A stretch of 64,000 nucleotides of DNA. Origin: Oscillospiraceae bacterium. Lineage in GTDB: Bacteria; Bacillota; Clostridia; Oscillospirales; Oscillospiraceae. The notes beneath the pieces were generated by a model. That model searched no databases. It was not told the origin of the DNA and worked only from the letters and a program-made list of their open reading frames with translations. This document shows positions 1 through 64,000 of this stretch, in pieces. Every line of letters begins with the position of its first letter. Position 1 is the stretch's first letter. Both the position numbers and the translations under genes were made by a program. The stretch is from assembly GCA_902801295.1 (NCBI GenBank), contig CADCHN010000007.1, forward strand, positions 1 through 64,000, given 5' to 3'.

Positions 1-79
1 CGCGTCCTCTCTATCTTGAAAAGTCCCTTTTTCCAGGGGGGCTTGGTTTTGTGCGCCTTTTTTCGGTGTGGTACTCAGA

Positions 80-295
80 TTACAATGTTTCAACCTTGTA
101 CTCCTGTAAGGTCTTCGCCGGTTTCCTCCCACGCTGTTTCGGTATTCCTGACTCCTTGTTCCAACTCTGTATTGCCCACCGACTAATCCCATATTTCAAG
201 CTCAACGCCCTTTGACTGCTTCCTTCTCTTAACTCTGTTAGAACCTTTTCCCGCATTCCCGCTGGATATTTCTTCATTCCTTTTTTCCCTGACAT
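80..295 (-). pseudogene. Truncated IS3-type transposase OrfA (HTH protein)
   Basis: A 71-residue reading frame with a helix-turn-helix of transposase type: residues about 25-45 (QRALSLKYGISRWAIQSW) followed by the basic RGRKPAKTLQEYK segment that in clostridial IS3-type OrfA proteins precedes a leucine-rich coiled coil. Here the frame ends four residues after that segment, so the coiled coil and OrfB are missing, and no transposase sequence is readable in bases 1-79. It starts at ATG 295 and lies just leftward of a strong 13-bp hairpin (303-336) that could be an element end. I read it as a decayed insertion-sequence remnant; the family assignment rests on recalled motif similarity. Confidence 0.6.
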
Positions 296-302
296 ACAAA
301 CA

Positions 303-337
303 CCCCCTGATGTAGTTATTCTCCTACATCAGGGGGC
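303..337. terminator. 13-bp perfect hairpin between two leftward genes
   Basis: CCCCCTGATGTAG (303-315) is perfectly complementary to CTACATCAGGGGG (324-336) across an 8-nt loop. It lies just downstream of the flavin reductase-like gene, so it is a plausible terminator for it. The rightward side carries the better T-rich tail (CTTTTGTCT), so it may instead be an end of the IS remnant. Confidence 0.6.
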
Positions 338-395
338 TTTTGTCTATTGCCCGTTTTTACTGGTTCAGTTCAGCTCCTGCGGCTTTTTCATGCTC

Positions 396-902
396 TTATC
401 GCCGGTCCTCCGTCTCGATGATCTCTCCGACGAACATCCAGTGCGGCTGCCAGTTTTCATAAACGCCGTGGTTGATCTCGTCGGCCATGCCCTCGCGATC
501 AAAAGGCGCCTGATAGAGCTTACGGCAGACGAAGCTCAGCGTGGCCTCCTCAAAGCTCACGCCACCGCCCAGCGGCTTCGGCGTGAGCCCCGCGGCGGCG
601 ATCTTGTCCCCGTCGCGGCCGGAATGCGTGCCGAGATAGCCCAGCGCCTTCTTATACTCCGGCGGGAAGAAGGCGACGGTGAACACCTCGCTGTCCTTCA
701 AAAACTCCCAGGTGTAGCGCTCGGGGTTGACGTACACGGTCGCGATGGCGCGGCCGCGGCCCGGCCCGCCCCAGATCGTGCCGAGACTGCCCCAACCGAT
801 CGTGCAGGTGTTGTAGCGGCTCGGATCGCCCGCCGTCACCAGCGCCCACTGATTATTGAACAGGTCGAACACCTCATACTTCTTCTTTTCAAAGTCTTTC
901 AT
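396..902 (-). CDS. Flavin reductase-like FMN-binding protein
   Basis: A 168-residue protein resembling the flavin reductase-like split-barrel family, which binds FMN and uses it in small oxidoreductases. The N-terminal part runs from strand-rich sequence WALVTAGD through TCTIGWGSLG to a Gly/Arg-rich turn (GGPGRGRAIATVYV), and the middle carries the family-like SEVFTVAFFPPEYKKALGYLGTHSGRDGDK segment, shown here in two parts of a single stretch. There is no signal peptide, so it is cytosolic. A clear Shine-Dalgarno site (GGAAAGGAGAG) lies 5 nt before ATG 902. It follows the acetyltransferase gene on the same strand by 28 bp and may be cotranscribed. The physiological substrate cannot be told from the sequence. 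Confidence 0.8.
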   Translation of the reverse strand: MKDFEKKKYEVFDLFNNQWALVTAGDPSRYNTCTIGWGSLGTIWGGPGRGRAIATVYVNPERYTWEFLKDSEVFTVAFFPPEYKKALGYLGTHSGRDGDKIAAAGLTPKPLGGGVSFEEATLSFVCRKLYQAPFDREGMADEINHGVYENWQPHWMFVGEIIETEDRR

Positions 903-930
903 GCGTCTCTCCTTTCCCGTCCGTTGTTTT

Positions 931-1524
931 TTACAGCTCGTCGTCCCTGATCGGGCGGATCACCCGGCAGGGATTGCCCGCCGCGAAGACGCCGGCGGGA
1001 ATATCTCTGGTCACCACGCTGCCCGCGCCGATCACGCTGCCGCGGCCGATGGTCACGCCGCCGCAGACGGTCACGTTCCCCGCGATCCAGCAATCATCCT
1101 CAATCGTGATCGGCCGGGCGTATTCCCGGTCGGTCATCGTCCCGTCGGCGCGCCGGTAGAGATTGCGGTTTTGCCAGCGCATCGGGTGCACCGGCGTCAG
1201 GAGTGAGACGTTCGGCCCCATGAACACATTGCTGCCGATTTTGACCGGCGCGCAGTCGAGCGCCGTGAAGTTGAAATTCGCGTAGGAATTCTCGCCAATG
1301 TCTGTAAAACAGCCATAGTCAAACTGCACTGGCCCCTGCAGATAGGCATTTTCGCTCGCTCCGGGCAGCAGTTCACGCATAATCGCCTCACGCTCGGCTT
1401 CCTGCGTCTCCAGCGTGTCGTTATATTCCTTGCTCAGTCGGTGCGCCTTCTGCCGCAGCGCCACAAGCTCGTCATCCGCCGGGTCGTAAAGCTGCCCGGC
1501 CAGCATTTTCTCTTTTTCCGTCAT
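931..1524 (-). CDS. Hexapeptide-repeat sugar O-acetyltransferase (maltose/galactoside type)
   Basis: A 197-residue acetyl-CoA-dependent acetyltransferase of the Maa/LacA/NodL family. Features are the N-terminal family segment MLAGQLYDPADDEL, which precedes the left-handed beta helix, the catalytic histidine in TPVHPMRW (about residue 113), and hexapeptide turns (IGSNVFMGPNVSL, IEDDCWIAGNVTVCGGVTIG) ending in GNPCRVIRPI. I placed the start at ATG 1524 (MTEKEKMLAG), because GGGAGG lies 7 nt upstream and family members begin there; 18 further upstream codons are open but have no such support. It lies 50 bp downstream of the UvrA-like gene on the same strand. The acceptor sugar is unknown. Confidence 0.88.
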   Translation of the reverse strand: MTEKEKMLAGQLYDPADDELVALRQKAHRLSKEYNDTLETQEAEREAIMRELLPGASENAYLQGPVQFDYGCFTDIGENSYANFNFTALDCAPVKIGSNVFMGPNVSLLTPVHPMRWQNRNLYRRADGTMTDREYARPITIEDDCWIAGNVTVCGGVTIGRGSVIGAGSVVTRDIPAGVFAAGNPCRVIRPIRDDEL

Positions 1525-1574
1525 CGAAATCCCTCCCGATTGATCTGCTGTTTCAAAATCAGCGCTTTTCCTTC

Positions 1575-4073
1575 TCACAGATATCTGCCGGTGATGCTTG
1601 ACGGATGATTCCGGATTTCCTCCGGCGTTCCGCAGGCAACGATCCGCCCGCCCTGTTCGCCGCCGCCCGGTCCCATGTCCACAATATAGTCGGCCGCACG
1701 GATGACGTCCAGGTCGTGCTCGATGACGAGCACGCTTGCCCCATGGTCGATAAGGCTCTGAAAGACCTGCAGCAGCGTTTTCACGTCCAGCGGATGCAGG
1801 CCGATGGTCGGCTCGTCGAAGACGAACACGGAGTCGCTCTGGCCGCGTCCCATCTCGCTGGCGAGCTTCAGGCGCTGCGCCTCGCCGCCGGAGAGGCTGG
1901 GCGTTTCCTCGCCAAGGGTCAGATAGCCGAGGCCCATATCCCGCAGCACCTGCAGGCGGCTGCGCACCAGCGGCAGATCCTCGCAGACCGGAATCGCCTC
2001 GTTGACGCTCATGGCCATCAGCTCCGGCAGAGAGTGGCTCTCGCCGGCGCGGTTCCGGCGCCGGATTTGAAAAGCCGCCTTGGCATAGCGAGAGCCGCCG
2101 CAGTCCGGGCAGGGAATGTCCACGTCCGGCAGGAACTGCACGTCGAGGCTGATGCTGCCCGTGCCGTCGCAGGTGGGGCAGCGCAGGCTGCCGGTGTTGT
2201 AGGAAAAGTCGCCGGCCTTATAGCCGCCGCACCTGGCGTCCTCGGTTTTGGCATAGATTTTACGCAGCTCGTCGTGGACGTTGGCGTAGGTCGCCACGGT
2301 GGAGCGCACGTTAATGCCGATGGGCGTGGCGTCGATCAGCTTGACCTGCCGAATTCCCTCGGCGGAGATGCTGCGGACGTGCGCAGGGAGTTTTCTGCCC
2401 TCAATCGCGGCTTCCAGCGCCGGGATCAGACTCTCGAGCACCATGGTGGTCTTGCCGGAGCCAGACACGCCCGTCACCGCCGTCAGCCGCCCCTTCGGCA
2501 CGCGCAGTTCCAGCGGCTGCACCGTATGGATCGGCCCGGTCGTCATGCGGATCTCGCCCAGATGGAACAGCTCATCCATCGCTGTTCGCGGTCTGGCCGG
2601 CGGGCCGGCCGGCTCGGCAAGGAAGGGGCCGATCCGGGAAGCCGGATCCTGTTTGATCTGCTCCACCGTGCCCTGCGCGATGATGCTGCCGCCGTCGGCG
2701 CCCGCTCCCGGCCCGAGTTCGATCAGCCAGTCGGCCTGTGCGAGCACCTGCGTATCATGATCGACCAGCACGACGGAGTTTCCGTCGGCCACCAGATCGT
2801 TCATCACCCCGGTCAGCCCCTCGATATTGGAAGGGTGCAGGCCGATGGAGGGCTCGTCGAGCACGTACAGTACGCCGGTGGTTCGGTTGCGCACCGCCCG
2901 CGCCAGCTGCGTCCGCTGCCGCTCGCCGGTGGAGAGCGTCGAGGCCGCGCGGTCGAGCGATAGATAGCTCAGACCGAGATCAACGAGCCGCCTGGCCGTG
3001 TCCCGGAAGGCCTCGCAGATATTGTTCGCCATCGGCCGCATCGGCTCCGGCAGCGAGGCGGGCACGCCGTCCACCCAGTCGATCAGCCGGGACAACGGCA
3101 TTTCACAGACTTGATCGAGCGACTTCCCTCGCAGGCGCAGCGACCTGGCCCGCTCCGACAGTCTGCTTCCCCGGCAGCAGGGGCAGGGCTCCTGCCGCAG
3201 GAACTTCTCCACGCGCTTCATGCCCTTTTCATCCTTGACCTTAGCCAGCGCGTTTTCCACGGTATAGACGGCGTTGAAGTAGGTAAAGTCCAGCTCCGCA
3301 GCCGTGTTGGTTTTCTCGTTCGTATAGATGAAATGCTTTTTGACGGCCGGGCCGTGAAAGACGATCTCCCGTTCCGCCTCTGTCAGCTCGGAAAACGGCA
3401 CGTCGGTCCTGACGCCCATCTGGCGCGCCACATCCTTCATCAGCGACCACATCAGCGACTGCCAGGGCGCCACGGCGCCCTCGTCGATGCTGAGCGACTC
3501 GTCGGGCACAAGCGTCGACTCGTCCACGGTGCGCACAACGCCGGTGCCGTCGCAGTTCGGGCAGGCGCCGCCGCTGTTGAAGGCCAGATCCTCCGCACCG
3601 ATCACAGGCACAACCTCGCCGCAGACCGGGCAGCGGACTTCCTTTTCGGCGGCAAAGTCCAGCGTAGGCTCGAGCTCGTGGCCGTTCGGGCAGCGATAGT
3701 GCGACAGGCGCGAGAACATCAGCCGCAGGCTGTTGAGCAGCTCCGTCGAAGTGCCAAAGGTGCTGCGGATGCCGGGCACGCCGGGGCGCTGATGCAGCGC
3801 CAGCGCCGCCGGCACATAGCGCACCTCGTCCACCTGCGCCCGGGCAGCCTGGGTCATCCGCCGGCGCGTATAGGTGGACAGCGCCTCCAGATAGCGGCGC
3901 GAGCCCTCGGCGTACAATACACCCAGCGCCAGAGAGGATTTGCCGGAGCCGGACACGCCGGCAATGCCGACAATGCGGTGCAGCGGGATATCCGCGTCGA
4001 TGTTTTTCAGGTTGTGCATCCGCGCGCCGCGCACCTCGATGGCCTCCGGCAGCGCCTGTCTCTGTTCACTCAT
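1575..4073 (-). CDS. Short UvrA-like tandem ABC ATPase
   Basis: An 832-residue protein of the UvrA excinuclease family, with two ABC ATPase cores. It shows Walker A GVSGSGKSS at 39-47 and GVSGSGKTT at about 534, Zn-binding CxxC pairs (CPVCGE, CPNCDGTG; CPTCDGTG, CPDCGG), Walker B regions VLYVLDEPSIGLHP and VFVFDEPTIGLHP, and the second signature LSGGEAQR. Canonical UvrA is about 940-950 residues; this one is shorter, mainly in the segment between the first Walker A and signature where UvrB contacts lie, and its first signature reads LSTGERQR instead of LSGGE. It is therefore more like the short UvrA paralogues sometimes tied to drug or DNA-intercalator tolerance than the housekeeping repair subunit. 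RBS GGAGGAGAAA precedes ATG 4073. Function beyond DNA-damage or drug response is inference. Confidence 0.88.
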   Translation of the reverse strand: MSEQRQALPEAIEVRGARMHNLKNIDADIPLHRIVGIAGVSGSGKSSLALGVLYAEGSRRYLEALSTYTRRRMTQAARAQVDEVRYVPAALALHQRPGVPGIRSTFGTSTELLNSLRLMFSRLSHYRCPNGHELEPTLDFAAEKEVRCPVCGEVVPVIGAEDLAFNSGGACPNCDGTGVVRTVDESTLVPDESLSIDEGAVAPWQSLMWSLMKDVARQMGVRTDVPFSELTEAEREIVFHGPAVKKHFIYTNEKTNTAAELDFTYFNAVYTVENALAKVKDEKGMKRVEKFLRQEPCPCCRGSRLSERARSLRLRGKSLDQVCEMPLSRLIDWVDGVPASLPEPMRPMANNICEAFRDTARRLVDLGLSYLSLDRAASTLSTGERQRTQLARAVRNRTTGVLYVLDEPSIGLHPSNIEGLTGVMNDLVADGNSVVLVDHDTQVLAQADWLIELGPGAGADGGSIIAQGTVEQIKQDPASRIGPFLAEPAGPPARPRTAMDELFHLGEIRMTTGPIHTVQPLELRVPKGRLTAVTGVSGSGKTTMVLESLIPALEAAIEGRKLPAHVRSISAEGIRQVKLIDATPIGINVRSTVATYANVHDELRKIYAKTEDARCGGYKAGDFSYNTGSLRCPTCDGTGSISLDVQFLPDVDIPCPDCGGSRYAKAAFQIRRRNRAGESHSLPELMAMSVNEAIPVCEDLPLVRSRLQVLRDMGLGYLTLGEETPSLSGGEAQRLKLASEMGRGQSDSVFVFDEPTIGLHPLDVKTLLQVFQSLIDHGASVLVIEHDLDVIRAADYIVDMGPGGGEQGGRIVACGTPEEIRNHPSSITGRYL

Positions 4074-4126
4074 GTTTTCTCCTCCGCGGACAATTCTCCC
4101 TGCGCATGGCAGCAGAAGTATATGGT

Positions 4127-4135
4127 ATTATACCA
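4127..4135 (-). promoter_or_regulatory. Extended -10 promoter for the UvrA-like gene
   Basis: Read on the minus strand this is TGGTATAAT, an extended -10 (TGnTATAAT) placed about 54 bp before the start codon. No good -35 hexamer is visible, as is usual with extended -10 promoters. Confidence 0.5.
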
Positions 4136-4509
4136 CAAAGCATGAGCCTTTGTATATCCTCTCCGCGGTCGCTTCTCCGCTCTCGTTGGCGAAGGCGTAT
4201 GCACATCGGTTATGGTCAACGGGTTCGCCGGGTGACGCAACACGAAATCAACGGCCGAAAAATGCAGCCTATTTCTAACGACTCTTCATGCATCAGCAAG
4301 CTGAATCAATACACGTAAAACTGTCTTGTCCGCTCAACGCAATCCATATCGGCATTGTCCCAGCTGACAAAATGTGTAATGAAAGAAAGCTGTCCAATCA
4401 AAGCAGATGTGCTTTAATCATTATAGCACACCACAAATGGGGTGCTGTTCACAATTGGTTCTGCCGGCTTATTTCTATTATATGATAACAGATGGAAGCG
4501 CCGGGGCCA
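4136..4509. other. Intergenic stretch without a recognisable gene
   Basis: Between the UvrA-like promoter and the fucO fragment I see no supported reading frame, RNA gene or strong hairpin. The composition is more AT-rich than the flanking genes. Its right edge abuts the exact point where homology to FucO stops, so part of it may be a remnant of the mobile element or deletion that broke fucO. Confidence 0.5.
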
Positions 4510-4716
4510 CATCAAGCTGCGGTATAGGGCAGCGATCTCTTCAACGCTGGTGTCGCGCGGGTTGCCGGGGCAGCAGGCGTCGGCAAAGGCGCTCTCGGAG
4601 AGGAACTGCACGTCCTCATCCTTCAGGATCTCCTTGAGGTCAGCGGGGATACCCACGTCGGCAAGCAGTTTCTTGACGGTGGCGATGGTGGTCTTGGCAG
4701 CTTCCTCATTATTCAT
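4510..4716 (-). pseudogene. fucO: 3' fragment of lactaldehyde reductase (fucO)
   Basis: About 69 codons match only the C-terminal end of FucO-type Fe-dependent alcohol dehydrogenases, which reduce lactaldehyde to 1,2-propanediol in rhamnose and fucose breakdown. Recognisable pieces are EEAAKTTIATVKKLLADVGIP, DEDVQFLSESAFADACCPGN and VEEIAALYRSLM. The first ~310 residues with the NAD and iron sites are absent. The natural stop is also lost: the frame runs on into unrelated sequence to 4414. It lies 51 bp downstream of rhaD on the same strand, the order expected for a rhamnose operon, so an internal deletion inside an rhaD-fucO operon is the simplest explanation. Confidence 0.8.
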
Positions 4717-4767
4717 GCTGTCGATACAGGGGGCCTTCGTGAGGTGTTTTCCTTTACAGAAATGGGT

Positions 4768-5580
4768 TCAAACCAGATATCCGTCTCTGCCCTTGAGGCC
4801 GAAGCGGGCTTCCAGCTGATGCATCATGTCGTCGGTGATGGTGTTCACGCGCGGGAGATGCGCGATCTTCATGTAGATCTCGGCAGCCTTCTCGGCGGTC
4901 TCGATGAGGCCGAAGGTCTCGTCCAGATCCTTGCCCGCACCGTAAATGCCGTGGAGAGACCAGACGACCAGACGGGCGGTGCGCATCTTCTCCGCCGTGG
5001 CCTCGCCGATCTCGTTGGTGCCGCAGAGCATCCAGGGCAGCACGTTCACGCCGTCCGGGAACACCACAATGCACTCGGTGCACATCTGCCAGAGCGTGCG
5101 GGTAAACTCCCGCTCGTCCAGGGTGTGAACATAGGTCATGGCCAGCAGATTGGCCGGGTGGCAGTGCATGACCACGCGGTTCATGGGGTCGACCTTGATG
5201 CGGGCCACATGGCTCATCATGTGGGCAGGAAATTCAGAAGTGAACTTGCCGCCGTCGGTGTAGCCCCAGAGGAGCTCCGCCGTCTCGCCGCCGTCGGTGA
5301 TGCGGACGAGGCCCAGGTTTACATTGGGAGCATACTGGACGTTCTTGAAATACTTGCCGGTGCCGGTGACGAGAAAGTACTTCCCGTCCAGCTCCGGCGC
5401 GGAGAAGCCGGTGGGGATGGTGCGCAGAACCTTATCGGTTTCGAGGTACTCTTTGACCTCCGCTTCATCCAGCAGCAGGCTGATGTTGCCGCCGTTGCGC
5501 TCATCCCAGCCGTGGTTGTACATATTCGTAGTGGTGCGGATCATCCCCACCATAAAGGGCGCGGTCAGAATGTCTTTCAT
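4768..5580 (-). CDS. rhaD: Rhamnulose-1-phosphate aldolase
   Basis: A 270-residue class II aldolase that splits L-rhamnulose 1-phosphate into dihydroxyacetone phosphate and L-lactaldehyde. It matches E. coli RhaD along its length: HGWDERNGGNIS near residue 25, VTGTGKYFKNVQ, the zinc ligands in VVMHCHPANL and SLHGIYGAG, and LDETFGLIETAEK near the end. I chose ATG 5580 (MKDILTAPFM) because RhaD proteins begin there. However, no Shine-Dalgarno site is visible before it, and nine upstream codons from a TTG at 5607 are open. The 5' flank runs directly into a truncated integrase gene, so the native promoter and leader seem to be lost and expression is doubtful. No other rhamnose genes are in the window. 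Confidence 0.85.
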   Translation of the reverse strand: MKDILTAPFMVGMIRTTTNMYNHGWDERNGGNISLLLDEAEVKEYLETDKVLRTIPTGFSAPELDGKYFLVTGTGKYFKNVQYAPNVNLGLVRITDGGETAELLWGYTDGGKFTSEFPAHMMSHVARIKVDPMNRVVMHCHPANLLAMTYVHTLDEREFTRTLWQMCTECIVVFPDGVNVLPWMLCGTNEIGEATAEKMRTARLVVWSLHGIYGAGKDLDETFGLIETAEKAAEIYMKIAHLPRVNTITDDMMHQLEARFGLKGRDGYLV

Positions 5581-5607
5581 CGTGGGCGCGGCGCTGATGG
5601 TAAACAA

Positions 5608-6906
5608 TTAAAACCGTGGACGGCAACTTTTGAAGTGCAGCCTACATGGACGGAAAAGAGCGCACGAAAAAAGGCCGAGGCTTTCGCCGCGACCTTTGAA
5701 AAAGAATGCAGAGAAGGAACGACCAGCGACAGCCGCCGGAAGTTCTCCGAATACTGCGATTATGTAATTGATCTGAAAGAAGCACGCGGGGCAAAGCACA
5801 GCACCGTTGTCTGGTACAAAGAGCAGACGGAGCGCATCTATCCCGAGATCGGACACATCAAGCTGAAGGATCTCCGTGCCGATCATCTCAATCGCCTCTA
5901 CACCAAGCTATCAAAATCCACCGTCAAGGCAACGACCGCAAAAGCTATGGTCGATCTTCCCGCTATCCTAAAAGAAAAGCACCTCACCCGCGCTGCCATC
6001 GCAAAAGCGACCGGATTGTCCGAGAACACCGTCCGCATTGCCGTCCACGGAGATCATTGCAGCGCAGCAACTGACGCCGCCACCTCCGCCGTTCTCGGCT
6101 TGAAGATGGACAAGTGCTTCATGGTGCTGAACGAAAACAAGACGCTCTCAGCGAAAACGATCTCCGGCTGCCACCGTCTGATCTCCGCTGTTCTGACGCA
6201 AGCCGTGAAAGAAGGTCTGATCCCGTTTAATGTTGCCGCAAACGCCGAAATGCCGAAATCAGAGAAGAAAGAGATCAACAGCTTGCAATCCTCTGATCTG
6301 CCCGCAATCCTGTCCGCTCTGGATCAGGAGCCGCTCAAATGGAAGGTTATCACACATTTGCTGTTGATCACCGGAGCGCGTCGCGGAGAGATCCTCGGCC
6401 TCAAATGGTCTGCTGTGGACTTTGCCGGAAATCGTCTGCACATCTGCAACAATGTGATTTATACTCCAGATCGCGGCACATATCAGGACACGCCGAAAAC
6501 GGCATCCTCTGATCGCTGGATCGCCGTTCCTCCCGAGACAATGAAGCTCCTCCGGGATTGGAAAGGCTTCCAGAAAAAAGACGCAGAGACAAAGGGCGAT
6601 TTCTACCGGAACACGAGCGAGCTTCTGTTCACGCAGGAGAACGGCTCTCCCATGTGCCCGGACAGCATGACAACATGGCTCAATCGCTTCGCAAAGCGGC
6701 ATGGTCTGCCCCACATCAATCCGCACAAGTTCAGGCACACAATGGCATCCATGCTGATCTATCAGCGCGTCGATCCTGTCTCCGTTTCAAAGCGCCTCGG
6801 TCATGCTCAGGTTAGCACGACAACGGATATATACGCCCATGTGATAGCCGAAGCCGACCGCCAAAACGCCGATCTGCTCGCCGGGATTTTCCTCGCAAAT
6901 AGTTGA
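5608..6906 (+). pseudogene. 5'-truncated tyrosine recombinase with an internal HTH domain
   Basis: About 430 codons of a phage/ICE-type tyrosine integrase. It has an arm-binding/SAM-like N-terminal domain (KFSEYCDYVIDLKEAR, HIKLKDLRADHLNRLY), then an inserted Cro-like helix-turn-helix (residues about 125-165: LTRAAIAKATGLSENTVRIA), then the catalytic domain with R (TGARRGEILGLKW), K, H-x-x-R (HKFRHTMASML), H (LGHAQVSTT) and the nucleophile Y (DIYAHV). The frame is open to the left but only as a shadow of rhaD. The usual N-terminal ~25 residues and any start codon are missing, so the gene is cut at the junction with rhaD near 5600. The C-terminus is intact, ending 255 bp from the 3' end of tRNA-Arg, the typical integration side. 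Confidence 0.82.
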
Positions 6907-6979
6907 ATTTTCAGAGTGAGTTGAATTAAAGTTGAATTATTGAGCCTGAGTAAAATCATAAAAAGCTCAAAAAATACGA

Positions 6980-7013
6980 AAAACCACCGATTTTTCATGA
7001 AATCGGTGGTTTT
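6980..7013. terminator. Terminator hairpin beside the duplicated tRNA tail
   Basis: AAAACCACCGATTT and AAATCGGTGGTTTT form a 14-bp stem with T-rich flanks on both strands. Read leftward it directly follows the 22-bp copy of the tRNA-Arg 3' end at 7015-7036, as a tRNA terminator would. Read rightward it lies about 75 bp past the integrase fragment. Confidence 0.75.
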
Positions 7014-7014
7014 C

Positions 7015-7036
7015 TTTGGTACGGCTGACGGGATTC
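7015..7036 (-). repeat. Duplicate of the tRNA-Arg 3' end (att-like)
   Basis: These 22 bases are identical to 7159-7180, which cover the CCA end, acceptor strand and part of the T arm of tRNA-Arg. The copy is 144 bp downstream of the true gene in the tRNA's direction. Together with the neighbouring integrase fragment it looks like an attachment-site remnant, though the tRNA-Ser locus at 29341 has the same arrangement without an integrase. Confidence 0.8.
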
Positions 7037-7125
7037 CCCGCCTGCGGGCGGGCCGGCTCGCGGCTCTGGCGTGCCACCGGCACGCCATTCACTCCCGCTC
7101 GCTTCGAATCCCTTTGATCCAATTC

Positions 7126-7161
7126 AAAATCCCGGTACCCCTGATGGGGTACCGGGATTTT
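7126..7161 (-). terminator. 16-bp hairpin terminator of tRNA-Arg
   Basis: AAAATCCCGGTACCCC and its exact complement flank a TGAT loop, beginning at the last base of the tRNA CCA end. Read leftward the stem ends in ATTTTG, fitting an intrinsic terminator. Confidence 0.85.
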
Positions 7162-7237
7162 GGTACGGCTGACGGGATTCGAACCCACGACCTCCAGAGT
7201 CGGAGTCTGGCACTCTATCCAGCTGAGCTACAGCCGC
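7161..7237 (-). tRNA. tRNA-Arg (anticodon CCG)
   Basis: A 77-nt cloverleaf on the minus strand with acceptor GCGGCTG/CAGCCGT closed by one G-U pair, D arm GCTCAGCTGGATAGAG, anticodon stem CCAGA/TCTGG around loop CTCCGAC, T arm GGGTTCGAATCCC, discriminator A and an encoded CCA. The anticodon CCG reads CGG arginine codons. Its 3' end is repeated at 7015-7036. Confidence 0.95.
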
Positions 7238-7314
7238 ATATGCCTTGACGGCGGGGTGTATTATAACAAAATTCCAGCGCAAAGTAAATAGCTGTTTTCA
7301 ATTTTGTTTTTGTA

Positions 7315-7323
7315 TGCTATAAT
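7315..7323 (+). promoter_or_regulatory. Extended -10 promoter for apbE
   Basis: TGCTATAAT matches the extended -10 consensus, 51 bp before the start of apbE. TTTCAA 16 bp upstream is a poor -35. Confidence 0.6.
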
Positions 7324-7374
7324 GATGTAACATGCTGACAGAATACATACATGTGCGGAATAAGGGATGAACAT

Positions 7375-8439
7375 ATGAAACGTCAATTTTTTCTCAGGGT
7401 ATGCGCCCTGCTCCTGTGCCTTCTGACAACGCTGTCGCTGGCCGCCTGCGGGGAGAGCACCGAATATCACCGGGAAGTATACGCCATGGACACCGTCATG
7501 ACGCTGACGGCCTACGGCCCCAAGGCAGAGGCCGGGCTGACCGCCGGTGAGTCCGTCATTCTCTCCATGGATGCAATGCTCGATCCCGAACTTCCCACCA
7601 GCATCGTCTATGCCATGAACCACGCGCACGCCGCCTCCGTCTCCGTTCCGGGTCAGGTGGCCCGCATGATCCAGGCAGCGCAGACCGTCTATCAGCAGAG
7701 CAACAAGCTTGGCATCAATTCGCTCGACCTGTCGGTGTATCCCCTGGTCAAACTCTGGGGCTTTGTGGACGGCAGCTACTATGTCCCCAACGACCTGGAA
7801 ATCGCCGACGCGCGCTCCCGCCTGCAGTTTGACCAGGTGATCCTCAGCAGCTTCCCCAGCTCGGGCAGCTATGAGGTGAGCATGCCGGACGGCTGCGAGA
7901 TCAGCTTCGGTGCCGTCGCCAAGGGCTGCACCTCCGCCTACGTCATCGACGCCATGCGAAACGCCGGCGTCACCAGCGGCATCATCTCGCTCGGCGGCAA
8001 CATCCAGACGCTCGGTCTCAAGCCGGACGGCAGCAAATGGCGCATCGGCATTGCCGACCCCAACAGCCCGGATACCTACCTGGGCATTCTGACCGCGGGA
8101 GAGATCGCCGTTGTCACCAGCGGCAGCTATCAGCGCAATTTCACCGACCCGCGCACCGGAAAGCTCTATCACCACATCATTGATCCGCGCTCCGGCCGCC
8201 CCGCCGAAAACTCCCTGGTCTCCGCCACGGTGATCTGTGAGGACGGCGCCATGGCCGACGCGCTGTCCACCGCAATGTTCGTTCTGGGCGAAACCAACGC
8301 CCTGCGCTACTGGCGCACCTACGGCAGAGATTTCGAAATGATCCTGGTCACCAAGGACAACGAGGTCGTCTGCACCAGCGGGCTGATCGAAGAATTCAGC
8401 CTCGAAAACCAGAACTACACGCTGAGATTTTCCGAGTAA
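7375..8439 (+). CDS. apbE: FAD:protein FMN transferase, lipoprotein ApbE
   Basis: A 354-residue ApbE-family enzyme that attaches FMN from FAD to a threonine of target flavoproteins such as RnfG/NqrC-type subunits. It starts with a lipoprotein signal (MKRQFFLRVC to LSLAAC, lipobox Cys about residue 24), so it is anchored outside the membrane. Family motifs are YAMDTVMTLTAYG, the SFGAVAKGCTSAYVID block, SLGGNIQTLG and the HHIIDPRSGRP metal/FAD motif followed by ICEDGAMADALSTAMFVLG. ATG 7375 is chosen over the upstream in-frame ATG 7351 because the signal peptide begins here and AAGGGA precedes it. No Rnf or Nqr genes are in the window. It ends 6 bp before recG, so the two are probably cotranscribed. 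Confidence 0.93.
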   Translation: MKRQFFLRVCALLLCLLTTLSLAACGESTEYHREVYAMDTVMTLTAYGPKAEAGLTAGESVILSMDAMLDPELPTSIVYAMNHAHAASVSVPGQVARMIQAAQTVYQQSNKLGINSLDLSVYPLVKLWGFVDGSYYVPNDLEIADARSRLQFDQVILSSFPSSGSYEVSMPDGCEISFGAVAKGCTSAYVIDAMRNAGVTSGIISLGGNIQTLGLKPDGSKWRIGIADPNSPDTYLGILTAGEIAVVTSGSYQRNFTDPRTGKLYHHIIDPRSGRPAENSLVSATVICEDGAMADALSTAMFVLGETNALRYWRTYGRDFEMILVTKDNEVVCTSGLIEEFSLENQNYTLRFSE

Positions 8440-8445
8440 ACACCA

Positions 8446-10500
8446 ATGGCTGATCTGAATACCGACATTAGATACATCAAGGGCATAGGAGAAAAAAAGG
8501 CGCTCGCGCTGAACAAGCTGGGCGTCTTTTCTCTCTATGACCTTGTTTCCTTTTTCCCCCGCAAATACGAGGACCGCAGCCAGTTTCGGCCCATCGCCGA
8601 GACGCTCGACGGCGAAACCGTCTGCATCCGGGCGCTCGTGGCTGATACGCCGCGGCTGATGCGCATCCGGCGCGGCATGGAGCTGGTGAAGTTCCGCGCC
8701 GTGGACGAGAGCGGTTCGGTTGACATAACTTATTTTAATCAGAATTATGTGAAGGATAACCTGAGTCGCGGCGATCAGGTCTGCTTCTACGGGCGCATGG
8801 AGTGCAAGGGTGCGCGCCGCAGCATGGTCAATCCCGTCTATGAGCACGAGGGCAGCGGCAAGGGCGTCACCGGACGCATCGTGCCGATCTACCGCATGAC
8901 GGCGGGGCTGAACCAGCGCACGATCCTGCAGGCCGTGCGGCAGGGGCTGGACGCCTGCGGCGAGCAGCTGCCGGAGGCGCTGCCCGAGGCGGTGCGGCAG
9001 CGGCAGAAGCTGGTGCAGGCGCGCTACGCCTATGAAAACATCCACTTTCCCGCCGACTTCGGCACGCTGGAGCTGGCACGGCGGCGGCTGATTTTTGAGG
9101 AGCTGTTCGTCCTCTCCTGCGCGCTGAGCGACGTGCGCCGTGAGCGTGACAACGATAACGGCCTGCGCCTGCCGGCGGCCGATCCCGAGGACTTCTGGCG
9201 CACGCTGCCCTTTGCGCCCACCGGAGCGCAGCGGCGCGCGGTGGCGGAGGCGATGGCCGACATGACAAGCGGCAAGGCGATGAGCAGGCTCGTGCAGGGC
9301 GACGTGGGCAGCGGCAAGACGCTCGTTGCCGCGGCACTGATCTGGTTTACTTACCGCGGCGGCTACACCAGCGCCTTCATGGCGCCGACGGAGATTCTGG
9401 CCGACCAGCATTTTGCCACGCTCTCCGGCTTCCTCACACCGCTGGGGCTGCGGATCGGCAAGCTCACGGGCGCGATGAACGCCAAAGAAAAACGGCAGGT
9501 GAAAACGGCGCTGAAAAACGGCGAGCTCGACCTCATCGTCGGCACACACGCCCTCTTCAGCGACGACGTGGAGTATCACAAGCTCGGCCTCGTCGTCACC
9601 GACGAGCAGCACCGCTTCGGCGTTGGCCAGCGCTCGGCGCTGATCGGCAAGGGTGCGCGGCCGCATGTGCTCGTCATGTCCGCCACGCCCATCCCGCGCA
9701 CGCTTGCGCTGATCCTCTACGGCGACCTGGACGTGTCCGTCATCGACGAGCTACCGCCCGGGCGGCAGAAGGTGGACACCTTCGCCGTGGACGAGAGCTA
9801 CCGCGCGCGGCTCAACGGCTTTATCCGGAAGCTGATCGGCGAAGGGCGGCAGGTTTTCGTCGTCTGCCCGATGGTAGAGGAAAACGAGGAGCTGACCGTG
9901 CCGCTCAAATCCGCCGAGGAGCACGCCGCCGCGCTGCAAAAAGAGTTTCCCGATCTGCGCGTTCTGTGCGTTCACGGGAAAATGAAGCCGAAGGACAAGG
10001 ACGCCGTGATGCGTGCCTTCGCCGCGGGCGAGGCGGACATTCTGGTGTCCACGACGGTGATCGAGGTCGGCGTGGACGTGCCCAACGCCGCGCTGATGGT
10101 GGTGGAAAACGCTGAGCGCTTCGGTCTGAGCCAGCTGCATCAGCTGCGCGGCCGCGTCGGGCGAGGTCAGCACAAGAGCTGGTGCATCCTTGTCTCCGAC
10201 AACGACAGTGAGGAGACGAAGGCTCGGCTCGGCATCATGTGCAAGACGAATGACGGCTTCAAGATCTCCGAGGAGGATTTGCGGCTGCGCGGTCCGGGCG
10301 ATTTCTTCGGCTCACGGCAGCACGGCCTGCCCGAGATGCATGTGGCCGATCTCGGCGCGGACGTGAACGTGATGCAGGAGGCGCAAAAAGAGGCCGGGCT
10401 TCTGCTGGAGGCCGATCCGCGGCTTGAGCAGCCGGAAAACGCCGCGCTGCGCGAACGGGTGGAGAAGCTGCTGGCGCAAAGCGCCGCCGGCTGGAATTAA
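8446..10500 (+). CDS. recG: ATP-dependent DNA helicase RecG
   Basis: A 684-residue superfamily 2 helicase that regresses stalled replication forks and drives branch migration. The N-terminal wedge/OB-fold domain covers about residues 1-180, with KGIGEKKALALNKLG at the start. The helicase core has Walker A GDVGSGKTLVA near 285, the DEQHRFGVGQR box near 385, SATPIPRTLAL, and the C-terminal lobe with VSTTVIEVGVDVPNA and QLRGRVGRGQ. The length fits RecG. The start ATG 8446 lies 6 bp after the apbE stop with no strong RBS, so translational coupling is likely. Confidence 0.96.
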   Translation: MADLNTDIRYIKGIGEKKALALNKLGVFSLYDLVSFFPRKYEDRSQFRPIAETLDGETVCIRALVADTPRLMRIRRGMELVKFRAVDESGSVDITYFNQNYVKDNLSRGDQVCFYGRMECKGARRSMVNPVYEHEGSGKGVTGRIVPIYRMTAGLNQRTILQAVRQGLDACGEQLPEALPEAVRQRQKLVQARYAYENIHFPADFGTLELARRRLIFEELFVLSCALSDVRRERDNDNGLRLPAADPEDFWRTLPFAPTGAQRRAVAEAMADMTSGKAMSRLVQGDVGSGKTLVAAALIWFTYRGGYTSAFMAPTEILADQHFATLSGFLTPLGLRIGKLTGAMNAKEKRQVKTALKNGELDLIVGTHALFSDDVEYHKLGLVVTDEQHRFGVGQRSALIGKGARPHVLVMSATPIPRTLALILYGDLDVSVIDELPPGRQKVDTFAVDESYRARLNGFIRKLIGEGRQVFVVCPMVEENEELTVPLKSAEEHAAALQKEFPDLRVLCVHGKMKPKDKDAVMRAFAAGEADILVSTTVIEVGVDVPNAALMVVENAERFGLSQLHQLRGRVGRGQHKSWCILVSDNDSEETKARLGIMCKTNDGFKISEEDLRLRGPGDFFGSRQHGLPEMHVADLGADVNVMQEAQKEAGLLLEADPRLEQPENAALRERVEKLLAQSAAGWN

Positions 10501-10519
10501 TAAGGAAAGGAACTATGAT

Positions 10520-11047
10520 ATGAAACGCTTTTTGTCTTTGATCCTGGCACTATGCCTGCTTTGTCTCTGCGCTTGCGGAACAGCCGCGCCGGTTCAGGAA
10601 ACCGGTGAGCCGGAACAGGAGACCGGCGAGCCGGCAGCGGCCGAATCCCCTGCCATTGACGCGCCGGAGCTTGCACCGATCCTCGCCGAAATCAGCGAGC
10701 GGATGCATCCCGGCACCGCGGGCAGCAGCCTGACCGCGGCGCAGCTGGCGGTATTGCTGCTGGACTGGTGCGTGCAGACGGATTGGGATGAGGCGCAGAT
10801 CCGCGCCTCGGTCGAGGACTTTCTCGCGCCGATGACGCAGCGCGAGCGCACCGAATTTGCCCTGCAGCTGACCTCAGTCAGCGGCGCGGTCGATGCGCTG
10901 CTGGGTGACGGCGGTGAGGGGCTGCTGGAGGACATCGGCGGCGCGGAGGGCACGCTCTGGCCATGGACGGACGCGCCGACGGAAAAGCTCGAAGCCTTGT
11001 TCGCCGCCGCGAACGCGGAAGAACTGATGGCGGATATCAATTCCTGA
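10520..11047 (+). CDS. Predicted lipoprotein of unknown function
   Basis: A 175-residue protein with a lipoprotein signal (MKRFLSLILALCLLCLCACG, Cys about 17-19), a Glu/Pro-rich linker (residues 20-50) and an alpha-helical remainder with no motif I recognise. The helical part has acidic stretches (DWCVQTDWDEAQIRASVEDF). GGAAAGGAAC precedes ATG 10520, 20 bp after recG. A function is not assigned. Confidence 0.75.
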   Translation: MKRFLSLILALCLLCLCACGTAAPVQETGEPEQETGEPAAAESPAIDAPELAPILAEISERMHPGTAGSSLTAAQLAVLLLDWCVQTDWDEAQIRASVEDFLAPMTQRERTEFALQLTSVSGAVDALLGDGGEGLLEDIGGAEGTLWPWTDAPTEKLEALFAAANAEELMADINS

Positions 11048-11062
11048 TCATTATTCATGACA

Positions 11063-11096
11063 AAGCCCGGCGAACTCCATGGAGTTCGCCGGGCTT
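11063..11096. terminator. Bidirectional terminator, 17-bp palindrome
   Basis: AAGCCCGGCGAACTCCA followed at once by its complement, between the rightward lipoprotein gene and the leftward aldo/keto reductase gene. Confidence 0.85.
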
Positions 11097-11113
11097 ATAC
11101 TTATACCGAAAAC

Positions 11114-12238
11114 TTATTTCTCGAATTCTTTGGCCACGTCCTGCAAAAGCTCGCGGATCGGCAGGTGCTGGGGGCAGACGCGCTCACACTGGCCGCAGCG
11201 GATGCAGTCGGAAGCCTTGCCGTTTCGGGACGTGCAGACATCTTCATAGTAGAAGTTCGCGTTCCAGTCGTGGTAGAGGCCCTTGTTGTTGTAGCAGGCA
11301 AAGACGTCCGGGATCAGGATCTTCTTCGGGCAGCCGTCCACGCAGTAGCGGCAGGCGGTGCAGGGAATCAGGTGGCGGCCGTGAAAGATGGCGTTGACCT
11401 TGCGCACCGCGTCCATTTCCGCCTCGCTGAGCGGCACGAAGGGCGACATGGTGTTGAGGTTATCCTCCATCTGTGCCAGATCGCTCATGCCGGAGAGCAC
11501 CATGAACATCCCGTCAAAGCCCTCGGCAAAGCGGATGGCGTAGCTGGCATAGCTCTTGTCGCCCAGCGCGTCGTAGACGGCTTTGGCCTCGTCCGGGAGA
11601 TTGACCAGGTTGCCGCCCTTGACGGGCTCCATGACGATGACGGGCTTACCGTGCTTGCGGGCGACCTCGTAGACCGCGCGGCTCTGTACCGCCGGGTCCT
11701 CGAAGTCTGCATAGTTGAACTGGATCTGCACCACTTCGACCTCAGGGTAGGTCGTCAGGATCTCGTCCAGCATCTCGGGCGTGTCGTGGAAGGAGATGCC
11801 GACATGGCGCACCCTCCCCTGCTTTTTCAGCTCGAAGGCCGTCTCATAGGCCCGGCAGCGCTTGTATTTTTCAAAGTTCTGCGAGCTTTGGGCGTGCATC
11901 AGGAAGAAGTCGAAGTACTCGACCCCGCAGGCCGCAAGCTGGCTTTCAAAGAGGGGCACGATATCCTCTTCCTTTTCAAAATAGTTCGCGGTCAGCTTGT
12001 CGGTCAGGATATAGCGCTCGCGGGGATAGCGGCTCGTCAGCCCCTCGCGCAGCGCCAGCTCGCTCTTGCCCTTGATATAGCCGTGGGCGGTGTCAAAATA
12101 ATTGAAGCCGCGCTCCAGAAAACGGTCGACCATCTGCTTGAACTGCTCGATGTCCACCTTGTCTCCGATCATCGGCAGGCGCATGCACCCGAAGCCGAAG
12201 CGGTTGTTGACCTCCGGGAAAAAGGGATTTTGACTCAT
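11114..12238 (-). CDS. Aldo/keto reductase with C-terminal 4Fe-4S domain
   Basis: A 374-residue fusion of a TIM-barrel aldo/keto reductase with a ferredoxin-like tail. The barrel begins with NRFGFGCMRLPM, followed by the catalytic NYFDTAHGYIKGKSE (Asp and Tyr of the tetrad), ILTDKL (Lys) and VRHVGISFHD (His region). The tail carries two cysteine clusters, CTACRYCVDGCP and CIRCGQCERVCP, for two iron-sulfur clusters. Such fusions are common in anaerobes and presumably accept electrons from ferredoxin-linked partners; the substrate is unknown. It is a single gene, convergent with the lipoprotein gene and divergent from degV. Confidence 0.92.
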   Translation of the reverse strand: MSQNPFFPEVNNRFGFGCMRLPMIGDKVDIEQFKQMVDRFLERGFNYFDTAHGYIKGKSELALREGLTSRYPRERYILTDKLTANYFEKEEDIVPLFESQLAACGVEYFDFFLMHAQSSQNFEKYKRCRAYETAFELKKQGRVRHVGISFHDTPEMLDEILTTYPEVEVVQIQFNYADFEDPAVQSRAVYEVARKHGKPVIVMEPVKGGNLVNLPDEAKAVYDALGDKSYASYAIRFAEGFDGMFMVLSGMSDLAQMEDNLNTMSPFVPLSEAEMDAVRKVNAIFHGRHLIPCTACRYCVDGCPKKILIPDVFACYNNKGLYHDWNANFYYEDVCTSRNGKASDCIRCGQCERVCPQHLPIRELLQDVAKEFEK

Positions 12239-12349
12239 GTTTTCACGCTCCTCATCTGCTTGTATATGTTAATTATGAAGCAGAAGCGCTCAAAAAGCAA
12301 GTGTTTTTCCCGCACAAGGCACATTTTCAGTCCTTTTCCGAAATAATCG

Positions 12350-12378
12350 TTGCGGAAAAGTGTGCCGTATGGTATAGT
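12350..12378 (+). promoter_or_regulatory. Promoter of the DegV gene
   Basis: TTGCGG and TATAGT separated by 17 bp, 40 bp before the start codon. Confidence 0.6.
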
Positions 12379-12417
12379 GATTTTTAGCAATTTTGAGAAA
12401 GTGAGCTGATTTCTCTC

Positions 12418-13266
12418 ATGAGCAAACCGGTCATTATCACCGCGGACAGCACCTGCGATCTCTCGCCCGAGCTTCTTGAACGCTATCAGATCCGCACCAT
12501 CCCCCTGACGATTCTCCTCGGGGACGACAGCTTCCGCGACGGCGTCGACTTCACTCCGGACGACATGTACGCCCGTTATCATACCGACGGCACCCTGCCC
12601 AAGACCGCCGCACCCTCCGTGCAGGATTTTCTGGACTTCTTTGGCCCGTTCATCGATCAGGGCTATGAGATTGTCCACCTGGACATCAGCGCGGAGCTGT
12701 CCGGCACCTACAACGCCGCGTTCATCGCCTCCCAGGAGCTGGAGGGCGTTTACACCGTGGACAGCCGCATGCTCTCCACCGGCGTCGGCCTGCTGTGCAT
12801 CGAGGGCGCGGAGTGCGCCGCGCGCGGCATGGCGGCCGCCGAGATCGCCGAGCATCTTCGTGCCCTGACCGACAAGGTGGACACGAGCTTCGTGCTCGAC
12901 ACCCTGGAGTTCATGTGGAAGGGCGGGCGCTGCTCCGGCGTGGCCGCGCTGGGCGCCAATCTCCTGCGCCTCAAGCCAGGTCTGGAGATGAAGGACGGCA
13001 AGCTCGGCGTCTACAAAAAATACCGCGGCGGCATCAACGCCGTCTACAAGCAGTACATCACCGAGCGTCTGGCCGGCAAGTCCGTCCGCCCCGGGCACGT
13101 TTTTCTCACCGAGTCCGGTGAGATCGACCCCGCCGTGATCGCGGATCTGGAGGCGCACATCCGCAGCCTGATCGACGTGAAGGAGATCCACCACACCCGC
13201 GCCGGCTGCACCGTCTCCTCCCACTGCGGGCCGAAGACCCTGGGCGTGCTGTTTATCAACGAATAA
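12418..13266 (+). CDS. DegV family fatty-acid-binding protein
   Basis: A 282-residue DegV-type (FakB-like) protein. The family binds a single fatty acid and, with a FakA kinase, feeds it into phospholipid synthesis. Evidence is the start VIITADSTCDLSPELL, the IPLTILLGDDSFRDGVDFTPDDMY block, SAELSGTYNAAFIAS, VDSRMLSTGVGLL and the C-terminal SHCGPKTLGVLFI. The length is typical. No fakA gene is nearby, and the gene stands alone between its promoter (12350-12378) and a terminator (13278-13307). Confidence 0.93.
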   Translation: MSKPVIITADSTCDLSPELLERYQIRTIPLTILLGDDSFRDGVDFTPDDMYARYHTDGTLPKTAAPSVQDFLDFFGPFIDQGYEIVHLDISAELSGTYNAAFIASQELEGVYTVDSRMLSTGVGLLCIEGAECAARGMAAAEIAEHLRALTDKVDTSFVLDTLEFMWKGGRCSGVAALGANLLRLKPGLEMKDGKLGVYKKYRGGINAVYKQYITERLAGKSVRPGHVFLTESGEIDPAVIADLEAHIRSLIDVKEIHHTRAGCTVSSHCGPKTLGVLFINE

Positions 13267-13277
13267 TCCGATATGCC

Positions 13278-13307
13278 AAAACCCGCCCTTTTCGCCGGGC
13301 GGGTTTT
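13278..13307 (+). terminator. Terminator of the DegV gene
   Basis: AAAACCCGCCC pairs with GGGCGGGTTTT, 11 bp after the stop codon. Confidence 0.85.
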
Positions 13308-13346
13308 CTGCTATACTGGGAATATGAATTCAAAGGAGGCATCATC

Positions 13347-13673
13347 ATGATCCAGCCGAATGACGTCGATAAAATCAGCGATGAGGACTGGGAAGCTTTC
13401 AAAAAGAAGGCCGCACAGGACGAGCTGTATTACACCGGGGAGGGCGATCTGCTCGACACGGCCGAGGGGCGCTCCAAATTCTGCCGCCTTAACGAAAGCG
13501 GCCTGTTCCGCAAGCCGGATCCCCTGTATCCGGGCTATTTCATTTATGTTTTCAACAACCAGGGCGAGGGCATGGTCATCAAGCGCCGCAGCCGCGTCGA
13601 TCCCACGCTGATGGACGATGTGGAATTCAACGCCGAGGGCGATGAGATCAGCCGCTCCTACGAGCCGGCCTGA
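13347..13673 (+). CDS. Small acidic protein of unknown function
   Basis: A 108-residue soluble protein with no signal peptide and no motif I can name. It is acidic at the N-terminus (DVDKISDEDWEAFKKKAAQD) and has an aromatic, probably beta-rich middle (YPGYFIYVFNNQGEGMVIKRR). The Shine-Dalgarno AAAGGAGG lies 8 nt before ATG 13347 and codon use fits its neighbours, so it is a real gene. It is monocistronic, ending before a convergent terminator shared with spoVAC. Confidence 0.75.
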   Translation: MIQPNDVDKISDEDWEAFKKKAAQDELYYTGEGDLLDTAEGRSKFCRLNESGLFRKPDPLYPGYFIYVFNNQGEGMVIKRRSRVDPTLMDDVEFNAEGDEISRSYEPA

Positions 13674-13700
13674 CCCGCCCCGCACCCATGGCCGGAGATG

Positions 13701-13734
13701 AAAAAGCAGACCTGTAGATGCAGGTCTGCTTTTT
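13701..13734. terminator. Bidirectional terminator
   Basis: AAAAAGCAGACCTG pairs with CAGGTCTGCTTTTT across a 6-nt loop, between the small acidic protein gene and convergent spoVAC. Confidence 0.88.
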
Positions 13735-14165
13735 CACCCGATCAAGCAGAGGATCAGGCCGTAGATGACGCTGGCCGAGATGCCGAAAACGATCACAGGG
13801 CCGGCGATGGAGAACATCTTGACCGCGGTGCCGGTGATGAAGCCCTCGGTTTTGAATTCCAGGGCAGGCGCCACGACGGAGTTGGCAAAGCCGGTGATCG
13901 GCACCAGCGTGCCGGCGCCGGCGCGCTTGGCAATGTTGTCATAGAGGCCGAGACCCGTCAAAAGCGCGCCGAGGAACACCATCGAGACAGACTCGGCTGT
14001 AGCGGCGCTCTCCTCGTCCAGGCCGAGCGAGGTATAGAGGTTCAGTAAAAACTGCCCCAGGCAGCAGATCAGCCCGCCCACCAGGAAGGCCCAGAGCACG
14101 TTTTTCCCCACCGGGGAGCGCGGCGCGTGCCGCTCGGTATATTGTTTGTATTCTTCGTTGGTCAT
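13734..14165 (-). CDS. spoVAC: Stage V sporulation protein AC
   Basis: A 143-residue membrane protein of the SpoVA channel, which moves dipicolinic acid across the spore inner membrane during sporulation and germination. Evidence is the SpoVAC-type sequence SPVGKNVLWAFLVGGLICCLGQ, the GLYDNIAKRAGAGTLVPITGFANS motif, PALEFKTEGFITG, and four hydrophobic helices. The start is either ATG 14165 or GTG 14174 (three codons longer); the GTG has AGGAAAG only 4 nt away, so the choice is open. spoVAD and spoVAEB usually follow, but here a terminator comes directly after, so the operon is split. This gene is the clearest evidence that the organism forms endospores. Confidence 0.92.
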   Translation of the reverse strand: MTNEEYKQYTERHAPRSPVGKNVLWAFLVGGLICCLGQFLLNLYTSLGLDEESAATAESVSMVFLGALLTGLGLYDNIAKRAGAGTLVPITGFANSVVAPALEFKTEGFITGTAVKMFSIAGPVIVFGISASVIYGLILCLIG

Positions 14166-14222
14166 GTTTGTCACCCGTCTTTCCTGCCGATAGTATGCGT
14201 CGCTTTTTAGTTTTTATGAAAA

Positions 14223-14251
14223 TTGACAAGTGCCGCCGGATATGATAAGTT
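14223..14251 (+). promoter_or_regulatory. Candidate promoter of galT
   Basis: TTGACA and TAAGTT with a 17-bp gap, 35 bp before the start codon. The -35 is perfect, the -10 weak. Confidence 0.45.
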
Positions 14252-14285
14252 TGGTAAAAAAATATAAATAGTTGGAGGAAGCCGT

Positions 14286-15773
14286 ATGAGAGCTTATCTG
14301 GACGCATTGCTGGACTACGCCGTCAACGCCGGTCTGATTTTGAAGGAGGACCGGGTGTTTTGCTATAACCGCCTGCTGGAGGTCATGGAGCTGGACGAAG
14401 CGGAGGACGAAGGCTATATCGAGGCTCCGCTGCACGAGATCCTCGAGGCCCTGTGCGACGACGCCTGCCGCCGCGGCGTCATCGACGACAACGCCACGGC
14501 CCGCGATCTCTTCGACACGAAGCTCATGGGCGTGCTGACGCCCTTCCCGCACGAGGTTCGCGCCGGTTTTGCCGCGCTCTACGACATGAGCCCGGAGGCG
14601 GCGACCTCCTGGTACTACCGCTTCAGTCAGGACACGAACTATATCCGCCGCGACCGCATCCGCAAGGATCAAAAGTGGGTCTACGAGGGCGCCTACGGTC
14701 CGCTGGACATCACCATCAACCTCTCCAAGCCCGAGAAGGACCCCCGCGCCATCGCGGCAGCCCGTCTCGCGCCGCAGAGCGGCTATCCCAAATGCCAGCT
14801 CTGTGACACCAACGAGGGCTACGCCGGGCGCATGAACCACCCGGCGCGCCAGAACCTGCGCCTGATCCCCCTGCGCCTCGACGGGGCGGACTGGTACCTG
14901 CAGTACTCTCCCTACGTCTACTACAACGAGCACTGCATCGTGTTCAACAGACAGCACATCCCCATGAAAATCGACGCGGGCAGCTTCCGCCGCCTGCTGG
15001 ACTTTGTCACGCTCTTCCCGCACTATTTCCTCGGCTCCAACGCAGACCTTCCGATCGTGGGCGGCTCGATTCTGAGCCACGACCACTTCCAGGGCGGTCA
15101 CTATGAGTTTGCCATGGCCAAGGCCCCGGTGGAAACGCCGCTGCGCTTTGCGGGCTTTGAGGACATCCGCGCGGGCATCGTGCGCTGGCCGATGTCGGTC
15201 ATCCGCATCACCGGGCCCGACCGCGAGCGCCTGGCCTCGCTGGCCGAGCGCATTCTGAACGCCTGGCGCGGCTACACGGACGAGAGCGCGTCCGTCTTTG
15301 CCGAGACCGAAGGCACACCCCACAACACCATCACGCCCATCGCCCGCCGCCGCGGCGAGGATTATGAGCTGGATCTGGTGCTGCGCAACAACCTCACCAC
15401 CGAAGAGCACCCGCTCGGCCTCTTCCATCCGCACGCGAAGCTCCACCACATCAAGAAGGAAAACATCGGCCTGATCGAGGTCATGGGCCTCGCCGTGCTC
15501 CCCTCCCGCCTGAAAACGGAGTTGGAGGCTCTCAGCCGCGCGATCCTCGATGGCAGCGACCTGCGCGCAGACGCTGCGCTCGAAAAGCACGCCGACTGGG
15601 TGGACGAGCTGAAAGCCCGCCACACCTTCACCAAGGAAAACGTCCGACAGATTCTGGAGGACGAGGTCGGTTTGGTGTTCCAGCAGGTGTTGGAGGACGC
15701 GGGCGTCTTTAAGCGCGACGCGGCCGGACAGGCAGCCTTCCGCCGCTTTGCCGAGGCGGTCAACCGCTTCTGA
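14286..15773 (+). CDS. galT: UDP-glucose--hexose-1-phosphate uridylyltransferase (type 2)
   Basis: A 495-residue galactose-1-phosphate uridylyltransferase of the Firmicutes GalT class, second step of the Leloir pathway (Gal-1-P + UDP-Glc to Glc-1-P + UDP-Gal). Diagnostic segments are FDTKLMGVLTPFPHEV, the CQLCDTNEGYAGRMNHPARQN region, YYNEHCIVFN, and the active-site histidines in GGSILSHDHFQGGHYEFAM. RBS TTGGAGGAA lies 6 nt before ATG 14286. galK and galE are not adjacent, so it is probably transcribed alone; a terminator follows at 15785. Confidence 0.95.
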   Translation: MRAYLDALLDYAVNAGLILKEDRVFCYNRLLEVMELDEAEDEGYIEAPLHEILEALCDDACRRGVIDDNATARDLFDTKLMGVLTPFPHEVRAGFAALYDMSPEAATSWYYRFSQDTNYIRRDRIRKDQKWVYEGAYGPLDITINLSKPEKDPRAIAAARLAPQSGYPKCQLCDTNEGYAGRMNHPARQNLRLIPLRLDGADWYLQYSPYVYYNEHCIVFNRQHIPMKIDAGSFRRLLDFVTLFPHYFLGSNADLPIVGGSILSHDHFQGGHYEFAMAKAPVETPLRFAGFEDIRAGIVRWPMSVIRITGPDRERLASLAERILNAWRGYTDESASVFAETEGTPHNTITPIARRRGEDYELDLVLRNNLTTEEHPLGLFHPHAKLHHIKKENIGLIEVMGLAVLPSRLKTELEALSRAILDGSDLRADAALEKHADWVDELKARHTFTKENVRQILEDEVGLVFQQVLEDAGVFKRDAAGQAAFRRFAEAVNRF

Positions 15774-15784
15774 TGTTGCTGATG

Positions 15785-15822
15785 AAAAAGACCTGGAAAG
15801 CATTGCTTTCCAGGTCTTTTTT
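15785..15822. terminator. Bidirectional terminator, 16-bp stem
   Basis: AAAAGACCTGGAAAGC and its complement around an ATT loop with T-runs on both sides, between convergent galT and the L,D-transpeptidase gene. Confidence 0.92.
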
Positions 15823-16945
15823 ACAGTTCTTCCTCTTCAATGGCTGCGCTCGCTTCCGGAGTCTGCTCCGGGGTCGGTTCCGGAGTCGGCTCTGGCGTCG
15901 GTTCCGGAGTCGGTTCGGGCGTCGGTTCCGGCGTCGGTTCCGGAGTCGGTTCGGGCGTCGGTTCCGGGGTCGGTTCGGGCGTCGGTTCCGGAGTCGGTTC
16001 GGGCGTCGGTTCCGGAGTGGGTTCCGGCGTCGGTTCCGGAGTCGGTTCGGGCGTCGGTTCCGGAGTCGGTTCCGGAGTCGGCTCGGGTTGCAGCCAGGGA
16101 TTGTTCGGATCCGGATCCGTGGGATCCCAGCCGCGGCATCGCTCGTTGTCGGAGATCAGCGGCGCAGAGGGTTTCCCCAACGGGCCGGGGTCGGAACTGC
16201 AGTAAAACTCCACCGCAACGATATCGTCCCGGTTGTCATAGATCCAGCTGGCGTCGCAGACCTGCAGACGGACGCAGCCCATCGATGAACTGGTGCCCAG
16301 CAGGTCAAATTCCCAGTATTCCAGACTGCCCTTGTTGCCGAATTCGGTATAGGGCACGGAGTGGAAGAGGATGTTGCCGGTGATCTGCGTGGCATACTGG
16401 CCGTATACACCGCCGAAGAGCGCACGCCATTCGGCCCGCCAGCCGAGATAGTATACACCGCTCAGCGGTGTGGCCGCGCCGGTAGAGCAGATCATCGCCA
16501 TATAAGGCTGGTTGTAATTGCCTTCTTCGTCCGAGGTATAGACCGTGACGGTGTTGGCCTCCACATTAACCATAACATAATAGCCGGGCTGCCATCCTGT
16601 CGTCGGCTCCGGGGTGGAAACCGGGTCTGGCTCCTGCGTCGGCACCGGAATCGGTTCCGGCATCGGCTCCGGAGTCGGCTCGGGAGTCGGCTCTGGGGTC
16701 GGTTCCGGCGTGGGCTCCGGGGTCGGTTCCGGCGTGGGCTCCGGGGTCGGTTCCGGCGTCGGTTCCGGCGTCGGTTCCGGGGTCGGTTCCGGGGTCGGTT
16801 CCGGCGTCGGCTTGGGCGTCGGTTCCGGCGGAGCCTCCGCCGCAGCAAAATGCGGAAACGGCGTCAGACCGGGCAGGTCAAAAAAGGCCGAAGCCGCCAT
16901 GCTGACCAGCAGCAGCAAGGCAAGGGCTGCAACAAATCGTTTCAT
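15821..16945 (-). CDS. Secreted L,D-transpeptidase flanked by two Pro-Glu-Pro-Thr tracts
   Basis: A 374-residue exported protein. A signal peptide (residues about 1-20) is followed by a first PEPT tract (about 38-105, roughly 15 units). The YkuD-type L,D-transpeptidase domain (about 120-265) has the catalytic block with histidine in NILFHSVPYTE and cysteine in TSSSMGCVRL. A second, longer PEPT tract follows (about 285-362, roughly 18 units), then a short acidic end. L,D-transpeptidases form 3-3 cross-links in peptidoglycan or attach proteins to it. Proline-rich tracts would hold the enzyme extended in or through the wall. The 12-bp coding repeats produce long shadow frames on other strands. 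It is monocistronic and convergent with galT. Confidence 0.9.
   Translation of the reverse strand: MKRFVAALALLLLVSMAASAFFDLPGLTPFPHFAAAEAPPEPTPKPTPEPTPEPTPEPTPEPTPEPTPEPTPEPTPEPTPEPTPEPTPEPTPEPMPEPIPVPTQEPDPVSTPEPTTGWQPGYYVMVNVEANTVTVYTSDEEGNYNQPYMAMICSTGAATPLSGVYYLGWRAEWRALFGGVYGQYATQITGNILFHSVPYTEFGNKGSLEYWEFDLLGTSSSMGCVRLQVCDASWIYDNRDDIVAVEFYCSSDPGPLGKPSAPLISDNERCRGWDPTDPDPNNPWLQPEPTPEPTPEPTPEPTPEPTPEPTPEPTPEPTPEPTPEPTPEPTPEPTPEPTPEPTPEPTPEPTPEPTPEPTPEQTPEASAAIEEEEL
15870..16087. repeat. 12-bp tandem repeats, C-terminal PEPT tract
   Basis: About 18 copies of a 12-bp unit such as GGTTCCGGAGTC (plus-strand view), varying mainly at third codon positions (GAGTC, GCGTC, GGGTC). They encode Pro-Glu-Pro-Thr on the minus strand. 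The synonymous variation shows that the tract is not a very recent expansion. Confidence 0.9.
16648..16830. repeat. 12-bp tandem repeats, N-terminal PEPT tract
   Basis: About 15 units of the same 12-bp family, grading into degenerate units (CCGGCATCGG, CCGGAATCGG, encoding PMPEPIPVPT) next to the catalytic domain. Decay at one edge is typical of a tandem array that expands at the other. Confidence 0.88.
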
Positions 16946-16963
16946 GCAGAATATCTCTTTTCT

Positions 16964-17662
16964 TTACAGCGGGTGGCTTCGCTCCCAGGCGCGAATGGCG
17001 TCTCTGCGCGGCTTCCAGTCCGGCAGGACGCGCGCAACCTCGGCGTAGAACGCGGTGGAATGATTCGGCTGCAGAAAATGCGCCAGCTCATGCACCACCA
17101 CATAGTCCGCGCAGTCCGGCGGCAGCTCGGTTAGGCGCGTATTGAAGCTCAGCGCGCCTTTTTGCGGGCGGCAGCTGCCCCAGCGGGAGCGCATGCGGCG
17201 AAAGCTCAGCGTGGGACAGGGCACGCCGCGCCGCTCAAAGTCGGGATAATACTGCCGGCAGAGCGCCGTGACGTGCTCGGCGCAGAGGCGCTTTTGCCAG
17301 GCGTCCAGCGCGCGGCGCTTTTCCTCCCCGTCCGCAGGGTTTTTCAGTGTGAGGATCAGCGTATCTCCCTCACGCTCCACGAGGTGACGCCCGCCCTCGC
17401 GCAGACGCAGCGAGAGCTTCTCACCCCAGAGAAAGACGGCGTTTTCCTCTTCCTCCCGGCGGGCATCGGCAAGGCGCAGCTTCTCCAGGATCCAGTCCTG
17501 GCGGGCGCGCAGCAGGCTTTCCACCGCAAGCGTCGGCGTCAGCAGCGGCGCGGATACATACACGCTGCCGTCGGGGCGGATGCGGAGATTGACGCGCCGG
17601 ATCCGCTTGCGCTCGAGCTCATAGTCCAGGCGCCGCCCGCAGAGCACGATGCTCCTGCGCAC
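16964..17662 (-). CDS. YgjP-like (DUF45) metal-dependent hydrolase
   Basis: A 232-residue putative zinc metallopeptidase of the YgjP/DUF45 family. The C-terminal half has the zinc signature [18 protein letters not shown] (HExxH plus a downstream His) and the preceding family motif [19 protein letters not shown]. The N-terminal half is a small beta domain ([22 protein letters not shown]). The substrate is unknown. It lies 3 bp downstream of the SDR gene on the same strand, so the two form an operon read from the promoter at 18491-18519. Confidence 0.9.
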
Positions 17663-17665
17663 GGC

Positions 17666-18457
17666 TTATTTCGCGTAGATGAGGCCCAGCAGCCAGTTGG
17701 AGAAGCGGCGGGGGAAGAGTTTGGCCGCCATGGCCGCGGCCTTGTAGGAAAAGCCCATCGCGATCATCGGGCGGCTGCGCTTGCGCAGGGCGATCTTCGC
17801 GACAAAGCGGCCCGCATCCTCAGGCTTCATGCCGGTGCGCTCGTCGTGCTCCATCACCGCGACGCTGCGGGCAATGCGGCCGGCGTACTCCCCGTCGAGC
17901 GCATCGGACTTGACGCGCGCGTCGGTGAAGCCGGAGGCGATGTCGCCGGGCATGATGGCGCAGACCGTGATGCCGTAGGGACGGATCTCGTTCTGCAGCG
18001 CGAGCACATAGGAGATGATGGCGGACTTGGACACCGAGTACCAGAGCTGGAAGGGGATCGGAAGGATGCCGGCGATCGAGCTCATGCAGACGATGCGGCC
18101 GCTGCGCTGCTTGCGCATGTGCGGCAGCACGGCGCGGGTGGCGTTGTCCATACCGAAGAGGTTCAGCTCCAGCTGGGCGTGGGAGTCCTTCGAAGCGGTG
18201 CTCTCCGCGGCGCCGGAAATACCGAAGCCGGCGTTGTTGACCAGGATGTCGATGCGCCCCTCACGGCGCATGACCTCCGCCACAGCGGCGCGCACCTGCT
18301 CCTCGTTTGTAACGTCCGCCGTCAGGTGGATGATGCCCTCCGCGGGCTTTTCGCGGCGGGAAAATTCATAGACCGTACAGCCGGCTTTGCGCAGCTCCTG
18401 CGCCGTGCAGCGGCCGATGCCGCCGCTGCCGCCGGTGACGATAGCGACCTGATTCAT
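17666..18457 (-). CDS. Short-chain dehydrogenase/reductase
   Basis: A 263-residue classical SDR. It has the Rossmann motif TGGSGGIGR (8-16), the LVNNAGFGISG motif near 85, catalytic Ser in VCMSSIAGI and the Tyr-x-x-x-Lys pair in YSVSKSA (about 152-156). The C-terminus (PRRFSNWLLGLIYAK) is hydrophobic and basic and may touch the membrane. The NAD(P)-dependent substrate is unknown. First gene of the operon with the YgjP-like hydrolase. Confidence 0.9.
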   Translation of the reverse strand: MNQVAIVTGGSGGIGRCTAQELRKAGCTVYEFSRREKPAEGIIHLTADVTNEEQVRAAVAEVMRREGRIDILVNNAGFGISGAAESTASKDSHAQLELNLFGMDNATRAVLPHMRKQRSGRIVCMSSIAGILPIPFQLWYSVSKSAIISYVLALQNEIRPYGITVCAIMPGDIASGFTDARVKSDALDGEYAGRIARSVAVMEHDERTGMKPEDAGRFVAKIALRKRSRPMIAMGFSYKAAAMAAKLFPRRFSNWLLGLIYAK

Positions 18458-18490
18458 GAGGATTCCTCCTTTTTTCTGTCTTCTTTCGCC

Positions 18491-18519
18491 ATTATACGGT
18501 TTTTTCCCTGCTGCGTCAA
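18491..18519 (-). promoter_or_regulatory. Promoter of the SDR-YgjP operon
   Basis: On the minus strand TTGACG and TATAAT are separated by 17 bp, 34 bp before the SDR start. Confidence 0.75.
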
Positions 18520-18586
18520 TCGCCTGTCCTTTACAACTTCAAATATTTGTTGTAAGATAAGGTCGAATCTATGTATGGAGAAGCTT

Positions 18587-19705
18587 ATGAACTACTCACT
18601 GTCCGTTCCCTGCCTGCTCGGCCTGGAAGGGCCGATCGCCGACGAGCTGCGTCGGCTGGAGCTGCAGGACGTGGCCGCCGAAAACGGGCGCGTCAATTTC
18701 CGCGGCGGCGCAGAGGCCATTGCCCGCGCCAACATCAACCTGCGCATCGGTGAGCGCGTGCTGCTGGAGCTGGGGCGCTTCCCGGCGCTGAGCTTTGACG
18801 AGCTCTTCGAGGGCACCCGCGCGCTGCCCTGGGAGACGATCATCCCCCGCGACGGAGCCTTTCCCGTCAAGGGCTACAGTCTCAATTCCAAGCTCTTTTC
18901 CGTGTCGGACTGCCAGAAGATCATCAAAAAGGCCATTGTCGAGCGCCTGAAATCAGTCTACGGCATCGAGTGGTTTCCCGAGACGGGCGCCTGCTATCAG
19001 GTGCAGTTTGCCATCATGAAGGATCAGGTCTCGCTGTGCCTCGACACCTCCGGCGACGGCCTGCACAAGCGGGGCTACCGCCCGGCGCACAACGCCGCGC
19101 CTCTCAAGGAGACGATGGCCGCCGCCATGGTGACGCTCTCGCGCTACCGGGGACGGGACGATTTCTGCGACCCCTTCTGCGGCAGCGGCACCATCCCCAT
19201 CGAGGCGGCGCTGATCGCGAAAAACCGTGCGCCCGGTCTCAACCGCAGCTTCCGTGCGATGGACTGGCCGGTGATTGGCAAGGCGGTCTTTGAGGCTGAA
19301 CGAGAGGCCGCCCGCGCGAAGGAATACCACGGCGACTACCGCATTGTCGGCGCGGACATCGACCCGAAGGCCATCGCGCTGGCCGAGGAAAATGCGCAGC
19401 GCGCGGGCGTGCTCGACTGCGTGCACTTTGAGGTGGCGGACGCGACCAGGTTTGACCGGAAAACCGAACGCGGTGTCATCGTCACGAACCCGCCCTACGG
19501 CGAGCGCATCATGGAAAAGGAGGAGGCCGAGCGCCTCTACCGCGCCTTCGGCGCCGCCTGGGCCAAAACGGAAAACTGGCAGCTCTATCTGCTCTCCTCA
19601 CACACCGAGTTTGAGCGTTGCTTCGGCCGCACGGCCGACAAAAAGCGCAAGCTCTACAACGGCATGATCAAGTGTGATCTCTTCATGTATCTCAACAAGA
19701 GGTAA
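18587..19705 (+). CDS. THUMP-domain rRNA methyltransferase (RlmL/YpsC type)
   Basis: A 372-residue class I RNA methyltransferase like B. subtilis YpsC and the N-terminal half of E. coli RlmL, expected to make m2G in 23S rRNA. It has an N-terminal ferredoxin-like/THUMP region (1-160), the linker motif DGLHKRGYRPAHNAAPLKET, the SAM site FCDPFCGSGTIPIEAA (about 195), VGADIDPKAIALAEENA and the catalytic TNPPYGERI (about 300). I chose ATG 18587, because GGAG lies 6 nt upstream; an in-frame ATG at 18575 lacks this. It is followed 5 bp later by a lipid kinase gene. Confidence 0.93.
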   Translation: MNYSLSVPCLLGLEGPIADELRRLELQDVAAENGRVNFRGGAEAIARANINLRIGERVLLELGRFPALSFDELFEGTRALPWETIIPRDGAFPVKGYSLNSKLFSVSDCQKIIKKAIVERLKSVYGIEWFPETGACYQVQFAIMKDQVSLCLDTSGDGLHKRGYRPAHNAAPLKETMAAAMVTLSRYRGRDDFCDPFCGSGTIPIEAALIAKNRAPGLNRSFRAMDWPVIGKAVFEAEREAARAKEYHGDYRIVGADIDPKAIALAEENAQRAGVLDCVHFEVADATRFDRKTERGVIVTNPPYGERIMEKEEAERLYRAFGAAWAKTENWQLYLLSSHTEFERCFGRTADKKRKLYNGMIKCDLFMYLNKR

Positions 19706-19710
19706 ACCAT

Positions 19711-20649
19711 ATGAAGCATCTGTTCATCGTTAATCCCGTCGCCGGCGGCAGAGACAGCACCGAAACCGTGCGGCAGAAGGTGGAGGCCGCCTTCCGGACG
19801 CGCAGCGACGACTACGAGATCTATGTGACCAAGGCGCCGATGGACGCGCAGGATAAAATCCGTGCTGATGCCGCGCGCTGCGATCATCTGCGGGTCTACG
19901 CCTGCGGCGGAGACGGCACCTTCAATGAGTGCGTCAACGGTGCGGCTCTGCTTCCCAATGTGGCCGCCGCCCCCTTCCCCACCGGCACCGGCAACGATTT
20001 CTGCCGGATGTTTGGCGCGGAGAAGGACTGCTTCCGCGATCTGGAGGCTCTGCTCGACGGCTGGGAGCACCCCATCGACCTCATCGACTGCAACGGCCGC
20101 TGGTGTGACAATATCTGTTCGGTCGGCATTGACGCGCGCGTCGGCACCGACGTGCACAAATACAGCAAGATCCCGATTGCCGGTGGCATCGGCGGCTACG
20201 TCGTGAGCCTGATCGTCAATGTGTTCAAGGGCATTTCCACCGAGATGCACATCCGCTGCGGCGACTTCAGCGCTGACGGAAAACATAGCCTGATCTGCGC
20301 CTGCAACGGGCGCTACTACGGCGGCGGTTTCAATCCCAGCCCGAGCGCCCGCCCGGACGACGGCGACCTGGATATTTACGTGGTCAAGAAGGTCAATCTG
20401 ATCCAGCTGGCCGGACAGATCGGCAAATTTGCCTCCGGCCGCTCCGACGAATCGCCGAAGTTCATCACGCACCTGCACGGCACCGAGGTCGAAATCCGTC
20501 TGGACAAGCCAGACATCGTCAACATTGACGGCGAGAGCATGGTGACCGACCGCATCCGCTGGAAGCTCGTGCCCGGGGCGATGAAGCTGATCGTGCCCGC
20601 CACGCTGCACTTTTTCGACGACAAAAAGCCGGTCGCTGTCACCGTCTGA
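19711..20649 (+). CDS. Diacylglycerol/lipid kinase family protein
   Basis: A 312-residue soluble lipid kinase of the DagK/YegS superfamily. It has the N-terminal FIVNPVAGGRDS motif, the nucleotide motif ACGGDGTFNECVNG (about 65-78) and PTGTGNDFCRMFG (about 90-103). The C-terminal beta domain ends in DKPDIVNIDGESM, a family-typical segment. It likely phosphorylates diacylglycerol for re-entry into phospholipid synthesis. It is cotranscribed with the THUMP methyltransferase (5-bp gap). Confidence 0.92.
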   Translation: MKHLFIVNPVAGGRDSTETVRQKVEAAFRTRSDDYEIYVTKAPMDAQDKIRADAARCDHLRVYACGGDGTFNECVNGAALLPNVAAAPFPTGTGNDFCRMFGAEKDCFRDLEALLDGWEHPIDLIDCNGRWCDNICSVGIDARVGTDVHKYSKIPIAGGIGGYVVSLIVNVFKGISTEMHIRCGDFSADGKHSLICACNGRYYGGGFNPSPSARPDDGDLDIYVVKKVNLIQLAGQIGKFASGRSDESPKFITHLHGTEVEIRLDKPDIVNIDGESMVTDRIRWKLVPGAMKLIVPATLHFFDDKKPVAVTV

Positions 20650-20712
20650 CAAACCCCTGTCCGCCGTAACAAAAAGTTTAAAATCTTTTCCACAGTTTTT
20701 TACCGGAAGGGC

Positions 20713-20740
20713 TTGAAAAAAAAGAAAAATGTGGTATAGT
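20713..20740 (+). promoter_or_regulatory. Sigma-A promoter of groES-groEL
   Basis: TTGAAA (20713-20718) and TATAGT (20735-20740), 16-bp spacing, directly upstream of the CIRCE element. Confidence 0.85.
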
Positions 20741-20748
20741 ATGCATCG

Positions 20749-20775
20749 TTAGCACTCAGGGTGTTTGAGTGCTAA
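20749..20775. promoter_or_regulatory. CIRCE operator (HrcA binding site)
   Basis: TTAGCACTC, 9 bp, GAGTGCTAA: a perfect match to the CIRCE consensus recognised by the heat-shock repressor HrcA. It covers the predicted transcription start, so HrcA would block initiation until heat stress. hrcA itself is not in the window. Confidence 0.98.
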
Positions 20776-20817
20776 CGATGCTGATTTTTGTATTATATAA
20801 AATTGGAGGATAGAAAC

Positions 20818-21102
20818 ATGAAGCTGAAACCTTTGGCTGACAGAGTTGTTCTGAAGCAGAATGCCGCCGAAGAGCGCACCTCTTCCGGCATTTTCCTCGC
20901 CTCTTCCGCGCAGGAAAAGCCCGAGATCTACGAGGTCATCGAGGTCGGCCCCGGCGGAATGGTGGACGGCAATGAGGTCAAGATGATCGTCAAGCCCGGC
21001 GAGAGCGTTCTGGTCGGCAAGTACAGCGGCAGCAAGATCAAGCTTGAGGACGTGGAGTACACCATCGTCCGCCAGAGCGACATCCTGGCTGTGATCGAAT
21101 AA
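20818..21102 (+). CDS. groES: Co-chaperonin GroES
   Basis: A 94-residue GroES: LKPLADRVVLKQNAAEERTS at the N-terminus, the mobile loop with SSGIFLASSAQEKP, and VGKYSGSKIKLEDVEYTIVR near the end. It caps the GroEL ring during folding. GGAGG lies 8 nt before ATG 20818. It is the first gene of the CIRCE-regulated operon; groEL follows after 14 bp. Confidence 0.98.
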   Translation: MKLKPLADRVVLKQNAAEERTSSGIFLASSAQEKPEIYEVIEVGPGGMVDGNEVKMIVKPGESVLVGKYSGSKIKLEDVEYTIVRQSDILAVIE

Positions 21103-21113
21103 GGAGGCAATGA

Positions 21114-22742
<1,629 letters not shown>

Positions 22743-22783
22743 GGCGTGACTGTTAATCAATAGTTCGCCTCATGAGGGAATTG

Positions 22784-22819
22784 AAAGGCGCCTGAATCGC
22801 AATGGTTCAGGCGCCTTTT
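22784..22819 (+). terminator. Terminator of groES-groEL
   Basis: AAAGGCGCCTGAA and TTCAGGCGCCTTTT form a 13-bp stem with a T tail. Confidence 0.9.
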
Positions 22820-22947
22820 CCTTGTATGAATTTCTTGTGTTTCCTCTTGTTTTTTTACGAAAACGTGGTTTAATAGGATAATATCCGCACGGCAACGTCC
22901 GTGCTCCCCTCTTGTTCCCCGATCACGGCTCCGGAAAAGGTGTTTCA

Positions 22948-23919
22948 ATGATTGACCAGTTTGGAAGATCCATCGACTATATGCGCATCTCCGTCACAGA
23001 CCGCTGCAATCTGCGCTGCAGGTACTGCATGCCGAACGGCGCCGCCTGTGAAAAAAGCGGGGAGATTTTGCGCTACGACGAGCTCCTGCGCATCTGCACT
23101 GCCGCGGTCGAGCTCGGCATTACGAAATTCAAAATCACCGGCGGCGAGCCGCTGGTGCGAAAGGGCTGCCCGGACTTCATCGCGGCGCTGAAACGGCTGC
23201 CGGGGGTCGAGCAGGTGACCCTGACGACCAACGGATTGCTGCTGGCAGAGCACCTGGACGCGCTGTGCAGCGCCGGTCTGGACGCTGCAAACGTCAGTCT
23301 GGACACGCTGAACGCCGATCGATACCGCAAGCTCACAAGCAGCGTCAGCTTTACGCCCGACGACTGCCTGCGTCTGCTGGAAAGCTGCTGCGAGAAGGGA
23401 CTGCGCACCAAGGTCAACACCGTTTTGCTGGAGGAAAACCGAAACGAGGCCGTTTCCCTTGCGCAGATCGCGCAAAAGCTGCCGGTCGATGTGCGCTTTA
23501 TCGAGCTGATGCCGATCGGCTACGGCGGGACGCTGGCGCGGGTGAACCCGGACGAGGTGCTGCGCACGCTGCTCGATCGCTGGCCGGATCTGCACGCCGT
23601 TTCGGAACGCCGCGGCAACGGCCCGGCCCACTATTACGCCAGTGAAAGCCTGCTGGGCCGCATTGGCTTCATCGACGCGGTGAGCCATCGCTTCTGCGCC
23701 GACTGCAACCGCGTTCGTCTGACGAGCACGGGGCAGCTCAAGCCCTGCCTCTGCTTTGACAGCTCCGTCGAGCTGCGCGGCCTGCTGCGCGCCGGCTGCA
23801 CCGACGAGACGCTGGTCGAGACGATCCGGAACGCCGTTTTTGACAAGCCTCGCGCACATTGCTTTGACGCGCGGGAGAACATGACCGAGCATCGCATGAT
23901 GAGCGAAATCGGCGGTTAA
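22948..23919 (+). CDS. moaA: GTP 3',8-cyclase MoaA
   Basis: A 323-residue radical-SAM enzyme that makes the first intermediate of molybdopterin (molybdenum/tungsten cofactor). The N-terminal cluster is in RCNLRCRYCM (Cys 20, 24, 27), followed by the ITGGEPLVRKG segment. The C-terminal 4Fe-4S site that binds GTP is in HRFCADCNRVRLTSTGQLKPCL. The usual C-terminal GG is preserved (EIGG). ATG 22948 is preferred to the upstream in-frame ATG 22912 because MoaA proteins start close to the DQFGR motif. No other moa genes are in the window. Confidence 0.95.
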   Translation: MIDQFGRSIDYMRISVTDRCNLRCRYCMPNGAACEKSGEILRYDELLRICTAAVELGITKFKITGGEPLVRKGCPDFIAALKRLPGVEQVTLTTNGLLLAEHLDALCSAGLDAANVSLDTLNADRYRKLTSSVSFTPDDCLRLLESCCEKGLRTKVNTVLLEENRNEAVSLAQIAQKLPVDVRFIELMPIGYGGTLARVNPDEVLRTLLDRWPDLHAVSERRGNGPAHYYASESLLGRIGFIDAVSHRFCADCNRVRLTSTGQLKPCLCFDSSVELRGLLRAGCTDETLVETIRNAVFDKPRAHCFDARENMTEHRMMSEIGG

Positions 23920-23956
23920 GCAAAGAAAAAGGCGCTCCCTATTACCATCAAATACA

Positions 23957-23996
23957 CAAAGCCCTCCGTTGCCTGTTTCGGCAGCGGAGGGCTTTG
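23957..23996. terminator. Convergent hairpin between moaA and the Na/Pi symporter
   Basis: CAAAGCCCTCCG pairs with CGGAGGGCTTTG, with extra inner pairing, between the two convergent stop codons. The T tails are short on both strands. Confidence 0.75.
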
Positions 23997-24018
23997 ATTC
24001 ATATTGCGAATGACCGTA

Positions 24019-25788
24019 TCACTCGGACTGGATGCCGTATGTTTCACGGAAGCGCTCGTAGTTTTCGGAGAAGGCTGCGTCCTTGATGCTCTTGAGGCTG
24101 TCGATATACTCGTGCGTGTCGAACAGGTCGTGCTGCAGCTCGATCATCGCGACCGCGACGTTCGAGCAATGGTCGCCCACGCGCTCGTAATTGGTCAGCA
24201 GATCGTTGAACACAAAGCCGTGCTGCAGCGTGCTGATGCCGCGCTGCAGGCGGTCGATATGATGGCTGCGCATCTCGTCGCAGAGGCCGTCGATCACTTC
24301 CTCCAGCGGCTCGACCTGCAGTGCCAGCGACACATCGTTTTCCACAAACGCGCGGATCGTGAGCTCCACGATCTCGGACACGGCCGTGCGCAGCACCCGC
24401 AGCTCATACTCGGCCACCTGGGAGAATTCCAGCTTTTTGTCCTGCATCTCCTTGGCCGATTCGGCCAGGTTCCGCGCGTGGTCGGAAATGCGCTCGAAGT
24501 CCGTGATCGCGTGCAGGAATTTGTGCAGGTTCTCGTTCTGCTCCGTGGTCAGCTCGGTCGGCGTGATCTGCAGCAGATAGGAGCCGAGCGCATCCTCATA
24601 GCGGTCCACCTGCTCCTCCAGGCCGCATACCGCGCGGTAGCCATCCTCGCTGTAGCTCTCCTGCAGTGCAGCGGCGCCGTCAATGCTCTCTTTCACAAGC
24701 ATCGCCATCTCGTTGATGACAAGGTGGCTCTGCTCCAAAGCCAGCGCCGGGTAGCGCACGAAGCGCTCCTCCAGGCGGATCGGCGTCAGCTCCGGCTCCG
24801 TCGGAGTTGACGCCGGCTGGCGAACCAGCAGATCCGTCAGCTTTTCGATTGCGCCGATGAAGGGCGCCAGCAGGAGCACCGTCACCAGGCGGAAGGCCGT
24901 GTTCATCGCGGCGACGTCCACGATCGTCACCTCGCTGTGCAGGAAGGAAAAGTGCAGCATGGCGTTGAGCGCGTAAAACACGCAGCCGCACAGGAGTGCG
25001 CCGATCACGTCGATCACCAGATGCGCCACCGCCGTGCGGACGCCGTTGACATTGGCGCCGAGCGCGCCGAGCAGCACCGGCAGCGCGCCGCCGACGGCAA
25101 TGCCCAGCAGCAGCGGAAAGGCCTCGGCAAAGCTGAGCGCGCCGGTCAGCGACAGAGCCTGCAGGATACCGACCGCAGCCGCAGAGCTCTGGATGATCGC
25201 GGTAAAGGACGCGCCGACCAGGAAGCCCAGCAGCGGATGGGACAGCGTCACCATCAGATTCAGAAACTCGCTGCTGTAGCGCAGCGGCTCCACCGCGGCG
25301 CTCATGGTGCTCATGCCGAACATCAGCACCGCAAAGCCCATCAGAATATCACCGATGTGATGGTGTATGACTTTTTTGGAAAACTTCCGCAGGATAATGC
25401 CCGCGATGGCGACAAGGCCGGTGATCGCGGCGGTGGACAGCAGCTCCACCCAGCCGGAGCCGCCCTCCACATGGGAAAGGCAGATAATCCAGCCGGTGAT
25501 GCTCGTGCCCAGGATGCTGCCCAGAATGACGGACACCGCCTGCCCGAACTGCATCAGGCCGGCGTTGACGAAGCCGATGCACATCACCGAGGCCGCCGAC
25601 GAGGATTGAATCACCGCCGTCACCACGGTGCCGAGCAGGATGCCGCGCACGCGGCTGCTGGTCAGGCGGTAAAGCACCACCTCCAGCTTATTACCGGCCA
25701 CCAGGTTCAAGCCGTCGCCCATCAGCGTGATGCCGTAAAGGAACAGAGCGAGACCCGCCAGAAGAGAAATCAGATTCAGCAAACCCAT
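24019..25788 (-). CDS. Na+/phosphate cotransporter with PhoU-like domain
   Basis: A 589-residue NptA/PhoU fusion. The N-terminal ~330 residues hold two inverted transport repeats with the QSSSAASVM and QSSAAAVGIL signature loops (family QSSS motif, about 60 and 208). The C-terminal ~220 residues form a soluble PhoU-like helical domain (LHKFLHAITDFERISDHARNLAE, NYERVGDHCSNVAVAMIEL). It imports inorganic phosphate with sodium; the PhoU part probably senses phosphate. It is monocistronic, from the promoter at 25819-25847. Confidence 0.94.
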   Translation of the reverse strand: MGLLNLISLLAGLALFLYGITLMGDGLNLVAGNKLEVVLYRLTSSRVRGILLGTVVTAVIQSSSAASVMCIGFVNAGLMQFGQAVSVILGSILGTSITGWIICLSHVEGGSGWVELLSTAAITGLVAIAGIILRKFSKKVIHHHIGDILMGFAVLMFGMSTMSAAVEPLRYSSEFLNLMVTLSHPLLGFLVGASFTAIIQSSAAAVGILQALSLTGALSFAEAFPLLLGIAVGGALPVLLGALGANVNGVRTAVAHLVIDVIGALLCGCVFYALNAMLHFSFLHSEVTIVDVAAMNTAFRLVTVLLLAPFIGAIEKLTDLLVRQPASTPTEPELTPIRLEERFVRYPALALEQSHLVINEMAMLVKESIDGAAALQESYSEDGYRAVCGLEEQVDRYEDALGSYLLQITPTELTTEQNENLHKFLHAITDFERISDHARNLAESAKEMQDKKLEFSQVAEYELRVLRTAVSEIVELTIRAFVENDVSLALQVEPLEEVIDGLCDEMRSHHIDRLQRGISTLQHGFVFNDLLTNYERVGDHCSNVAVAMIELQHDLFDTHEYIDSLKSIKDAAFSENYERFRETYGIQSE

Positions 25789-25818
25789 TTTCTATCTCCG
25801 TGCCGTTTGATTGCTTTC

Positions 25819-25847
25819 AGTATAGCGGAGATGGCCGGAAAAAGCAA
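25819..25847 (-). promoter_or_regulatory. Promoter of the Na/Pi symporter gene
   Basis: On the minus strand TTGCTT and TATACT, 17 bp apart, about 30 bp before the start codon. Confidence 0.75.
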
Positions 25848-25875
25848 GCGCAGACGCAGTTTTGCCGAAATGGCG

Positions 25876-25899
25876 ACGGCGGGGATCGCTCCCCGCCGT
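25876..25899 (-). terminator. Terminator of the TetR redox operon
   Basis: ACGGCGGGGA and TCCCCGCCGT around a 4-nt loop, 16 bp after the flavodoxin stop. Little T tail. Confidence 0.65.
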
Positions 25900-25914
25900 G
25901 TGGTTTCTGCCCGC

Positions 25915-26394
25915 TCACGCCAAAGGCAGGCCGGTAATCCAATTCTTGAGTTCAGTCTCGGAGGCGCGGGCGGAAAAACGCTTGCCGCTCAGAATCTTCG
26001 CGCCCTTTGCCAGTTTTTCGATGCGGTCCTGTCCCTCGCCGAGCTGGCTGCCGCCGGAGGTGAAGAAAGGCACAACCGTCTTGCCGGAAAAGTCATAGAC
26101 GTCCAGAAAGCTGTCGATGATGCTGGGCTCACGGTACCACCAGATGGGAAAGCCCAGAAATATCACGTCTGCCTCCGCCACGGGTGCCGCGGTGTCGGCC
26201 AGCGCGGGACGGCAGTTTGGGTCCTGCATTTCGACCGTGCTGCGGGACTTTTTGTCCATCCAGTTCAGATCGCGCCGCTCATAGAGAAGCTCGGGGCGAA
26301 TCTCATACAGCGCCGCGTCCGCGACGGAGGCGAGGGTCTGCGCCAGCCTGGCCGTGCTGCCGCTGGCGGAAAAATAAGCGACTAATTTGTTCAT
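25915..26394 (-). CDS. Flavodoxin-like protein
   Basis: A 159-residue FMN-binding flavodoxin: phosphate loop SASGSTARLA (9-18), the second FMN loop GFPIWWYREP (about 83-92) and the third loop TSGGSQLGEG (about 114-123). It carries electrons between redox enzymes. It is the last gene of the TetR-led operon, 15 bp after the DUF362 gene, so the two may work together. Confidence 0.9.
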   Translation of the reverse strand: MNKLVAYFSASGSTARLAQTLASVADAALYEIRPELLYERRDLNWMDKKSRSTVEMQDPNCRPALADTAAPVAEADVIFLGFPIWWYREPSIIDSFLDVYDFSGKTVVPFFTSGGSQLGEGQDRIEKLAKGAKILSGKRFSARASETELKNWITGLPLA

Positions 26395-26409
26395 GTTTCC
26401 GTCTCCTTT

Positions 26410-27447
26410 TTATCTGTGCCGGTTGCGGCCCCAGAAGGTATTGTAGCGGTCGGGCTTCCACTCGGGCTTGACGTCCTTGACCGCTTCCGCCGCGGTGATG
26501 ACCGCGTCGCCGTTGTCAATGTCGATGAGGGTATAGCGGTCGTTGCCCATGCCCAGTTCTTTCATGTAGCTGAGTTGGCGCAGGCCGTGACGGGTCTCGA
26601 CACGCTCGATCATGGCCTTGCCGCCGCCCTCCGGCAGCGCGTAGATCAGATCGACGCAGGCGTTGTCCGCCGCGAGGATATCCAGCGAGGCGACGATGCC
26701 GATGTCCGGCGTCACGACAGGCTCCGCCTCGGGACCCTCGCAGTCGCAGGAGACGGACATGTTGCGCATGGTGTTGATGAAACAGACATGCGGCGCAAAA
26801 TGGTCGACGGTGGCCTTGGTGCTCTCGCTGATACGCTCCATCAGCTCTTCCTCGGCAATGCTCCACATGCCGCCGCCCGGATAGGCGTGGATCTCCTTTT
26901 TGCCGATCCGGCCGTCCGCGCAGCCGATGCCGATGTTCTTGTTGCTGCCGCCGAAGCCGCCCATGGTGTGGCCCTTGAAGTGCGTCAGCACCAGCAGAGA
27001 ATCGTAGTTGAGCATGCTCTTGCCGACGTGCATCTCGGTAAACCACTTGCCGCCCTTGACCGGCAGCGCGGCCACGCCCTCGCTGTCGGTGATGTCCACC
27101 GGGCAGAAGGTCCAGCCGTTGATTTCCAGGGTCTTGCGGTGCGCCTCGGTGGTGTAGCGGCTGCCCTCGTAATAGGTGTTGGTCTCAATGATCGTCGCCT
27201 CGGGCAGGCGCGTGTCGATCAGTTCCTTGACCCAGGGGCGCGGGATGATGTTGGGTCCTTCCGCCTCACCGGTGTGCAGCTTGATGGCCACCCTGCCGGT
27301 CAGCACGGAGCTGACCCTGTCGTAGATCTTTTTCAGGCCTTCTTCGGACAGATCGCGGGTAAAGAACACCACGGAGCTCTCGCCCGTGCGCTCCTCAAAG
27401 GGAAGGTATTTGTTTCCGTTCGTTCCGGGAACCGGTTTGCTGCTCAT
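26410..27447 (-). CDS. DUF362 protein (first copy)
   Basis: A 345-residue DUF362-family protein. Recognisable family segments are GRVAIKLHTGEAEGPN, the LVLTHFKGHTMGGFGGSNKN block (about 170), and VASLDILAADNACVDL near 265. Many DUF362 proteins also carry a ferredoxin CxxCxxCxxxC motif; this one does not, but it has a CxC pair (VSCDCEG, about 245) that the second copy at 31067 shares. Biochemical role unknown; a redox or Fe-S-related role is plausible from the flavodoxin beside it. Cytosolic, no signal peptide. RBS GGAGGAAAAA precedes ATG 27447. Confidence 0.88.
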   Translation of the reverse strand: MSSKPVPGTNGNKYLPFEERTGESSVVFFTRDLSEEGLKKIYDRVSSVLTGRVAIKLHTGEAEGPNIIPRPWVKELIDTRLPEATIIETNTYYEGSRYTTEAHRKTLEINGWTFCPVDITDSEGVAALPVKGGKWFTEMHVGKSMLNYDSLLVLTHFKGHTMGGFGGSNKNIGIGCADGRIGKKEIHAYPGGGMWSIAEEELMERISESTKATVDHFAPHVCFINTMRNMSVSCDCEGPEAEPVVTPDIGIVASLDILAADNACVDLIYALPEGGGKAMIERVETRHGLRQLSYMKELGMGNDRYTLIDIDNGDAVITAAEAVKDVKPEWKPDRYNTFWGRNRHR

Positions 27448-27471
27448 GTTTTTCCTCCTTTTGCGTTTATC

Positions 27472-28224
27472 TCATAGTTTTTGATACTCTTCGTCGGATA
27501 CGGGCTCCAGCCATTCGTTGGAGGCGTTCTCCCCGCCGACCTCGATGGCCAGGTGAGAAAACCAGGAGTCTGCCGCCGCGCCGTGCCAGTGCTTGACGTT
27601 GGCCGGAATGTTGACGACCGTGCCCGGCGTCATTGCGACGGGCGCCTTGCCCCATTCCTGATACCAGCCGCGGCCCCCCACGCAGATCAACATCTGCCCG
27701 CCGCCGGAGACAGCGTGATGGATGTGCCAGTTGTTGCGGCAGCCCGGCTCGAAGGTCACGTTGAACACGGGCACCTGTGCGGTGGAAACAGGAGCCAGAT
27801 AGCTCTGGCCGATAAAGAACTGACCGTAAGGATTCTCTTCCCCGATGGGGAAGAAGATCGTGTTCTGATAGGCATCCTTCTCGCTTTGGACGGGCTCAGC
27901 CTCGTTCCAGATCTCTTTGGCCTGGCGGAACACCGCCCAGCCCTTGGGCCAGCCGACATACATCGTGGCGTGGGTGATGACGGCGGCGATCTCCGCCTTG
28001 GTCACGCCGTTATTCTTCGCGTTCTGCAGGTGATAGCCGAGGGATGAATCGGTAATGCCCGAGGCCATCAGGGCCACGACCGTGACGATGCACCTGGTCT
28101 TGAGGTCAATGGCGTTCTCGTTCCACACCTCGCCGAACAGCACGTCATCGTTGAGGTGCGCGAACATCGGCGCAAAGTCCCCGAGCTGCGCCCTCCCCGC
28201 GGTCTGCGTGATCTTCTTGCTCAT
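27472..28224 (-). CDS. Carboxymuconolactone decarboxylase-cupin fusion
   Basis: A 250-residue two-domain protein. Residues 1-110 form an AhpD/carboxymuconolactone decarboxylase-like helical domain (VWNENAIDLKTRCIVTVVALMA, YHLQNAKNNGVTKAEIAAVITH) that lacks the CxxC of the peroxidase members. Residues about 130-240 form a cupin barrel with the metal motif NNWHIHHAVSGGGQMLICVGG and the second motif IPANVKHWHGAAADSWF. Such fusions are common in gut anaerobes beside flavodoxins and oxidoreductases; the substrate is unknown. It lies between the ABM monooxygenase and DUF362 genes in the same operon. Confidence 0.9.
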   Translation of the reverse strand: MSKKITQTAGRAQLGDFAPMFAHLNDDVLFGEVWNENAIDLKTRCIVTVVALMASGITDSSLGYHLQNAKNNGVTKAEIAAVITHATMYVGWPKGWAVFRQAKEIWNEAEPVQSEKDAYQNTIFFPIGEENPYGQFFIGQSYLAPVSTAQVPVFNVTFEPGCRNNWHIHHAVSGGGQMLICVGGRGWYQEWGKAPVAMTPGTVVNIPANVKHWHGAAADSWFSHLAIEVGGENASNEWLEPVSDEEYQKL

Positions 28225-28237
28225 AATATCTCCTCCT

Positions 28238-28567
28238 TCAGCGTTTGATAAACTTCAGGTCCTTCTCCGGCAAGCCGGCATCGTCAGAGGCAAAGCGCTC
28301 GACCTTCATGTGCAGATCGTATTTTTCCCGCAGCGCCGCGATCTTCCCCATCATGGGCGAGGCGTGGTGCGCGTCAATGGCCGCCTGATTCCGCCATTGG
28401 TCGATGAGCAGCACCGTCTCGGGATCATCCATTGAGAAAAAATAAGCATAACGCAGGTTGCCGTCCTCGGCGCGGATCGCCGCCACGGTGCCGCTGTTGA
28501 CCATTTCCTCCGCAAAGCGCCGGGCAGAGCCGTTTTCGCCGGTATAGCAGATATTGACCGTAATCAT
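28238..28567 (-). CDS. Antibiotic-biosynthesis-type (ABM) monooxygenase
   Basis: A 109-residue dimeric alpha/beta barrel of the ABM/YgiN family, which includes quinol monooxygenases acting without cofactors. It shows the start ITVNICYTGENGSARRFAEEM, a central LRYAYFFSMDDPETVLLIDQW segment and the conserved HHASPMMGKI motif (about 68-77). Its start overlaps the TetR stop by 4 bp (ATGA), so the two are translationally coupled. In an anaerobe it may act on a quinone, or serve a role other than oxygenation. Confidence 0.88.
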   Translation of the reverse strand: MITVNICYTGENGSARRFAEEMVNSGTVAAIRAEDGNLRYAYFFSMDDPETVLLIDQWRNQAAIDAHHASPMMGKIAALREKYDLHMKVERFASDDAGLPEKDLKFIKR

Positions 28568-29193
28568 TGCAGACCTCCCAATACTGTCCGGATAAAGGGA
28601 TACGCCATCTCATAGGTGCTCCTGCAGACAAAGGGAATCCCGGCTTCCTTCATGGCCTGCTTCTGCTTTTCGGTCACTTCGGTGTAGGGATACAGACCGA
28701 AAACAAAGGGCAGAAAAGCGTACAGAAAGGTCTGCCTGCCCTCTTCCCCCAAATTGGGAACAAACTTTCTCAGGCAGCGGTCCACCGCGGCGCTCGACGC
28801 GCCATAGGCCGTCTTGAATTCCACCAGGCGCTCCAGGCGGGAATTGGCCTCCATATCATAGAGATTCATGCTCAGGAGCTTGAGCATCAGCGGCCGCCGC
28901 TCCAGCGCGCGGGCGAGTTCAGAAGCCAGCTCATCCAGGGAGAGCTTGTCGCAGCGGTCGCAGAGCCCGTCAAGCTCTTCGGCAAAGAGCTCATATTCCT
29001 GTCCGAACAGCGCGAGAAAAATCTCTTCCTTTGTCTCGAAATAATTGTAGATTGACGTACGGGTGAAGGAGGTCAGCAGCCCGATCTCTTTGAGCGTGAT
29101 CTCCTTGAAGCTCATGGTCTCATACAGCGTCCGGCAGGCGGCAATGATTTCTTCCTTCCGGGCGTTGGTAAGTTCTGCAGATCCTTTCGGCAT
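28564..29193 (-). CDS. TetR-family repressor of the redox operon
   Basis: A 209-residue TetR-type regulator. The N-terminal DNA-binding domain has the family HTH in FKEITLKEIGLLTSFTRTSIYNYFETKEEIFLALF; the C-terminal ligand-binding domain is helical with several aromatic residues. ATG 29193 (MPKGSAEL) is preferred over an upstream in-frame start at 29232, as GAGG lies 9 nt upstream and the DNA-binding domain begins normally. It is the first gene of the operon with ABM, CMD-cupin, DUF362 and flavodoxin. Its promoter sits inside a double palindrome (29241-29287), so it very likely represses itself and the operon until an effector binds. Confidence 0.92.
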   Translation of the reverse strand: MPKGSAELTNARKEEIIAACRTLYETMSFKEITLKEIGLLTSFTRTSIYNYFETKEEIFLALFGQEYELFAEELDGLCDRCDKLSLDELASELARALERRPLMLKLLSMNLYDMEANSRLERLVEFKTAYGASSAAVDRCLRKFVPNLGEEGRQTFLYAFLPFVFGLYPYTEVTEKQKQAMKEAGIPFVCRSTYEMAYPFIRTVLGGLQ

Positions 29194-29240
29194 CGTTCTT
29201 TTCCTCTCTTTTTTCCCTGCGTTTCCATTCAAGCATATTA

Positions 29241-29287
29241 TGACACGATGTCAGAACACAGTATACCAGTGTTCTGACATCGTGTCA
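29241..29287. promoter_or_regulatory. Double palindromic operator of the TetR operon
   Basis: A 19-bp perfect inverted repeat with a 9-bp centre. Each arm contains its own small palindrome, TGACA-CGA-TGTCA at 29241-29253 and TGACA-TCG-TGTCA at 29275-29287, so two repressor sites are likely. One overlaps the -35 and the other lies just past the -10 of the promoter. Confidence 0.88.
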
Positions 29288-29288
29288 A
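29260..29288 (-). promoter_or_regulatory. Consensus sigma-A promoter of the TetR operon
   Basis: On the minus strand TTGACA (29288-29283) and TATACT (29265-29260) with exactly 17 bp between them. The near-consensus strength fits a tightly repressed operon. Confidence 0.9.
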
Positions 29289-29301
29289 TACTATGTGAAT
29301 G

Positions 29302-29341
29302 AAAAAGAGCACCCCACCCTATCGGGTGAGCTACTCTTTTT
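29302..29341. terminator. Terminator hairpin beside the duplicated tRNA-Ser tail
   Basis: AAAAAGAG and CTCTTTTT form the outer stem, with CACCC/GGGTG inside. Read leftward it directly follows the 3'-tail copy at 29341-29362. Confidence 0.8.
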
Positions 29342-29362
29342 GGCGCAGAAGGAGGGATTTGA
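29339..29362 (-). repeat. Duplicate of the tRNA-Ser(GCT) 3' end
   Basis: 24 bp identical to 29488-29511, covering the CCA end, acceptor strand and part of the T arm. The offset is 149 bp, close to the 144 bp at tRNA-Arg. Confidence 0.85.
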
Positions 29363-29451
29363 TCCACCTTGCGGTGCCCGAAAAACCGTTCGGGCTTACG
29401 CTTTTCCTCCGGTTTTTCGACCGCTGCGCTCGGGTTCAAATTCTCTATATC

Positions 29452-29490
29452 AAAGGAAAGACCCCGTCCATCGGACGGGGTCTTTCCTTT
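29452..29490 (-). terminator. 18-bp terminator of tRNA-Ser(GCT)
   Basis: AAAGGAAAGACCCCGTCC with its exact complement and a 3-nt loop, starting at the CCA end of the tRNA. Confidence 0.9.
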
Positions 29491-29583
29491 GGCGCAGAAG
29501 GAGGGATTTGAACCCTCGCGCCGGGTCTAAACCGGCCTACTCCCTTAGCAGGGGAGCCCCTTCGGCCTCTTGGGTACTTCTGC
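29490..29583 (-). tRNA. tRNA-Ser (anticodon GCT)
   Basis: A 94-nt class II tRNA on the minus strand: acceptor GCAGAAG/CTTCTGC, anticodon stem CTCCC/GGGAG with loop CTGCTAA, long variable arm (GGCCGG to CCGGC region), T arm GGGTTCAAATCCC, discriminator G and encoded CCA. GCT reads AGC and AGT serine codons. Its 3' end is repeated at 29339-29362. Confidence 0.95.
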
Positions 29584-29653
29584 AGGCCGAATGTAAAGTC
29601 TTTACATTGCCCGAGTATATTATCACAGCGCCGCGCCAATGTCAAGAGCGGAT

Positions 29654-29932
29654 TTAGGCCAGTGCGGCCTCCAGCACGCGGCGCACCTCGCGCTTCATGT
29701 CCGCATAACTCATGCCGATATGCGCCTCGAAGAGCTTTTTGCCGTCCACATAAAAGGTCGGCACCGCGTAATAGTCATAGCGGTCGGCCAGCTCCGGCTC
29801 GCGGCTCTCCTCAATCTTTGTGATCTGCAGATCCGCCGCCCCCGGCAGCTCCTCCTTCAGTTCCTCCAGCGCCTGATGCGCCTTGTGGCAATAGCCGCAG
29901 TCGTCCAGATAAAACATCAGAATCTCTTTCAT
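29654..29932 (-). CDS. Thioredoxin-like protein with CGYC active site
   Basis: A 92-residue thioredoxin-fold protein. The active site is CGYC (12-15) in FYLDDCGYCHKAHQAL, and the cis-proline region is YYAVPTFYVDGKKLFEA (about 54-70). The short length and CGYC motif resemble glutaredoxin-like thioredoxins of anaerobes; it would reduce disulfides in the cytosol. No signal peptide. A single gene between tRNA-Ser and the divergent PI-PLC-like gene. Confidence 0.88.
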   Translation of the reverse strand: MKEILMFYLDDCGYCHKAHQALEELKEELPGAADLQITKIEESREPELADRYDYYAVPTFYVDGKKLFEAHIGMSYADMKREVRRVLEAALA

Positions 29933-30050
29933 TGCCTGTCCCTCCCGTTTTTTCTTATTTTAAGTCATTTTGCCCTCTATGGCAAGAAAAATCCCTTTTT
30001 TCTTCTCTGATTCTATGGTAAACTGAAGTATCATTCACAGAGAGGGTATC

Positions 30051-31052
30051 ATGATGGAAAAAACAAAGAAAAAAGCAAGCGCCGGGCGCATTGTGCTGCG
30101 CATTCTCGGCGCCGTTTTGGCGCTGATTGTCTGCGCCGCCGCCTTCTTTCTGCTCGTTCCTCTGACCGAGCGCGCGGACAACGCTTTCGTTCCAGGTTCG
30201 GCCGACTGGATGGGCCGTCTGGACGATGGTGTGCTACTGAGCGAGATCAAGCTCCCCGGCACCCACGACAGCGCCACACAGTTTGTCCAGCTGGCCTGGT
30301 TTTCCAAGTGCCAGGGCAAGGACATCGGCGGGCAGCTTGCCTCCGGCGCACGCTATCTGGACATCCGCCTCGGCGCTGACGGCGATCGGCTGCTGCTGAT
30401 GCACGGCTTCACCAAATGCAAAACCTCCGCCCTCGGCGGCACACTCTATCTGGATGAAGTGCTGGCGCAGTGCTACGCCTTTCTCGACGAACATCCCACC
30501 GAAACGGTGATCTTCGCCGTCAAGCAGGAGCACGGGGACGAGAGCGTCGCCGCCTTCGAGGCGCTGCTCGACGCCTATGTGCAGGACTCCTCCGCTCACT
30601 GGCTGCTGACGGACACGATCCCGACGCTGGGCGAGGCGCGCGGGAAGCTGGTGCTGATGCGCCGCTATGAGGACGAAGCCGGGCTCGGCGCCACGGCGGG
30701 CATCCCGCTGCTCTGGCCGAACCAGAACGGCCACGAGGACACAAGCCTGAACACCGCCGTGACCGACAACGGCAGCTATCGGCTCTGGGTGCAGGATCGC
30801 TACGAGTACGACGCCGAGGACAAATGGGCCGCCTTTACGGCCGGCATCGAACAAAACGGCGCGCAGCCCGGCGACATTGCGCTGCACTTTCTCAGCACCA
30901 AGGGCACCGCGGCCTACGGGCACCCCTACGGCTTTGCCAGGGCGCTGAACGCGCGCCTGGCGGAGACACCGCCGGACGCGCTCTCCGGCTGGATCGTGCT
31001 GGATTTCTTCTCCGCGCCGCTTGCCGCGCAGATTTACGAAACGAACTTCTGA
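30051..31052 (+). CDS. Phosphatidylinositol-specific phospholipase C-like protein
   Basis: A 333-residue membrane-anchored or secreted protein with a TIM-barrel PI-PLC domain. After a basic N-terminus (MMEKTKKKASAGR) comes one hydrophobic segment (residues about 16-40). The catalytic histidine motif is IKLPGTHDSATQF (about 65), and the second histidine lies in RLLLMHGFTKC (about 122). The barrel continues with LDEHPTETVIFAVKQEH and GKLVLMRRYEDE. Bacterial PI-PLCs cut phosphatidylinositol or GPI anchors, so an effect on host or dietary lipids is possible but not shown. It starts at ATG 30051 or 30054 (GAGAGGG upstream) and is followed by the second DUF362 gene after 14 bp. Confidence 0.88.
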   Translation: MMEKTKKKASAGRIVLRILGAVLALIVCAAAFFLLVPLTERADNAFVPGSADWMGRLDDGVLLSEIKLPGTHDSATQFVQLAWFSKCQGKDIGGQLASGARYLDIRLGADGDRLLLMHGFTKCKTSALGGTLYLDEVLAQCYAFLDEHPTETVIFAVKQEHGDESVAAFEALLDAYVQDSSAHWLLTDTIPTLGEARGKLVLMRRYEDEAGLGATAGIPLLWPNQNGHEDTSLNTAVTDNGSYRLWVQDRYEYDAEDKWAAFTAGIEQNGAQPGDIALHFLSTKGTAAYGHPYGFARALNARLAETPPDALSGWIVLDFFSAPLAAQIYETNF

Positions 31053-31066
31053 AAGGAGCATGACCC

Positions 31067-31957
31067 ATGGAAAAAGCGAAGGTATATTTCACTAAAGAAA
31101 TCACGCCCGAAAGCCTCGTGCGCATTTACGAGGCGCTGGGGCGCGAACTAAAAGGCAAAGTCGCGGTCAAAATTTCCACCGGCGAGAGCGGCAAATCCAA
31201 CTATCTGCGCCCGGCGCTGATCGGCCCGCTGGTGCAGAAGTTCAACGGAACCATCGTCGAGTGCTGCACCGCCTACGGCGGGCACCGGCAGAACATCCGC
31301 AAGCACTGGAAGGAGATCGACGAGCGCGGCTTCAAGGAGATCGCCCCGGTGGACATCATGGATGAGTTCGGCGAATTCGAAATCCCGGTGGAAAACGGCT
31401 GCCATCTGGACACCGATATTGTCGGCAGCGGCCTGAAAAGCTACGACTCTGTCCTGATCCTCTCCCACTTCAAGGGTCACATGATGGGCGGCTTCGGCGG
31501 CGCGCTGAAAAACATCAGCATCGGCATCGCCTCCTCGGCCGGAAAGGCGAAGATCCACTCCGCCGGAAAAACCAAAGACACCAAGCTCTGCTGGGCGCTC
31601 AAGCGCGCCAAGCAGGACGAATTCCTCGAGTCCATGGCGGACGCCTGCAAGGGTGTGATCGACTTTGTCGGACCGCAGAACATGGCCTATATCAACGTGG
31701 CCAACCGTCTGTCCGTCGACTGTGACTGTGACGGCAATCCCCACGAGCCCGAGATGGGCGATCTCGGCATCTTCGCTTCGCTCGACCCCGTAGCCATCGA
31801 TCAGGCCTGCTACGACGCGGTCAAGAACGCCGAGGATCCCGGCAAGGCAGCGCTCATTGAGCGCATGGATTCCCGCCACGGCATCCACACCGTGGAGACC
31901 GCCTGTGAACACCATCACCTCGGCGTGCGGGAGTACGAGCTGATCTCCATTGACTGA
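31067..31957 (+). CDS. DUF362 protein (second copy)
   Basis: A 296-residue paralogue of the DUF362 protein at 26410, sharing KVYFTKEITPESLVRIYEAL-type start, GKVAVKISTGESGKSNYL, LILSHFKGHMMGGFGGALKN and the CxC motif (SVDCDCDGNP, about 225). Like the first copy it lacks a ferredoxin motif. It is shorter at the N-terminus (no PVPGTNGNKYLPFEE extension). AAAGGAGC precedes ATG 31067. It is in an operon with the PI-PLC-like gene and ends at the terminator 31970-31994. The biochemical role is unknown. Confidence 0.88.
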   Translation: MEKAKVYFTKEITPESLVRIYEALGRELKGKVAVKISTGESGKSNYLRPALIGPLVQKFNGTIVECCTAYGGHRQNIRKHWKEIDERGFKEIAPVDIMDEFGEFEIPVENGCHLDTDIVGSGLKSYDSVLILSHFKGHMMGGFGGALKNISIGIASSAGKAKIHSAGKTKDTKLCWALKRAKQDEFLESMADACKGVIDFVGPQNMAYINVANRLSVDCDCDGNPHEPEMGDLGIFASLDPVAIDQACYDAVKNAEDPGKAALIERMDSRHGIHTVETACEHHHLGVREYELISID

Positions 31958-31969
31958 GCTTTGAAAAGA

Positions 31970-31994
31970 GAGGGCGCACGCCCTCCCTTTTTTT
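31970..31994 (+). terminator. Terminator of the PI-PLC-DUF362 operon
   Basis: GAGGGC and GCCCTC followed by a run of seven or more T. Confidence 0.85.
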
Positions 31995-32060
31995 GCCTTC
32001 CTGCGCATAAAAGGCGAAAAAAAAGACGGCCCCACGGCCGCCGACACAGAAAAAAGGGAT

Positions 32061-32331
32061 AAAAAAAGAAGCAAGCCCTGACCGACCTCATTTTCACTCG
32101 CAGTCAGGGCTCACTTCTCCGTATTCTTGGTATCTAACATCCTGGTTACCTCTCTTTCTTCAGAATACAACCCGCTTTATCATTCCGGACCTGCCAGGCA
32201 CATCTTCTATCGTGTGGGTTCTCTGACCCCTTCCCATAAGTGGGAAATGCTTGATGCCTTTTGCCTCCCCGCGAGTGATATCGGCGGTTTCCTCTCCCCT
32301 CCCTGAGAGAGGTTTTTCTTATTGGTTCCTT
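32061..32331 (-). ncRNA. Structured non-coding RNA, identity uncertain
   Basis: A stretch of about 270 bp without a protein gene but rich in pairing when read leftward. It begins after a -10-like element (TATTAT, 32338-32343) and ends in a strong intrinsic terminator (AGAAG...GCCCTGAC, 20-nt loop, GTCAGGGC...CTTCT, then seven T; 32061-32118). Inner hairpins include CCTCTC/GAGAGG, TTCCC/GGGAA, CACA/TGTG, and GTATTC/GAATAC, with long-range CCTCTCT/AGAGAGG pairing. It lacks the RNase P, tmRNA and SRP core sequences I know. A raiA-type motif or a 6S-like RNA is possible, but I cannot confirm either. It stands alone, convergent with the DUF362 gene. Confidence 0.65.
32067..32118 (-). terminator. 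Terminator of the structured ncRNA
   Basis: Two stacked stems (AGAAG/CTTCT and GCCCTGAC/GTCAGGGC) followed leftward by a seven-T run. Confidence 0.85.
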
Positions 32332-32454
32332 GTGACTATAATATACAGGATCTTTGCGAGAAAATCCAGTGGTATTCTTTACAAAAAAATGGCGCTTTCA
32401 CTTGTGACAAGCGCTGATTTTATTTAAAATATATGAAATAAGTGCGTAAAACCA

Positions 32455-32484
32455 TTGACAAATCACTCGTAATCATCATATAAT
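32455..32484 (+). promoter_or_regulatory. Orphan consensus sigma-A promoter
   Basis: TTGACA (32455-32460) and TATAAT (32479-32484), 18 bp apart. The start point would be near 32491, only about 9-15 nt before the hairpin at 32500-32530, and no gene follows on this strand. It would make a transcript of about 40 nt. Confidence 0.7.
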
Positions 32485-32499
32485 GGTTGTGTTGGGTGC

Positions 32500-32531
32500 A
32501 AAAATACCGCGGCTTTCGCCGCGGTATTTTT
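32500..32531. terminator. Terminator of the first MATE gene (bidirectional)
   Basis: AAAAATACCGCGG pairs with CCGCGGTATTTTT around a 6-nt loop, at the 3' end of the leftward MATE gene and directly after the rightward orphan promoter. Confidence 0.88.
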
Positions 32532-33915
32532 ATTCAATTCCGCTTTTCTTTTTCCATTTTCCGCGGCGGTACACGATCAGCGTGACCAGCATGCCGGTGA
32601 GCCAGGCGGCCAGCAGCGACACGAACACCATCCGCTCCTGCGCCAGCACGGAAGCGCCTGAGCGACGCAGCAGCGCGACCATCCCGTAGGCCACGGGCAG
32701 ACGCATGGCGATCGTCGTGCCGAAGCTGATCCACATCGGGGTCACGGTATCGCCCGCGCCGCGCATCACGCCCTGCAGCACCTGCGTCACGGACATGGCC
32801 ACATAGCCGACGGCCAGAATATACATCATGCCCATGGAGAGTTTGATGAGGTCCTGCTCCGGCGTAAACAGGCGCATCAGCGCAGGCCCCAAGAGCAGCA
32901 CCAGCGGTGTGAGCACCACGGCAGTTCCGACGGAGAGCATCAGGCCCTGGCGGGTGCCGTCCTTGAGGCGGTCAAAGCGGCGCGCGCCGATATTCTGCCC
33001 GGCGAAAGTGCTCATCGCCTGGCCGAAGCTGAAGTTCGGCAGCATGGCGTAGCCGTCCACGCGCATGACCATCACGTTGCAGGCCACGAACATCTCGTCG
33101 CCGAAGCTGTTGATGAGCCGCTGCACGACCATCATGGCCATCGAGAAGATCGCCTGGGTCAGACCGGAGGGCACGCCGAGCTGGACGATGCGCCCGATGT
33201 AGGCGCGCTCCGGGCGAAAGTCGCTGCGCTGCAGGCGAAAGACCTCCTTGAGCGACAGGAGCTTTGCGAGGCAGAGCACGGCGGAAATGCCCTGGGCGAT
33301 GATGGTCGCCAGCGCGACGCCAGCCACGCCCATGCTGTCCACCAGCGCGAGATCCAGCACAATGTTGATGGCCGAGGTAATCATCAGATACAGAAGTGCC
33401 GAGAAGGAGTCGCCCAGGCCGCGCAGGATGCCGGCGAAGATATTATAAAAGAAGAAGCCCGCGATGCCGTAGAAGAAAATGTCCAGATAGGCCTTGCACT
33501 GGGCGTACATGCTGTCCATCGTGCCGACGGCGCGCAGCAGCGGCCCCGTGAGCAGTGGGCCGAGGATCATGATAGCTGCGCTGGCGATGGCGGTGGCGGT
33601 GACGCAGTTGCCGATCGTGCGGCCGAGGCCGCGCGCGTCCTTCGCGCCAAAGCGCTGCGACACCAGGATGCCGGCGCCGGTGGAGATGCCGACGAACAGC
33701 GCCAGCAGCAGATTCAGCACAGGCGAAGCGTTGCCGACGGCGCCGAGCGCCTGATAGCCCCAGCGGCTGTTGCCGACGACGACGGCGTCGACCGTGTTAT
33801 AAAGCTGCTGGGCAAAGTTGCCGATCAGCAGCGGAAACGCAAACTCCGCGATGCGCCGCCAGGGCTCGCCCTGACTCATATCACGGGGAGAAAACAGTTC
33901 TCTGATCTTACTCAT
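32530..33915 (-). CDS. MATE family efflux transporter (first copy)
   Basis: A 461-residue multidrug and toxin extrusion transporter with 12 predicted membrane helices in two six-helix halves. Typical segments are EFAFPLLIGNFAQQLYNTVDAVVVG at the start, GAGILVSQRFGAKDA near 85, FFYNIFAGILRGLGDS and MSVTQVLQGVMRGAGDT at equivalent places in the two halves. It expels cationic drugs or metabolites using a Na+ or H+ gradient. It shares the fold but little close identity with the second MATE gene at 51927. Monocistronic. Confidence 0.93.
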   Translation of the reverse strand: MSKIRELFSPRDMSQGEPWRRIAEFAFPLLIGNFAQQLYNTVDAVVVGNSRWGYQALGAVGNASPVLNLLLALFVGISTGAGILVSQRFGAKDARGLGRTIGNCVTATAIASAAIMILGPLLTGPLLRAVGTMDSMYAQCKAYLDIFFYGIAGFFFYNIFAGILRGLGDSFSALLYLMITSAINIVLDLALVDSMGVAGVALATIIAQGISAVLCLAKLLSLKEVFRLQRSDFRPERAYIGRIVQLGVPSGLTQAIFSMAMMVVQRLINSFGDEMFVACNVMVMRVDGYAMLPNFSFGQAMSTFAGQNIGARRFDRLKDGTRQGLMLSVGTAVVLTPLVLLLGPALMRLFTPEQDLIKLSMGMMYILAVGYVAMSVTQVLQGVMRGAGDTVTPMWISFGTTIAMRLPVAYGMVALLRRSGASVLAQERMVFVSLLAAWLTGMLVTLIVYRRGKWKKKSGIE

Positions 33916-33931
33916 CGTTCACCAAGAAGTT

Positions 33932-33969
33932 CAAAACTCCCCTGCCGTTTTGTCAGCAGGGGAGTTTTG
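33932..33969 (-). terminator. Terminator of the rubredoxin gene
   Basis: CAAAACTCCCCTGC pairs with GCAGGGGAGTTTTG, between the rubredoxin stop and the MATE start. Confidence 0.85.
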
Positions 33970-33984
33970 CCCTGAATCCTTTTC

Positions 33985-34119
33985 TTATTCCTCGGGGCTG
34001 AAGCTGTCCTTGCCGGCGCCGCAGAGCTCGCAGGCAAAGTCCTCGGGGAGATCCTCCCACTTCACGCCGGTCTCTTCCTCATCGTAGACCCAGCCGCAGA
34101 TTTCGCAGATGTAACGCAT
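33985..34119 (-). CDS. Rubredoxin
   Basis: A 44-residue rubredoxin, below the size cut-off of usual gene calls. It reads MRYICEICGWVYDEEETG, followed by LPEDFACELCGAGKDSFSPEE, with the two CxxC pairs (CEIC at 5-8, CELC at 30-33) that hold a single iron. It is slightly shorter than the usual 52-54 residues, in the loop before the second pair. AGGAGG lies 8 nt before ATG 34119. It transfers electrons in anaerobes, often to reduce oxygen or peroxide. Confidence 0.95.
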   Translation of the reverse strand: MRYICEICGWVYDEEETGVKWEDLPEDFACELCGAGKDSFSPEE

Positions 34120-34143
34120 TTTTGTTTCCTCCTGATTGCAGAT

Positions 34144-34401
34144 TTATTTACCTAAGAACTTACTGAGAATTCCGAGATCGGGCTTGCCGTCGCCGTCGCT
34201 GTCCAGCAGCGCGCCGATCTTATCCAGGCTGATCTTCGCCTTGACGCCTTCGACGACCTTTTTCACGGCCTCGTCCGGCAGATCCACGCCGAGCAGACCT
34301 TCCACCGCTTTCACGGGGTCCTTGGCAAACTTTCTGGCCAGGTCTTTGTCGCTGGTGATCTTTTTGACCAGTTCGTCCACTTTTGCCTTCACGTCAAACA
34401 T
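34144..34401 (-). CDS. Small helical protein with an EF-hand-like DxDxDG loop
   Basis: An 85-residue protein of a conserved clostridial family without a known role. Three amphipathic helices (KAKVDELVKKITSDKDLARKF, DPVKAVEGLLGVDLPDEAVKKV) lead to a calcium-binding-like loop DSDGDGKPD (about 67-75) of the kind seen in EF-hands and dockerins. No signal peptide. GAGAGGGT precedes ATG 34401. It lies 24 bp upstream of the rubredoxin gene on the same strand, and they likely share the promoter at 34455-34483. Confidence 0.8.
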   Translation of the reverse strand: MFDVKAKVDELVKKITSDKDLARKFAKDPVKAVEGLLGVDLPDEAVKKVVEGVKAKISLDKIGALLDSDGDGKPDLGILSKFLGK

Positions 34402-34454
34402 GCAAACACCCTCTCTACCGTTGATGATGGCGGGCGAAGCCGCCCGCTGCTTTG

Positions 34455-34483
34455 ACTATACTTGATTGCGCCGATAATTGCAA
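34455..34483 (-). promoter_or_regulatory. Promoter of the small protein-rubredoxin operon
   Basis: On the minus strand TTGCAA and TATAGT, 17 bp apart, 54 bp before the start codon at 34401. Confidence 0.65.
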
Positions 34484-34515
34484 GCATTTGTTGAAAATAA
34501 TCCCCTTTGCGCCCC

Positions 34516-34544
34516 TTGACATTTCTCCCTTTGCCACCTACAAT
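34516..34544 (+). promoter_or_regulatory. Promoter of the ThrE operon
   Basis: TTGACA and TACAAT, 17 bp apart, 36 bp before the start codon at 34581. Confidence 0.8.
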
Positions 34545-34580
34545 ACGGCCATAGTACATCCCTTTTTATGGAGAATCGAC

Positions 34581-35354
34581 ATGAATCTGACGAGACAGGA
34601 ACAGAGCCGGCTGCTGGACTGCCTGCTGGAAATGGGCGATCTGCTGCTCGACTGCGGCGCGGAGATCGGCCGCGTGGAGGACACGCTCAGCCGTATGGGT
34701 CACGCCTACGGCGCCGAGCAGATGAACGTGTTTGTCATTCCCTCCCTGATCAGCGTCAGCATGAGCTTTCCCGACACGGAAGCCATCACCGAGACCCGGC
34801 GCATCCATTCCTTTGGCAACACGGACTTTTACCGTCTGGAAAAAATCAACGCCATGAGCCGCCAGTGCTCGGTATCCCCCATCCCGCTCGATGAGCTGCG
34901 GGCCAGGCTGGACAAGGTTGCCCACGGCCGCAAGCCCTTTTCGATGGTGCTCTGGGGCAGCATCCTTGCCGGCGGCGGCTTTGCCGTCTTTTTCGGCGGC
35001 GATCTGTGGGACGGTCTGGTCGCGGCGGTCTTTGCCGCGGCGATCTGCCTGCTGCAGAACCGTCTCGGTAAAACACAGCTTGGCGTTGTCGCCTCGAACC
35101 TGATGGTCTCTCTGGTCATCGGTCTCGGCGTCGGGCTGGTGGTGGAGCTGATCCCGGCGCTGCACATGGACAAGATCCTCATCGGCGATATCATGCTGCT
35201 GATCCCCGGCCTTGCCATGACCAACGCCATCCGCAACACCCTGCTCGGCAACACGATCTCCGGCGTGGTGCGTCTGGCGGAAAGCCTGATCTGGGCCGCG
35301 GCGCTGGCCGGCGGCTTTATGGTCGCACTGGTCATCGTCGGCCTGCTGCCCTGA
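34581..35354 (+). CDS. Threonine/serine exporter ThrE, N-terminal half protein
   Basis: A 257-residue protein of the ThrE family, large subunit (DUF1212). The cytosolic part has LLDCGAEIGRVEDTLSRMGHAYG and the conserved ITETRRIHSFGNTDFYRLEK segment. Five membrane helices follow from about residue 115 (FSMVLWGSILAGGGFAVFFG; LLIPGLAMTNAIRNTL). In Corynebacterium a single ThrE exports threonine and serine; in Firmicutes the protein is split as here. GGAGA lies 7 nt before ATG 34581. The partner gene follows after 14 bp. Confidence 0.9.
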   Translation: MNLTRQEQSRLLDCLLEMGDLLLDCGAEIGRVEDTLSRMGHAYGAEQMNVFVIPSLISVSMSFPDTEAITETRRIHSFGNTDFYRLEKINAMSRQCSVSPIPLDELRARLDKVAHGRKPFSMVLWGSILAGGGFAVFFGGDLWDGLVAAVFAAAICLLQNRLGKTQLGVVASNLMVSLVIGLGVGLVVELIPALHMDKILIGDIMLLIPGLAMTNAIRNTLLGNTISGVVRLAESLIWAAALAGGFMVALVIVGLLP

Positions 35355-35368
35355 GAGGAGGAACCGTC

Positions 35369-35797
35369 ATGAAAACTGCTTTGATTCAGCTTTTGACCGC
35401 CTTTATTTCCTCCTGGGGCTTTTCGATGCTCTTTGGCCTGCGCCGCCGGTTCCTGATTTACGCCGCGCTGGGCGGGGTGCTGTGCTGGGGCGTTTACCTC
35501 GGCATGGACGCCTGGACGCACATGGAGTTTCTCTCCTGCCTGATGGCTGCCGCCTCCACCGTGGTCTACGCGGAGCTGCTGGCGCGCCGGTTGAAAACCC
35601 CCGCTACGCTCTTTGTCGTGCCGGCCATTCTCCCGCTGGTGCCGGGCGGCTCGCTCTATTATACGATGGAGAACATCGTCCACGGTCAGCTGGAGGCCGC
35701 GCGCAGCTACGGTCAGCAGACCCTGATCGCCGCGCTGGCGATCGCCGCGGGCATCAGCTTCGTCGTTGCGCTGCGCGAGCTGAGAGCAAGAAGATAA
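35369..35797 (+). CDS. Threonine/serine exporter ThrE, C-terminal half protein
   Basis: A 142-residue membrane protein of the small ThrE subunit family (DUF3815). It has four hydrophobic helices, the RRRFLIYAALGGVLCWGVYL segment and the family motif FVVPAILPLVPGGSLYYTM (about 86-104). It should pair with the preceding protein to rebuild the complete exporter. AGAGGAGG precedes ATG 35369. A hairpin at 35807-35833 ends the operon. Confidence 0.9.
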   Translation: MKTALIQLLTAFISSWGFSMLFGLRRRFLIYAALGGVLCWGVYLGMDAWTHMEFLSCLMAAASTVVYAELLARRLKTPATLFVVPAILPLVPGGSLYYTMENIVHGQLEAARSYGQQTLIAALAIAAGISFVVALRELRARR

Positions 35798-35806
35798 ACA
35801 GGATTT

Positions 35807-35833
35807 GACCCGCCGCAGTCTCCGCGGCGGGTC
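35807..35833 (+). terminator. Hairpin at the end of the ThrE operon
   Basis: GACCCGCCGC pairs with GCGGCGGGTC. Weak T tail (TGTTG), so termination may be partial and gluQ could be read through. Confidence 0.6.
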
Positions 35834-35848
35834 TGTTGCAGGAATATG

Positions 35849-36772
35849 ATGAATCATCCGGTTATCGGGCGCTTTGCGCCAAGCCCTTCTGGCTATCTGC
35901 ATATGGGGAATCTCCTGTCCATGCTGCTGGCATGGCTGGATTGCCGCGCTCTCGGCGGGGAACTGCTTTTCCGCATGGAGGATCTGGACCCGGCGCGCTC
36001 CAAGCCGGAATACATCGCGGCGCTGGCCGGCGACCTCCGCTGGCTGGGGCTGGATTGGGACCGCGGCTGGCCCGACCCCGACTATGCCCAGTCCCGGCGC
36101 ACGGCGCTGTATGAGGAGGCCTTCCGGCAGTTGGAAGCCATGGATCTGGTCTACCCCTGCTGGTGCAGCCGGGCCGAGCGTCTGGCCGCTGCCTCCGCGC
36201 CGCACCCCGGCGAGGCGGAAGCCGACGGCGGCTGCCGCTGCGCCCATTTGAGCCGGGCAGAGCGGGAAGCGCTGCTGCGCAGCGGCCGCAAACCCGCCTG
36301 GAAGCTCCGCTGTCCCGACGAGACGATCCGCGTCACGGACGGGCACTACGGCCTGTACGCGCAGAACCTCGCCCGGGAGGCAGGCGACTGCATCATCCGC
36401 CGCGCGGACGGCGTGTTCGCCTATCAGCTCGCCGTCAGCGTGGACGACATGCAGATGGGCGTGACTCGCGTGGTGCGCGGGCGCGACCTGCTCTCCTCCG
36501 CGCCGCGCCAGCGCTGGCTGATCGAAACCCTCGGCGGAACGGCGCCGGACTACTGTCACGGGCCGCTGATTTCTTCCGGCGAGGGCAAGCTCTCCAAGCG
36601 TCTGGGCAGTCTCAGTACCCGGCAGCTGCGGCAGGAGACGAAGCCGGATGCGCTCGTCGGTCGTCTCGCCCATCTCTGCGGCTTGATTGAAACCGAAGAG
36701 CCGCTCACACCCCGCGAGCTCCTGTCCGTGTTTTCCTGGGACAAGGTCACGCGGGCGGATATTCCCCTGTAA
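35849..36772 (+). CDS. gluQ: Glutamyl-Q tRNA(Asp) synthetase
   Basis: A 307-residue GluQ-RS, a truncated glutamyl-tRNA synthetase that loads glutamate onto queuosine of tRNA(Asp). It keeps the catalytic domain with the HIGH-like motif GRFAPSPSGYLHMGNLLSML (about 7-26), a zinc-like Cys set (YPCWCSR, GGCRC), and the KMSKS-like GKLSKRLGS (about 249), but has no anticodon-binding domain, as expected. ATG 35849 is favoured over 35846 for spacing to AGGA. Not linked to dksA, unlike in Proteobacteria. Confidence 0.92.
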   Translation: MNHPVIGRFAPSPSGYLHMGNLLSMLLAWLDCRALGGELLFRMEDLDPARSKPEYIAALAGDLRWLGLDWDRGWPDPDYAQSRRTALYEEAFRQLEAMDLVYPCWCSRAERLAAASAPHPGEAEADGGCRCAHLSRAEREALLRSGRKPAWKLRCPDETIRVTDGHYGLYAQNLAREAGDCIIRRADGVFAYQLAVSVDDMQMGVTRVVRGRDLLSSAPRQRWLIETLGGTAPDYCHGPLISSGEGKLSKRLGSLSTRQLRQETKPDALVGRLAHLCGLIETEEPLTPRELLSVFSWDKVTRADIPL

Positions 36773-36780
36773 AATCAAAC

Positions 36781-36818
36781 AAAAAACCCCGGAAAACCAA
36801 GTTTTCCGGGGAATTTTT
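36781..36818. terminator. Convergent terminator between gluQ and the lyxose isomerase-type gene
   Basis: CCCCGGAAAAC and GTTTTCCGGGG with a CAA loop, and A/T-rich tails on both sides. Confidence 0.9.
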
Positions 36819-37501
36819 CATGCCTGCGGGTATTCGCCGCAGAGCAGCCGGTAGGGCGGCTCGTCCTCCTCGATCGTCGGGAAACGGCCCACCGGTGGGT
36901 TGAAGCGGTTGTCGGACTTGTCGTCGTTACACTGGCTCACCTCGCCCAGCAGCACCGGGCCGGTGCCGGGCTCGACGGTGAAATCGTGGTAGAGGCGCTG
37001 CTGGATGTGGATGCTCTCGCCGGGGTGCAGACATACCTGCGTGCCGGCAGGCACGGTGTAGGTTCGGCCGTCCGTGTGCACGGTTACGTCGCTCTCCCGG
37101 TCGATCTCCTCATCCGGCAGGGAGTTGTAGACGCGGATCAGCACGTTGCCGCCCGCGCGGTTGATAATGTCCTCGGTCTTATACCAGTGAAAATGCATCG
37201 GCGAATACTGGCTCTCCTTCAGGTACAGCAGCTTTTCGGCATAGACCTTGGGGTATTTGTCCGGCATGGCACGGTTGCCGTTGCGCAGGGTAATAAGCGA
37301 AAAGCCCACCCGGTCAAAGTCACCCAGGCCGTAGTCCGTGATGTCCCAGCCCAGCATACAGTCGCGCACTTCGTCGTATTCGTGGCCGATGTGCTGCCAG
37401 TCCTCCGGCGTAAAGGCGCAAAACGGCGGCAGGGAGACGCGGTAGTCCCGAATCATCTGCTCCATCTCGCGGAGCGCTGCGTTGATTTCGCTTCGTTTCA
37501 T
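36818..37501 (-). CDS. D-lyxose/D-mannose isomerase-type cupin
   Basis: A 227-residue cupin of the D-lyxose ketol-isomerase family (YdaE-like), which interconverts D-lyxose and D-xylulose or D-mannose and D-fructose. Metal-binding residues are in SPMHFHWYKTEDIINRAGG (His-x-His and Glu, about 108-118) and LHPGESIHIQQRLYHDF (about 165-180). The front part carries LPPFCAFTPEDW and the DYGLGDFDRVGFSLITLRNG motif. It is the last gene of the leftward ABC-importer operon and overlaps the kinase gene by 4 bp. Confidence 0.9.
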   Translation of the reverse strand: MKRSEINAALREMEQMIRDYRVSLPPFCAFTPEDWQHIGHEYDEVRDCMLGWDITDYGLGDFDRVGFSLITLRNGNRAMPDKYPKVYAEKLLYLKESQYSPMHFHWYKTEDIINRAGGNVLIRVYNSLPDEEIDRESDVTVHTDGRTYTVPAGTQVCLHPGESIHIQQRLYHDFTVEPGTGPVLLGEVSQCNDDKSDNRFNPPVGRFPTIEEDEPPYRLLCGEYPQA

Positions 37502-39141
37502 CGTTCGTCCTCCATCATGGCAAAGTAGATCGACCCGACCGCCTGGCCGAACTGCGCGACCGTAACGCCCGGGCGCTGCGCGAGTTGTCGCATCAGCGGC
37601 GAGCAGGCGAGGTTTTCGTCGGCGGCGACGAGGCGCAGCCCGGGCATGACGGCAGCACAGCCCTCCTGAATCAGCCGGAAGCAGCGCGCCCGCTTGACAA
37701 AACGGCCGTAGAGATAGCGCACCGGCGTCTCGGGGCGCAGGATGAAGTCCATCTCCCGGTTCACCTGCGCCAGATGTTGCCCGATTCGGCGGAAGATCTC
37801 CTCCGCCTCGCCTTTCCCCTCCTCGGCCAGCGCCATCAGGTGCTCGAGGCAGGGTTTGCGCAGGTCGCGGGGGCTGCTTTGGATCTGCAGCAGGCCGTTT
37901 GTTTCTTCGGCAAAGCCCGCCAGCATCGTGGGCTTGAGCTCCCAGGCCATGCGGTAGCAGGCCGCCTGTCCCAGATAGCGCCGCGCGCCGGGCAGGCCGG
38001 AATTTTCGTTGCAGACCGAGCGCAGATCCATCGGAGCGTAGCGCCGCTGCGGGAAGCTGCCCAGATCGACCAGAAAATCGTACATCTCCAGCGGCAGCTC
38101 CGGCACCCGTCCGTCCGGCAGCAGCCAGCCGCTGCCGAGGTCGGTGCCCAGGGTGTGCGCCAGCACGCCGCCCTCAAGGCTCGTCTCCCCGCCAAAGGCC
38201 AACTCCATCGCGGCGGAAAAGGCCGCCATGTTTCCGTCGTTCGTGATGCGCACGCGCCCGCCGGGGACGCAGCAGCCCAGCAGCCGCTCCTTCAGGCCGC
38301 CGAGCTTTTGAAACTCGCGCTCATAGTCCAGCGCGGGATTGTCCCGCAGGCCGCGGGTCTTGGGCGTCTCGCCGCCGAGGATGCGGTCGCGGATCACCAC
38401 GTCGGGAAAGCTGAGGCCGATGGCGTCGAAGCGCTGCCCGTCGGTGGCGGCCAGCGCCTCGTCCAGCAGCGTAAGCAGCGGCGCGACGATGCCCTCCGCC
38501 GTGGGACTATGCGAGGGATCCCAGTCATATTCCCGGGTGTAGAGCAGCACGCCGCCGCGGGAGACGGCGAGCTTGACGTCCGTACCGCCCACGTCCATGC
38601 CGCAGCAGTAGGCGCCGTCCGCCTTTTCGGCCGCCGCGCGCAGCCTTCCGTTCAGATCGACCGGCTTACGACTGCCTGTTTGCGGCGGCAGCGACGCGCA
38701 GCTTCCGAGATCCTCCACCGTAAAGGCGAAGGGCTGCCCGCCGAGCGCTGCGCTGATGCGGTTCGACACGCTCACGGCCTTGCCGTAGCCGCGCCGCACG
38801 CTCTGCCGGAGCTGGAACACGCGCTTCAGCTCGTCGACGAGTTCCGCGAGCGCGGCGTTCTCCCTGCGGTAAAATACGCGCAGCTCCCGTCCGCCGCGGG
38901 CGGACAGCAGGTTAAAGACGCAGGCGCTCAGCATTGACAGCGCGAAATCCCGTTCCCGCTCTCCCTGCCACGGCGGCAGAAACAGCGGAAAATCCTCCCG
39001 GCTGCCGTCGCAGCCGGTCAGGCGCAGCACAAGGCGCTCGGCCTCCGGCGCAGCTGCGCCGGAGGCCCTCAGGTCGCCCAGCCAGACCGGTTCTCCGGCC
39101 TCGGCGGACGCGATGTGAGTTTGATAAAATGATTCCATCAT
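37498..39141 (-). CDS. ROK-like sugar kinase with an N-terminal extension
   Basis: A 547-residue protein. Residues about 190-540 form an ASKHA kinase of ROK type, with the phosphate-1 motif CCGMDVGGTDVKLAVSRGG (about 200), FDAIGLSFPDVVIRD and the adenosine region TDLGSGWLLPDG. The first ~185 residues are a helical, unassigned extension with DGSREDFPLFLPPW and ELVDELKRVFQLRQ. Full ROK kinases are about 300 residues, so this is a long variant and the canonical zinc motif CxCGxxGCxE is not visible. It likely phosphorylates the sugar made by the isomerase or taken up by the importer. It overlaps its neighbours by 4 bp on each side, so translation is coupled. Confidence 0.8.
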   Translation of the reverse strand: MMESFYQTHIASAEAGEPVWLGDLRASGAAAPEAERLVLRLTGCDGSREDFPLFLPPWQGERERDFALSMLSACVFNLLSARGGRELRVFYRRENAALAELVDELKRVFQLRQSVRRGYGKAVSVSNRISAALGGQPFAFTVEDLGSCASLPPQTGSRKPVDLNGRLRAAAEKADGAYCCGMDVGGTDVKLAVSRGGVLLYTREYDWDPSHSPTAEGIVAPLLTLLDEALAATDGQRFDAIGLSFPDVVIRDRILGGETPKTRGLRDNPALDYEREFQKLGGLKERLLGCCVPGGRVRITNDGNMAAFSAAMELAFGGETSLEGGVLAHTLGTDLGSGWLLPDGRVPELPLEMYDFLVDLGSFPQRRYAPMDLRSVCNENSGLPGARRYLGQAACYRMAWELKPTMLAGFAEETNGLLQIQSSPRDLRKPCLEHLMALAEEGKGEAEEIFRRIGQHLAQVNREMDFILRPETPVRYLYGRFVKRARCFRLIQEGCAAVMPGLRLVAADENLACSPLMRQLAQRPGVTVAQFGQAVGSIYFAMMEDER

Positions 39142-39761
39142 GGTTCACAGCGGACGGGAATTCCCGCCTCGTTCAATTCGCGGCGCAGGCGCTTCATATC
39201 CCGGAAAAACACCGTGCCCGGCATGCCCGCGCAGCGCGCGCCGTCGATGTTCAGAGGGCTGTCGTCGATGAAAAAGCATTCCTCCGGCCGGAGAGCATAC
39301 GTCTCAAAGAGCCGTTCGTAGATCTCGCGCTGCGGCTTGAGGAGCTGCACGTCGGCCGAGACGACGAGGCCCTGAAAGCACTCGTGCGCCGGCAGGCGAT
39401 GGTAGTACTCGTGCAGGAAGCTCGTGGCGTTGGAGAGGACATAGAGCCCAAAGCCCAGATCCCGAATCTCCCGGATCAGCGCCTCCACGCCCTCAATGTG
39501 GACCAGCTCCCCCTTCCACCAGTCGCGCACGCAGCGTTCCGCCGCGCCGTGCAGGCGCTCGGGCAGCCGTCGGCAGATGCGCGCCAGGCCCTCGTCCTGA
39601 TCCATGGTTCCGTGATCCATCGCCACCCACTCCACACAGTCAAAGACCTCGCGGCGAAGACGCTTTGCGTCTTCGCCCGCGATGCCGAGTCGGGCAATGA
39701 TCTTGTCCGGATCCCACTCGATCAGGACGTTGCCCATATCAAAAACAATCTGTTTGATCAT
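39138..39761 (-). CDS. HAD family phosphatase
   Basis: A 207-residue HAD hydrolase of the YihX/epoxide-hydrolase-like group: motif I DMGNVLIEWDPDK (Asp 8 is the nucleophile), motif II LYVLSNAT (about 110), motif III Lys in LKPQREIYERL and motif IV CFFIDDSPLNIDGA (about 172). It would remove phosphate from a small sugar phosphate. It sits between the kinase and the permease gene, overlapping both by 4 bp. Confidence 0.92.
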   Translation of the reverse strand: MIKQIVFDMGNVLIEWDPDKIIARLGIAGEDAKRLRREVFDCVEWVAMDHGTMDQDEGLARICRRLPERLHGAAERCVRDWWKGELVHIEGVEALIREIRDLGFGLYVLSNATSFLHEYYHRLPAHECFQGLVVSADVQLLKPQREIYERLFETYALRPEECFFIDDSPLNIDGARCAGMPGTVFFRDMKRLRRELNEAGIPVRCEP

Positions 39762-41668
39762 GCGTCTGCCCGCTCCGCCTTTCCTTTACTGAATTTCGCG
39801 CGCAGCGCTTCCACGCGCTTGCGGCGGCGGTCGCGGATTTCCAGCCGGTCGCCGAGGTCGCGCGCGCCGACGCCGTAGACCAGATACAGGATCAGGCCGG
39901 ACACCAGCATGATGAACACCGTGGACGCGCAGCGGCGGCCGGAGGCGTTGATGTTATAGCCGTACAGGCCTTCCTCGGCGCACATGGCCTGGATCACCAT
40001 GGCATAGCTGGTGCCGTAGGTGCTGGCGAAGGTGGCGGACATGTCGTACTCGGTGAACAGGGCGTTGAAGTTCAACGCAAAGACCGCCAGCACGCTCGGC
40101 AGGATGATCGGGAGCTTCACCCGGAGGAAGGTGCGGATCGGGCTGGAGCCCAGGTTTCGCGCCGCGTCCTCCAGTTCCTCGTCGATCGTATAGAACGAGG
40201 CCTTGATCATGCGCAGCGAGAAAGGCAGCTTCGTCACCGTATAGGCCATGACGATCAGAAAGCGCACGTTCTGGGCGTAATAGAGGTTCGTGTTGCCCAC
40301 GTACCACACCGCATTGGAGTTGAAGTAGGTGCGGTAGGAATAGCAGATCAGGATGGTCGGCAGCAGCCAGGGGAACAGCAGGGCGTACTCCAGCACAACG
40401 CCGCTGCCCTTGTTCTTTTTCTTGAACATGTAGTTGACCGCCACCACGACGATCACACAGGCCAGCGCCGCAGCCAGCGCCGAGAGGATGAAGCTCAGCT
40501 TGATACCGCCGAGCGTCGCCTCGTTGGAGAACACGCCCGAGACCGAACCGACGCGGGTCTTGTACTTGCCGCGGCTGGTGAGGTACTGATAGTCCTCCTG
40601 GCCGAAGAAGTTGATCAGCGTCCAGTGGCTGAGATCGAGCTTTTTCATGCGGATGGCGCTGTAGGTCTGGAAGGAGAAGATGATGATCATCACAACCGGG
40701 GTCATGTAGATGATAAACAGGACGTAGGCGTAGATGTGCGCGAGCACATTGGCCACGGGGTTGTTGATCTTCTGCTTCTGCAGCCGCGCCTTGGTCTTGG
40801 ACACGGAGAGATAGTGACCCTTGCGCTCGTAGGCGGAGAGCACCGTCAGCAGCACGATCGTGAACATGGCCAGAATGATCGACAGCAGCGCCGCGCGGGC
40901 CTGTGGGAAGGCCTCGTCCGCCGTGGAGGAGCCGGCCAGACGCACGATCTCGGGGTTGATGGAGTCATAGCCCAGCAGGGTCGGCGCGGACATGGCGCAC
41001 AGGCCCGTGATGAAGGTCATGACCGTCAGGGAAAACAGGGTCGGGATCAGGGTCGGCAGCACGACCTTCCAGAGCACCTTGAAGGGGTTGGCGCCCATGT
41101 TGCGCGCCGCCTCCACGGTGTTGTAGTCGATGCCGCGGATCGCGTTTCGCAGGAAGAGCATGTGGTTCGAGGTGCAGGCGAAGGTCATCGTAAACAGCAC
41201 CGCGTTGAAGCCGGAGAACCAGTTGGGGTTGAAGGCCGGGAAGGCGTTTTTCAGCGCCGTCGTCAGAATGCCGTCGCTCGCATAGAGGAACATGTAGCCG
41301 GTGACCAGGGCCACGCCGGAGTAGATCATCGTGGTCATGTAGCCCAGCCGAAGGATCTTTGCTCCCTTGATGTCAAAATACTCGGTGAGCAGCACGATGG
41401 AAATGCCGACGACGTTGACGGTGATGACCAGCAGCACCGCCAGCTTCAGCGAGTTCCAGACGTATTTGCCCATCGTGCCGGCCATAAAGAAGCGGATCAC
41501 GGCGAAGGGATCCCGCTCTCCGGCGGCGTTGGTGGTGTTGAAAATGCTGGTCAGCGTGTTGAGGCACGGCAGCAGCATGAAGCCGAAAAAGAGATAGGCA
41601 AAAAACGCGATGCCGAACACGCGCAGCAGCCACTCCGGATGAAGCTTTTTGCCCAGAGTCTGGCTCAT
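39758..41668 (-). CDS. ABC importer permease with two fused domains
   Basis: A 636-residue permease in which two membrane domains of the iron(III)/spermidine-type importers are fused. The first half carries the EAA loop with EAARNMGANPFKVLWKVVLPT (about 186-206), the second the same loop DAARNLGSSPIRTFLRVKLP (about 508-527); each half has about six helices. Such fusions are typical of FbpB/AfuB-type transporters. It works with the ATPase next to it and the binding protein at 42836. Overlaps the HAD and ATPase genes by 4 bp. Confidence 0.93.
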   Translation of the reverse strand: MSQTLGKKLHPEWLLRVFGIAFFAYLFFGFMLLPCLNTLTSIFNTTNAAGERDPFAVIRFFMAGTMGKYVWNSLKLAVLLVITVNVVGISIVLLTEYFDIKGAKILRLGYMTTMIYSGVALVTGYMFLYASDGILTTALKNAFPAFNPNWFSGFNAVLFTMTFACTSNHMLFLRNAIRGIDYNTVEAARNMGANPFKVLWKVVLPTLIPTLFSLTVMTFITGLCAMSAPTLLGYDSINPEIVRLAGSSTADEAFPQARAALLSIILAMFTIVLLTVLSAYERKGHYLSVSKTKARLQKQKINNPVANVLAHIYAYVLFIIYMTPVVMIIIFSFQTYSAIRMKKLDLSHWTLINFFGQEDYQYLTSRGKYKTRVGSVSGVFSNEATLGGIKLSFILSALAAALACVIVVVAVNYMFKKKNKGSGVVLEYALLFPWLLPTILICYSYRTYFNSNAVWYVGNTNLYYAQNVRFLIVMAYTVTKLPFSLRMIKASFYTIDEELEDAARNLGSSPIRTFLRVKLPIILPSVLAVFALNFNALFTEYDMSATFASTYGTSYAMVIQAMCAEEGLYGYNINASGRRCASTVFIMLVSGLILYLVYGVGARDLGDRLEIRDRRRKRVEALRAKFSKGKAERADA

Positions 41669-42702
41669 TTTGCCACCTCGCCTTCCTGCGTGGGTTCATA
41701 GGCCATGACGTCCGCCGGGTCAAGAATGACCTGGACCGCCTGGCCTTCCTCGTAGATCCGCACGCCGTCGTTCTTCTCGATGACTTTGATGGTCTGGCTG
41801 CCGAGGTCGATGTAATATTTAATGTAGAGTCCATAGTACTCGCGCACGGTCACGACGCCGTCCAGGGCGACCTGGCCGGGCCGCGGCTCGACGTTGACGT
41901 GCAGGCGCTCCAGGCGGACGTAGTTGTGCTTGGCGGGATCGAGCTTTGCGCCGGCGGCGTTGGCCTGTTTCACGACCTCGTCGCTCAGACGGTTGATGTC
42001 GCCGATGAAGTTGCACACAAACTCCGTCTTGGAGAAGTTGTAGACTTCATTCGGCGTACCGATCTGCTCAATATAACCCTTGTTGAACACGGCGATGCGG
42101 TCGGAGAGCGTCAGCGCCTCCTCCTGATCGTGGGTGACGTAGATCGTCGTGATGCCGAAGTCCTTCTGCATCTTCTTGAGCTCGTTTCTCAGCTGCACGC
42201 GGAGCTTGGCGTCGAGGTTCGACAGCGGCTCGTCCATGCAGATGATGGCCGGCCCCGTCACCAGAGCGCGGGCGATAGCCACACGCTGCTGCTGGCCGCC
42301 GGAGAGCTGGCTGACCGCCTTCTGCAGCTGCTCGTCCGACAGATCGACCTTTTTGGCAATATCGCGCACCTTTTTGTCGATCTCGTCCTTCTTGAGCTTC
42401 TGGATCTTCAGGCCGAAGGCGATATTATCGTACACGGTCATCGTCGGAAACAGCGCGTAGCTCTGGAATACGATGCCGATATTTCTCTTCTCGATGGGAA
42501 CATGGGTGATGTCGCGGTCCTTGACCACTACCGAGCCGGAGACCGGCTCGATAAAGCCGGTGATGGTGCGCAGCGTGGTCGTTTTGCCGCAGCCGGAGGG
42601 GCCGAGGAAGGTGAAAAACTCGCCTTCCTTGACATGGACGTTGATGTCATGCAGGGCGGTGAAATCACCGAATTTCACGACGATGTTGTTGAGTTTGATC
42701 AT
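41665..42702 (-). CDS. ABC importer ATPase (PotA/FbpC type)
   Basis: A 345-residue ATP-binding subunit: Walker [13 protein letters not shown] (about 37-48), Q-loop [15 protein letters not shown], signature [16 protein letters not shown] (about 135), Walker [13 protein letters not shown], and the H-loop [18 protein letters not shown]-terminal TOBE-like domain of about 100 residues ([17 protein letters not shown]) follows, as in PotA/FbpC. I started at ATG 42702 (MIKLNN), which has AAAGGAG 9 nt upstream; the upstream in-frame extension to 42813 is not supported. Drives import with the fused permease. Confidence 0.95.
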
Positions 42703-42782
42703 ACAGAAAGCTCCTTTGGTCTGTGTCTGTGTTCCCGGCGGGAACGGACGGCCGGATCCGCCTCTTCTTTTCTCCCGATACA

Positions 42783-42816
42783 GATATGGCGACTTGGTTG
42801 CCCAAGTCGCCATATC
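42783..42816 (-). promoter_or_regulatory. 15-bp stem-loop between binding protein and ATPase genes
   Basis: GATATGGCGACTTGG and its complement surround a TTGC loop. It has no T tail. Stem-loops in this place usually protect the binding-protein mRNA or attenuate the downstream genes, which gives a surplus of binding protein. Confidence 0.75.
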
Positions 42817-42835
42817 CAGTTCACTGTGTGTCTAA

Positions 42836-44152
42836 TCAGGCAGCAGCCTGAGTCAGGGTAGCCCAGTCAAGGTTGTCCCAGTCGGGCTCGGCAGGAGCAT
42901 CAGCGGCGTCCTTCCAGTAGAAGCCCAGGTTGGTCATGATGTTGGTCCACTCGCTGTTGTGGGCGGCAACATACTCGGCATAGCTCATGTCGGTGCCTTC
43001 CACGGTGTTCAGCGCAAAGTTGGGGATCTCGTAAATGGCGGGGATGCCGTCGGGGTAGAGCTCGTCGGCAGCGGCCTTGTTGCAGGGATAAGAGTCAAAC
43101 TCTTCGCCCCAGGCAGCCTGAACCTCGGCAGAGCCGAACCACTCGGCAAAAGCCTCGACAGCGGCGGTCTGCTCGGGGGTACGGTCGGCCTTGTCCAGGA
43201 TGCCGATGTACTCGGCGATGTAGTAGGTGCCGTCCTTGATGTCGGCCAGGGCCCAGTTCTCGGGCTCGAAGGTGCCAAGCAGAGGATTCTCGGAGCCCTC
43301 AGCCGCGACGTCGATCTTGCCGTACAGCGCGGAGGAGTAGAACTCGGAGATGGCCACGTCGCCCTTGTTCAGAGGATCGAAGCCGTACTTGTAGTCGTCG
43401 CCGCCGAACTTGCCGTCCGCGCAGAACTTCCACAGGGTCTTCCAGCCGTCAATGCTGATGCCGCCGGCCGGGGAGGCAGGATCGGTGAAGGGATAGAGCA
43501 TGGCGGAGTTGATGTTCATGTTGGTCGTGCCGCCGACCTTGTTCTGGCGGTACCAGGTATAGCCGGAGTTGACAACGTCGGCCCAGTGGTCGAAGTGCAG
43601 CTCCTCGCCGTTGGTGCCCAGCTCGTCGTTGCGGTAGAGCATCAGAACGTTCTGGATGACGATGCCGTAGGCCTTGCCGTCATACTTGAAGTCGCCAACC
43701 TGATCGGCCCAGGTCGGAGTCCAGTCGCGGATGGCGAGGTTCTCGTACTGACCCTTGATCAGCTGACTCCAGCGAGTCTCGTTCAGGCCGAAGATCAGGT
43801 CGCCGTCTTTGTTCTCGTTGGCAGCCTGGATGGCGGCGGTGTCGCCGGAGATGACCTCGTTGGTGTCGAGGCTGATGGTGAAGCCGGCCTCTTTCGCCGC
43901 TTCAATGAGCCAGGTCACGCGCTCGGTGGAGTTGGAGTTGGAGTAAATGCGGATGGGGTAGCTGAGATCGGGCTCAACCGCGGTCTCGGCGGGCTCGGTA
44001 TTGGCCTCCTCGCCGGGATTCTCGGCAGGCGCCTCAGTGGGAGCCTCGGCGGACTGTTCCGCGGGCTTCTGCTCAGCAGCGGGCTGGGCGCCGCAGGCGG
44101 CCAGCGCAAATACCATGACAACAGCCAGAAGCAGTGCAATCAGCTTTTTCAT
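42836..44152 (-). CDS. ABC importer solute-binding lipoprotein
   Basis: A 438-residue extracellular binding protein. It begins with a lipoprotein signal (MKKLIALLLAVVMVFALAAC, Cys about 20), then a Glu/Ala/Pro-rich linker (21-60), and then a type II periplasmic fold starting with PIRIYSNSNSTERVTWLIEA and including AGGISIDGWKTLW, PLLGTFEPENWALAD and WFGSAEVQAAWGEEF. It resembles Fe(III)/AfuA/2-aminoethylphosphonate-type proteins. AfuA-type systems were first called iron transporters and then found to bring in sugar phosphates, which would suit the kinase, phosphatase and isomerase in this operon. AAGGAG precedes ATG 44152. It is the first gene, preceded by a long leader RNA. Confidence 0.92.
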   Translation of the reverse strand: MKKLIALLLAVVMVFALAACGAQPAAEQKPAEQSAEAPTEAPAENPGEEANTEPAETAVEPDLSYPIRIYSNSNSTERVTWLIEAAKEAGFTISLDTNEVISGDTAAIQAANENKDGDLIFGLNETRWSQLIKGQYENLAIRDWTPTWADQVGDFKYDGKAYGIVIQNVLMLYRNDELGTNGEELHFDHWADVVNSGYTWYRQNKVGGTTNMNINSAMLYPFTDPASPAGGISIDGWKTLWKFCADGKFGGDDYKYGFDPLNKGDVAISEFYSSALYGKIDVAAEGSENPLLGTFEPENWALADIKDGTYYIAEYIGILDKADRTPEQTAAVEAFAEWFGSAEVQAAWGEEFDSYPCNKAAADELYPDGIPAIYEIPNFALNTVEGTDMSYAEYVAAHNSEWTNIMTNLGFYWKDAADAPAEPDWDNLDWATLTQAAA

Positions 44153-44293
44153 TGTTTGTCTCCTTTTCATCTATTTTTGCAGGCAGGCCGGGCGGCGCCT
44201 AAAAAACAAAGGCCCGTGATCCCCTCTCGACTGATTGGGTCTCGCCAGGCCAGCGTTGTCTTCGGCAATCCGTAGAGCCTCGCCTTACAAATC
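44153..44293 (-). promoter_or_regulatory. Long leader RNA of the ABC-importer operon
   Basis: The predicted start point is near 44293, leaving about 140 nt of untranslated leader. It begins with a conserved-looking AAGGCGAGGCTCTACGG segment and contains a GACCC/GGGATC stem, a GGCCTTTGTTTTTTAGG run near 44200 and GC-rich pairing partners before the RBS. This could be a riboswitch or attenuator. The front segment recalls the M-box (AGGTGAGGCTCC) but the rest does not fit well, so I give no class. Confidence 0.5.
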
Positions 44294-44299
44294 ATAGGT

Positions 44300-44329
44300 A
44301 TTTTAGCAGTCTCTGCACGTTCATGTCAA
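44300..44329 (-). promoter_or_regulatory. Promoter of the ABC-importer operon
   Basis: On the minus strand TTGACA (44329-44324) and TAAAAT (44305-44300), 18 bp apart. Confidence 0.8.
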
Positions 44330-44473
44330 GAGAAGCGCCCGTTTTCACCGTCAATTTAGGCGGATTGCATAATTTTCTGTTAAAAACTTTGTAACATATT
44401 TCTGCCGTGAAGGCGTGTCCCCCGCACATGCTCGCCCGCTCGCAGCAGCGAGGCTCCCCTGCCGGGCCGCTGC

Positions 44474-44502
44474 TTGACATCCCCGGGCGGATATGGTATT
44501 TT
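44474..44502 (+). promoter_or_regulatory. Promoter of tRNA-Ser(TGA)
   Basis: TTGACA and TATTTT, 17 bp apart, ending 12 bp before the tRNA. Confidence 0.8.
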
Positions 44503-44514
44503 TGAACGGCAAAC

Positions 44515-44603
44515 GGAGGGTTACCGAAGCGGTCATAACGGGGTGGTCTTGAAAACCATTAGAGTGAAAGCTCACGCGGGTTCGAATCCTGCACCCTCCG
44601 CCA
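44515..44603 (+). tRNA. tRNA-Ser (anticodon TGA)
   Basis: An 89-nt class II tRNA: acceptor GGAGGGT/ACCCTCC, anticodon stem GTGGT/ACCAT with loop CTTGAAA, variable arm GTGAAAGCTCAC, T arm CGGGTTCGAATCCTG, discriminator G and encoded CCA. TGA reads UCA/UCG serine codons. Its own terminator follows. Confidence 0.95.
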
Positions 44604-44604
44604 C

Positions 44605-44641
44605 GTCGTCGCAAGCTGCATATCGCTTGCGACGACTTTTT
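44605..44641 (+). terminator. Terminator of tRNA-Ser(TGA)
   Basis: GTCGTCGCAAGC and GCTTGCGACGAC around an 8-nt loop, then five T. Confidence 0.92.
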
Positions 44642-44691
44642 ATGCTGCGCATCAAAAGTCATCCCGCGCTCATTCCGCTGCTCCTCCTCTC

Positions 44692-44750
44692 CAAATCGGA
44701 CCCGCTTCGCTGGGCTCCGATTTGGGGTCGGCATCTATCGTGTAAAGATT
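44692..44750. repeat. Dispersed repeat, copy 1
   Basis: A hairpin CCAAATCGGA/TCCGATTTGG (with ACCCGCTTCGCTGGG inside) followed by CGGCATCTATCGTGTAAAGA at 44729-44748. The final ~21 bp recur at 46800-46820 and 47700-47721, and the preceding ~35 bp are recognisable in the second copy. Confidence 0.75.
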
Positions 44751-44751
44751 A

Positions 44752-44797
44752 GCCATAAAGAAAACCGTCGACTTTTGTCGACGGTTTTCTTTATGGC
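44752..44797. repeat. 46-bp perfect palindrome
   Basis: A 21-bp stem starting GCCATAAAGAAAACCGTCGA and a TTTT loop. It resembles a bidirectional terminator but has no gene directly before it on either strand, the tRNA being ended already at 44641. Confidence 0.85.
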
Positions 44798-44834
44798 GGA
44801 CGCCGGTCGGCTTTCTTATTTTCTATTAAGTCGC

Positions 44835-44863
44835 TTGTTATTTTCCCGCCCGGGGACTATAAT
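44835..44863 (+). promoter_or_regulatory. Promoter of lipoprotein gene 1
   Basis: TTGTTA and TATAAT, 17 bp apart. The whole region from 44807 to 44865 is closely similar to 46842-46897 before lipoprotein gene 3. Confidence 0.85.
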
Positions 44864-44893
44864 CTCCCACGCAACAAACAATTGGAGGATAAC

Positions 44894-45790
44894 ATGAAAA
44901 AGACACTACTCTCATTCGTACTTTCCATGGCGCTCATCATTTCGATGACCGGCTGCGGGACCGTCCCGTCTGCCGAAAACGAAGCGCCCGCCGCCGAGCC
45001 GCAGGTCACAGCGGACGTCCAGACCCCCGCAGAGGACGACGGGCAGACCGTGCCTGCCGAAACCGCCGAGCCTGTGGCCCCCGAAGCTGAGAGCGAAGCC
45101 CAGGCCGCGAACTATATGACCGCCTACCGTGCGGACGGTTCCACCGCGATCCTGGTGGACTGCGGCAACGGAATCTGGACGGATGCCAACGGATTTCCCT
45201 ATAAGCTGGGTGAGGATGGCACGCTGCGAGCCATGGTCTCCGGAAATCTCTACACCGAGGTGCCTTCTGCTGTGGAGCCGGAGATCATCCGGCAGGACGG
45301 CGATCGCTATGAAGGGCTCATCATGCTGGAAGGCATGGAGCAGACGGTTCCATACGAGCACATTGTAAACAAAACTGCCGGATTCGAAATGGACTACGAC
45401 TATGAGAAGTTCGTACGGCACAGCGAAGCGGATCGGGAACGCTTTATTTTGGCATGGGACGACCCGGAAAACCCCGAGTATTATCTTGAGGTGACCTACA
45501 GCCCGGAGGATGCCGAAACCGTCGCCGCAGCCATCAGCGAGGAGCTTTCAAAGGATTATGAAATTAACCGGAGTTCGTTCGCGCTTGACCGCGCGGGCAG
45601 CTGCATCCTGATCGACGCATGCGAAGTCAAGGGCGGCGGCTATACGGCGGACCAGATGCAGACGGTGGATATCATCCCGACAGCCGACGGCTGCCTGATC
45701 GCCACAGCACACTACGGCATCGAGAGCTCTGATCTCATTGGCGCACGGTTCCGCGCTATGGAGAACACTCTGTCTGTCATTGACAGATAA
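44894..45790 (+). CDS. Lipoprotein of unknown function (paralogue of 46926)
   Basis: A 298-residue lipoprotein. The signal ends at the lipobox SMTGC (Cys about 20), followed by an acidic Ala/Pro/Glu linker (21-65). The middle (65-135) carries a small beta-like domain (MTAYRADGSTAILVDCGNGIW, DANGFPYKLGEDGTLRAM). The C-terminal ~165 residues (IRQDGDRYEGLIMLEGMEQT, GFEMDYDYEKFVRHSEADRE, LDRAGSCILIDACEVKGGG, to VIDR) closely match the protein at 46926. I cannot name this domain. RBS TTGGAGG precedes ATG 44894. Confidence 0.8.
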   Translation: MKKTLLSFVLSMALIISMTGCGTVPSAENEAPAAEPQVTADVQTPAEDDGQTVPAETAEPVAPEAESEAQAANYMTAYRADGSTAILVDCGNGIWTDANGFPYKLGEDGTLRAMVSGNLYTEVPSAVEPEIIRQDGDRYEGLIMLEGMEQTVPYEHIVNKTAGFEMDYDYEKFVRHSEADRERFILAWDDPENPEYYLEVTYSPEDAETVAAAISEELSKDYEINRSSFALDRAGSCILIDACEVKGGGYTADQMQTVDIIPTADGCLIATAHYGIESSDLIGARFRAMENTLSVIDR

Positions 45791-45849
45791 TCTCTTCTCA
45801 CCGGCATTTGGTACGCCGCTGACGACACAAAAAACAAGGAGAGAAGAAT

Positions 45850-46740
45850 TTGAAGAAACTATTTGCATTCACCGTTATCATGACGCTCGTGCTTTCACTG
45901 GCCGCCTGCGGAAGCGCCCCGACCGCTGAAACCGAACCATCTGCCGAGCCACAGGCCACAGAACCCGTCCAAGCTTCTGCGGAGGACAACGGGCAGAACC
46001 CTGTGATGAACTTTGTCGGCGTCTACAGCACGGACTACAGCACGGAAGCGCTGGTCGAAGCTGAGGGAACGGAAAACGCGAAAATCACCGTCACCTGGGC
46101 GGGCAGTCCCTGGTTTCATAATCAAACCGTCATGAGCGGTCGATTTGATCCCCAGACGCTTACGGTGGAATTCAACAGCGCGACGCTGACGGAGTACACC
46201 TACAACAGCGACGGCAGCGTAGCCGAAGAGACGGTCAGCTATACGGACGGGACCGGCCGCGCCGTCTTCAACCCTGAGGACAACACGCTGACCATCACGG
46301 AGGAATTTTCCTCCGGCAATATCGACACCGTGTATACCTGGGGTCCTTCCCCGGATATGAAATATGTGAGCGATCCGGATCATTATGCCTCCGTCACAGC
46401 CATGGACAAGGCCAAGGTTGAGACGGTGGTCGGTTTTCATGTTCGCACCGCCTATCTGAGCGAAAACTGGTATGCGCTGGCTGATATGATCCGCTATCCC
46501 ATTACGATCAACGGCACAGAGCTGGCTGACTCCGATGCCTTCCTGGGCTACATGATCGATAAAACTGTGAGCGAGAGCGATCGCGACGCCATGCTGGAGG
46601 AGGACTTCCTTGACATGTTCGTCAACTACCAAGGAATCATGATGGGTGACGGTGAGATCTGGCTCAGCGACCCCAACTATGGGACGGACGCCGAGCCCGT
46701 GCTTGAGATCATCGCCATCAACGGGATCGTAAATCGGTAA
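45850..46740 (+). CDS. Second lipoprotein of unknown function
   Basis: A 296-residue lipoprotein starting at TTG 45850, with AAGGAGAG 8 nt upstream. The signal and lipobox (LSLAACGSAPTAE) resemble those of both neighbours. The mature part differs from them: about 50-160 is a beta-rich region (YSTEALVEAEGTENAKITVTW, TVEFNSATLTEYTYNSDGSV, NTLTITEEFSSGNIDTVYTWG). Residues about 190-290 are mixed alpha/beta (VRTAYLSENWYALADMIRYP). No known motif. It lies 59 bp after gene 1 without its own clear promoter or an intervening terminator, so they are probably cotranscribed. Confidence 0.8.
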   Translation: MKKLFAFTVIMTLVLSLAACGSAPTAETEPSAEPQATEPVQASAEDNGQNPVMNFVGVYSTDYSTEALVEAEGTENAKITVTWAGSPWFHNQTVMSGRFDPQTLTVEFNSATLTEYTYNSDGSVAEETVSYTDGTGRAVFNPEDNTLTITEEFSSGNIDTVYTWGPSPDMKYVSDPDHYASVTAMDKAKVETVVGFHVRTAYLSENWYALADMIRYPITINGTELADSDAFLGYMIDKTVSESDRDAMLEEDFLDMFVNYQGIMMGDGEIWLSDPNYGTDAEPVLEIIAINGIVNR

Positions 46741-46820
46741 TTCCCAGCGTCAAATCCGAATCGAACCCACTTCGCCAGGCTTCGTTTCGCTTAGGTTTCC
46801 GGCATTTATCGTGTCAAGAT
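46741..46820. repeat. Dispersed repeat, copy 2
   Basis: CAAATCCGAATCGAACCCAC, then CTTCGCCAGGCTTCG, ending in CGGCATTTATCGTGTCAAGA (46800-46819). It lies directly after lipoprotein gene 2 and before the second copy of the lipoprotein promoter. Confidence 0.75.
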
Positions 46821-46866
46821 GCCACTCCAAGTGTCAATCCGGCTTTCTTAATTTCTATTAAGCCGC

Positions 46867-46895
46867 TTGTACTTTTCCCGCGCGGAGGCTATTAT
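46867..46895 (+). promoter_or_regulatory. Promoter of lipoprotein gene 3
   Basis: TTGTAC and TATTAT, 17 bp apart, with the same flanks (GGCTTTCTTA, TTCTATTAAG, CCGCTTGT) as the promoter at 44835. Confidence 0.85.
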
Positions 46896-46925
46896 CTCCA
46901 ACACATCAAGTATGAGGAGGAAATC

Positions 46926-47651
46926 ATGAAAAAGACTGTACTTGCTTTGACAATCATCGCGGCACTCGTGCTTTCACTGGCCGGGTGCGGGAACGTCCCT
47001 GCCTCCGAAAGCGAAGCGCCCGCCGCCGAACCGCAGGTCACAGCGGAAGCCCAGGCTCCCGTGGAGGACGACGGACAGGCCGCGTCTTCCGAGACTGACG
47101 AACCGCAGGCCGCGCCTTCCGAGACTGACGAGCCCGCCGCCGAGTCCGTCAGACAGGACGGGGAACGCTTCGAAGCGGTCATCGTCATCGAGGGCATGGA
47201 GGAGACAGTCCAATACGAGCACATCCGGAACGATACGCTCGGGTTCGAGATGGACTACGACTATGAGTCCTTCGTACGGCGCAGCGAAGCGGATCGGGAA
47301 TGCTTTGTCTCGGTCTGGGACGACCCCGAACACCCCGAGAACTATCTCGAGGTGAGATCCGACACGGGGAATGCCGAACTTGTCGCCTCGGCCATAAACG
47401 CAAGCCTTTCGGAAGCTTACGATACGATCGTCGAGGAGTACGAGCTTGACCGTGCGGGCAGCTGCATTCGGATCGAAGCATCCGAGCTCAAGGGCACCGG
47501 CACAATGGCGGATTTGCTGCAGGTCGTGTATATCATCCCGGCACCCGACGGCTGCCGCGTCGCCACGGCGCACTTCTCTATTGAGGGCGCCGAAGGCTTT
47601 GGGAGACGCTTCTCTTATATGGTGAAAACCTTGGATGTCATTGACAGATAG
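46926..47651 (+). CDS. Lipoprotein of unknown function (paralogue of 44894)
   Basis: A 241-residue lipoprotein, shorter paralogue of the gene at 44894. The signal (MKKTVLALTIIAALVLSLAGC) and Ala/Glu/Pro linker are alike; the linker contains a duplicated SETDEPQAAP/SETDEPAAES unit. The small middle domain of gene 1 is missing. The C-terminal domain is shared almost throughout (VRQDGERFEAVIVIEGMEET, GFEMDYDYESFVRRSEADRE, LDRAGSCIRIEASELKGTG, TLDVIDR). GAGGAGG precedes ATG 46926. It arose with its promoter by duplication. Confidence 0.8.
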   Translation: MKKTVLALTIIAALVLSLAGCGNVPASESEAPAAEPQVTAEAQAPVEDDGQAASSETDEPQAAPSETDEPAAESVRQDGERFEAVIVIEGMEETVQYEHIRNDTLGFEMDYDYESFVRRSEADRECFVSVWDDPEHPENYLEVRSDTGNAELVASAINASLSEAYDTIVEEYELDRAGSCIRIEASELKGTGTMADLLQVVYIIPAPDGCRVATAHFSIEGAEGFGRRFSYMVKTLDVIDR

Positions 47652-47699
47652 TTTCACATACTTATTAAATTGTTTGAGCATCCTTTCACTTCAAGCCCA

Positions 47700-47721
47700 T
47701 GGCATCTGTCGTGTAAAGATT
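47700..47721. repeat. Dispersed repeat, copy 3
   Basis: TGGCATCTGTCGTGTAAAGA plus two matching bases, the shortest copy, 49 bp after lipoprotein gene 3 and directly before its terminator. Confidence 0.7.
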
Positions 47722-47725
47722 CGGC

Positions 47726-47773
47726 AAGGAGCGCCGGGGAGCGGTCGATTTTGACCGCTCCCCGGCGCTCCTT
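47726..47773. terminator. 21-bp terminator after lipoprotein gene 3
   Basis: AAGGAGCGCCGGGGAGCGGT(C) pairs exactly across a GATTTT loop; convergent position between lipoprotein gene 3 and the LacI gene. Confidence 0.88.
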
Positions 47774-47802
47774 GTGTTTTCTGATTCATGATTTGGCTTG
47801 TC

Positions 47803-48825
47803 TCAGCGCACGGTTTCACCCCAAACGGGGGTGGTTTTCACATAAGTCCAGCGGAACGGGCTATCGGGGGATTGGATTCGCTCCGACAGCAGTGAAGCGG
47901 CCAGACGGCCGATCTCCGCGCTGGGAATCTGCGCGGTGGTCAGCGGCGGATCAATAACCGAGGCTTCCAAAGAACCGTCAAAACCCGTAACCATCATATC
48001 CCCAGGAACGGACAGTCCCCTTTTTTTCAATGCCGCCATCAGATGGATGGCCAGGTAGTCGTTGGCACAGGCAAAGCCGTCCGGCATCTCCGGCATGGCG
48101 GCAAGCTGCTTGAGCAGCCAATCGGTGTCTCCGTAAAGATCACTGTCTTTCTCAAGAATACATAGCGCCCGATCCATCGGCACTCCAGCCTCACCGAGCG
48201 CCGTACAGCAGCCGACCCAGCGTTCATGGAAGCTGTTGCAGTGATCAATGTCTCCCACAAAGCCGATGCGGCGGGCCCCGGCGTCGATCATGCGCTTTAC
48301 CAGAACGGTTTCGCTGGCTATATTTTCCATAGAGATATAGTCACAGTTGATCGGCAACCTGCCCGCGCCGGCATATCCGTCTACGAAAACCGTAGGCTTT
48401 TTTAAGGTGCAAATCATATCAAGGTATTCCCGATCAAACAGTTCTATCCCGAGAATCCCCGCGGTTTCATCCAAATTAAGATGGGGAGGCAGTCTCTTCT
48501 CCGCGATTTCCCCGGCGGATACTTCGTACATTTTCATGGTATAGCCGGCACGGCAGATCTGATCGGTAAAACTCGTGATAAAAAAGGCGCCAAAATTGTG
48601 GCTCAGGAGCTTGTGCTGCGTCAACAGCGCAATGCTGCCGCGCTTTTCCCCGGTCTCCGCTTCCTCGGGCCGCTGAGAGTAGCCGAGCTCCAATGCTTTG
48701 GCGAGAACCAGTTTTCTGGTAGCCGCCGGCACGGCCCCGCGGCCGTTGAAGATCTTGGAGACTGTATTTCGCGACAGTCCGCAGGCATCCGCGATGTCCT
48801 GCATGGTAACTCTCTTCAGTGCCAT
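47803..48825 (-). CDS. LacI-family transcription regulator
   Basis: A 340-residue LacI/GalR-type regulator. The HTH lies at the N-terminus (VTMQDIADACGLSRNTVSKIFNGRG, residues 5-29), followed by the hinge helix region and a periplasmic-binding-like sensor domain (SIALLTQHKLLSHNFGAFF, RRIGFVGDIDHCNSFHERW, DGFACANDYLAIHLMAALKKRG, VTGFDGSLEASVIDPPLTTAQIP). ATG 48825 (MALKRVT) follows AGAAGGAG; the longer in-frame start at 48861 is not needed. It is divergent from the CBM lipoprotein and GH32 genes, which it most likely controls in response to a fructoside. Confidence 0.92.
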   Translation of the reverse strand: MALKRVTMQDIADACGLSRNTVSKIFNGRGAVPAATRKLVLAKALELGYSQRPEEAETGEKRGSIALLTQHKLLSHNFGAFFITSFTDQICRAGYTMKMYEVSAGEIAEKRLPPHLNLDETAGILGIELFDREYLDMICTLKKPTVFVDGYAGAGRLPINCDYISMENIASETVLVKRMIDAGARRIGFVGDIDHCNSFHERWVGCCTALGEAGVPMDRALCILEKDSDLYGDTDWLLKQLAAMPEMPDGFACANDYLAIHLMAALKKRGLSVPGDMMVTGFDGSLEASVIDPPLTTAQIPSAEIGRLAASLLSERIQSPDSPFRWTYVKTTPVWGETVR

Positions 48826-48886
48826 AAATACTCCTTCTGCATGTACTGTTATTTGTATCATAACACGGCGTCAGGCAAAAAGCAAG

Positions 48887-48903
48887 GTTTACAAAATATA
48901 AAC
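48887..48903. promoter_or_regulatory. Candidate LacI-type operator
   Basis: GTTTACAAAATATAAAC is an imperfect palindrome (GTTTA/TAAAC) between the LacI and CBM genes. A related half site (GTTTACATTTTG) occurs at about 49038. Placement fits autoregulation and control of the divergent operon, but the match to a LacI-type site is weak. Confidence 0.4.
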
Positions 48904-48994
48904 TCCTTTCAGAATGCTCTTGTCTATTCTACACAGAAAGCCGACCGTCCTCCCGGTAGGCAGCTGGATATTCCCCAAGAATTGCACAAAAACA

Positions 48995-49023
48995 TTGACA
49001 TTTCTTAACATGCGTTTTATACT
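48995..49023 (+). promoter_or_regulatory. Promoter of the CBM-GH32 operon
   Basis: TTGACA (48995-49000) and TATACT (49018-49023), 17 bp apart. A small palindrome TGCAC-ATTT-GTGCA lies about 25 bp downstream and may be an operator. Confidence 0.8.
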
Positions 49024-49124
49024 TAATCTGTATAATAGTTTACATTTTGCACATTTGTGCAGGCGGCACTTTTTCTGCTTCCCACAGAAACAGCAAGGAC
49101 CTATTGAGCGAGGAGGATTTCGTT

Positions 49125-50063
49125 ATGAAACGCACGAAACTGATGATCGCAGTACTGCTTCTGGTCTCTTTCCTCTTGTCTTCCTGCGGGCAGGCGGCTC
49201 CGGCGGTGTCGCTACGCTGCGGATAAACACGGCCAGATCCGACGACAGGCTTTGGAGCGCACGCTTCTTTGTCGGCGCCGAAATTATCCCTGAAAAGGGT
49301 GAGAAGTATCGGATCAGCGCCACACTCCATTCGGAAAAGGCCATTGGCGGCTTTGAGGTGCTGTATTCCAACGGCACCGCAGATAACGATGAATACAATC
49401 GCTGGGGAAAAGGCTACTTTGACGGCAATTACGGCTTGAGCGTGGCAGCCGACGGGACATATCAGGTCTATCAGGAGTTTACTGCGCCCGAACTCAGCCA
49501 GTACAATGAGCTGTTCCTGCGCTTCCAGATCGGAAACAGCCCGGCAGACAACACGGTCACTGTCCGCAATATCACTGTGGAAAAATGGCTTCCCGAGCAT
49601 GAGGAAATCAGTGGGGGGAAGCACACAGAACAATTCCTTTGATCTGGAAACCAACGCAGGTACGGTCGCTGCGCTGACCGGACACGGGTCAAGCGCAACG
49701 TCAACGGTCACGACGCCAGGCGATGACTGGCACGCCAAGCTCTATGCCAAGCCCGGCCTTGCGCTGGAAGCCGGCAAAAACTATCAAATCAGCATGAACG
49801 TCAAATCCATCATCCCTGCGCCCTTTGAGGTCTGTTTCAACAACGGCGACGAGGAAAAGGGTCTTGGCGCGATATTCGGCCTGATCTCCACTCCGTCCGG
49901 ACAGTACGTCGAGTATGCCACCTACCCGAAGCAGGATACGCAGCTTGTCATCCAGCTCTCTCTCGGCAACTGCTCGGCTCCGAACAGCATCGTGCTTGGC
50001 AGCCTCAAGGTCGAACGGGCCGGTACGATCCATCTGATTTCGGATACGATCTATACCTTCTGA
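49125..50063 (+). pseudogene. Lipoprotein with two carbohydrate-binding modules, frameshifted
   Basis: AGGAGG leads to ATG 49125 and a lipoprotein signal (MKRTKLMIAVLLLVSFLLSSC) that stops at a TAA after 33 codons. A beta-sandwich CBM4/9-like module follows in another frame (GVATLRINTARSDDRLWSARF to DNTVTVRNITVEKWLPEHEE, about 49200-49600), without the front strand of such modules. A second module (NNSFDLETNAGTVAALTGHG to SIVLGSLKVERAG) continues in the original frame to 50063. So there are two compensating shifts: a probable out-of-frame deletion near 49195, and a G6 run at 49612-49617. The gene is broken, unless these are sequence errors or slippage. It would have bound polysaccharide for the GH32 enzyme downstream. 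Confidence 0.8.
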
Positions 50064-50127
50064 GCGTCCGGCGCTTCCCCCTTTTATCAGATCAGCCGGA
50101 TCACTAAACGAGAAAGGTGTGTTAACC

Positions 50128-51714
50128 ATGCGCAATCGTCAGTATCTGATCGCTCTCCTCCTGATGATGGCTCTGCTCCTGTCCGCCTGCGGCGGCGCGG
50201 CGAGCACCGACGGGAACCTCGCGGAGGCTCCCGAGGAGACCGTCGAGGAAGTTGTCTATGAAAACCTCCCGGATGAGCCCTATGAGGCAGTTCCTTACAC
50301 CCTGTATCCCGCGCCGGAGGGCGGCTATGTGGGCGACGTGATGCCCTTCGTGACCGAGGACGGTACGCTGGAGATCTACTATCTGTTCGATACGGATCGC
50401 AACGGCCAGGGCTATCACCCGATCTATCAATACTCCACCGCGGATCTCTGCGGATATGAAGACCACGGCATGGTGCTCAATTACGGGCAGATGTCCGATC
50501 CCGACCCCGCGCTGGGCACCGGCTGCGTCATGCAGGACCGCGACGGCCTCTACCATCTCTTCTATACCGGCCACAACGACACCGGCAACGGCGGAAAGGG
50601 CAAGGAGTGCGTCATGCATGCTTCCAGCACCGACCGGGAGAACTGGGTCAAGGACGAAGAGGTTCTCTTCTTCAGCCCGGAGGGCTATTCCAAGGACGAC
50701 TTCCGCGATCCCGAGGTCTTCTGGGTGGAGGAGGATCAGTGCTACTGGCTGCTGATCGCCGCGCGCGAAAACACGCTGGGCGGCGTGGTCGTCAAGTACA
50801 CCTCCACCGACCTGAAAAACTGGGAGTTCATCGGCCCGATTTTCGCGCCCATGGAGCAGTACATGTGCGAGTGCCCCGATCTTTTCTGCATCGGAGATAC
50901 CTGGTACCTCACCTACAGCTGGGACTGCGTCACCTATTACGCGATCGGCGATTCCATGGGCGGCCCCTTTGTCGCCCCGAGGGATAACATCCTCGACGGC
51001 AAGGGCATGACGGAAGGCAACGGCTTTGTCTTCTACGCAGCCAAAACCGCGGAACTGGACGGCAGGCTCTACCTCTGCGGCTGGCTCGGCCGCGCGGGTC
51101 TGAGCGGAGATTCCGGCATCTACCAGTGGGCCGGCAGCGTCATGAACCACCAGCTCGTCCAGCACGAGGACAAGACGCTGGGCGTGAAGGCGCCGGACAC
51201 CTTTGCCGACTACTTTACCGTTGACAAGATTGTCTCTGCCGTGCCGAGAACTGACGGTGTCGACATCAACGGCAACACCATCTCCCTCTCAGCGGCGGAG
51301 GATGCCTACGCGCTGGCCGACATGGGAACCCGTCCCGCCACGATGACCCTGGAATGTGACGTGAGCTTTGACGAAGAAGGCTGCGTGGGCTTTGCCTTCG
51401 GCGGCAGCGCAAGCGACGAGACCTACACCGCACTGTGTCTGGATGCCCGGCGCGGCGTCCTGCACTACGAGGGCTACGAAGTCACAGAGATCCGGGATTA
51501 CGATCCCATGGCTCTCACCCGCTTTGACTTTTCCAAGAACAGCGTGCACCATGTAAAGCTGGTCTGCGAAAACGAGATCGTTGTGATGTATGTCGACGAT
51601 ATGAAGGCGCTCAGCTCCCGCATTACCCATTCGATCGACGGCGCGCACATCGGCGTGTTTGCCGACGGCTGCAGCGCGACCTTCAGCAATATCAGCATCA
51701 AGCTCCCGGGATGA
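50128..51714 (+). CDS. GH32 family glycoside hydrolase, lipoprotein
   Basis: A 528-residue surface enzyme of glycoside hydrolase family 32 (fructan/sucrose hydrolases). The lipobox is in MALLLSACGG (Cys about 18). The five-bladed propeller shows the nucleophile region YVGDVMPFVTEDGTLEIYY (Asp in GDVMPF), the stabiliser FRDPEVFW (RDP motif, about 190) and the acid/base ECPDLFCIGD (EC motif, about 250). A C-terminal jelly-roll/CBM66-like domain follows (about 380-528: MTLECDVSFDEEGCVGFAFG, VHHVKLVCENEIVVMYVDD). It likely releases fructose from inulin, levan or sucrose. ATG 50128 follows AGAAAGG. Second gene of the operon begun by the broken CBM lipoprotein gene. Confidence 0.93.
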   Translation: MRNRQYLIALLLMMALLLSACGGAASTDGNLAEAPEETVEEVVYENLPDEPYEAVPYTLYPAPEGGYVGDVMPFVTEDGTLEIYYLFDTDRNGQGYHPIYQYSTADLCGYEDHGMVLNYGQMSDPDPALGTGCVMQDRDGLYHLFYTGHNDTGNGGKGKECVMHASSTDRENWVKDEEVLFFSPEGYSKDDFRDPEVFWVEEDQCYWLLIAARENTLGGVVVKYTSTDLKNWEFIGPIFAPMEQYMCECPDLFCIGDTWYLTYSWDCVTYYAIGDSMGGPFVAPRDNILDGKGMTEGNGFVFYAAKTAELDGRLYLCGWLGRAGLSGDSGIYQWAGSVMNHQLVQHEDKTLGVKAPDTFADYFTVDKIVSAVPRTDGVDINGNTISLSAAEDAYALADMGTRPATMTLECDVSFDEEGCVGFAFGGSASDETYTALCLDARRGVLHYEGYEVTEIRDYDPMALTRFDFSKNSVHHVKLVCENEIVVMYVDDMKALSSRITHSIDGAHIGVFADGCSATFSNISIKLPG

Positions 51715-51720
51715 TATTCG

Positions 51721-51756
51721 CTTCCGTCTGACCCCATTTGCGGGGTCAGACGGAAA
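51721..51756 (+). terminator. Terminator of the GH32 gene
   Basis: CTTCCGTCTGACCCC pairs with GGGGTCAGACGGAAAG around a 6-nt loop. Confidence 0.88.
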
Positions 51757-51797
51757 GCAGCAGCGCAGAACGAGAAAACGGTCGGGGCCGCTCCGCC

Positions 51798-51826
51798 TTG
51801 ACATTCTTTCTGAAATCTGTTAGGAT
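51798..51826 (+). promoter_or_regulatory. Promoter of the second MATE operon
   Basis: TTGACA (51798-51803) and TAGGAT (51821-51826), 17 bp apart. Confidence 0.75.
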
Positions 51827-51865
51827 ACGATCGCCTCGGAGGGCAAATCATTCAGTAGAAATGAG

Positions 51866-51917
51866 AAGCCGGATAAGAGAGCGGGCTGAGACGCCTGCTT
51901 CCTTATCCGGCTTTTTT
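51866..51917 (+). terminator. Intrinsic terminator in the MATE leader (attenuator)
   Basis: AAGCCGGATAAG pairs with CTTATCCGGCTT over a 24-nt loop, followed by six T. It ends at the base before the RBS (GGAG, 51918-51921) of the MATE gene, about 40 nt after the predicted transcription start, so transcription of the gene must pass it. Confidence 0.85.
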
Positions 51918-51926
51918 GGAGAATAA

Positions 51927-53285
51927 ATGGAACAGATCAAGGACTTTACCAAGGGCCCGATCTTGGGTCCGCTGCTTTCCTTTTCCATGCCGATTTTGCT
52001 GGCACTGTTTCTGCAGGCACTCTACGGCGCGGTTGACCTGCTGGTGGTGGGCAAATACGCGCTGGCGCAGGACGTGTCCGGCGTGGCGGTGGGCTCGCAG
52101 ATCATGCAGACCGTCACCGGCCTTGTCAGCTCCTTTGCCATGGGAACGACGGTTTTGCTCGGCCAGACGATCGGCGCGGGCCGGCGCGAGGAGGGCGGCC
52201 GGATCATCGGTACCAGCACCGTGATCTTCTTTCTGGTCGGCGCGGCGCTGACGGTGCTGCTCCCGCTGCTCGCGGCTGCTCTGGCGAAGGCGATGAACGC
52301 GCCGGCCGAGGCCTTTGCCGAAACGCGGCAGTATATTGCGATCTGCGGCTTCGGCTCGGTGATGATCGTGGCCTACAACGTGCTGGGCAGCATCATGCGC
52401 GGACTGGGCGACTCCCGCACGCCGCTGATGACCGTCGCTATCGCCAGCGCCTGCAACATTGCGGGGGACTTGCTGCTGGTGGCCGGGCTGCACCTGGGTG
52501 CCTCTGGCGCCGCCATGGCAACGGTTGCCTCCCAGACGGTCAGCGTGCTGATCTCGCTTCTGATTCTACGGCGCCGGACGCTGCCCTTTTCCTTTGCCCG
52601 GCAGGATATCCGCATCGAGCTGCCGATCCTGCGGCGCATTGTTCGCTTCGGCACGCCGATTGCCCTTCAGGATCTGCTGGTGGGCCTGTCCTTTCTGGTG
52701 ATCCTCGCCATCGTCAACACCCTCGGTCTGACCGCCTCGGCGGGCGTGGGCGTGGCGGAGAAGGTCTGTGCCTTCATCATGCTGATTCCCATTGCTTTCA
52801 TGGACGCCATGAGCGCCTATGTGGCGCAAAATCACGGCGCAGGGAAAAATGACCGCGCCGAGCGCGGTCTCCGGATCGCCATTCTGGTGTCCACGGCCTT
52901 CGGCGCGTTGATGTTCTGGGCGGCCTTTTTCCACGGCGACCTGCTCTGCGGAATTTTCGCCCGGGACGCCGATGTGATCGCGGCGGGCTTTGACTACCTG
53001 CGGGCCTACGGCATCGACTGCCTGCTGACCTGCTTCCTTTTCTGTTTCATTGGCTTTTTCAACGGGCTGGGCGAGACCGGCTTTGTCATGCTGCAGGGCA
53101 CCGCCGCCGCGTTTCTGATCCGCATTCCGGTTGCCTGGTGGATGAGCCGGGCCACCGGGCGCCTGTTTTACATCGGTCTGGGCGTTCCCTGCGCGACCGT
53201 GGTCCAGATCATCGCCTGTTTTGTTTTCTACGCGCACATTCGACGGAAGGAGAAGCTGATCACTCATGGAAAAGAAACCCTTTGA
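51927..53285 (+). CDS. MATE family efflux transporter (second copy)
   Basis: A 452-residue 12-helix MATE transporter: start PLLSFSMPILLALFLQALYGAVDLLVVG, the YNVLGSIMRGLGDSRTPLM segment near 150 and IGFFNGLGETGFVMLQGT near 375, the equivalent points of the two halves. Substrate likely a cationic drug or toxin, exported with Na+ or H+. Expression passes through an attenuator at 51866-51917. The gene end overlaps the esterase start by 20 bp, so the two are cotranscribed. Confidence 0.93.
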   Translation: MEQIKDFTKGPILGPLLSFSMPILLALFLQALYGAVDLLVVGKYALAQDVSGVAVGSQIMQTVTGLVSSFAMGTTVLLGQTIGAGRREEGGRIIGTSTVIFFLVGAALTVLLPLLAAALAKAMNAPAEAFAETRQYIAICGFGSVMIVAYNVLGSIMRGLGDSRTPLMTVAIASACNIAGDLLLVAGLHLGASGAAMATVASQTVSVLISLLILRRRTLPFSFARQDIRIELPILRRIVRFGTPIALQDLLVGLSFLVILAIVNTLGLTASAGVGVAEKVCAFIMLIPIAFMDAMSAYVAQNHGAGKNDRAERGLRIAILVSTAFGALMFWAAFFHGDLLCGIFARDADVIAAGFDYLRAYGIDCLLTCFLFCFIGFFNGLGETGFVMLQGTAAAFLIRIPVAWWMSRATGRLFYIGLGVPCATVVQIIACFVFYAHIRRKEKLITHGKETL

Positions 53286-53955
53286 CCTGGACGGCCGCCG
53301 GGTGTGGCTGTATGCCGCCGAGGCGCCGCAGATTCTCTTCCTCCAGCCGGTAGACAGCCACGACGCGGAGCTGCTGGATCGGGAAATCGAGGCAATGCAG
53401 GGCTGCGCGCTTCCCTTTGCGCTGGCGGCCTTCGAGGTGAAGGACTGGAACCTGGAGCTGAGCCCCTGGGCGGCGCCGCCGGTATTCGGAAAAACTCCCT
53501 TCTGCGGCGGTGCGGAGGAGACGCTCGGCTTTGTCACGACCCGGCTGCTGCCGGAAGTAAAATCGCGCCATGTGTTACCGGACGAGATCGCGCTTTGTAT
53601 CGGGGGCTATTCGCTGGCGGGCCTCTTCGCCCTGTGGACAGCGACGCAGACGGCGCTGTTTTCCGGCGTCGCCGCAGCCTCGCCCTCGGTGTGGTTCCCC
53701 GCTTGGATCGACTATGTCAGGGAGCGCCCGATCCGGGCTGAAACTGTGTATTTGAGCCTCGGCGACCGGGAAGAGCGGGCGAAGAATCCTGTGATGGCCG
53801 CCGTCGGCGACCGCATCCGGGAGCAGTACGCGCTGTTGCAGGCCGATCACGCCGTCACGCTGGAATGGAATCCGGGCAACCATTTTCAGGATTCCGAAAA
53901 ACGCACCGCAAGGGCTTTCTGCTGGGTTGCAGAAAGCCTAAAGCGGCAGGAGTAA
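53266..53955 (+). CDS. Alpha/beta hydrolase (esterase-like)
   Basis: A 229-residue serine hydrolase of the Fes/esterase-D-like group. The nucleophile elbow is CIGGYSLAGLFALW (Ser about 113), the Asp region is VYLSLGDREERA and the final His is in WNPGNHFQ (about 205). No signal peptide. Because it overlaps the MATE gene and AAGGAG precedes ATG 53266, it is translated from the same mRNA and may act on the molecule the pump handles. The substrate is unknown. Confidence 0.85.
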   Translation: MEKKPFDLDGRRVWLYAAEAPQILFLQPVDSHDAELLDREIEAMQGCALPFALAAFEVKDWNLELSPWAAPPVFGKTPFCGGAEETLGFVTTRLLPEVKSRHVLPDEIALCIGGYSLAGLFALWTATQTALFSGVAAASPSVWFPAWIDYVRERPIRAETVYLSLGDREERAKNPVMAAVGDRIREQYALLQADHAVTLEWNPGNHFQDSEKRTARAFCWVAESLKRQE

Positions 53956-53983
53956 AGGCAAAATATATGGGGCTGATTCTCCC

Positions 53984-54029
53984 CAAACAGCAAACACCGT
54001 CGACCGAAGCCGACGGTGTTTGCTGTTTG
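53984..54029. terminator. Convergent 19-bp terminator
   Basis: CAAACAGCAAACACCGTCG pairs with its complement around 8 nt, between the esterase and flavin reductase genes. Confidence 0.9.
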
Positions 54030-54045
54030 ATGGGACTTTTCGCTC

Positions 54046-54618
54046 TTATTTCTCTTTCAGCAGCGGAGCGCCGGAATGCCAGGCTTTGCCGCAGATCTCA
54101 CCCACCGCGTAATAGTCGTTGCGCATCTGGTCAAAAAGGAAGGTGTCCAGCTTGCCGCAGTCGATCCGGCCGGCCTCATCCAGCACCTTCTCATCCGCCA
54201 GCACGTTGACAATCTCGCCCAGCACGCGCAGGCCGTAGGGCTGCTGCTGCATTTCAAGCACTTTGCATTCGAGCGTCAGCGGGTATTCCCGCACGACGGG
54301 TGCGTCCACGCGGCTGCTCTTTTCCGCGTGCAGGCCGGTGCGCTCAAATTTGTCGGGGAACTTGTTGGCGCTGGCGATGCCCATAAAGTCCGAGGCGATC
54401 AGCGTGTCTCTCCCGGGAACGGCCAGCGTAAAGGCGCCGCGCGCCTTCAGGTTGGCAACGGTCTTATGATCCTCTTCCAGGTTGAGCGCGACCATGTTTT
54501 CCGCGCAGATGCCGCCCCAGGCCATCGCCATTTCATCGACGGTATCATCCTCGTTGTAGGTGCCGACCATATAGACGGGCATGGGAAACAGATACGGTTT
54601 TACGCCAAAATCTTTCAT
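54046..54618 (-). CDS. Flavin reductase family protein
   Basis: A 190-residue FMN-binding split-barrel protein of the flavin reductase-like family: PYLFPMPVYMVGTYNEDDTVDEM at the start, AWGGICAENMVALNLEEDHKT, ARGAFTLAVPGRDTLIASDFMG and LTLECKVLEMQQQPYGLRVLGEI. It starts at ATG 54618 with AAAGGATC upstream; the longer open frame is not coding. It is divergent from the HxlR gene, with shared operator-like dyads between, so the regulator probably controls it. Only distantly like the one at 396. Confidence 0.9.
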   Translation of the reverse strand: MKDFGVKPYLFPMPVYMVGTYNEDDTVDEMAMAWGGICAENMVALNLEEDHKTVANLKARGAFTLAVPGRDTLIASDFMGIASANKFPDKFERTGLHAEKSSRVDAPVVREYPLTLECKVLEMQQQPYGLRVLGEIVNVLADEKVLDEAGRIDCGKLDTFLFDQMRNDYYAVGEICGKAWHSGAPLLKEK

Positions 54619-54665
54619 ATGCGATCCTTTCCTCCGCAGTGCGGACTTGCTTTTCTGACACAGAT

Positions 54666-54695
54666 ATGATACCATAGGGTTCGAGAAAAAAGCAA
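54666..54695 (-). promoter_or_regulatory. Promoter of the flavin reductase gene
   Basis: On the minus strand TTGCTT and TATCAT, 18 bp apart; the -35 touches the HxlR-type dyad. Confidence 0.65.
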
Positions 54696-54733
54696 GTACC
54701 AACATATTAGTTAGGTACTTACCGAGAGGTAAG
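54694..54733. promoter_or_regulatory. Operator-like dyads for the HxlR regulator
   Basis: Two overlapping inverted repeats: AAGTACC-13 bp-GGTACTT (54694-54720) and CTTACC-GAGA-GGTAAG (54718-54733). They share the central TACTTACC, lie just before the HxlR start and cover the -35 of the divergent gene. Confidence 0.75.
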
Positions 54734-54735
54734 CT

Positions 54736-55071
54736 ATGAGTGAAAAGAACATCTCCGACGCCAGCTTTCAGGACACCGGCTACAGCTATACGCTGTCCCT
54801 GATTGCGGGCAAATACAAGCCCATCATCCTCTACTGCCTGATGGAATATGAGCCGGTGCGGTTCAACGAGATGCAGCGCTATCTGGGCAAGGTGGCGGAC
54901 AAGACTCTCAGCCAGAACCTGAAGGAGCTGGAAAAGGACGGTCTGATCCGCCGCCACATGTACCCGGAGATCCCGCCCAAGGTGGAATACAGCCTCACCG
55001 AGCGCGGCCATTCCCTGGTGAAGGTGCTCGATCTGCTCTGCGACTGGGGGATGGAGAACCGGCCGAAGTGA
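54736..55071 (+). CDS. HxlR-type winged-helix regulator
   Basis: A 111-residue HxlR/MarR-like regulator: SLIAGKYKPIILYCLMEYEPVRFNEMQRYL, then the recognition helix region DKTLSQNLKELEKDGLIRR and the wing PPKVEYSLTERG. Members such as YodB and HypR sense electrophiles or disulfide stress through cysteines; here one Cys lies in ILYCLME and one in DLLCDWG, while none is at the N-terminus. It probably controls itself and the divergent flavin reductase. The FMN reductase gene at 55151 follows on the same strand. Confidence 0.9.
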   Translation: MSEKNISDASFQDTGYSYTLSLIAGKYKPIILYCLMEYEPVRFNEMQRYLGKVADKTLSQNLKELEKDGLIRRHMYPEIPPKVEYSLTERGHSLVKVLDLLCDWGMENRPK

Positions 55072-55150
55072 CGGCCGCTCTCAGCGTATCCGGCATCATC
55101 CGCTCTCATGCGATGGAACAAAAAGAAAAAGATAGAAAGGAAGAGAACGC

Positions 55151-55780
55151 ATGGCATACAAGGTATTACTTCTCAACGGCAGCCCGCACGCAAAGGGCTG
55201 CACCGCGCGGGCGCTGGAGGAAATGATCCGCACCCTGCAGGAGGAGGGCATCGAGACGACGCTGCTGCAGATCGGCAATGCAGATGTGCGCGGCTGCATC
55301 TCCTGCAACTTCTGCCGCCGCAACGGCCGCTGCGTCTTTGACGACAAGGTCAACGAGGCAGCCAGGCTCTTCGAGGAGGCGGACGGGCTTGTGATTGGCA
55401 GCCCGGTTTACTACGGCTCGCCCAACGGGACCGCGCTGGCCTTCATGGATCGTCTGTTTTACAGCACCCCGTTTTCCAAGCACATGAAGGTCGGCGCCGC
55501 TGTCGTCAGCTGCCGCCGCGGCGGAAACACCGCCTCCTTTGACGTGCTGAACAAATACTTCACCATTTCCGGTATGCCCGTGGCCTCGAGCACGTACTGG
55601 AACCAGGTGCACGGCTTCTCGGCCGAGGACGTGGAGAAGGATCTGGAGGGTCTGCAGACGATGCGCAATCTTGCGCGCAACATGGCCTTTCTGATCAAGG
55701 CCATCGGCGCCGCGAAGGACGCGCAGGGTCTGCCCCGGCAGGAGCACGACTGCTTCACCAGTTTTCCCGACGGCAAGTGA
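55151..55780 (+). CDS. Iron-sulfur flavoprotein-type NAD(P)H/FMN oxidoreductase
   Basis: A 209-residue flavodoxin-fold protein: LNGSPHAKGCTARALEEM binds the FMN phosphate, followed by the cysteine cluster GCISCNFCRRNGRCVFDD (about 47-64), as in iron-sulfur flavoproteins, and GSPVYYGSPNGTALAFMDRL. The third Cys position is present (C-x2-C-x5-C), which can hold a 4Fe-4S cluster. It likely transfers electrons between NAD(P)H or ferredoxin and small molecules. RBS GAAAGGAAGA precedes ATG 55151; it follows the HxlR gene by 79 bp. Confidence 0.88.
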   Translation: MAYKVLLLNGSPHAKGCTARALEEMIRTLQEEGIETTLLQIGNADVRGCISCNFCRRNGRCVFDDKVNEAARLFEEADGLVIGSPVYYGSPNGTALAFMDRLFYSTPFSKHMKVGAAVVSCRRGGNTASFDVLNKYFTISGMPVASSTYWNQVHGFSAEDVEKDLEGLQTMRNLARNMAFLIKAIGAAKDAQGLPRQEHDCFTSFPDGK

Positions 55781-55824
55781 GCGCCGCCATTGGGCGTTTT
55801 TCACAGAATTCCGTCCCTCCGCCC

Positions 55825-55853
55825 TTGATTTTATAGCACATATGTTGTAAAAT
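55825..55853 (+). promoter_or_regulatory. Promoter of the NhaC-type antiporter gene
   Basis: TTGATT and TAAAAT, 17 bp apart, 40 bp before the start codon. Confidence 0.75.
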
Positions 55854-55893
55854 ACTGTATGCTCATATTTTACCATTCAGTGAGGATTCGGCC

Positions 55894-57390
55894 GTGAAAA
55901 ATCAGAAGAACAGCGCTCTTGTCTCCGTGATTAAGTTCATTCCGCTGATCGTTTTCGCCCTCCTGGTCATCCTGTTCAAGCTCGACCTGCTGATTGCGGC
56001 GCCCATCGCCACCTTTGTTGCCGTCGCCATTTATATGCTTCTCTACGGCACAAACTTCGAGCACGCTTTCGAGCAGGGCGTTGCCGCAACACGCAAGATC
56101 GTCCTGATTTTCTTCATTCTGATGTTCGCCTACGGCGTGGCCGAGTGCTTTATGGCCACCGGCGTCGGCGCCGCGGTAATTCTGATCGCCCTCAAGCTCG
56201 GCGTGACGGCCCGCACGGTCGCGCCGATCGCGATCCTCGTGACCTGCGTGCTCTCGATCGGCACCGGCTCGAGCTGGGGCACCTTCGCCGCCTGCGCGCC
56301 GATCTTCCTCTGGCTGAACCATCTGGTCGGCGGAAACGCGATTCTGACGATTTGCGCCATTGCCGGCGGCTCCTGCTTCGGTGACAACATCGGCATGATC
56401 TCCGACGTCACCGTGCTCAGCTGCGGCCTGCAGGAGGTCAAGATCATCGACCGCATCAAGCACCAGCTTGTCTGGTCGATCGGCTGTCTTGTGATCGCGC
56501 TGGTGATTTTCTCCCTGGCGGGACGGAACCTGCCGAACGAGCAGGGCAACTTCCAGGAAGCCATCAACCAGATCCCGCCCGAGGCGATCACCGCGCTCAA
56601 GCAGGAGCGCGCCTCCGCCGTGCAGCTTCTTGAGCAGGTCAATCACGGCGTGCCCTATTACATGGTCGCACCGATGCTGGTGGTCATCGTACTGAGCTTC
56701 TTCGGCCTGCACACAATGATCTGCCTCGGCGCGGGCATGGTCTCCTCCCTGGTTCTCGGTCTCTTCGCCAAGACCATCACCCTGCACAAATGGCTGACCG
56801 TTCTGCTGCTGCCGAGCTTCCAGAGCGCCGGTGAGTCGGTCATCGTCATGATGATCTGGGTCGCTGCTTTCGGCGGCGTGATGAACGCGATGAACGCCTT
56901 TGACCCGCTCTCCCGCGGAGTGGTCAGGATGTCCAAAACGCCTCACGGTCTGCTGGGCTGGTGCGGCGTGATCTGTCTGATCGGCAACGCCGCGCTCGCA
57001 GACGAGGCTGCCCAGGTGGCGACGATCAGCCCGATCGTCCGGGAGCTGGTGGAAAAGAACATCGAGACCGACAGCGAGGAGGACGCCTACAAGCTCCGTC
57101 TGAGGCTCGCGACCTTCACCTCCTCGATGGGCATTTACGGCTCTCAGCTGATCCCCTGGCACTGCTTCCCCGTCTTCTTCGCCACCGTGGTCAACGCCGT
57201 CTATCCGATGTTTGACTCGCCCATCACGCCCATGCAGATCATCAGCCAGAACTATCTCGGTTTCCTTTTTGTCGGCACGCTTCTGCTGCTGACCTTCACC
57301 GGCTGGGATCGCTTTGTTCCGGGTCTGGCGCTGCCGAAGAATCTCCGTCTGAAGAAGAAAGAGGCCGCCGAACCGGTCTCCGAAGCCTGA
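55894..57390 (+). CDS. Na+/H+ antiporter of the NhaC family
   Basis: A 498-residue membrane protein with about 12 helices and a conserved core: VLSIGTGSSWGTFAACAPIFLWL (about 120-142), GGSCFGDNIGMISDVTVLS (about 160-178) with the ion-binding Asp residues, and NAALADEAAQVATISPIVREL near 370. It starts at GTG 55894 with GAGGA upstream. It exchanges sodium (or an organic acid pair such as malate/lactate) for protons. Monocistronic. Confidence 0.9.
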   Translation: MKNQKNSALVSVIKFIPLIVFALLVILFKLDLLIAAPIATFVAVAIYMLLYGTNFEHAFEQGVAATRKIVLIFFILMFAYGVAECFMATGVGAAVILIALKLGVTARTVAPIAILVTCVLSIGTGSSWGTFAACAPIFLWLNHLVGGNAILTICAIAGGSCFGDNIGMISDVTVLSCGLQEVKIIDRIKHQLVWSIGCLVIALVIFSLAGRNLPNEQGNFQEAINQIPPEAITALKQERASAVQLLEQVNHGVPYYMVAPMLVVIVLSFFGLHTMICLGAGMVSSLVLGLFAKTITLHKWLTVLLLPSFQSAGESVIVMMIWVAAFGGVMNAMNAFDPLSRGVVRMSKTPHGLLGWCGVICLIGNAALADEAAQVATISPIVRELVEKNIETDSEEDAYKLRLRLATFTSSMGIYGSQLIPWHCFPVFFATVVNAVYPMFDSPITPMQIISQNYLGFLFVGTLLLLTFTGWDRFVPGLALPKNLRLKKKEAAEPVSEA

Positions 57391-57404
57391 GCATCAGACA
57401 TATA

Positions 57405-57434
57405 CCGCCGCAGGCGCTGCCTGCGGCGGTTTTT
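57405..57434 (+). terminator. Terminator of the antiporter gene
   Basis: CCGCCGCAGGC and GCCTGCGGCGG around GCT, then five T. Confidence 0.92.
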
Positions 57435-57435
57435 C

Positions 57436-57464
57436 TTGCATTCGTTTCGCCCATACAGTATAAT
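57436..57464 (+). promoter_or_regulatory. Promoter of the O-acetylation operon
   Basis: TTGCAT and TATAAT, 17 bp apart, beginning immediately after the terminator. Confidence 0.75.
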
Positions 57465-57499
57465 AAGTGCGTTTATTCGGGAAAAGGATGGTTGCTTCC

Positions 57500-58912
57500 A
57501 TGGTTTTCAACAGCGCCTCGTTTCTTTTCATGTTTCTCCCCGCCGCGCTGATCCTTTACTGGGTCATTCCGGGCCGGGAAGCGAAAAATATCCTGCTGTG
57601 CCTGCTGAGCCTGTTGTTTTATGCCTTCGGCGGGCTGGCGCAGCTGCCGGTGCTGCTGGCGGCTGCCGTGTGGAGCTATGGCTTTGGTTTGCTGCTCGGC
57701 CGTCCCGGCGCGCGGCGCAGGCTGTGGCTCGCGCTGGGCGTTGCGGGCAATCTGGCGCTGCTGTGCGTCTATAAATACCTCTCCTTTGTCCTCGGACTTT
57801 TCTCCCTGCGGCTTTCCTCCGCGCTGCCGCTGCCGCTGGGCATTTCCTTTTTCACCTTCCACGCCGTCTCCTACCTGGTGGACAGCTACCGCGACGCCTC
57901 TCTGGTCGAAAAGCGGCCCGACCGCCTGCTGCTCTATCTCGCCTTCTTCCCCCGTCTGATCGCCGGACCGATCGCCAAATGGAAGGACAGCCGCACGCAG
58001 CTGACGGAGAGGAGCGAATCAGCGGCCGACACGGCGGCGGGCCTGCGCCGCTTCGTGCGCGGTCTGCTGAAGAAGCTGCTGCTCGCGGAGAGTGCCGCCG
58101 CGATCGCCAACGCGGTCTACGCCCTGGAGCCGGGCACCGTCGGCTCGGCGCTGGCCTGGCTGGGCGGCATTTGCTACTGTCTGCAGATCTACTACGACTT
58201 CTCCGGCTACAGTGACATGGCCATCGGTCTCGGCCTGCTCTTCGGCTTCCGCTTTCCGGAAAACTTTGACCATCCCTATGTGTCCGGCAGCGTCTCCGAA
58301 TTCTGGCGGCGCTGGCACATTTCGCTCAACCGCTGGTTCGTCGATTATCTCTACATTCCCCTCGGCGGCAGCCGCCGGGGCCAATGGATCACGCTGCGAA
58401 ACCGCCTGATCGTGTTCCTCGCCACGGGCATCTGGCACGGGGCCGGCTGGACCTTTATCCTCTGGGGTCTGTGGAACGGCCTGTTTGTGGTGCTGGAAGG
58501 GCTGTACCCCGCCGTGCTGCGCACGGAAGGCAAGTCTATCGTCCGGAAGATTCTGCTGCACGTCTATGCGCTGCTCGTTTTTCTCACCGGATTTATGATG
58601 TTCCGCGCCGGCTCTGTTTCGCAGGGTCTGCTGCTGATCGGACGGTTGTTCAGCTTCACCGCTGCACCGACCGCGGGTTTGCTTTCCGTACAGACGCTGC
58701 TCACGCCGGCCCGCTGTCTGTTCCTCCTGCTTGCCATTCTCTTTGCCATGCCCATAGCTCCCCGTCTGCGGCAGGCCGCCGCAGCGCGTCTGGGCGAGGC
58801 TTCCCCCGCACTGGAGGGTCTCGCGAACGCTCTCGCGCTGGTCGGACTCGTCATCTGCGTGCTGGCGATGGCCGGCGGGGCGTATTCGCCCTTCATCTAT
58901 CAGCAGTTTTAA
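57500..58912 (+). CDS. MBOAT O-acyltransferase (AlgI-like)
   Basis: A 470-residue membrane-bound O-acyltransferase with about 11 helices. The start MVFNSASFLFMFLPAALILYW is typical of the family, so I placed it at ATG 57500; in-frame starts at 57467 and 57488 exist. The middle carries YYDFSGYSDMAIGLGLLFGF and FPENFDHPYVSGSVSEFWRR, the last the RRWHISLNRW region; the catalytic His is in LATGIWHGAGWTFILWGLWNG (about 310). It moves acetyl groups from the cytosol across the membrane to modify an exopolysaccharide or wall polymer with the AlgJ-like partner 12 bp downstream. Confidence 0.93.
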   Translation: MVFNSASFLFMFLPAALILYWVIPGREAKNILLCLLSLLFYAFGGLAQLPVLLAAAVWSYGFGLLLGRPGARRRLWLALGVAGNLALLCVYKYLSFVLGLFSLRLSSALPLPLGISFFTFHAVSYLVDSYRDASLVEKRPDRLLLYLAFFPRLIAGPIAKWKDSRTQLTERSESAADTAAGLRRFVRGLLKKLLLAESAAAIANAVYALEPGTVGSALAWLGGICYCLQIYYDFSGYSDMAIGLGLLFGFRFPENFDHPYVSGSVSEFWRRWHISLNRWFVDYLYIPLGGSRRGQWITLRNRLIVFLATGIWHGAGWTFILWGLWNGLFVVLEGLYPAVLRTEGKSIVRKILLHVYALLVFLTGFMMFRAGSVSQGLLLIGRLFSFTAAPTAGLLSVQTLLTPARCLFLLLAILFAMPIAPRLRQAAAARLGEASPALEGLANALALVGLVICVLAMAGGAYSPFIYQQF

Positions 58913-58924
58913 GGAGGCGCAGAC

Positions 58925-60271
58925 ATGAAAAGATTTTTCTCCGTCCTCTTGATTGTGCTGTTTCTGGCTCTGTGCCTGATTCCCTCCCTGGGGCTGCTGC
59001 TCACGGGCGGCTCCGGCGCCGCGGCCAACCAGGTGCTCGCCGCCAAGCCTGCGCTGGAAAAGCGCGACGGCAGCCTCAACACCGCCTGGCTCGAAGGCCT
59101 CTCCCGCTATGTCAACGACCGCTTTTCTCTCCGGCAGGAGGCTGTGACGCTTTGGGCGCGGCTGAACGCCGGTCTGCTCCACAGCTCTGTCACGGATCAG
59201 GTAATCCTCGGCCGCGACGGCTGGCTGTATTTCACCCCCACGCTCCCCGACTATACCCGCACCGCACCGATGAGCGAGCGGGAGCTCTGGTGCGCTGCGC
59301 GGCGGCTCTGTTTGCTGCAGGAATACGCCGAGGCGCAGGGCGGACAGTTTCTCTTCACGATCGCGCCGAACAAAGCTTCGCTCTACCCTGAGCGACTGCC
59401 GGCGCTGCCCCGTGAAGACGCCCCCTCCAACGCCGAGGCGCTGGCCGAAGCGCTGGCCGATCAGGGCGTGCACTATCTGGATCTCTTCGCCGTCTTTCGT
59501 GCGCAGGACGAGACGCTCTACTTCCCGCGCGACAGCCATTGGACGGGCCGCGGCGCGGCGCTGGCCGCCGACGCGATTCTGGCCGCGCTGGGTCGCAAAA
59601 GCAGCTACTTCGCGTCCGACTTCACCGACGGCACGCACAAGGGCGACCTCTATGAGATGCTCTGCCCCACCGGCACCGAAACGGACGCGGACCTCGTCTA
59701 CGCCCCCGGCTTTACCTTCAGTGCCAGCAGCATGAATGCCGACAGCATCACGATCAGCACCCAGTCGCAGACCGGTGATGGCACTCTGCTCATGTACCGC
59801 GACTCCTTCGGCCGCGCGCTCTACCCCTACCTGGCCGAAGCCTACGGTGATGCGCTCTTCTCCCGAAAGAACGACTATGATCCGAGCACGCTGGCGCCCG
59901 GCGGCACGCTGGTGATCGAGCTGGTTGAGCGAAATCTCCGCTACCTGCTGGACAACGCGCCCACGATGCCTGCGCCCGTGAGGGATGCCGCTGTCGCGGA
60001 CGGCGCGGTGCCAAGCGGTGAGATTCTTTCCTGCACCCTTGAAAAAGGAGGACCGGAGGGCTATACTGTGTTGCGCGGAGACCTGAGCGGCCGGACGCCG
60101 GACGCCGATTCTCCCATTTATGTGCAAACGGCGCTGGGGCTCTTTGAGGCCATGCCCGATGCAGACGGATTCTCCCTCTGTCTGCCGGAGGAGGCCGCAC
60201 TGGAGCCGATTCAAGTGCTGTTTTGTGCAGACGGCGTACTGCTGTCCCTGGCGGGCAGCCCGCAAAACTGA
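58925..60271 (+). CDS. DHHW/AlgJ-like acetyltransfer protein
   Basis: A 448-residue exported protein with an N-terminal membrane anchor (residues 5-25). The region about 45-180 starts with LSRYVNDRFSLRQEAVTLWARL, typical of DHHW proteins. The catalytic motif is YFPRDSHWTGRGAALAAD (about 198-215, DSHW in place of DHHW) and the nucleophile-like Ser is in LLMYRDSFGRALYPYL (about 295). In alginate and related systems such proteins take acetyl from AlgI and place it on sugar hydroxyls. Cotranscribed with the MBOAT gene. The C-terminal ~90 residues have no assigned role. Confidence 0.88.
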   Translation: MKRFFSVLLIVLFLALCLIPSLGLLLTGGSGAAANQVLAAKPALEKRDGSLNTAWLEGLSRYVNDRFSLRQEAVTLWARLNAGLLHSSVTDQVILGRDGWLYFTPTLPDYTRTAPMSERELWCAARRLCLLQEYAEAQGGQFLFTIAPNKASLYPERLPALPREDAPSNAEALAEALADQGVHYLDLFAVFRAQDETLYFPRDSHWTGRGAALAADAILAALGRKSSYFASDFTDGTHKGDLYEMLCPTGTETDADLVYAPGFTFSASSMNADSITISTQSQTGDGTLLMYRDSFGRALYPYLAEAYGDALFSRKNDYDPSTLAPGGTLVIELVERNLRYLLDNAPTMPAPVRDAAVADGAVPSGEILSCTLEKGGPEGYTVLRGDLSGRTPDADSPIYVQTALGLFEAMPDADGFSLCLPEEAALEPIQVLFCADGVLLSLAGSPQN

Positions 60272-60299
60272 ATGTATTCCCTGAACAGGAGGCTATTTC

Positions 60300-60710
60300 A
60301 TGAAATCAACAACCGCACTTGCCCTGATTGTTGCGCTGCTGCTGGCGCTGACCGCCTGCGGCGCGCCTGCCGCCCCGGAGGCGACGGACGCGGCGCCCGT
60401 GATGACCTCTGTGCTTCCCGGCGCAAACCAGAAGCCGGCCGATGAGCCCGCCGATGAGCCGGAGGAGACCGTTGAGGTGCCGGACACGGAAGAAGTACCG
60501 GACACGGCAGAGATTGTCGCCCGCATCCTGGAGATGCAGGGCCAGCCCGTGGAGGATCTGATCGACTGGCTGGGCGAACCGCTGAGCCGGGATTATTCCT
60601 CCAGCTGCCTGGTCGAGGGCGGCCAGGACGGTCAGCTGTGCTATGACGGCTTTACCGTCTATACGCTTGTGCAGCCGGACGGCACCGAGACAATTTACGA
60701 CTGCGAATAA
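60300..60710 (+). CDS. Small lipoprotein of unknown function
   Basis: A 136-residue lipoprotein (MKSTTALALIVALLLALTAC, Cys about 20) with a Glu/Pro-rich linker (DEPADEPEETVEVPDTEEVP, residues 48-70) and a short C-terminal domain (about 75-136: VEDLIDWLGEPLSRDYSSSC, CYDGFTVYTL) of BLIP/SmpA-like appearance, not proven. ACAGGAGG precedes ATG 60300. It is 28 bp after the AlgJ-like gene and probably in its operon. Confidence 0.78.
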   Translation: MKSTTALALIVALLLALTACGAPAAPEATDAAPVMTSVLPGANQKPADEPADEPEETVEVPDTEEVPDTAEIVARILEMQGQPVEDLIDWLGEPLSRDYSSSCLVEGGQDGQLCYDGFTVYTLVQPDGTETIYDCE

Positions 60711-60718
60711 GGGCAAAG

Positions 60719-60750
60719 AAGCCATCGGATCCATGGATCCGATGGCTTTT
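60719..60750 (+). terminator. Terminator, copy 1 (14-bp stem)
   Basis: AAGCCATCGGATCC and GGATCCGATGGCTT with an AT centre and a TTTT tail, after the small lipoprotein gene. A near copy lies at 60958-60992. Confidence 0.88.
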
Positions 60751-60957
60751 GAGACTGTCAAAAAACGATAGAACTCGAAGCGAAATAGAGAAGCGGGGGA
60801 GCGCGAGGGGGCAAGACCCGCCTCGCGTTTCAATCATCCGCCGCCCGAAAAGTCTTGAAAATATCAAGGCTTTTCGGGTAATGGCATTTTGCGGCTGCAA
60901 AAGGCCCGGCGGCTGAAGCGCAGTCAAAAAAACCGGAGGGATTTTTTAACAAGCTGA
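60751..60957. repeat. 205-bp insert between two copies of a terminator
   Basis: No gene is visible. The insert begins GAGACTGTCAAAAAACG and holds hairpins GCGAGG/CCTCGC (about 60805-60828) and CCGAAAAG-CTTG/CAAG-CTTTTCGG (about 60844-60879). Because the same terminator flanks it on both sides, it looks like an inserted intergenic element. Confidence 0.55.
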
Positions 60958-60992
60958 AGAAGCCATCGGATCCATGAGATCCGATGGCTTCT
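60958..60992. terminator. Terminator, copy 2 (15-bp stem)
   Basis: AGAAGCCATCGGATC and GATCCGATGGCTTCT with a 5-nt loop, downstream of the leftward transglutaminase gene and nearly identical to 60719-60750. Confidence 0.85.
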
Positions 60993-61001
60993 TTGCTTTT
61001 T

Positions 61002-63119
61002 TCAGCGGGTTTTCGGGGAGAAGTAGAACAGCATATGGCGGATGGCCGCGTCGAAGGCGACCCAGTCGTGGTCCGCTCTGGGGACGATCATCAGGCAGGA
61101 GTCCTGCACGTTGTCAAGCTGGGAATAGGTCTCATATGCCGCTTCCATCACCGGCCACTGATAGTCCTCATCGCCCGCCGCCATCATCAGGAAGCGGATC
61201 GTTCCCTTTTCCCGGAACGCAGCCAGCGTTTCCTCCGGCTGATACATGCCGGAAAACAGGCCATAGTAGGCGAAAATGTCCGGCATGGTCTGGATTGCCG
61301 CGCAGATCGACTGAGCGGCGTTGGATGGCCCGGCGATCGCGAAGTAGTCGCGCGCCGCCACCAGATCCTCCACCGCCGAGCTCGCCGCGTAGGTGGAATA
61401 GTGATCGACCGTGTACTGGATCAGGCGCAGATAGCGGTCTCCGATCCAGGAAGCGATCATCTCGTCCGTGGACACCACGATCAGCGGATCGCAGTAGCCC
61501 TCCTGGATCAGATAGTCGATGTAATACTTGGTGTTGACCGAGGTGCCGAAGTAGCTGTTGCCGTGGCTGTACCGGTAATCGGTGCCCAGCATTTTATTGG
61601 GGTCGCCGTCGGCGCCGTTGAGGTAGATGAGCACCTTGTACTGCCGATCCGGGTCGTAGCCGTAGGGCAGATAGACGAGATAGGTCTCCCCTCCCTCGCC
61701 CTCGGCGGCGATCACCTCGCCCTGTTCCAGCGGCGGCTGCTCATACTTCATGTCGGCGTAGGCCTCATACCCCAGAAACACCGCCGGATCCGGCCGCGTG
61801 TATCCGTACTGTTTCGCGTCCTCATAGCGCAGCATATAGCGGTCGTTGCCAAAATGCTTTTCCAGCTGCGGATCAAACACATAGGGGATGCCGCGGATCA
61901 CGATATCCGTCCAGGCGTGGGTATTGTCCGGCGTATCCAGCGAGCGGCAGACCGTGTTGGCCGGATAGCCCAGCCGACGGGCCAGCGCGCGAAAGACCGC
62001 GGCATAGTTATAGCAGTTGCCCTTGCCGCTGCTGAACATGATCTTGGCGTCCTCGATGCTCCAGTCCACGCCTTCTTCCTCTTTGTGGCCGCGGCCGAGA
62101 TAGACATAGCTGTCGCGCACATAGTCGTAACAGTGCCGCAGCATGGCGAAGCGATCCGCCGCGTCCTCCGGAAACTGCTCCTGCAGCGCGGCAAGGCAGT
62201 CCGTCACATAGCCGTCCAGCTCCTCATCCCCGGAGGTAAAGCGCCCGTCCGGCCCGAAATGCAGCGGCCCGACGTCGGCGCTGCGCAGCAGGAAACCGTT
62301 TTCTCCCACGCAGTACAAATCGGTGCCGTGCAGCAGCATCCCCGGCTCATAGCCGGTGGGCAGCGCCGTATCGCTCCAGGGTACGCCGCTCCCCTCCGCC
62401 TGGTGCGGCACCGAAGCCTCCAGCAGCAGCGCAAAATCCGCGTCGTTCGGGTCCAGATCCACGGGAGCCGTCGCTCCCTCCGCCGGGATCAGGCGCTCGT
62501 CCGCCGTCCAGCCGTTGATCTCCGCGATCCGTCGGGCAAAGTCCCGGCGGCTGGACGCAGCCCGCCCGATCTCGTTCAGCTCCTGCCGGAGCAGCGTCAT
62601 TTCTTCCTCGGAGCCCTCCGGCAGCAGCGCATCCTGCGCGGCTTTCAGCGCCTCATCGTCCAGCGCATCGTCCGGGTGCAGCAGATTCTCCTCATCCGGG
62701 AAAAGGAAGGCCACATGCTGCAGCAGCGTCGGCGTGACGCTGGCGATATACACGCGGTCACTCCGCACGGGCTCTGCCCAGGGGTCGGCGGGCTGACCCG
62801 CCTCATCCAGCCAGCCCTCCAGCTTCAGTCCCGGCAGCTCCGGGTCATAGGCGGGCAGCATCTCGCCGGCGGGCAGGGTAAAGGATTGCAGCGCCTCCTC
62901 ACCGAGCAGAAAGCGCACGGTGCAGCTCCCAACTGGCTCCACGGCTCCGGCGGAAGTCTCCTGCGTCGGTGACAGAGCCTGCGGCCCGCTCGCCGATTGC
63001 GCCAGTCGGGAACCGCCGATCAGCAGCAGCACGGCGGCCAGCGCCAGCAGCGCGGAGCAGCCGAGGATCCACGTGCCGCGGCGCGCCCGCTTTTTTTCTC
63101 TTGCTCGATGCTCTTTCAT
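61002..63119 (-). CDS. Membrane-anchored transglutaminase-esterase fusion
   Basis: A 705-residue protein. A basic N-terminus and one membrane helix (about 17-40) are followed by an unassigned region (50-290). A papain-like transglutaminase domain comes next (about 290-440), with Cys in SGKGNCYNYAAVFRALARRLG, His in DNTHAWTDIVI and Asp in PYVFDPQLEK. The C-terminus (about 455-705) is an esterase-like alpha/beta hydrolase: YLVYLPYGYDPDRQYKVLIYL, oxyanion-side NGADGDPNKML, nucleophile in IAGPSNAAQSICAAI, Asp in AGDEDYQWP and His in RADHDWVAFD. All three TGase residues are present. A surface protein that modifies or cleaves peptides and esters is inferred; the pairing of the two activities is unusual. 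ATG 63119 is chosen because the membrane anchor starts there. Confidence 0.82.
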   Translation of the reverse strand: MKEHRAREKKRARRGTWILGCSALLALAAVLLLIGGSRLAQSASGPQALSPTQETSAGAVEPVGSCTVRFLLGEEALQSFTLPAGEMLPAYDPELPGLKLEGWLDEAGQPADPWAEPVRSDRVYIASVTPTLLQHVAFLFPDEENLLHPDDALDDEALKAAQDALLPEGSEEEMTLLRQELNEIGRAASSRRDFARRIAEINGWTADERLIPAEGATAPVDLDPNDADFALLLEASVPHQAEGSGVPWSDTALPTGYEPGMLLHGTDLYCVGENGFLLRSADVGPLHFGPDGRFTSGDEELDGYVTDCLAALQEQFPEDAADRFAMLRHCYDYVRDSYVYLGRGHKEEEGVDWSIEDAKIMFSSGKGNCYNYAAVFRALARRLGYPANTVCRSLDTPDNTHAWTDIVIRGIPYVFDPQLEKHFGNDRYMLRYEDAKQYGYTRPDPAVFLGYEAYADMKYEQPPLEQGEVIAAEGEGGETYLVYLPYGYDPDRQYKVLIYLNGADGDPNKMLGTDYRYSHGNSYFGTSVNTKYYIDYLIQEGYCDPLIVVSTDEMIASWIGDRYLRLIQYTVDHYSTYAASSAVEDLVAARDYFAIAGPSNAAQSICAAIQTMPDIFAYYGLFSGMYQPEETLAAFREKGTIRFLMMAAGDEDYQWPVMEAAYETYSQLDNVQDSCLMIVPRADHDWVAFDAAIRHMLFYFSPKTR

Positions 63120-63222
63120 CGTATTTCCCGACAGTCCTTTCGCTTTTGTGTCAACAAAGCTTTCGTTTATTATACGCTCTCTGCCCTTTGAGCGCAAGCC
63201 GCAATTGCCCGAAAGCAAAAGG

Positions 63223-63252
63223 AAGGACCCGCGGTTTCTTCCGCAGGCCCTT
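63223..63252 (-). terminator. Terminator of glnA
   Basis: Read leftward, AAGGGCCTGCGG and CCGCGGGTCCTT pair fully if two G-U pairs are allowed, so it works on this strand only; a T-rich tail (CCTTTT) follows. Confidence 0.82.
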
Positions 63253-63270
63253 CGTTCCTATTTCGGTGTA

Positions 63271-64000
63271 TTACAGGTTATAGTACTTCTCGAACTCCGC
63301 CGGATGCGGGATCTGCGACAGTTCCAGGCACTCGGCGCGTTTGCGCTTGATGAAGCTGCGCAGCAGCTCCTCGGGGAAGACGCCGCCGGCGGTGAGGTAG
63401 TCGTGATCCTGCTCGAGCGCGTCCAGCGCCTGCTCCAGGGAGGTGGGCAGCTGGTGCAGCTTGGCCTTCTCCTCGGCGGGCAGATCAAAGAGGTTCATAT
63501 CGTAGGGACCCCAGCCGTTTTCATGCGGGTCGATCTGATTCTTGATGCCGTCGATGCCGGCCATCAGGATGGCGGCGTAGCAGAAATAGGGATTGCAGGT
63601 GGCATCGGGGTTGCGCAGCTCAAAGCGGCGCATCTTGGGACTCTTGGCATAGGCCGGGATGCGGATGACCGCGCTGCGGTTGGAGGTGGCGTAACCGACG
63701 GTCACGGGCGCCTCAAAGCCGGGCACCAGGCGCTTGAAGGAGTTGGTGGAGGGGTTGGTGATGGCGCAGAGGGAGGAAATGTGCTTCAGCAGGCCGCCCA
63801 TGAACCAGTGGGCTTCCTTGCTCAGATGGGAATAACCGTTGTCGTCGGAGAAGACCGGCTCGCCGTCCTTCAGCAGCAGCATATGCACATGCATGCCGCT
63901 GCCCGCCTCGCCATAGACCGGCTTCGGCATCAGCGTGGCGCTCAGGCCGTATTTCCGGGCCACGTTATGGATGATATACTTGATGTTCATGCTGCCGTCG
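63271..64000 (-). CDS. glnA: Glutamine synthetase, type I (5' part outside the window)
   Basis: The C-terminal ~243 residues of a class I glutamine synthetase, which forms glutamine from glutamate, ammonia and ATP. It shows VYGEAGSGMHVHMLLLKDG with the metal/ATP histidines, ITNPSTNSFKRLVPGFEAPV (the substrate loop), SNRSAVIRIPAY with the catalytic Arg, and MRRFELRNPDATCNPYFCYAAILMAGIDG. The end ELSQIPHPAEFEKYYNL is natural. The frame is open through the last base, so the gene continues to the right of the window. Ends before the terminator at 63223. Confidence 0.95.
   Translation of the reverse strand, partial: DGSMNIKYIIHNVARKYGLSATLMPKPVYGEAGSGMHVHMLLLKDGEPVFSDDNGYSHLSKEAHWFMGGLLKHISSLCAITNPSTNSFKRLVPGFEAPVTVGYATSNRSAVIRIPAYAKSPKMRRFELRNPDATCNPYFCYAAILMAGIDGIKNQIDPHENGWGPYDMNLFDLPAEEKAKLHQLPTSLEQALDALEQDHDYLTAGGVFPEELLRSFIKRKRAECLELSQIPHPAEFEKYYNL

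Follow-up and report, generated by a model that had tools for sequence, protein, structure and literature searches.

In a 64,000-nt stretch of a contig from an Oscillospiraceae bacterium (the window), the 3′ end of a tRNA-Arg gene stands twice, each copy followed by a terminator, with a folded spacer between the two and an integrase remnant nearby. The question raised by this locus is whether the arrangement is a scar left by an integrase or a defined element that carries its own terminator and conserved fold.

Structure of the tRNA-Arg(CCG) unit

A tRNA gene with anticodon CCG was predicted by ARAGORN where an earlier note, made from the sequence alone, had put a tRNA-Arg. Features of this locus, in window coordinates, are as follows.

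7161-7237, minus strand: host tRNA-Arg(CCG) gene (ARAGORN), of which the part from the T-loop onward is the inner tail copy (direct repeat)
7125-7162, minus strand: inner terminator hairpin with a 17-bp stem (arms 7125-7141 and 7146-7162; inverted repeat)
7103-7112, minus strand: left arm of helix P1, an inverted half of the host T-arm (GGGATTCGAA on the minus strand)
7056-7102, minus strand: core domain P2, GCGAGCGG ... hairpin GGCGTGCC/GGCACGCC ... CCGCGAGC, with GA/GA mismatches (covariance model match and covariation)
7037-7052, minus strand: core domain P3, hairpin CCCGCC-CGCA-GGCGGG (covariance model match and covariation)
7015-7036, minus strand: outer copy of the tRNA tail, GAATCCCGTCAGCCGTACCA and 2 further nt, which also provides the right arm of P1
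6980-7013, minus strand: outer terminator of 14 bp (arms 6980-6993 and 7000-7013; inverted repeat)
about 5614-6906, plus strand: truncated tyrosine recombinase (Pfam PF00589)

The tail repeat seen in the earlier note was exact over 22 nt (7015-7036 and 7159-7180, 100% identity, spacing 144); 19 bases of it, with up to 3 mismatches allowed, occurred at only these two places in the 64 kb and in none of 100 shuffles. The inner terminator hairpin was likewise located where that note had placed it, although its stem was 17 bp long and not 16 bp, and the second, different terminator beyond the outer tail and the two further hairpins of the spacer, GGCGTGCC/GGCACGCC in P2 and CCGCC/GGCGG in P3, were all present. 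The T-arm-like sequence remarked on the opposite strand, TTCGAATCCC at 7103-7112, proved to be an inverted copy of the T-loop and the 3′ strand of the T-stem; with the first bases of the outer tail it forms P1, which encloses P2 and P3 as two more helical domains. Folding of the 246-nt stretch including the tRNA as RNA gave a z of -6.75 versus shuffles (0/200 as good), and folding of the 98-nt unit as DNA was less striking (z -2.75, 4/200 shuffles as good).

Distribution, pairing and host-matched arms

BLAST revealed related units in the same 2.0-Mb genome behind tRNA-Arg(ACG), tRNA-Gln(CTG) and a tRNA cluster, and another 0.9 kb away, behind tRNA-Pro(TGG). In this genome, a 20-nt tail copy, with at most 4 mismatches, was found within 1.4 kb of 6 of the 30 tRNA genes and an inverted T-arm 44-53 nt downstream of 7 of them; when, as a control, the tail of one tRNA was sought behind another, 20 of 870 combinations matched, tRNA clusters included. 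A covariance model built from two units of the window's own genome (R1) had matches in 31 of 60 genomes, that genome among them. A second model (R2), built from 88 matches, had matches in at least 77 of 295 genomes and at least 40 of 149 genera of the order, and in at least one of 398 genomes across the phylum, which was the window's own; these counts are lower bounds, 15 candidates per genome having been scored in the order and 11 in the phylum. The genomes compared were one representative per species, and many were fragmented. Scanning named genomes with a sequence pattern yielded at least 120 stretches, and the 80 scan matches listed came mostly from rumen and gut Oscillospiraceae and other Clostridia assemblies.

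Among 213 distinct matches, 140 followed a tRNA or tmRNA gene on the same strand at no more than 700 nt, 101 of these within 130 nt of the host gene (median 51 nt), and the hosts comprised 27 kinds, namely 26 anticodons and tmRNA. The suspicion of a defined cassette and not a one-off was thus borne out, the same unit recurring behind all of these kinds. Of the 73 matches with no tRNA in reach, 30 ended in CCA at tRNA spacing, and the remaining 43 included a dispersed variant (see below) and decayed copies. A unit with a tail of tRNA-Ser type was also observed at L104 (3739-3824; window's genome, contig C9), with no tRNA on its 7-kb stretch and none listed on the contig; it reads as an orphan produced by a rearrangement or by insertion of a long segment.

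The order within a unit was tail (T-loop to CCA), terminator, short spacer, inverted T-arm, P2, P3 and next tail. Every unit possessed a terminator, which usually differed from one unit to another, and a typical unit of about 145 bp had no room for a gene. Conserved folding of the spacer at many loci, proposed earlier as the check to be made, was indeed found: all five helices covaried, with double-sided changes in 28 of 31 pairs, and 97.1% of cells were paired versus less than 50% in slid structures; no covariation measure was reached in any of 500 shuffles, in an alignment which had been fitted to the structure of the model and is thus biased towards it. G.U accounted for 20 of 2291 standard pairs in the units (0.9%) versus 180 of 1999 in tRNA stems (9.0%; 92 of 162 tRNAs, the rest having failed the bracket filter). 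A.C mismatches, equivalent to G.U on the other strand, numbered 25 in the units, about as frequent as G.U; ARAGORN brackets show no A.C, so that this number is not comparable with tRNA stems. G.U is tolerated by RNA on its own strand and less so by a DNA hairpin. The near absence of G.U from the unit stems is therefore read as selection acting on DNA, pointing to helices that pair at the DNA level.

The left arm, which ended in GAAC in 65 of the 140 units, matched its own host more closely than it matched other hosts on average; this held for 87 of 92 units, those among 153 with a tRNA within 700 nt. In L274, for example, the T-loop of the tRNA-Tyr had GTCC instead of GTTC, and its unit had GGAC instead of GAAC. 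Cores only 1-2 differences apart occurred behind different tRNAs, both arms being adapted to the host, as for example in the near-identical pairs of Ser(CGA) and Gly(CCC) and of Leu(CAG) and Ser(TGA); judging from these sequences, cores appear to change hosts, with the arms being fitted to the new one.

The window itself contained a second unit, overlooked in the earlier note, behind tRNA-Ser(GCT) (29490-29583).

29341-29489, minus strand: second unit, in which the tail copy is exact and terminators stand on both sides
29434-29443, minus strand: its inverted arm, GAATTTGAAC
29301-29340: its outer terminator

The core of this unit was divergent from that of the first, giving a weak match with R1 (20.1 bits) and none with R2. 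A divergent core was also observed in the tRNA-Thr(GGT) unit of locus L027, and the two together suggest that further core types exist.

Displaced terminators, arrays and cargo

According to the earlier note, the inner terminator came with the cassette and the outer one was original to the tRNA. An empty and a filled site at tRNA-Leu(CAG) bore this out. In the window's genome this tRNA had no unit, and its flank followed directly after CCA; in L198 it was followed by a new terminator and a unit, and the equivalent flank (86% over 144 nt) came after the outer tail and included the terminator hairpin of the empty site. The native terminator had thus moved outward and the inner one had come with the cassette. 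By analogy, the hairpin at 7125-7162 is read as having arrived with the cassette, and that at 6980-7013 as the original terminator of tRNA-Arg. A shorter pair of empty and filled sites was present at tRNA-Leu(TAG) (L157 versus the window's genome, 84% over 92 nt), in a stretch belonging to a repeat that also occurs behind other tRNAs.

The first set contained 20 multi-unit arrays, and arrays had up to five units (L135). P2 types A, B and C were mixed in 8 of the 20, as is expected of separate insertions, and identical units were present within arrays L086, L088, L265 and L268; by their sequences, some arrays are plain tandem duplications. Preferential decay of outer tails fitted the first arrays and failed on 39 interior versus 113 last tails (p = 0.62), and with no such excess in last tails, the order "newest next to the tRNA" has no support from tail decay. 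A terminator of CGTC type was found behind none of 82 tRNAs with units, none of 21 interior tails and 10 of 67 last tails, counts which agree with outward displacement; as evidence for displacement it is not relied on, for it followed only 2 of 79 unit-free tRNAs and belongs to a repeat common to different tRNAs. This repeat, starting with CGTC and including a terminator hairpin, was present in the window from 44604 on, behind tRNA-Ser(TGA), and in the outer flanks of L003, L094, L108, L109, L147, L157, L177 and L201, where it followed either the CCA of various tRNAs or the last tail in an array, and it appears to be a distinct repeat family.

Genes were also carried between tail copies or units. 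They encoded a Vat-like acetyltransferase (259 bits, below the Vat cut-off of 300), an HTH regulator (L114), a 23S-IVP protein and a protein with a cytidine-deaminase domain (L089), Sel1 and histidine-phosphatase proteins (L100), and a restriction-modification pair of a DNA methylase and a TdeIII-type endonuclease (L268), the last located between the truncated third and the complete fourth unit of a tRNA-Ser(GGA) array. No integrase gene was present among the cargo in the six intervals read, and L176 and L177, where the intervals are longer, may hold ordinary islands.

Cassette model, known systems and rival explanations

The explanation that we favour, tentatively and as somewhat short of probable, is that the family consists of mobile cassettes of one bacterial order, anchored at tRNA and tmRNA genes, the folded DNA of which would act like the attC site of an integron. 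A cassette would enter the tRNA gene at the T-loop and supply a replacement 3′ end and a new terminator, so that the tRNA would stay functional, while the old tail and old terminator would be shifted downstream. The core and the two T-arm-derived arms would fold into a three-way junction, and this folded single strand would be the recombination site, the tRNA T-loop playing the part of attI. Arrays would be built by repeated insertion beside the tRNA and by tandem duplication, and genes between the terminator and the folded core would move as cargo. The make-up of the units, the fit of arms to host, the DNA-like covariation, the empty site, the arrays and the cargo are observed features; present mobility of the cassettes and the folded-strand mechanism we infer, and the enzyme would be a tyrosine recombinase acting in trans on the folded strand. 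Tyrosine recombinases are the only enzymes known to use tRNA genes as targets, and the T-loop is one of the subsites (PMC4383910), which makes such an enzyme the first guess.

Several observations speak against this model. The family could not be linked to any recombinase: homologues of the window integrase, sought beside arrays, were near few of them, and in none of 38 genomes of the genus did an integron integrase (TIGR02249) pass the cut-off. Last tails were not more decayed, and some arrays are tandem duplications. Furthermore, a cassette transferred to another tRNA would disrupt that tRNA unless the tail were rewritten, for which simple recombination gives no explanation.

Integron cassettes, as described in a published source (PMC8618304), are small tandem units with a folded end site and single-gene cargo, some being gene-free. 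The units shared with them the tandem arrangement, a conserved folded site in each unit, single-gene cargo and gene-free members, and with attC an imperfect hairpin in which fold is conserved more than sequence and arms that mimic the docking site. In contrast to integrons, the docking site is the T-loop of a tRNA or tmRNA, each unit restores the end of the tRNA together with a terminator, the inverted copy that forms the arm is specific to the host, and no integron integrase exceeded the cut-off in the 38 genomes. The integron R-box letters are RYYYAAC ... GTTRRRY, whereas the right arm of the units lacked GTT in most rows and read GGTC, GCGA or GGGA. CALIN arrays can lack intI, and a missing intI alone thus does not exclude integron descent; since two defining features of integrons were not found, the attC-like family is not classed as a member.

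Genomic islands at tRNA genes (Islander type), with which tycheposons are grouped, likewise restore the tRNA and leave a displaced 3′ fragment at the far end, but the units are usually about 145 bp long, have no integrase inside, share a folded core among all hosts and form tandem stacks. According to the Islander account (PMC4383910), the T-loop is a known subsite of such islands, and candidates shorter than 2 kb or without an integrase are rejected, which may be why the cassettes went unreported. Palindromic repeats of the REP and MITE kinds are similarly short, folded, non-coding and repeated, and a dispersed relative of the core exists; unlike them, the units have a tRNA-specific site and a host-matched arm and replace tail and terminator, and no Y1 transposase, the mark of REP and IS200/IS605 derivatives, was found in several unit-rich genomes. 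Among the titles and abstracts listed by searches of the open PMC literature, none described such cassettes, and the family is apparently undescribed. If the cassette model holds, it would place a further class of mobile DNA alongside integrons and tRNA islands, one which an island finder would discard as small and lacking an integrase; gene capture could use some of the most conserved genes of the cell without harm, and rumen and gut bacteria would gain a route for exchanging resistance-like and restriction genes.

In L102, the inverted tail of tRNA-Leu(CAA) was present in full between terminator and core, error-free over its 24 nt, and L281, L213 and L247 retained most of such a tail. Over 135 units, the likeness of the spacer to the inverted acceptor end of its own host was 2.50 versus 1.98 in shuffled hosts (sd 0.09), a value reached in 0 of 200 host shuffles; a score of at least 8 of 13 was seen in only 4 units. 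The left arm therefore looks like what selection has retained of a full inverted tail for which the terminator was the hinge. This inverted host tail is the oddest finding, and we know of no mechanism that fully explains it; it raises the testable question of an element that writes its own target specificity from its target. It is possible, if on the unlikely side, that the family is a system parallel to integrons with a generic core, for which any tRNA gene is a docking site and the specificity is made afresh in each host through reverse copying of the tRNA tail, starting at the hairpin of its own terminator, the tRNA being restored and genes carried.

Unlikely, in our estimate, is that birth by such folding back and spread by template switching account for the family without a recombinase. 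A growing DNA end, or a reverse transcriptase on the pre-tRNA, would fold back at the terminator hairpin, copy the tail in reverse up to the T-loop, switch by way of the common T-loop letters to a core at another place, and then return to the tail. The inverted tails of L102 and the other three loci and the spacer likeness over 135 units argue for this scheme, which also accounts for arms that always fit the host. However, several precise switches at the same letters would be required in many tRNAs, and a reverse transcriptase (PF00078) was not found in the window's genome, G004, G019, G022, G025 and G031, with 6 to 15 units each, many of these being incomplete assemblies in which absence is not proof.

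We regard it as quite unlikely that the units are old, immobile repeats whose form is maintained by gene conversion and tandem duplication and which serve, for example, for back-up termination or to shield the tRNA end from integrating phages. The terminator in every unit and the identical neighbouring units agree with this, and conversion could produce the likeness of cores between tRNAs; against it stand the empty and filled sites in related species, the mixed core types inside arrays, the cargo genes between tail copies and the near absence of G.U, which an RNA role would allow. A structured RNA core, serving for example tRNA 3′ processing or regulation, is highly improbable despite the stable RNA fold and strong covariation: G.U has one tenth of its frequency in tRNA stems and A.C occurs at a similar level, a terminator precedes the core, and in Rfam searches over units in five loci only tRNAs reached gathering scores.

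That the nearby integrase left a plain att scar here, or that a Y1 (IS200/IS605) transposase moved a REP-like element, is hardly tenable, for although the recombinase remnant lies 108 bp from the outer tail and a dispersed non-tRNA relative of the core exists, the unit was present behind 27 host kinds, mostly with no integrase homologue in reach, and Y1 transposase (PF01797) was not found in the window's genome, G004, G013, G018, G019 and G035, which carry 3 to 15 units each and include many incomplete assemblies, so that absence is not proof. The doubt expressed in the earlier note about an att scar was therefore justified, and a plain excision scar, occurring only here and with an intact element between the tails in relatives, was not what was observed. 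The tandem arrays, the gene cargo, the arms fitted to the host and the remnant of a full inverted tail went beyond what that note had foreseen. The recombinase of the window is the remnant of another element, outside the cassette: the upstream part of its reading frame is antisense to an aldolase gene, and the head-on junction of the remnant with this aldolase-type gene (4768-6906) indicates that most of its element has been deleted.

The one integrase observed beside a unit, of 422 aa, was in L288 (reverse complement, 6543-8100), ending just before a longer, 44-nt 3′ fragment of tRNA-Lys that is followed by a unit. It looks like part of a different phage or island, one targeting the anticodon part of the tRNA, which seems to have displaced the tRNA end and the unit together. 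Phage and plasmid collections, searched with one unit each, gave no match. The dispersed relative of the core, with a different P3 side (...ACCGAGCCGCAGCGAGA...), was observed away from tRNAs, and also twice in one phage contig; its positions are L226 4979-5054 and 8633-8708, with further copies in L097, L186, L188, L194, L197, L199 and L220. A search of IMG/VR returned one contig, which carried this dispersed variant.

Follow-up and report, generated by a model that had tools for sequence, protein, structure and literature searches.

Description

The window analysed here is the whole 64,000-nt stretch of Oscillospiraceae contig CADCHN010000007.1, in which tRNA-Ser(GCT) and tRNA-Arg(CCG) are each followed on the same strand by a terminator (T1), a hairpin spacer, a copy of the tRNA's own tail and a second terminator (T2) (Table 1); the third window tRNA, Ser(TGA), has no such unit. 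The coordinates bear out the order of parts that an earlier sequence-only reading had given for tRNA-Ser(GCT), with a tail-copy offset of 149 bp (144 bp at Arg(CCG)), and the T-arm motif in opposite orientation that it had placed in the spacer is the left strand of the closing helix, P1. Folding is moderately better than that of dinucleotide shuffles (z of -2.1 for Ser and -2.5 for Arg), and in the Ser(GCT) window copy the RNA minimum-energy fold favours other local pairing over P1. At about 150 bp the unit is too short for a gene to fit inside, and no integrase was found in or adjoining it, as a site-specific integrative element would have, or among the ten genes scanned around it, in agreement with the earlier reading. 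A 120-aa open frame (window 29295-29657, plus strand) runs antisense through the tRNA, tail copy and spacer; antisense frames of that sort probably yield spurious protein annotations.

Table 1. Features of the two tRNA-tail units in the window
Feature	Position	Strand	Remark
tRNA-Ser(GCT)	29490..29583	-	host of the unit
Terminator T1, Ser(GCT) unit	29452..29489	-	immediately 3' of CCA
P1 left strand, Ser(GCT) unit	29434..29443	-	GAATTTGAAC, reverse complement of the host T-arm
Core, Ser(GCT) unit	29363..29433	-	one hairpin domain fewer than in seven aligned relatives at Ser(GCT)
tRNA-Ser(GCT) tail copy	29341..29362	-	TCAAATCCCTCCTTCTGCGCCA, 22 nt exact, T-loop to CCA; doubles as P1 right strand
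Terminator T2, Ser(GCT) unit	29301..29340	-	
tRNA-Arg(CCG)	7161..7237	-	host of the second unit
Terminator T1, Arg(CCG) unit	7125..7160	-	
Structured unit, Arg(CCG), type A	7030..7112	-	P1-P4; match to model R1, 58.4 bits
tRNA-Arg(CCG) tail copy	7017..7036	-	20 nt exact
Terminator T2, Arg(CCG) unit	6977..7016	-	

Recurrence and structure of the units

The genome of origin (2.0 Mb, 44 contigs) was scanned over 700 nt downstream of 29 tRNA genes, and the full layout (terminator, hairpin spacer, tail copy through CCA, second terminator) was found at six of them at least. Tail matches of 19-28 nt (score 19-25), all ending at CCA, lie behind Thr(GGT), Arg(CCG), Val(CAC), Arg(ACG) and Ser(GCT); in the sixth case, Gln(CTG), the tail copy is broken by an insert of about 66 bp. 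The best tail matches of the remaining tRNAs score 12 or less and mostly reflect the shared T-arm of a neighbouring tRNA.

The Arg(CCG) unit belongs to what we call type A, in which a spacer of 88 nt forms four helices with strong covariation: P1, made of T-arm sequence, P2, hairpin P3 with GCCGG(T/G)GGC, and hairpin P4. The pattern of inverted and direct T-arm halves occurs at 16 sites in 10 of 40 genomes, and one fold is common to most of these. The named relatives with the exact pattern are gut metagenome assemblies, many of them ruminant, labelled Oscillospiraceae, Ruminococcaceae, Clostridia or Candidatus Limivicinus. A covariance model (R1) was built from eleven sequences; its matches, in a search biased toward elements with a paired P1, extend to 70 of 101 congeneric genomes and, within the order, to 77 of 295 genomes and 39 of 149 genera. 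Outside the order, about 400 genomes of the phylum were sampled and two matched, both from one family and with the unit 70 nt behind tRNA-Ser. Across 107 distinct sequences two-sided changes fill 562 cells, as against 154 when shuffled and at most 82 in slid controls, in an alignment that was fitted to R1 and with which a small unfitted alignment agrees; all eight pairs of P1 covary.

Within the genome of origin R1 also matched a type-A unit downstream of tRNA-Pro (contig C16) and two units behind damaged tRNAs. One, on C9 at about 41.8 kb (L037, L161), follows a truncated tRNA-Ser(CGA) of which the 3' half alone is left; a second, different tRNA-Ser(CGA) lies on C26, and the C9 gene was possibly cut by an island bringing its own copy. 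The other, on C19 at about 4362 (L011), comes after a terminator behind a tRNA-Lys with its middle deleted (CGCCCCAGTAGCTCAGGAGGTACTGGAGCACCA).

The Ser(GCT) window unit is not of type A. Seven aligned relatives have the same type at Ser(GCT), with a first hairpin domain that the window copy has lost, and the alignment of this type shows two-sided changes in 20 pairs. Further cores occur at Lys and Arg (L042, L045), Thr and Val, always framed alike, with an inverted T-arm, then hairpins, then the tail copy. The sequence-only reading had proposed that an architecture, and not plain sequence, recurs at unrelated tRNAs, and both parts of this hold: there are further examples in the genome of origin, in congeneric genomes and in the order, and differing cores share one frame, with a common fold and covariation in type A. 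A lack of more examples and of a common fold, which that reading had said would count against it, is clearly not what was found.

Type-A units are located nearly always immediately behind a tRNA or tmRNA gene: 87 start 17-61 nt past a complete tRNA on the same strand, and others stand behind truncated tRNAs or what we read as tmRNA tails. Each consists of a spacer, usually with a terminator, the reverse complement of the host T-arm, the hairpin core and the host tail copy. P1 is the host T-arm itself, its right strand beginning the tail copy and its left strand being the reverse complement. In 82 of the 87 units the left 6-mer of P1 matches the host T-arm, and a perfect left 10-mer is found in 79% against the unit's own host and 12% against other hosts. 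More than 15 tRNA species and tmRNA serve as hosts, among them Ser, Gln, Tyr, Gly, Leu, Val, Arg, Ala, Pro, Glu, Lys and Met tRNAs; where a tRNA-Gln has no encoded CCA, its tail copy likewise has none. An inverted copy that generally reaches on through the acceptor stem was rejected (0.42 for own hosts, 0.39 for other hosts), with single cases at L060, L228 and L273.

Other insertions also occur at tRNA 3' ends. Behind tRNA-Ser(TGA), at window 44604-44755 (plus strand), a separate short insertion (start CGTCGTCGC...GCGACGACTTTTT, end GTGTAAAGATTAGCCA) sits exactly between CCA and terminator; in many relatives the same left end follows a CCA, be it that of a tRNA or of a tail copy, so the insertion would seem to be one more non-autonomous mobile element directed at tRNA 3' ends. 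An insertion of about 860 bp immediately behind tRNA-Pro(TGG) (L157, 4403-5262 on C16 of the genome of origin) has GCACCCC repeats at its end and one gene, a homologue of Vat-like streptogramin A acetyltransferases below the NCBIfam cut-off; no transposase gene was seen in it. Insertions at L156 (G112, contig C90, 490-2340; one such insertion with two genes), L041, L067 and L085 have right ends with repeated GCACCCCCCTAA and ...CCTTTTCCA and stop exactly at the CCA-terminator junction. Integron-like cargo cassettes were rejected, since the genes adjoining two units (L156, L157) lie in these separate insertions, which enter right behind CCA.

Relation to known repeats

Comparison with Rfam, at the gathering threshold for the window and at E values up to 5 for seven loci, matched the units to no known ribozyme or Rfam family, RtT included, and a literature search of incomplete coverage found no description of such units in Firmicutes. 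There is, however, a known element with the same layout, which the sequence-only reading overlooked. The RtT RNA (Rfam RF00391) is said to have been described by Bosl and Kersten in 1991 as 178-bp repeats in the E. coli tyrT operon. Its E. coli annotation is that of an sRNA released by processing of the tyrT transcript, and it begins 43-46 nt past the tRNA. The tRNA-Tyr tail appears in reverse complement as the left strand GGGGAAGGAT and again, copied through CCA, as the unit's end ATCCTTCCCCCACCACCA; the Rfam structure pairs precisely those two strands. Of 5426 complete E. coli genomes, 4584 have matches to RtT, in 1-9 copies, which leaves about 16% without one. The literature search did not find the relation of RtT to the tRNA tail described in these terms, the original 1991 paper lying outside that search.

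RtT and the present units both follow a same-strand tRNA gene within a few tens of nucleotides, have a hairpin core, end in a tRNA tail copy that forms a closing helix with its reverse complement, and occur in tandem. They differ in that the P1 register of RtT lies more in the acceptor, that RtT units have no terminator between them, and that RtT is known from gammaproteobacteria, whereas here the host range covers more than 15 tRNA species as well as tmRNA. The present units fall below the Rfam gathering threshold, and no sequence or covariance-model relation was found; since the RtT model does not score them, they are RtT-like, yet not members by the family's own test, and we judge them an undescribed family.

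REP elements and BIMEs are likewise short, non-autonomous, palindromic intergenic repeats, often arrayed, and a resemblance of rtT to BIMEs has been noted (PMC2965389). Unlike these, the present units are tied to tRNA 3' ends and have host-specific ends, and a Y1 transposase went undetected in the genome of origin and several unit-rich genomes. Integron attC sites also keep structure while sequence varies and have a folded end that resembles a double-stranded target, but the present units have neither integrase nor cassette genes and their target would be the tRNA T-arm, so that the comparison is an analogy only.

Origin of the units

The nearest relatives of a core are usually found at other tRNAs in other genomes. 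In 140 element pairs the cores differ at five sites or fewer and yet the T-arms are different; the left strand of P1 has 0.198 differences per site against 0.052 in the core, about fourfold, and 253 of the 280 P1 helices are fully paired. The units at L093 (Pro) and L095 (Glu), for example, have an identical core between ends GGGATTCGA/TCGAATCCC and GGGACTCGA/TCGAGTCCC, respectively. One genome (G086) has one core at Ser(CGA) and Lys and a near-identical one at Ser(GCT), in each case behind a T1 unrelated to the others, so T1 is local. Two units (L086, L111) carry the left strand of another tRNA type and resemble elements caught in transit.

T1 and T2 nearly match each other in 24% of units, as against 0.9% of random pairs, and their identity often stops at the terminator end; the direct repeat thus spans everything between T-loop and terminator end. 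Units can do without terminators, since within a tRNA operon (L188) they form terminator-free arrays with a spacer of 18-20 nt; tandem arrays have periods of 144-152 bp. Judged as a transposon or MITE, the units have inverted ends that are host-derived and a duplication of tail and terminator in roughly a quarter of cases, and the search gave no intact empty site whose flanks are both conserved: the Ser(GCT) of G092 is without a unit, but its downstream gene differs.

G-U pairs make up 0.9% of pairs in P1, 0.8% in P2b and 0.2% in P3, compared with 4.4% in acceptor stems and 11.8% in T stems of tRNAs at the same loci. P2a (7.4%) and P4, which has one nearly constant G-U pair, are exceptions, so the argument rests on P1, P2b and P3. 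An RNA-selected helix usually tolerates G-U and a DNA palindrome does not, and correction of palindromes through template switching is an established mechanism; the rarity of G-U therefore favours folded DNA or template-switch correction and hints at structure at the DNA level, not the RNA level.

We consider it marginally probable that the units are RtT-like non-coding hairpin repeats that spread among tRNA and tmRNA 3' ends, acquire ends derived from the target and are then amplified in tandem. A core would be copied to a new tRNA 3' end, and the host segment from T-loop to terminator end would be duplicated around it as a long target duplication. The target would then supply the P1 left strand, whether during insertion itself or shortly afterwards through template-switch correction of the imperfect palindrome, and recombination between tail copies could amplify or delete units. 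Neither a Y1 transposase, as in REP/RAYT systems, nor a reverse transcriptase, as in retroelements, was detected in the incomplete assemblies of the genome of origin, G004 (8 units) and G019 (14 units), and action of either in trans was rejected, as they go undetected in unit-rich genomes. Against this spread it counts that neither an enzyme for it nor an intact empty site was found, and that T1 and T2 are alike in just a quarter of units; gene conversion that homogenises the cores of old units could mimic it, and selection instead of templating could be the cause of a perfect P1.

The sequence-only reading had offered either a small mobile unit or a tRNA-like regulatory RNA. That interpretation is partly supported as a whole. 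The mobile unit fits best; the tRNA-like RNA is not supported, as the only tRNA-like fold is the borrowed tail, no promoter has been demonstrated and G-U is rare in P1, P2b and P3. A functional RNA of another kind, such as a stable small RNA like RtT, made when read-through transcripts of the tRNA gene are processed at the tail copy, or else a decoy or processing element, in each case with a fold maintained by selection, seems to us unlikely. Strong covariation, the invariable sense-strand orientation and the terminator-free units within a tRNA operon would suit it, as would E. coli RtT, for which release from the transcripts of tRNA operons is described, and perhaps a role in the stringent response (PMC4986893), but a strong terminator precedes most units and, P2a excepted, the G-U shares of P1 and P3 are unlike those of an RNA-selected helix. 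The units also appear dispensable, given that most tRNAs of the genome of origin have none and that RtT is unmatched in part of the complete E. coli genomes, and the case warns that covariation is without proof of RNA function.

The scarcity of G-U, the tandem arrays with T1 equal to T2 and the dispensable, variable number of units would also follow if nothing moved at all, and the units were very old tandem duplications of tRNA 3' ends in which template-switch correction during replication keeps each insert a perfect palindrome and units undergo gene conversion with one another. We find this quite improbable, since it leaves unexplained the near-identical cores at unrelated tRNAs and in different genomes, the patchy distribution among genera and the very existence of a common core family. 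Tyrosine-recombinase islands likewise have their crossover in the T-loop and leave a copy of the tRNA tail, their usual identity block being T-loop to tRNA end, which is the span of the tail copy, and genuine islands occupy the same tRNAs in relatives. That the units are deletion derivatives or attR relics of such islands is nevertheless very improbable: no integrase lies near the window unit, genuine island right ends (L052, L059, L098) have no hairpin core, the core is independent of the tRNA and tandem units are cargo-free. The exact type-A pattern was also found in no viral contig, which speaks against a phage origin too, weakly, since the pattern is exact.

Returning to target-templated spread, we put forward tentatively, as a doubtful extension, that RtT and these units represent two branches of one general class of minimal bacterial elements, which would travel between tRNA 3' ends in the form of folded single-stranded DNA, with inverted ends templated on each new target by some enzyme or replication route. 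RtT, long a one-operon curiosity of E. coli, would become an example of a class reaching a distant phylum, and the match of unit ends to the host tRNA is a testable rule by which the origin and spread of tRNA-tail repeats become directly testable. For annotation R1 can serve as a covariance model as it stands, and a tail copy downstream of a tRNA gene is not necessarily an island relic.
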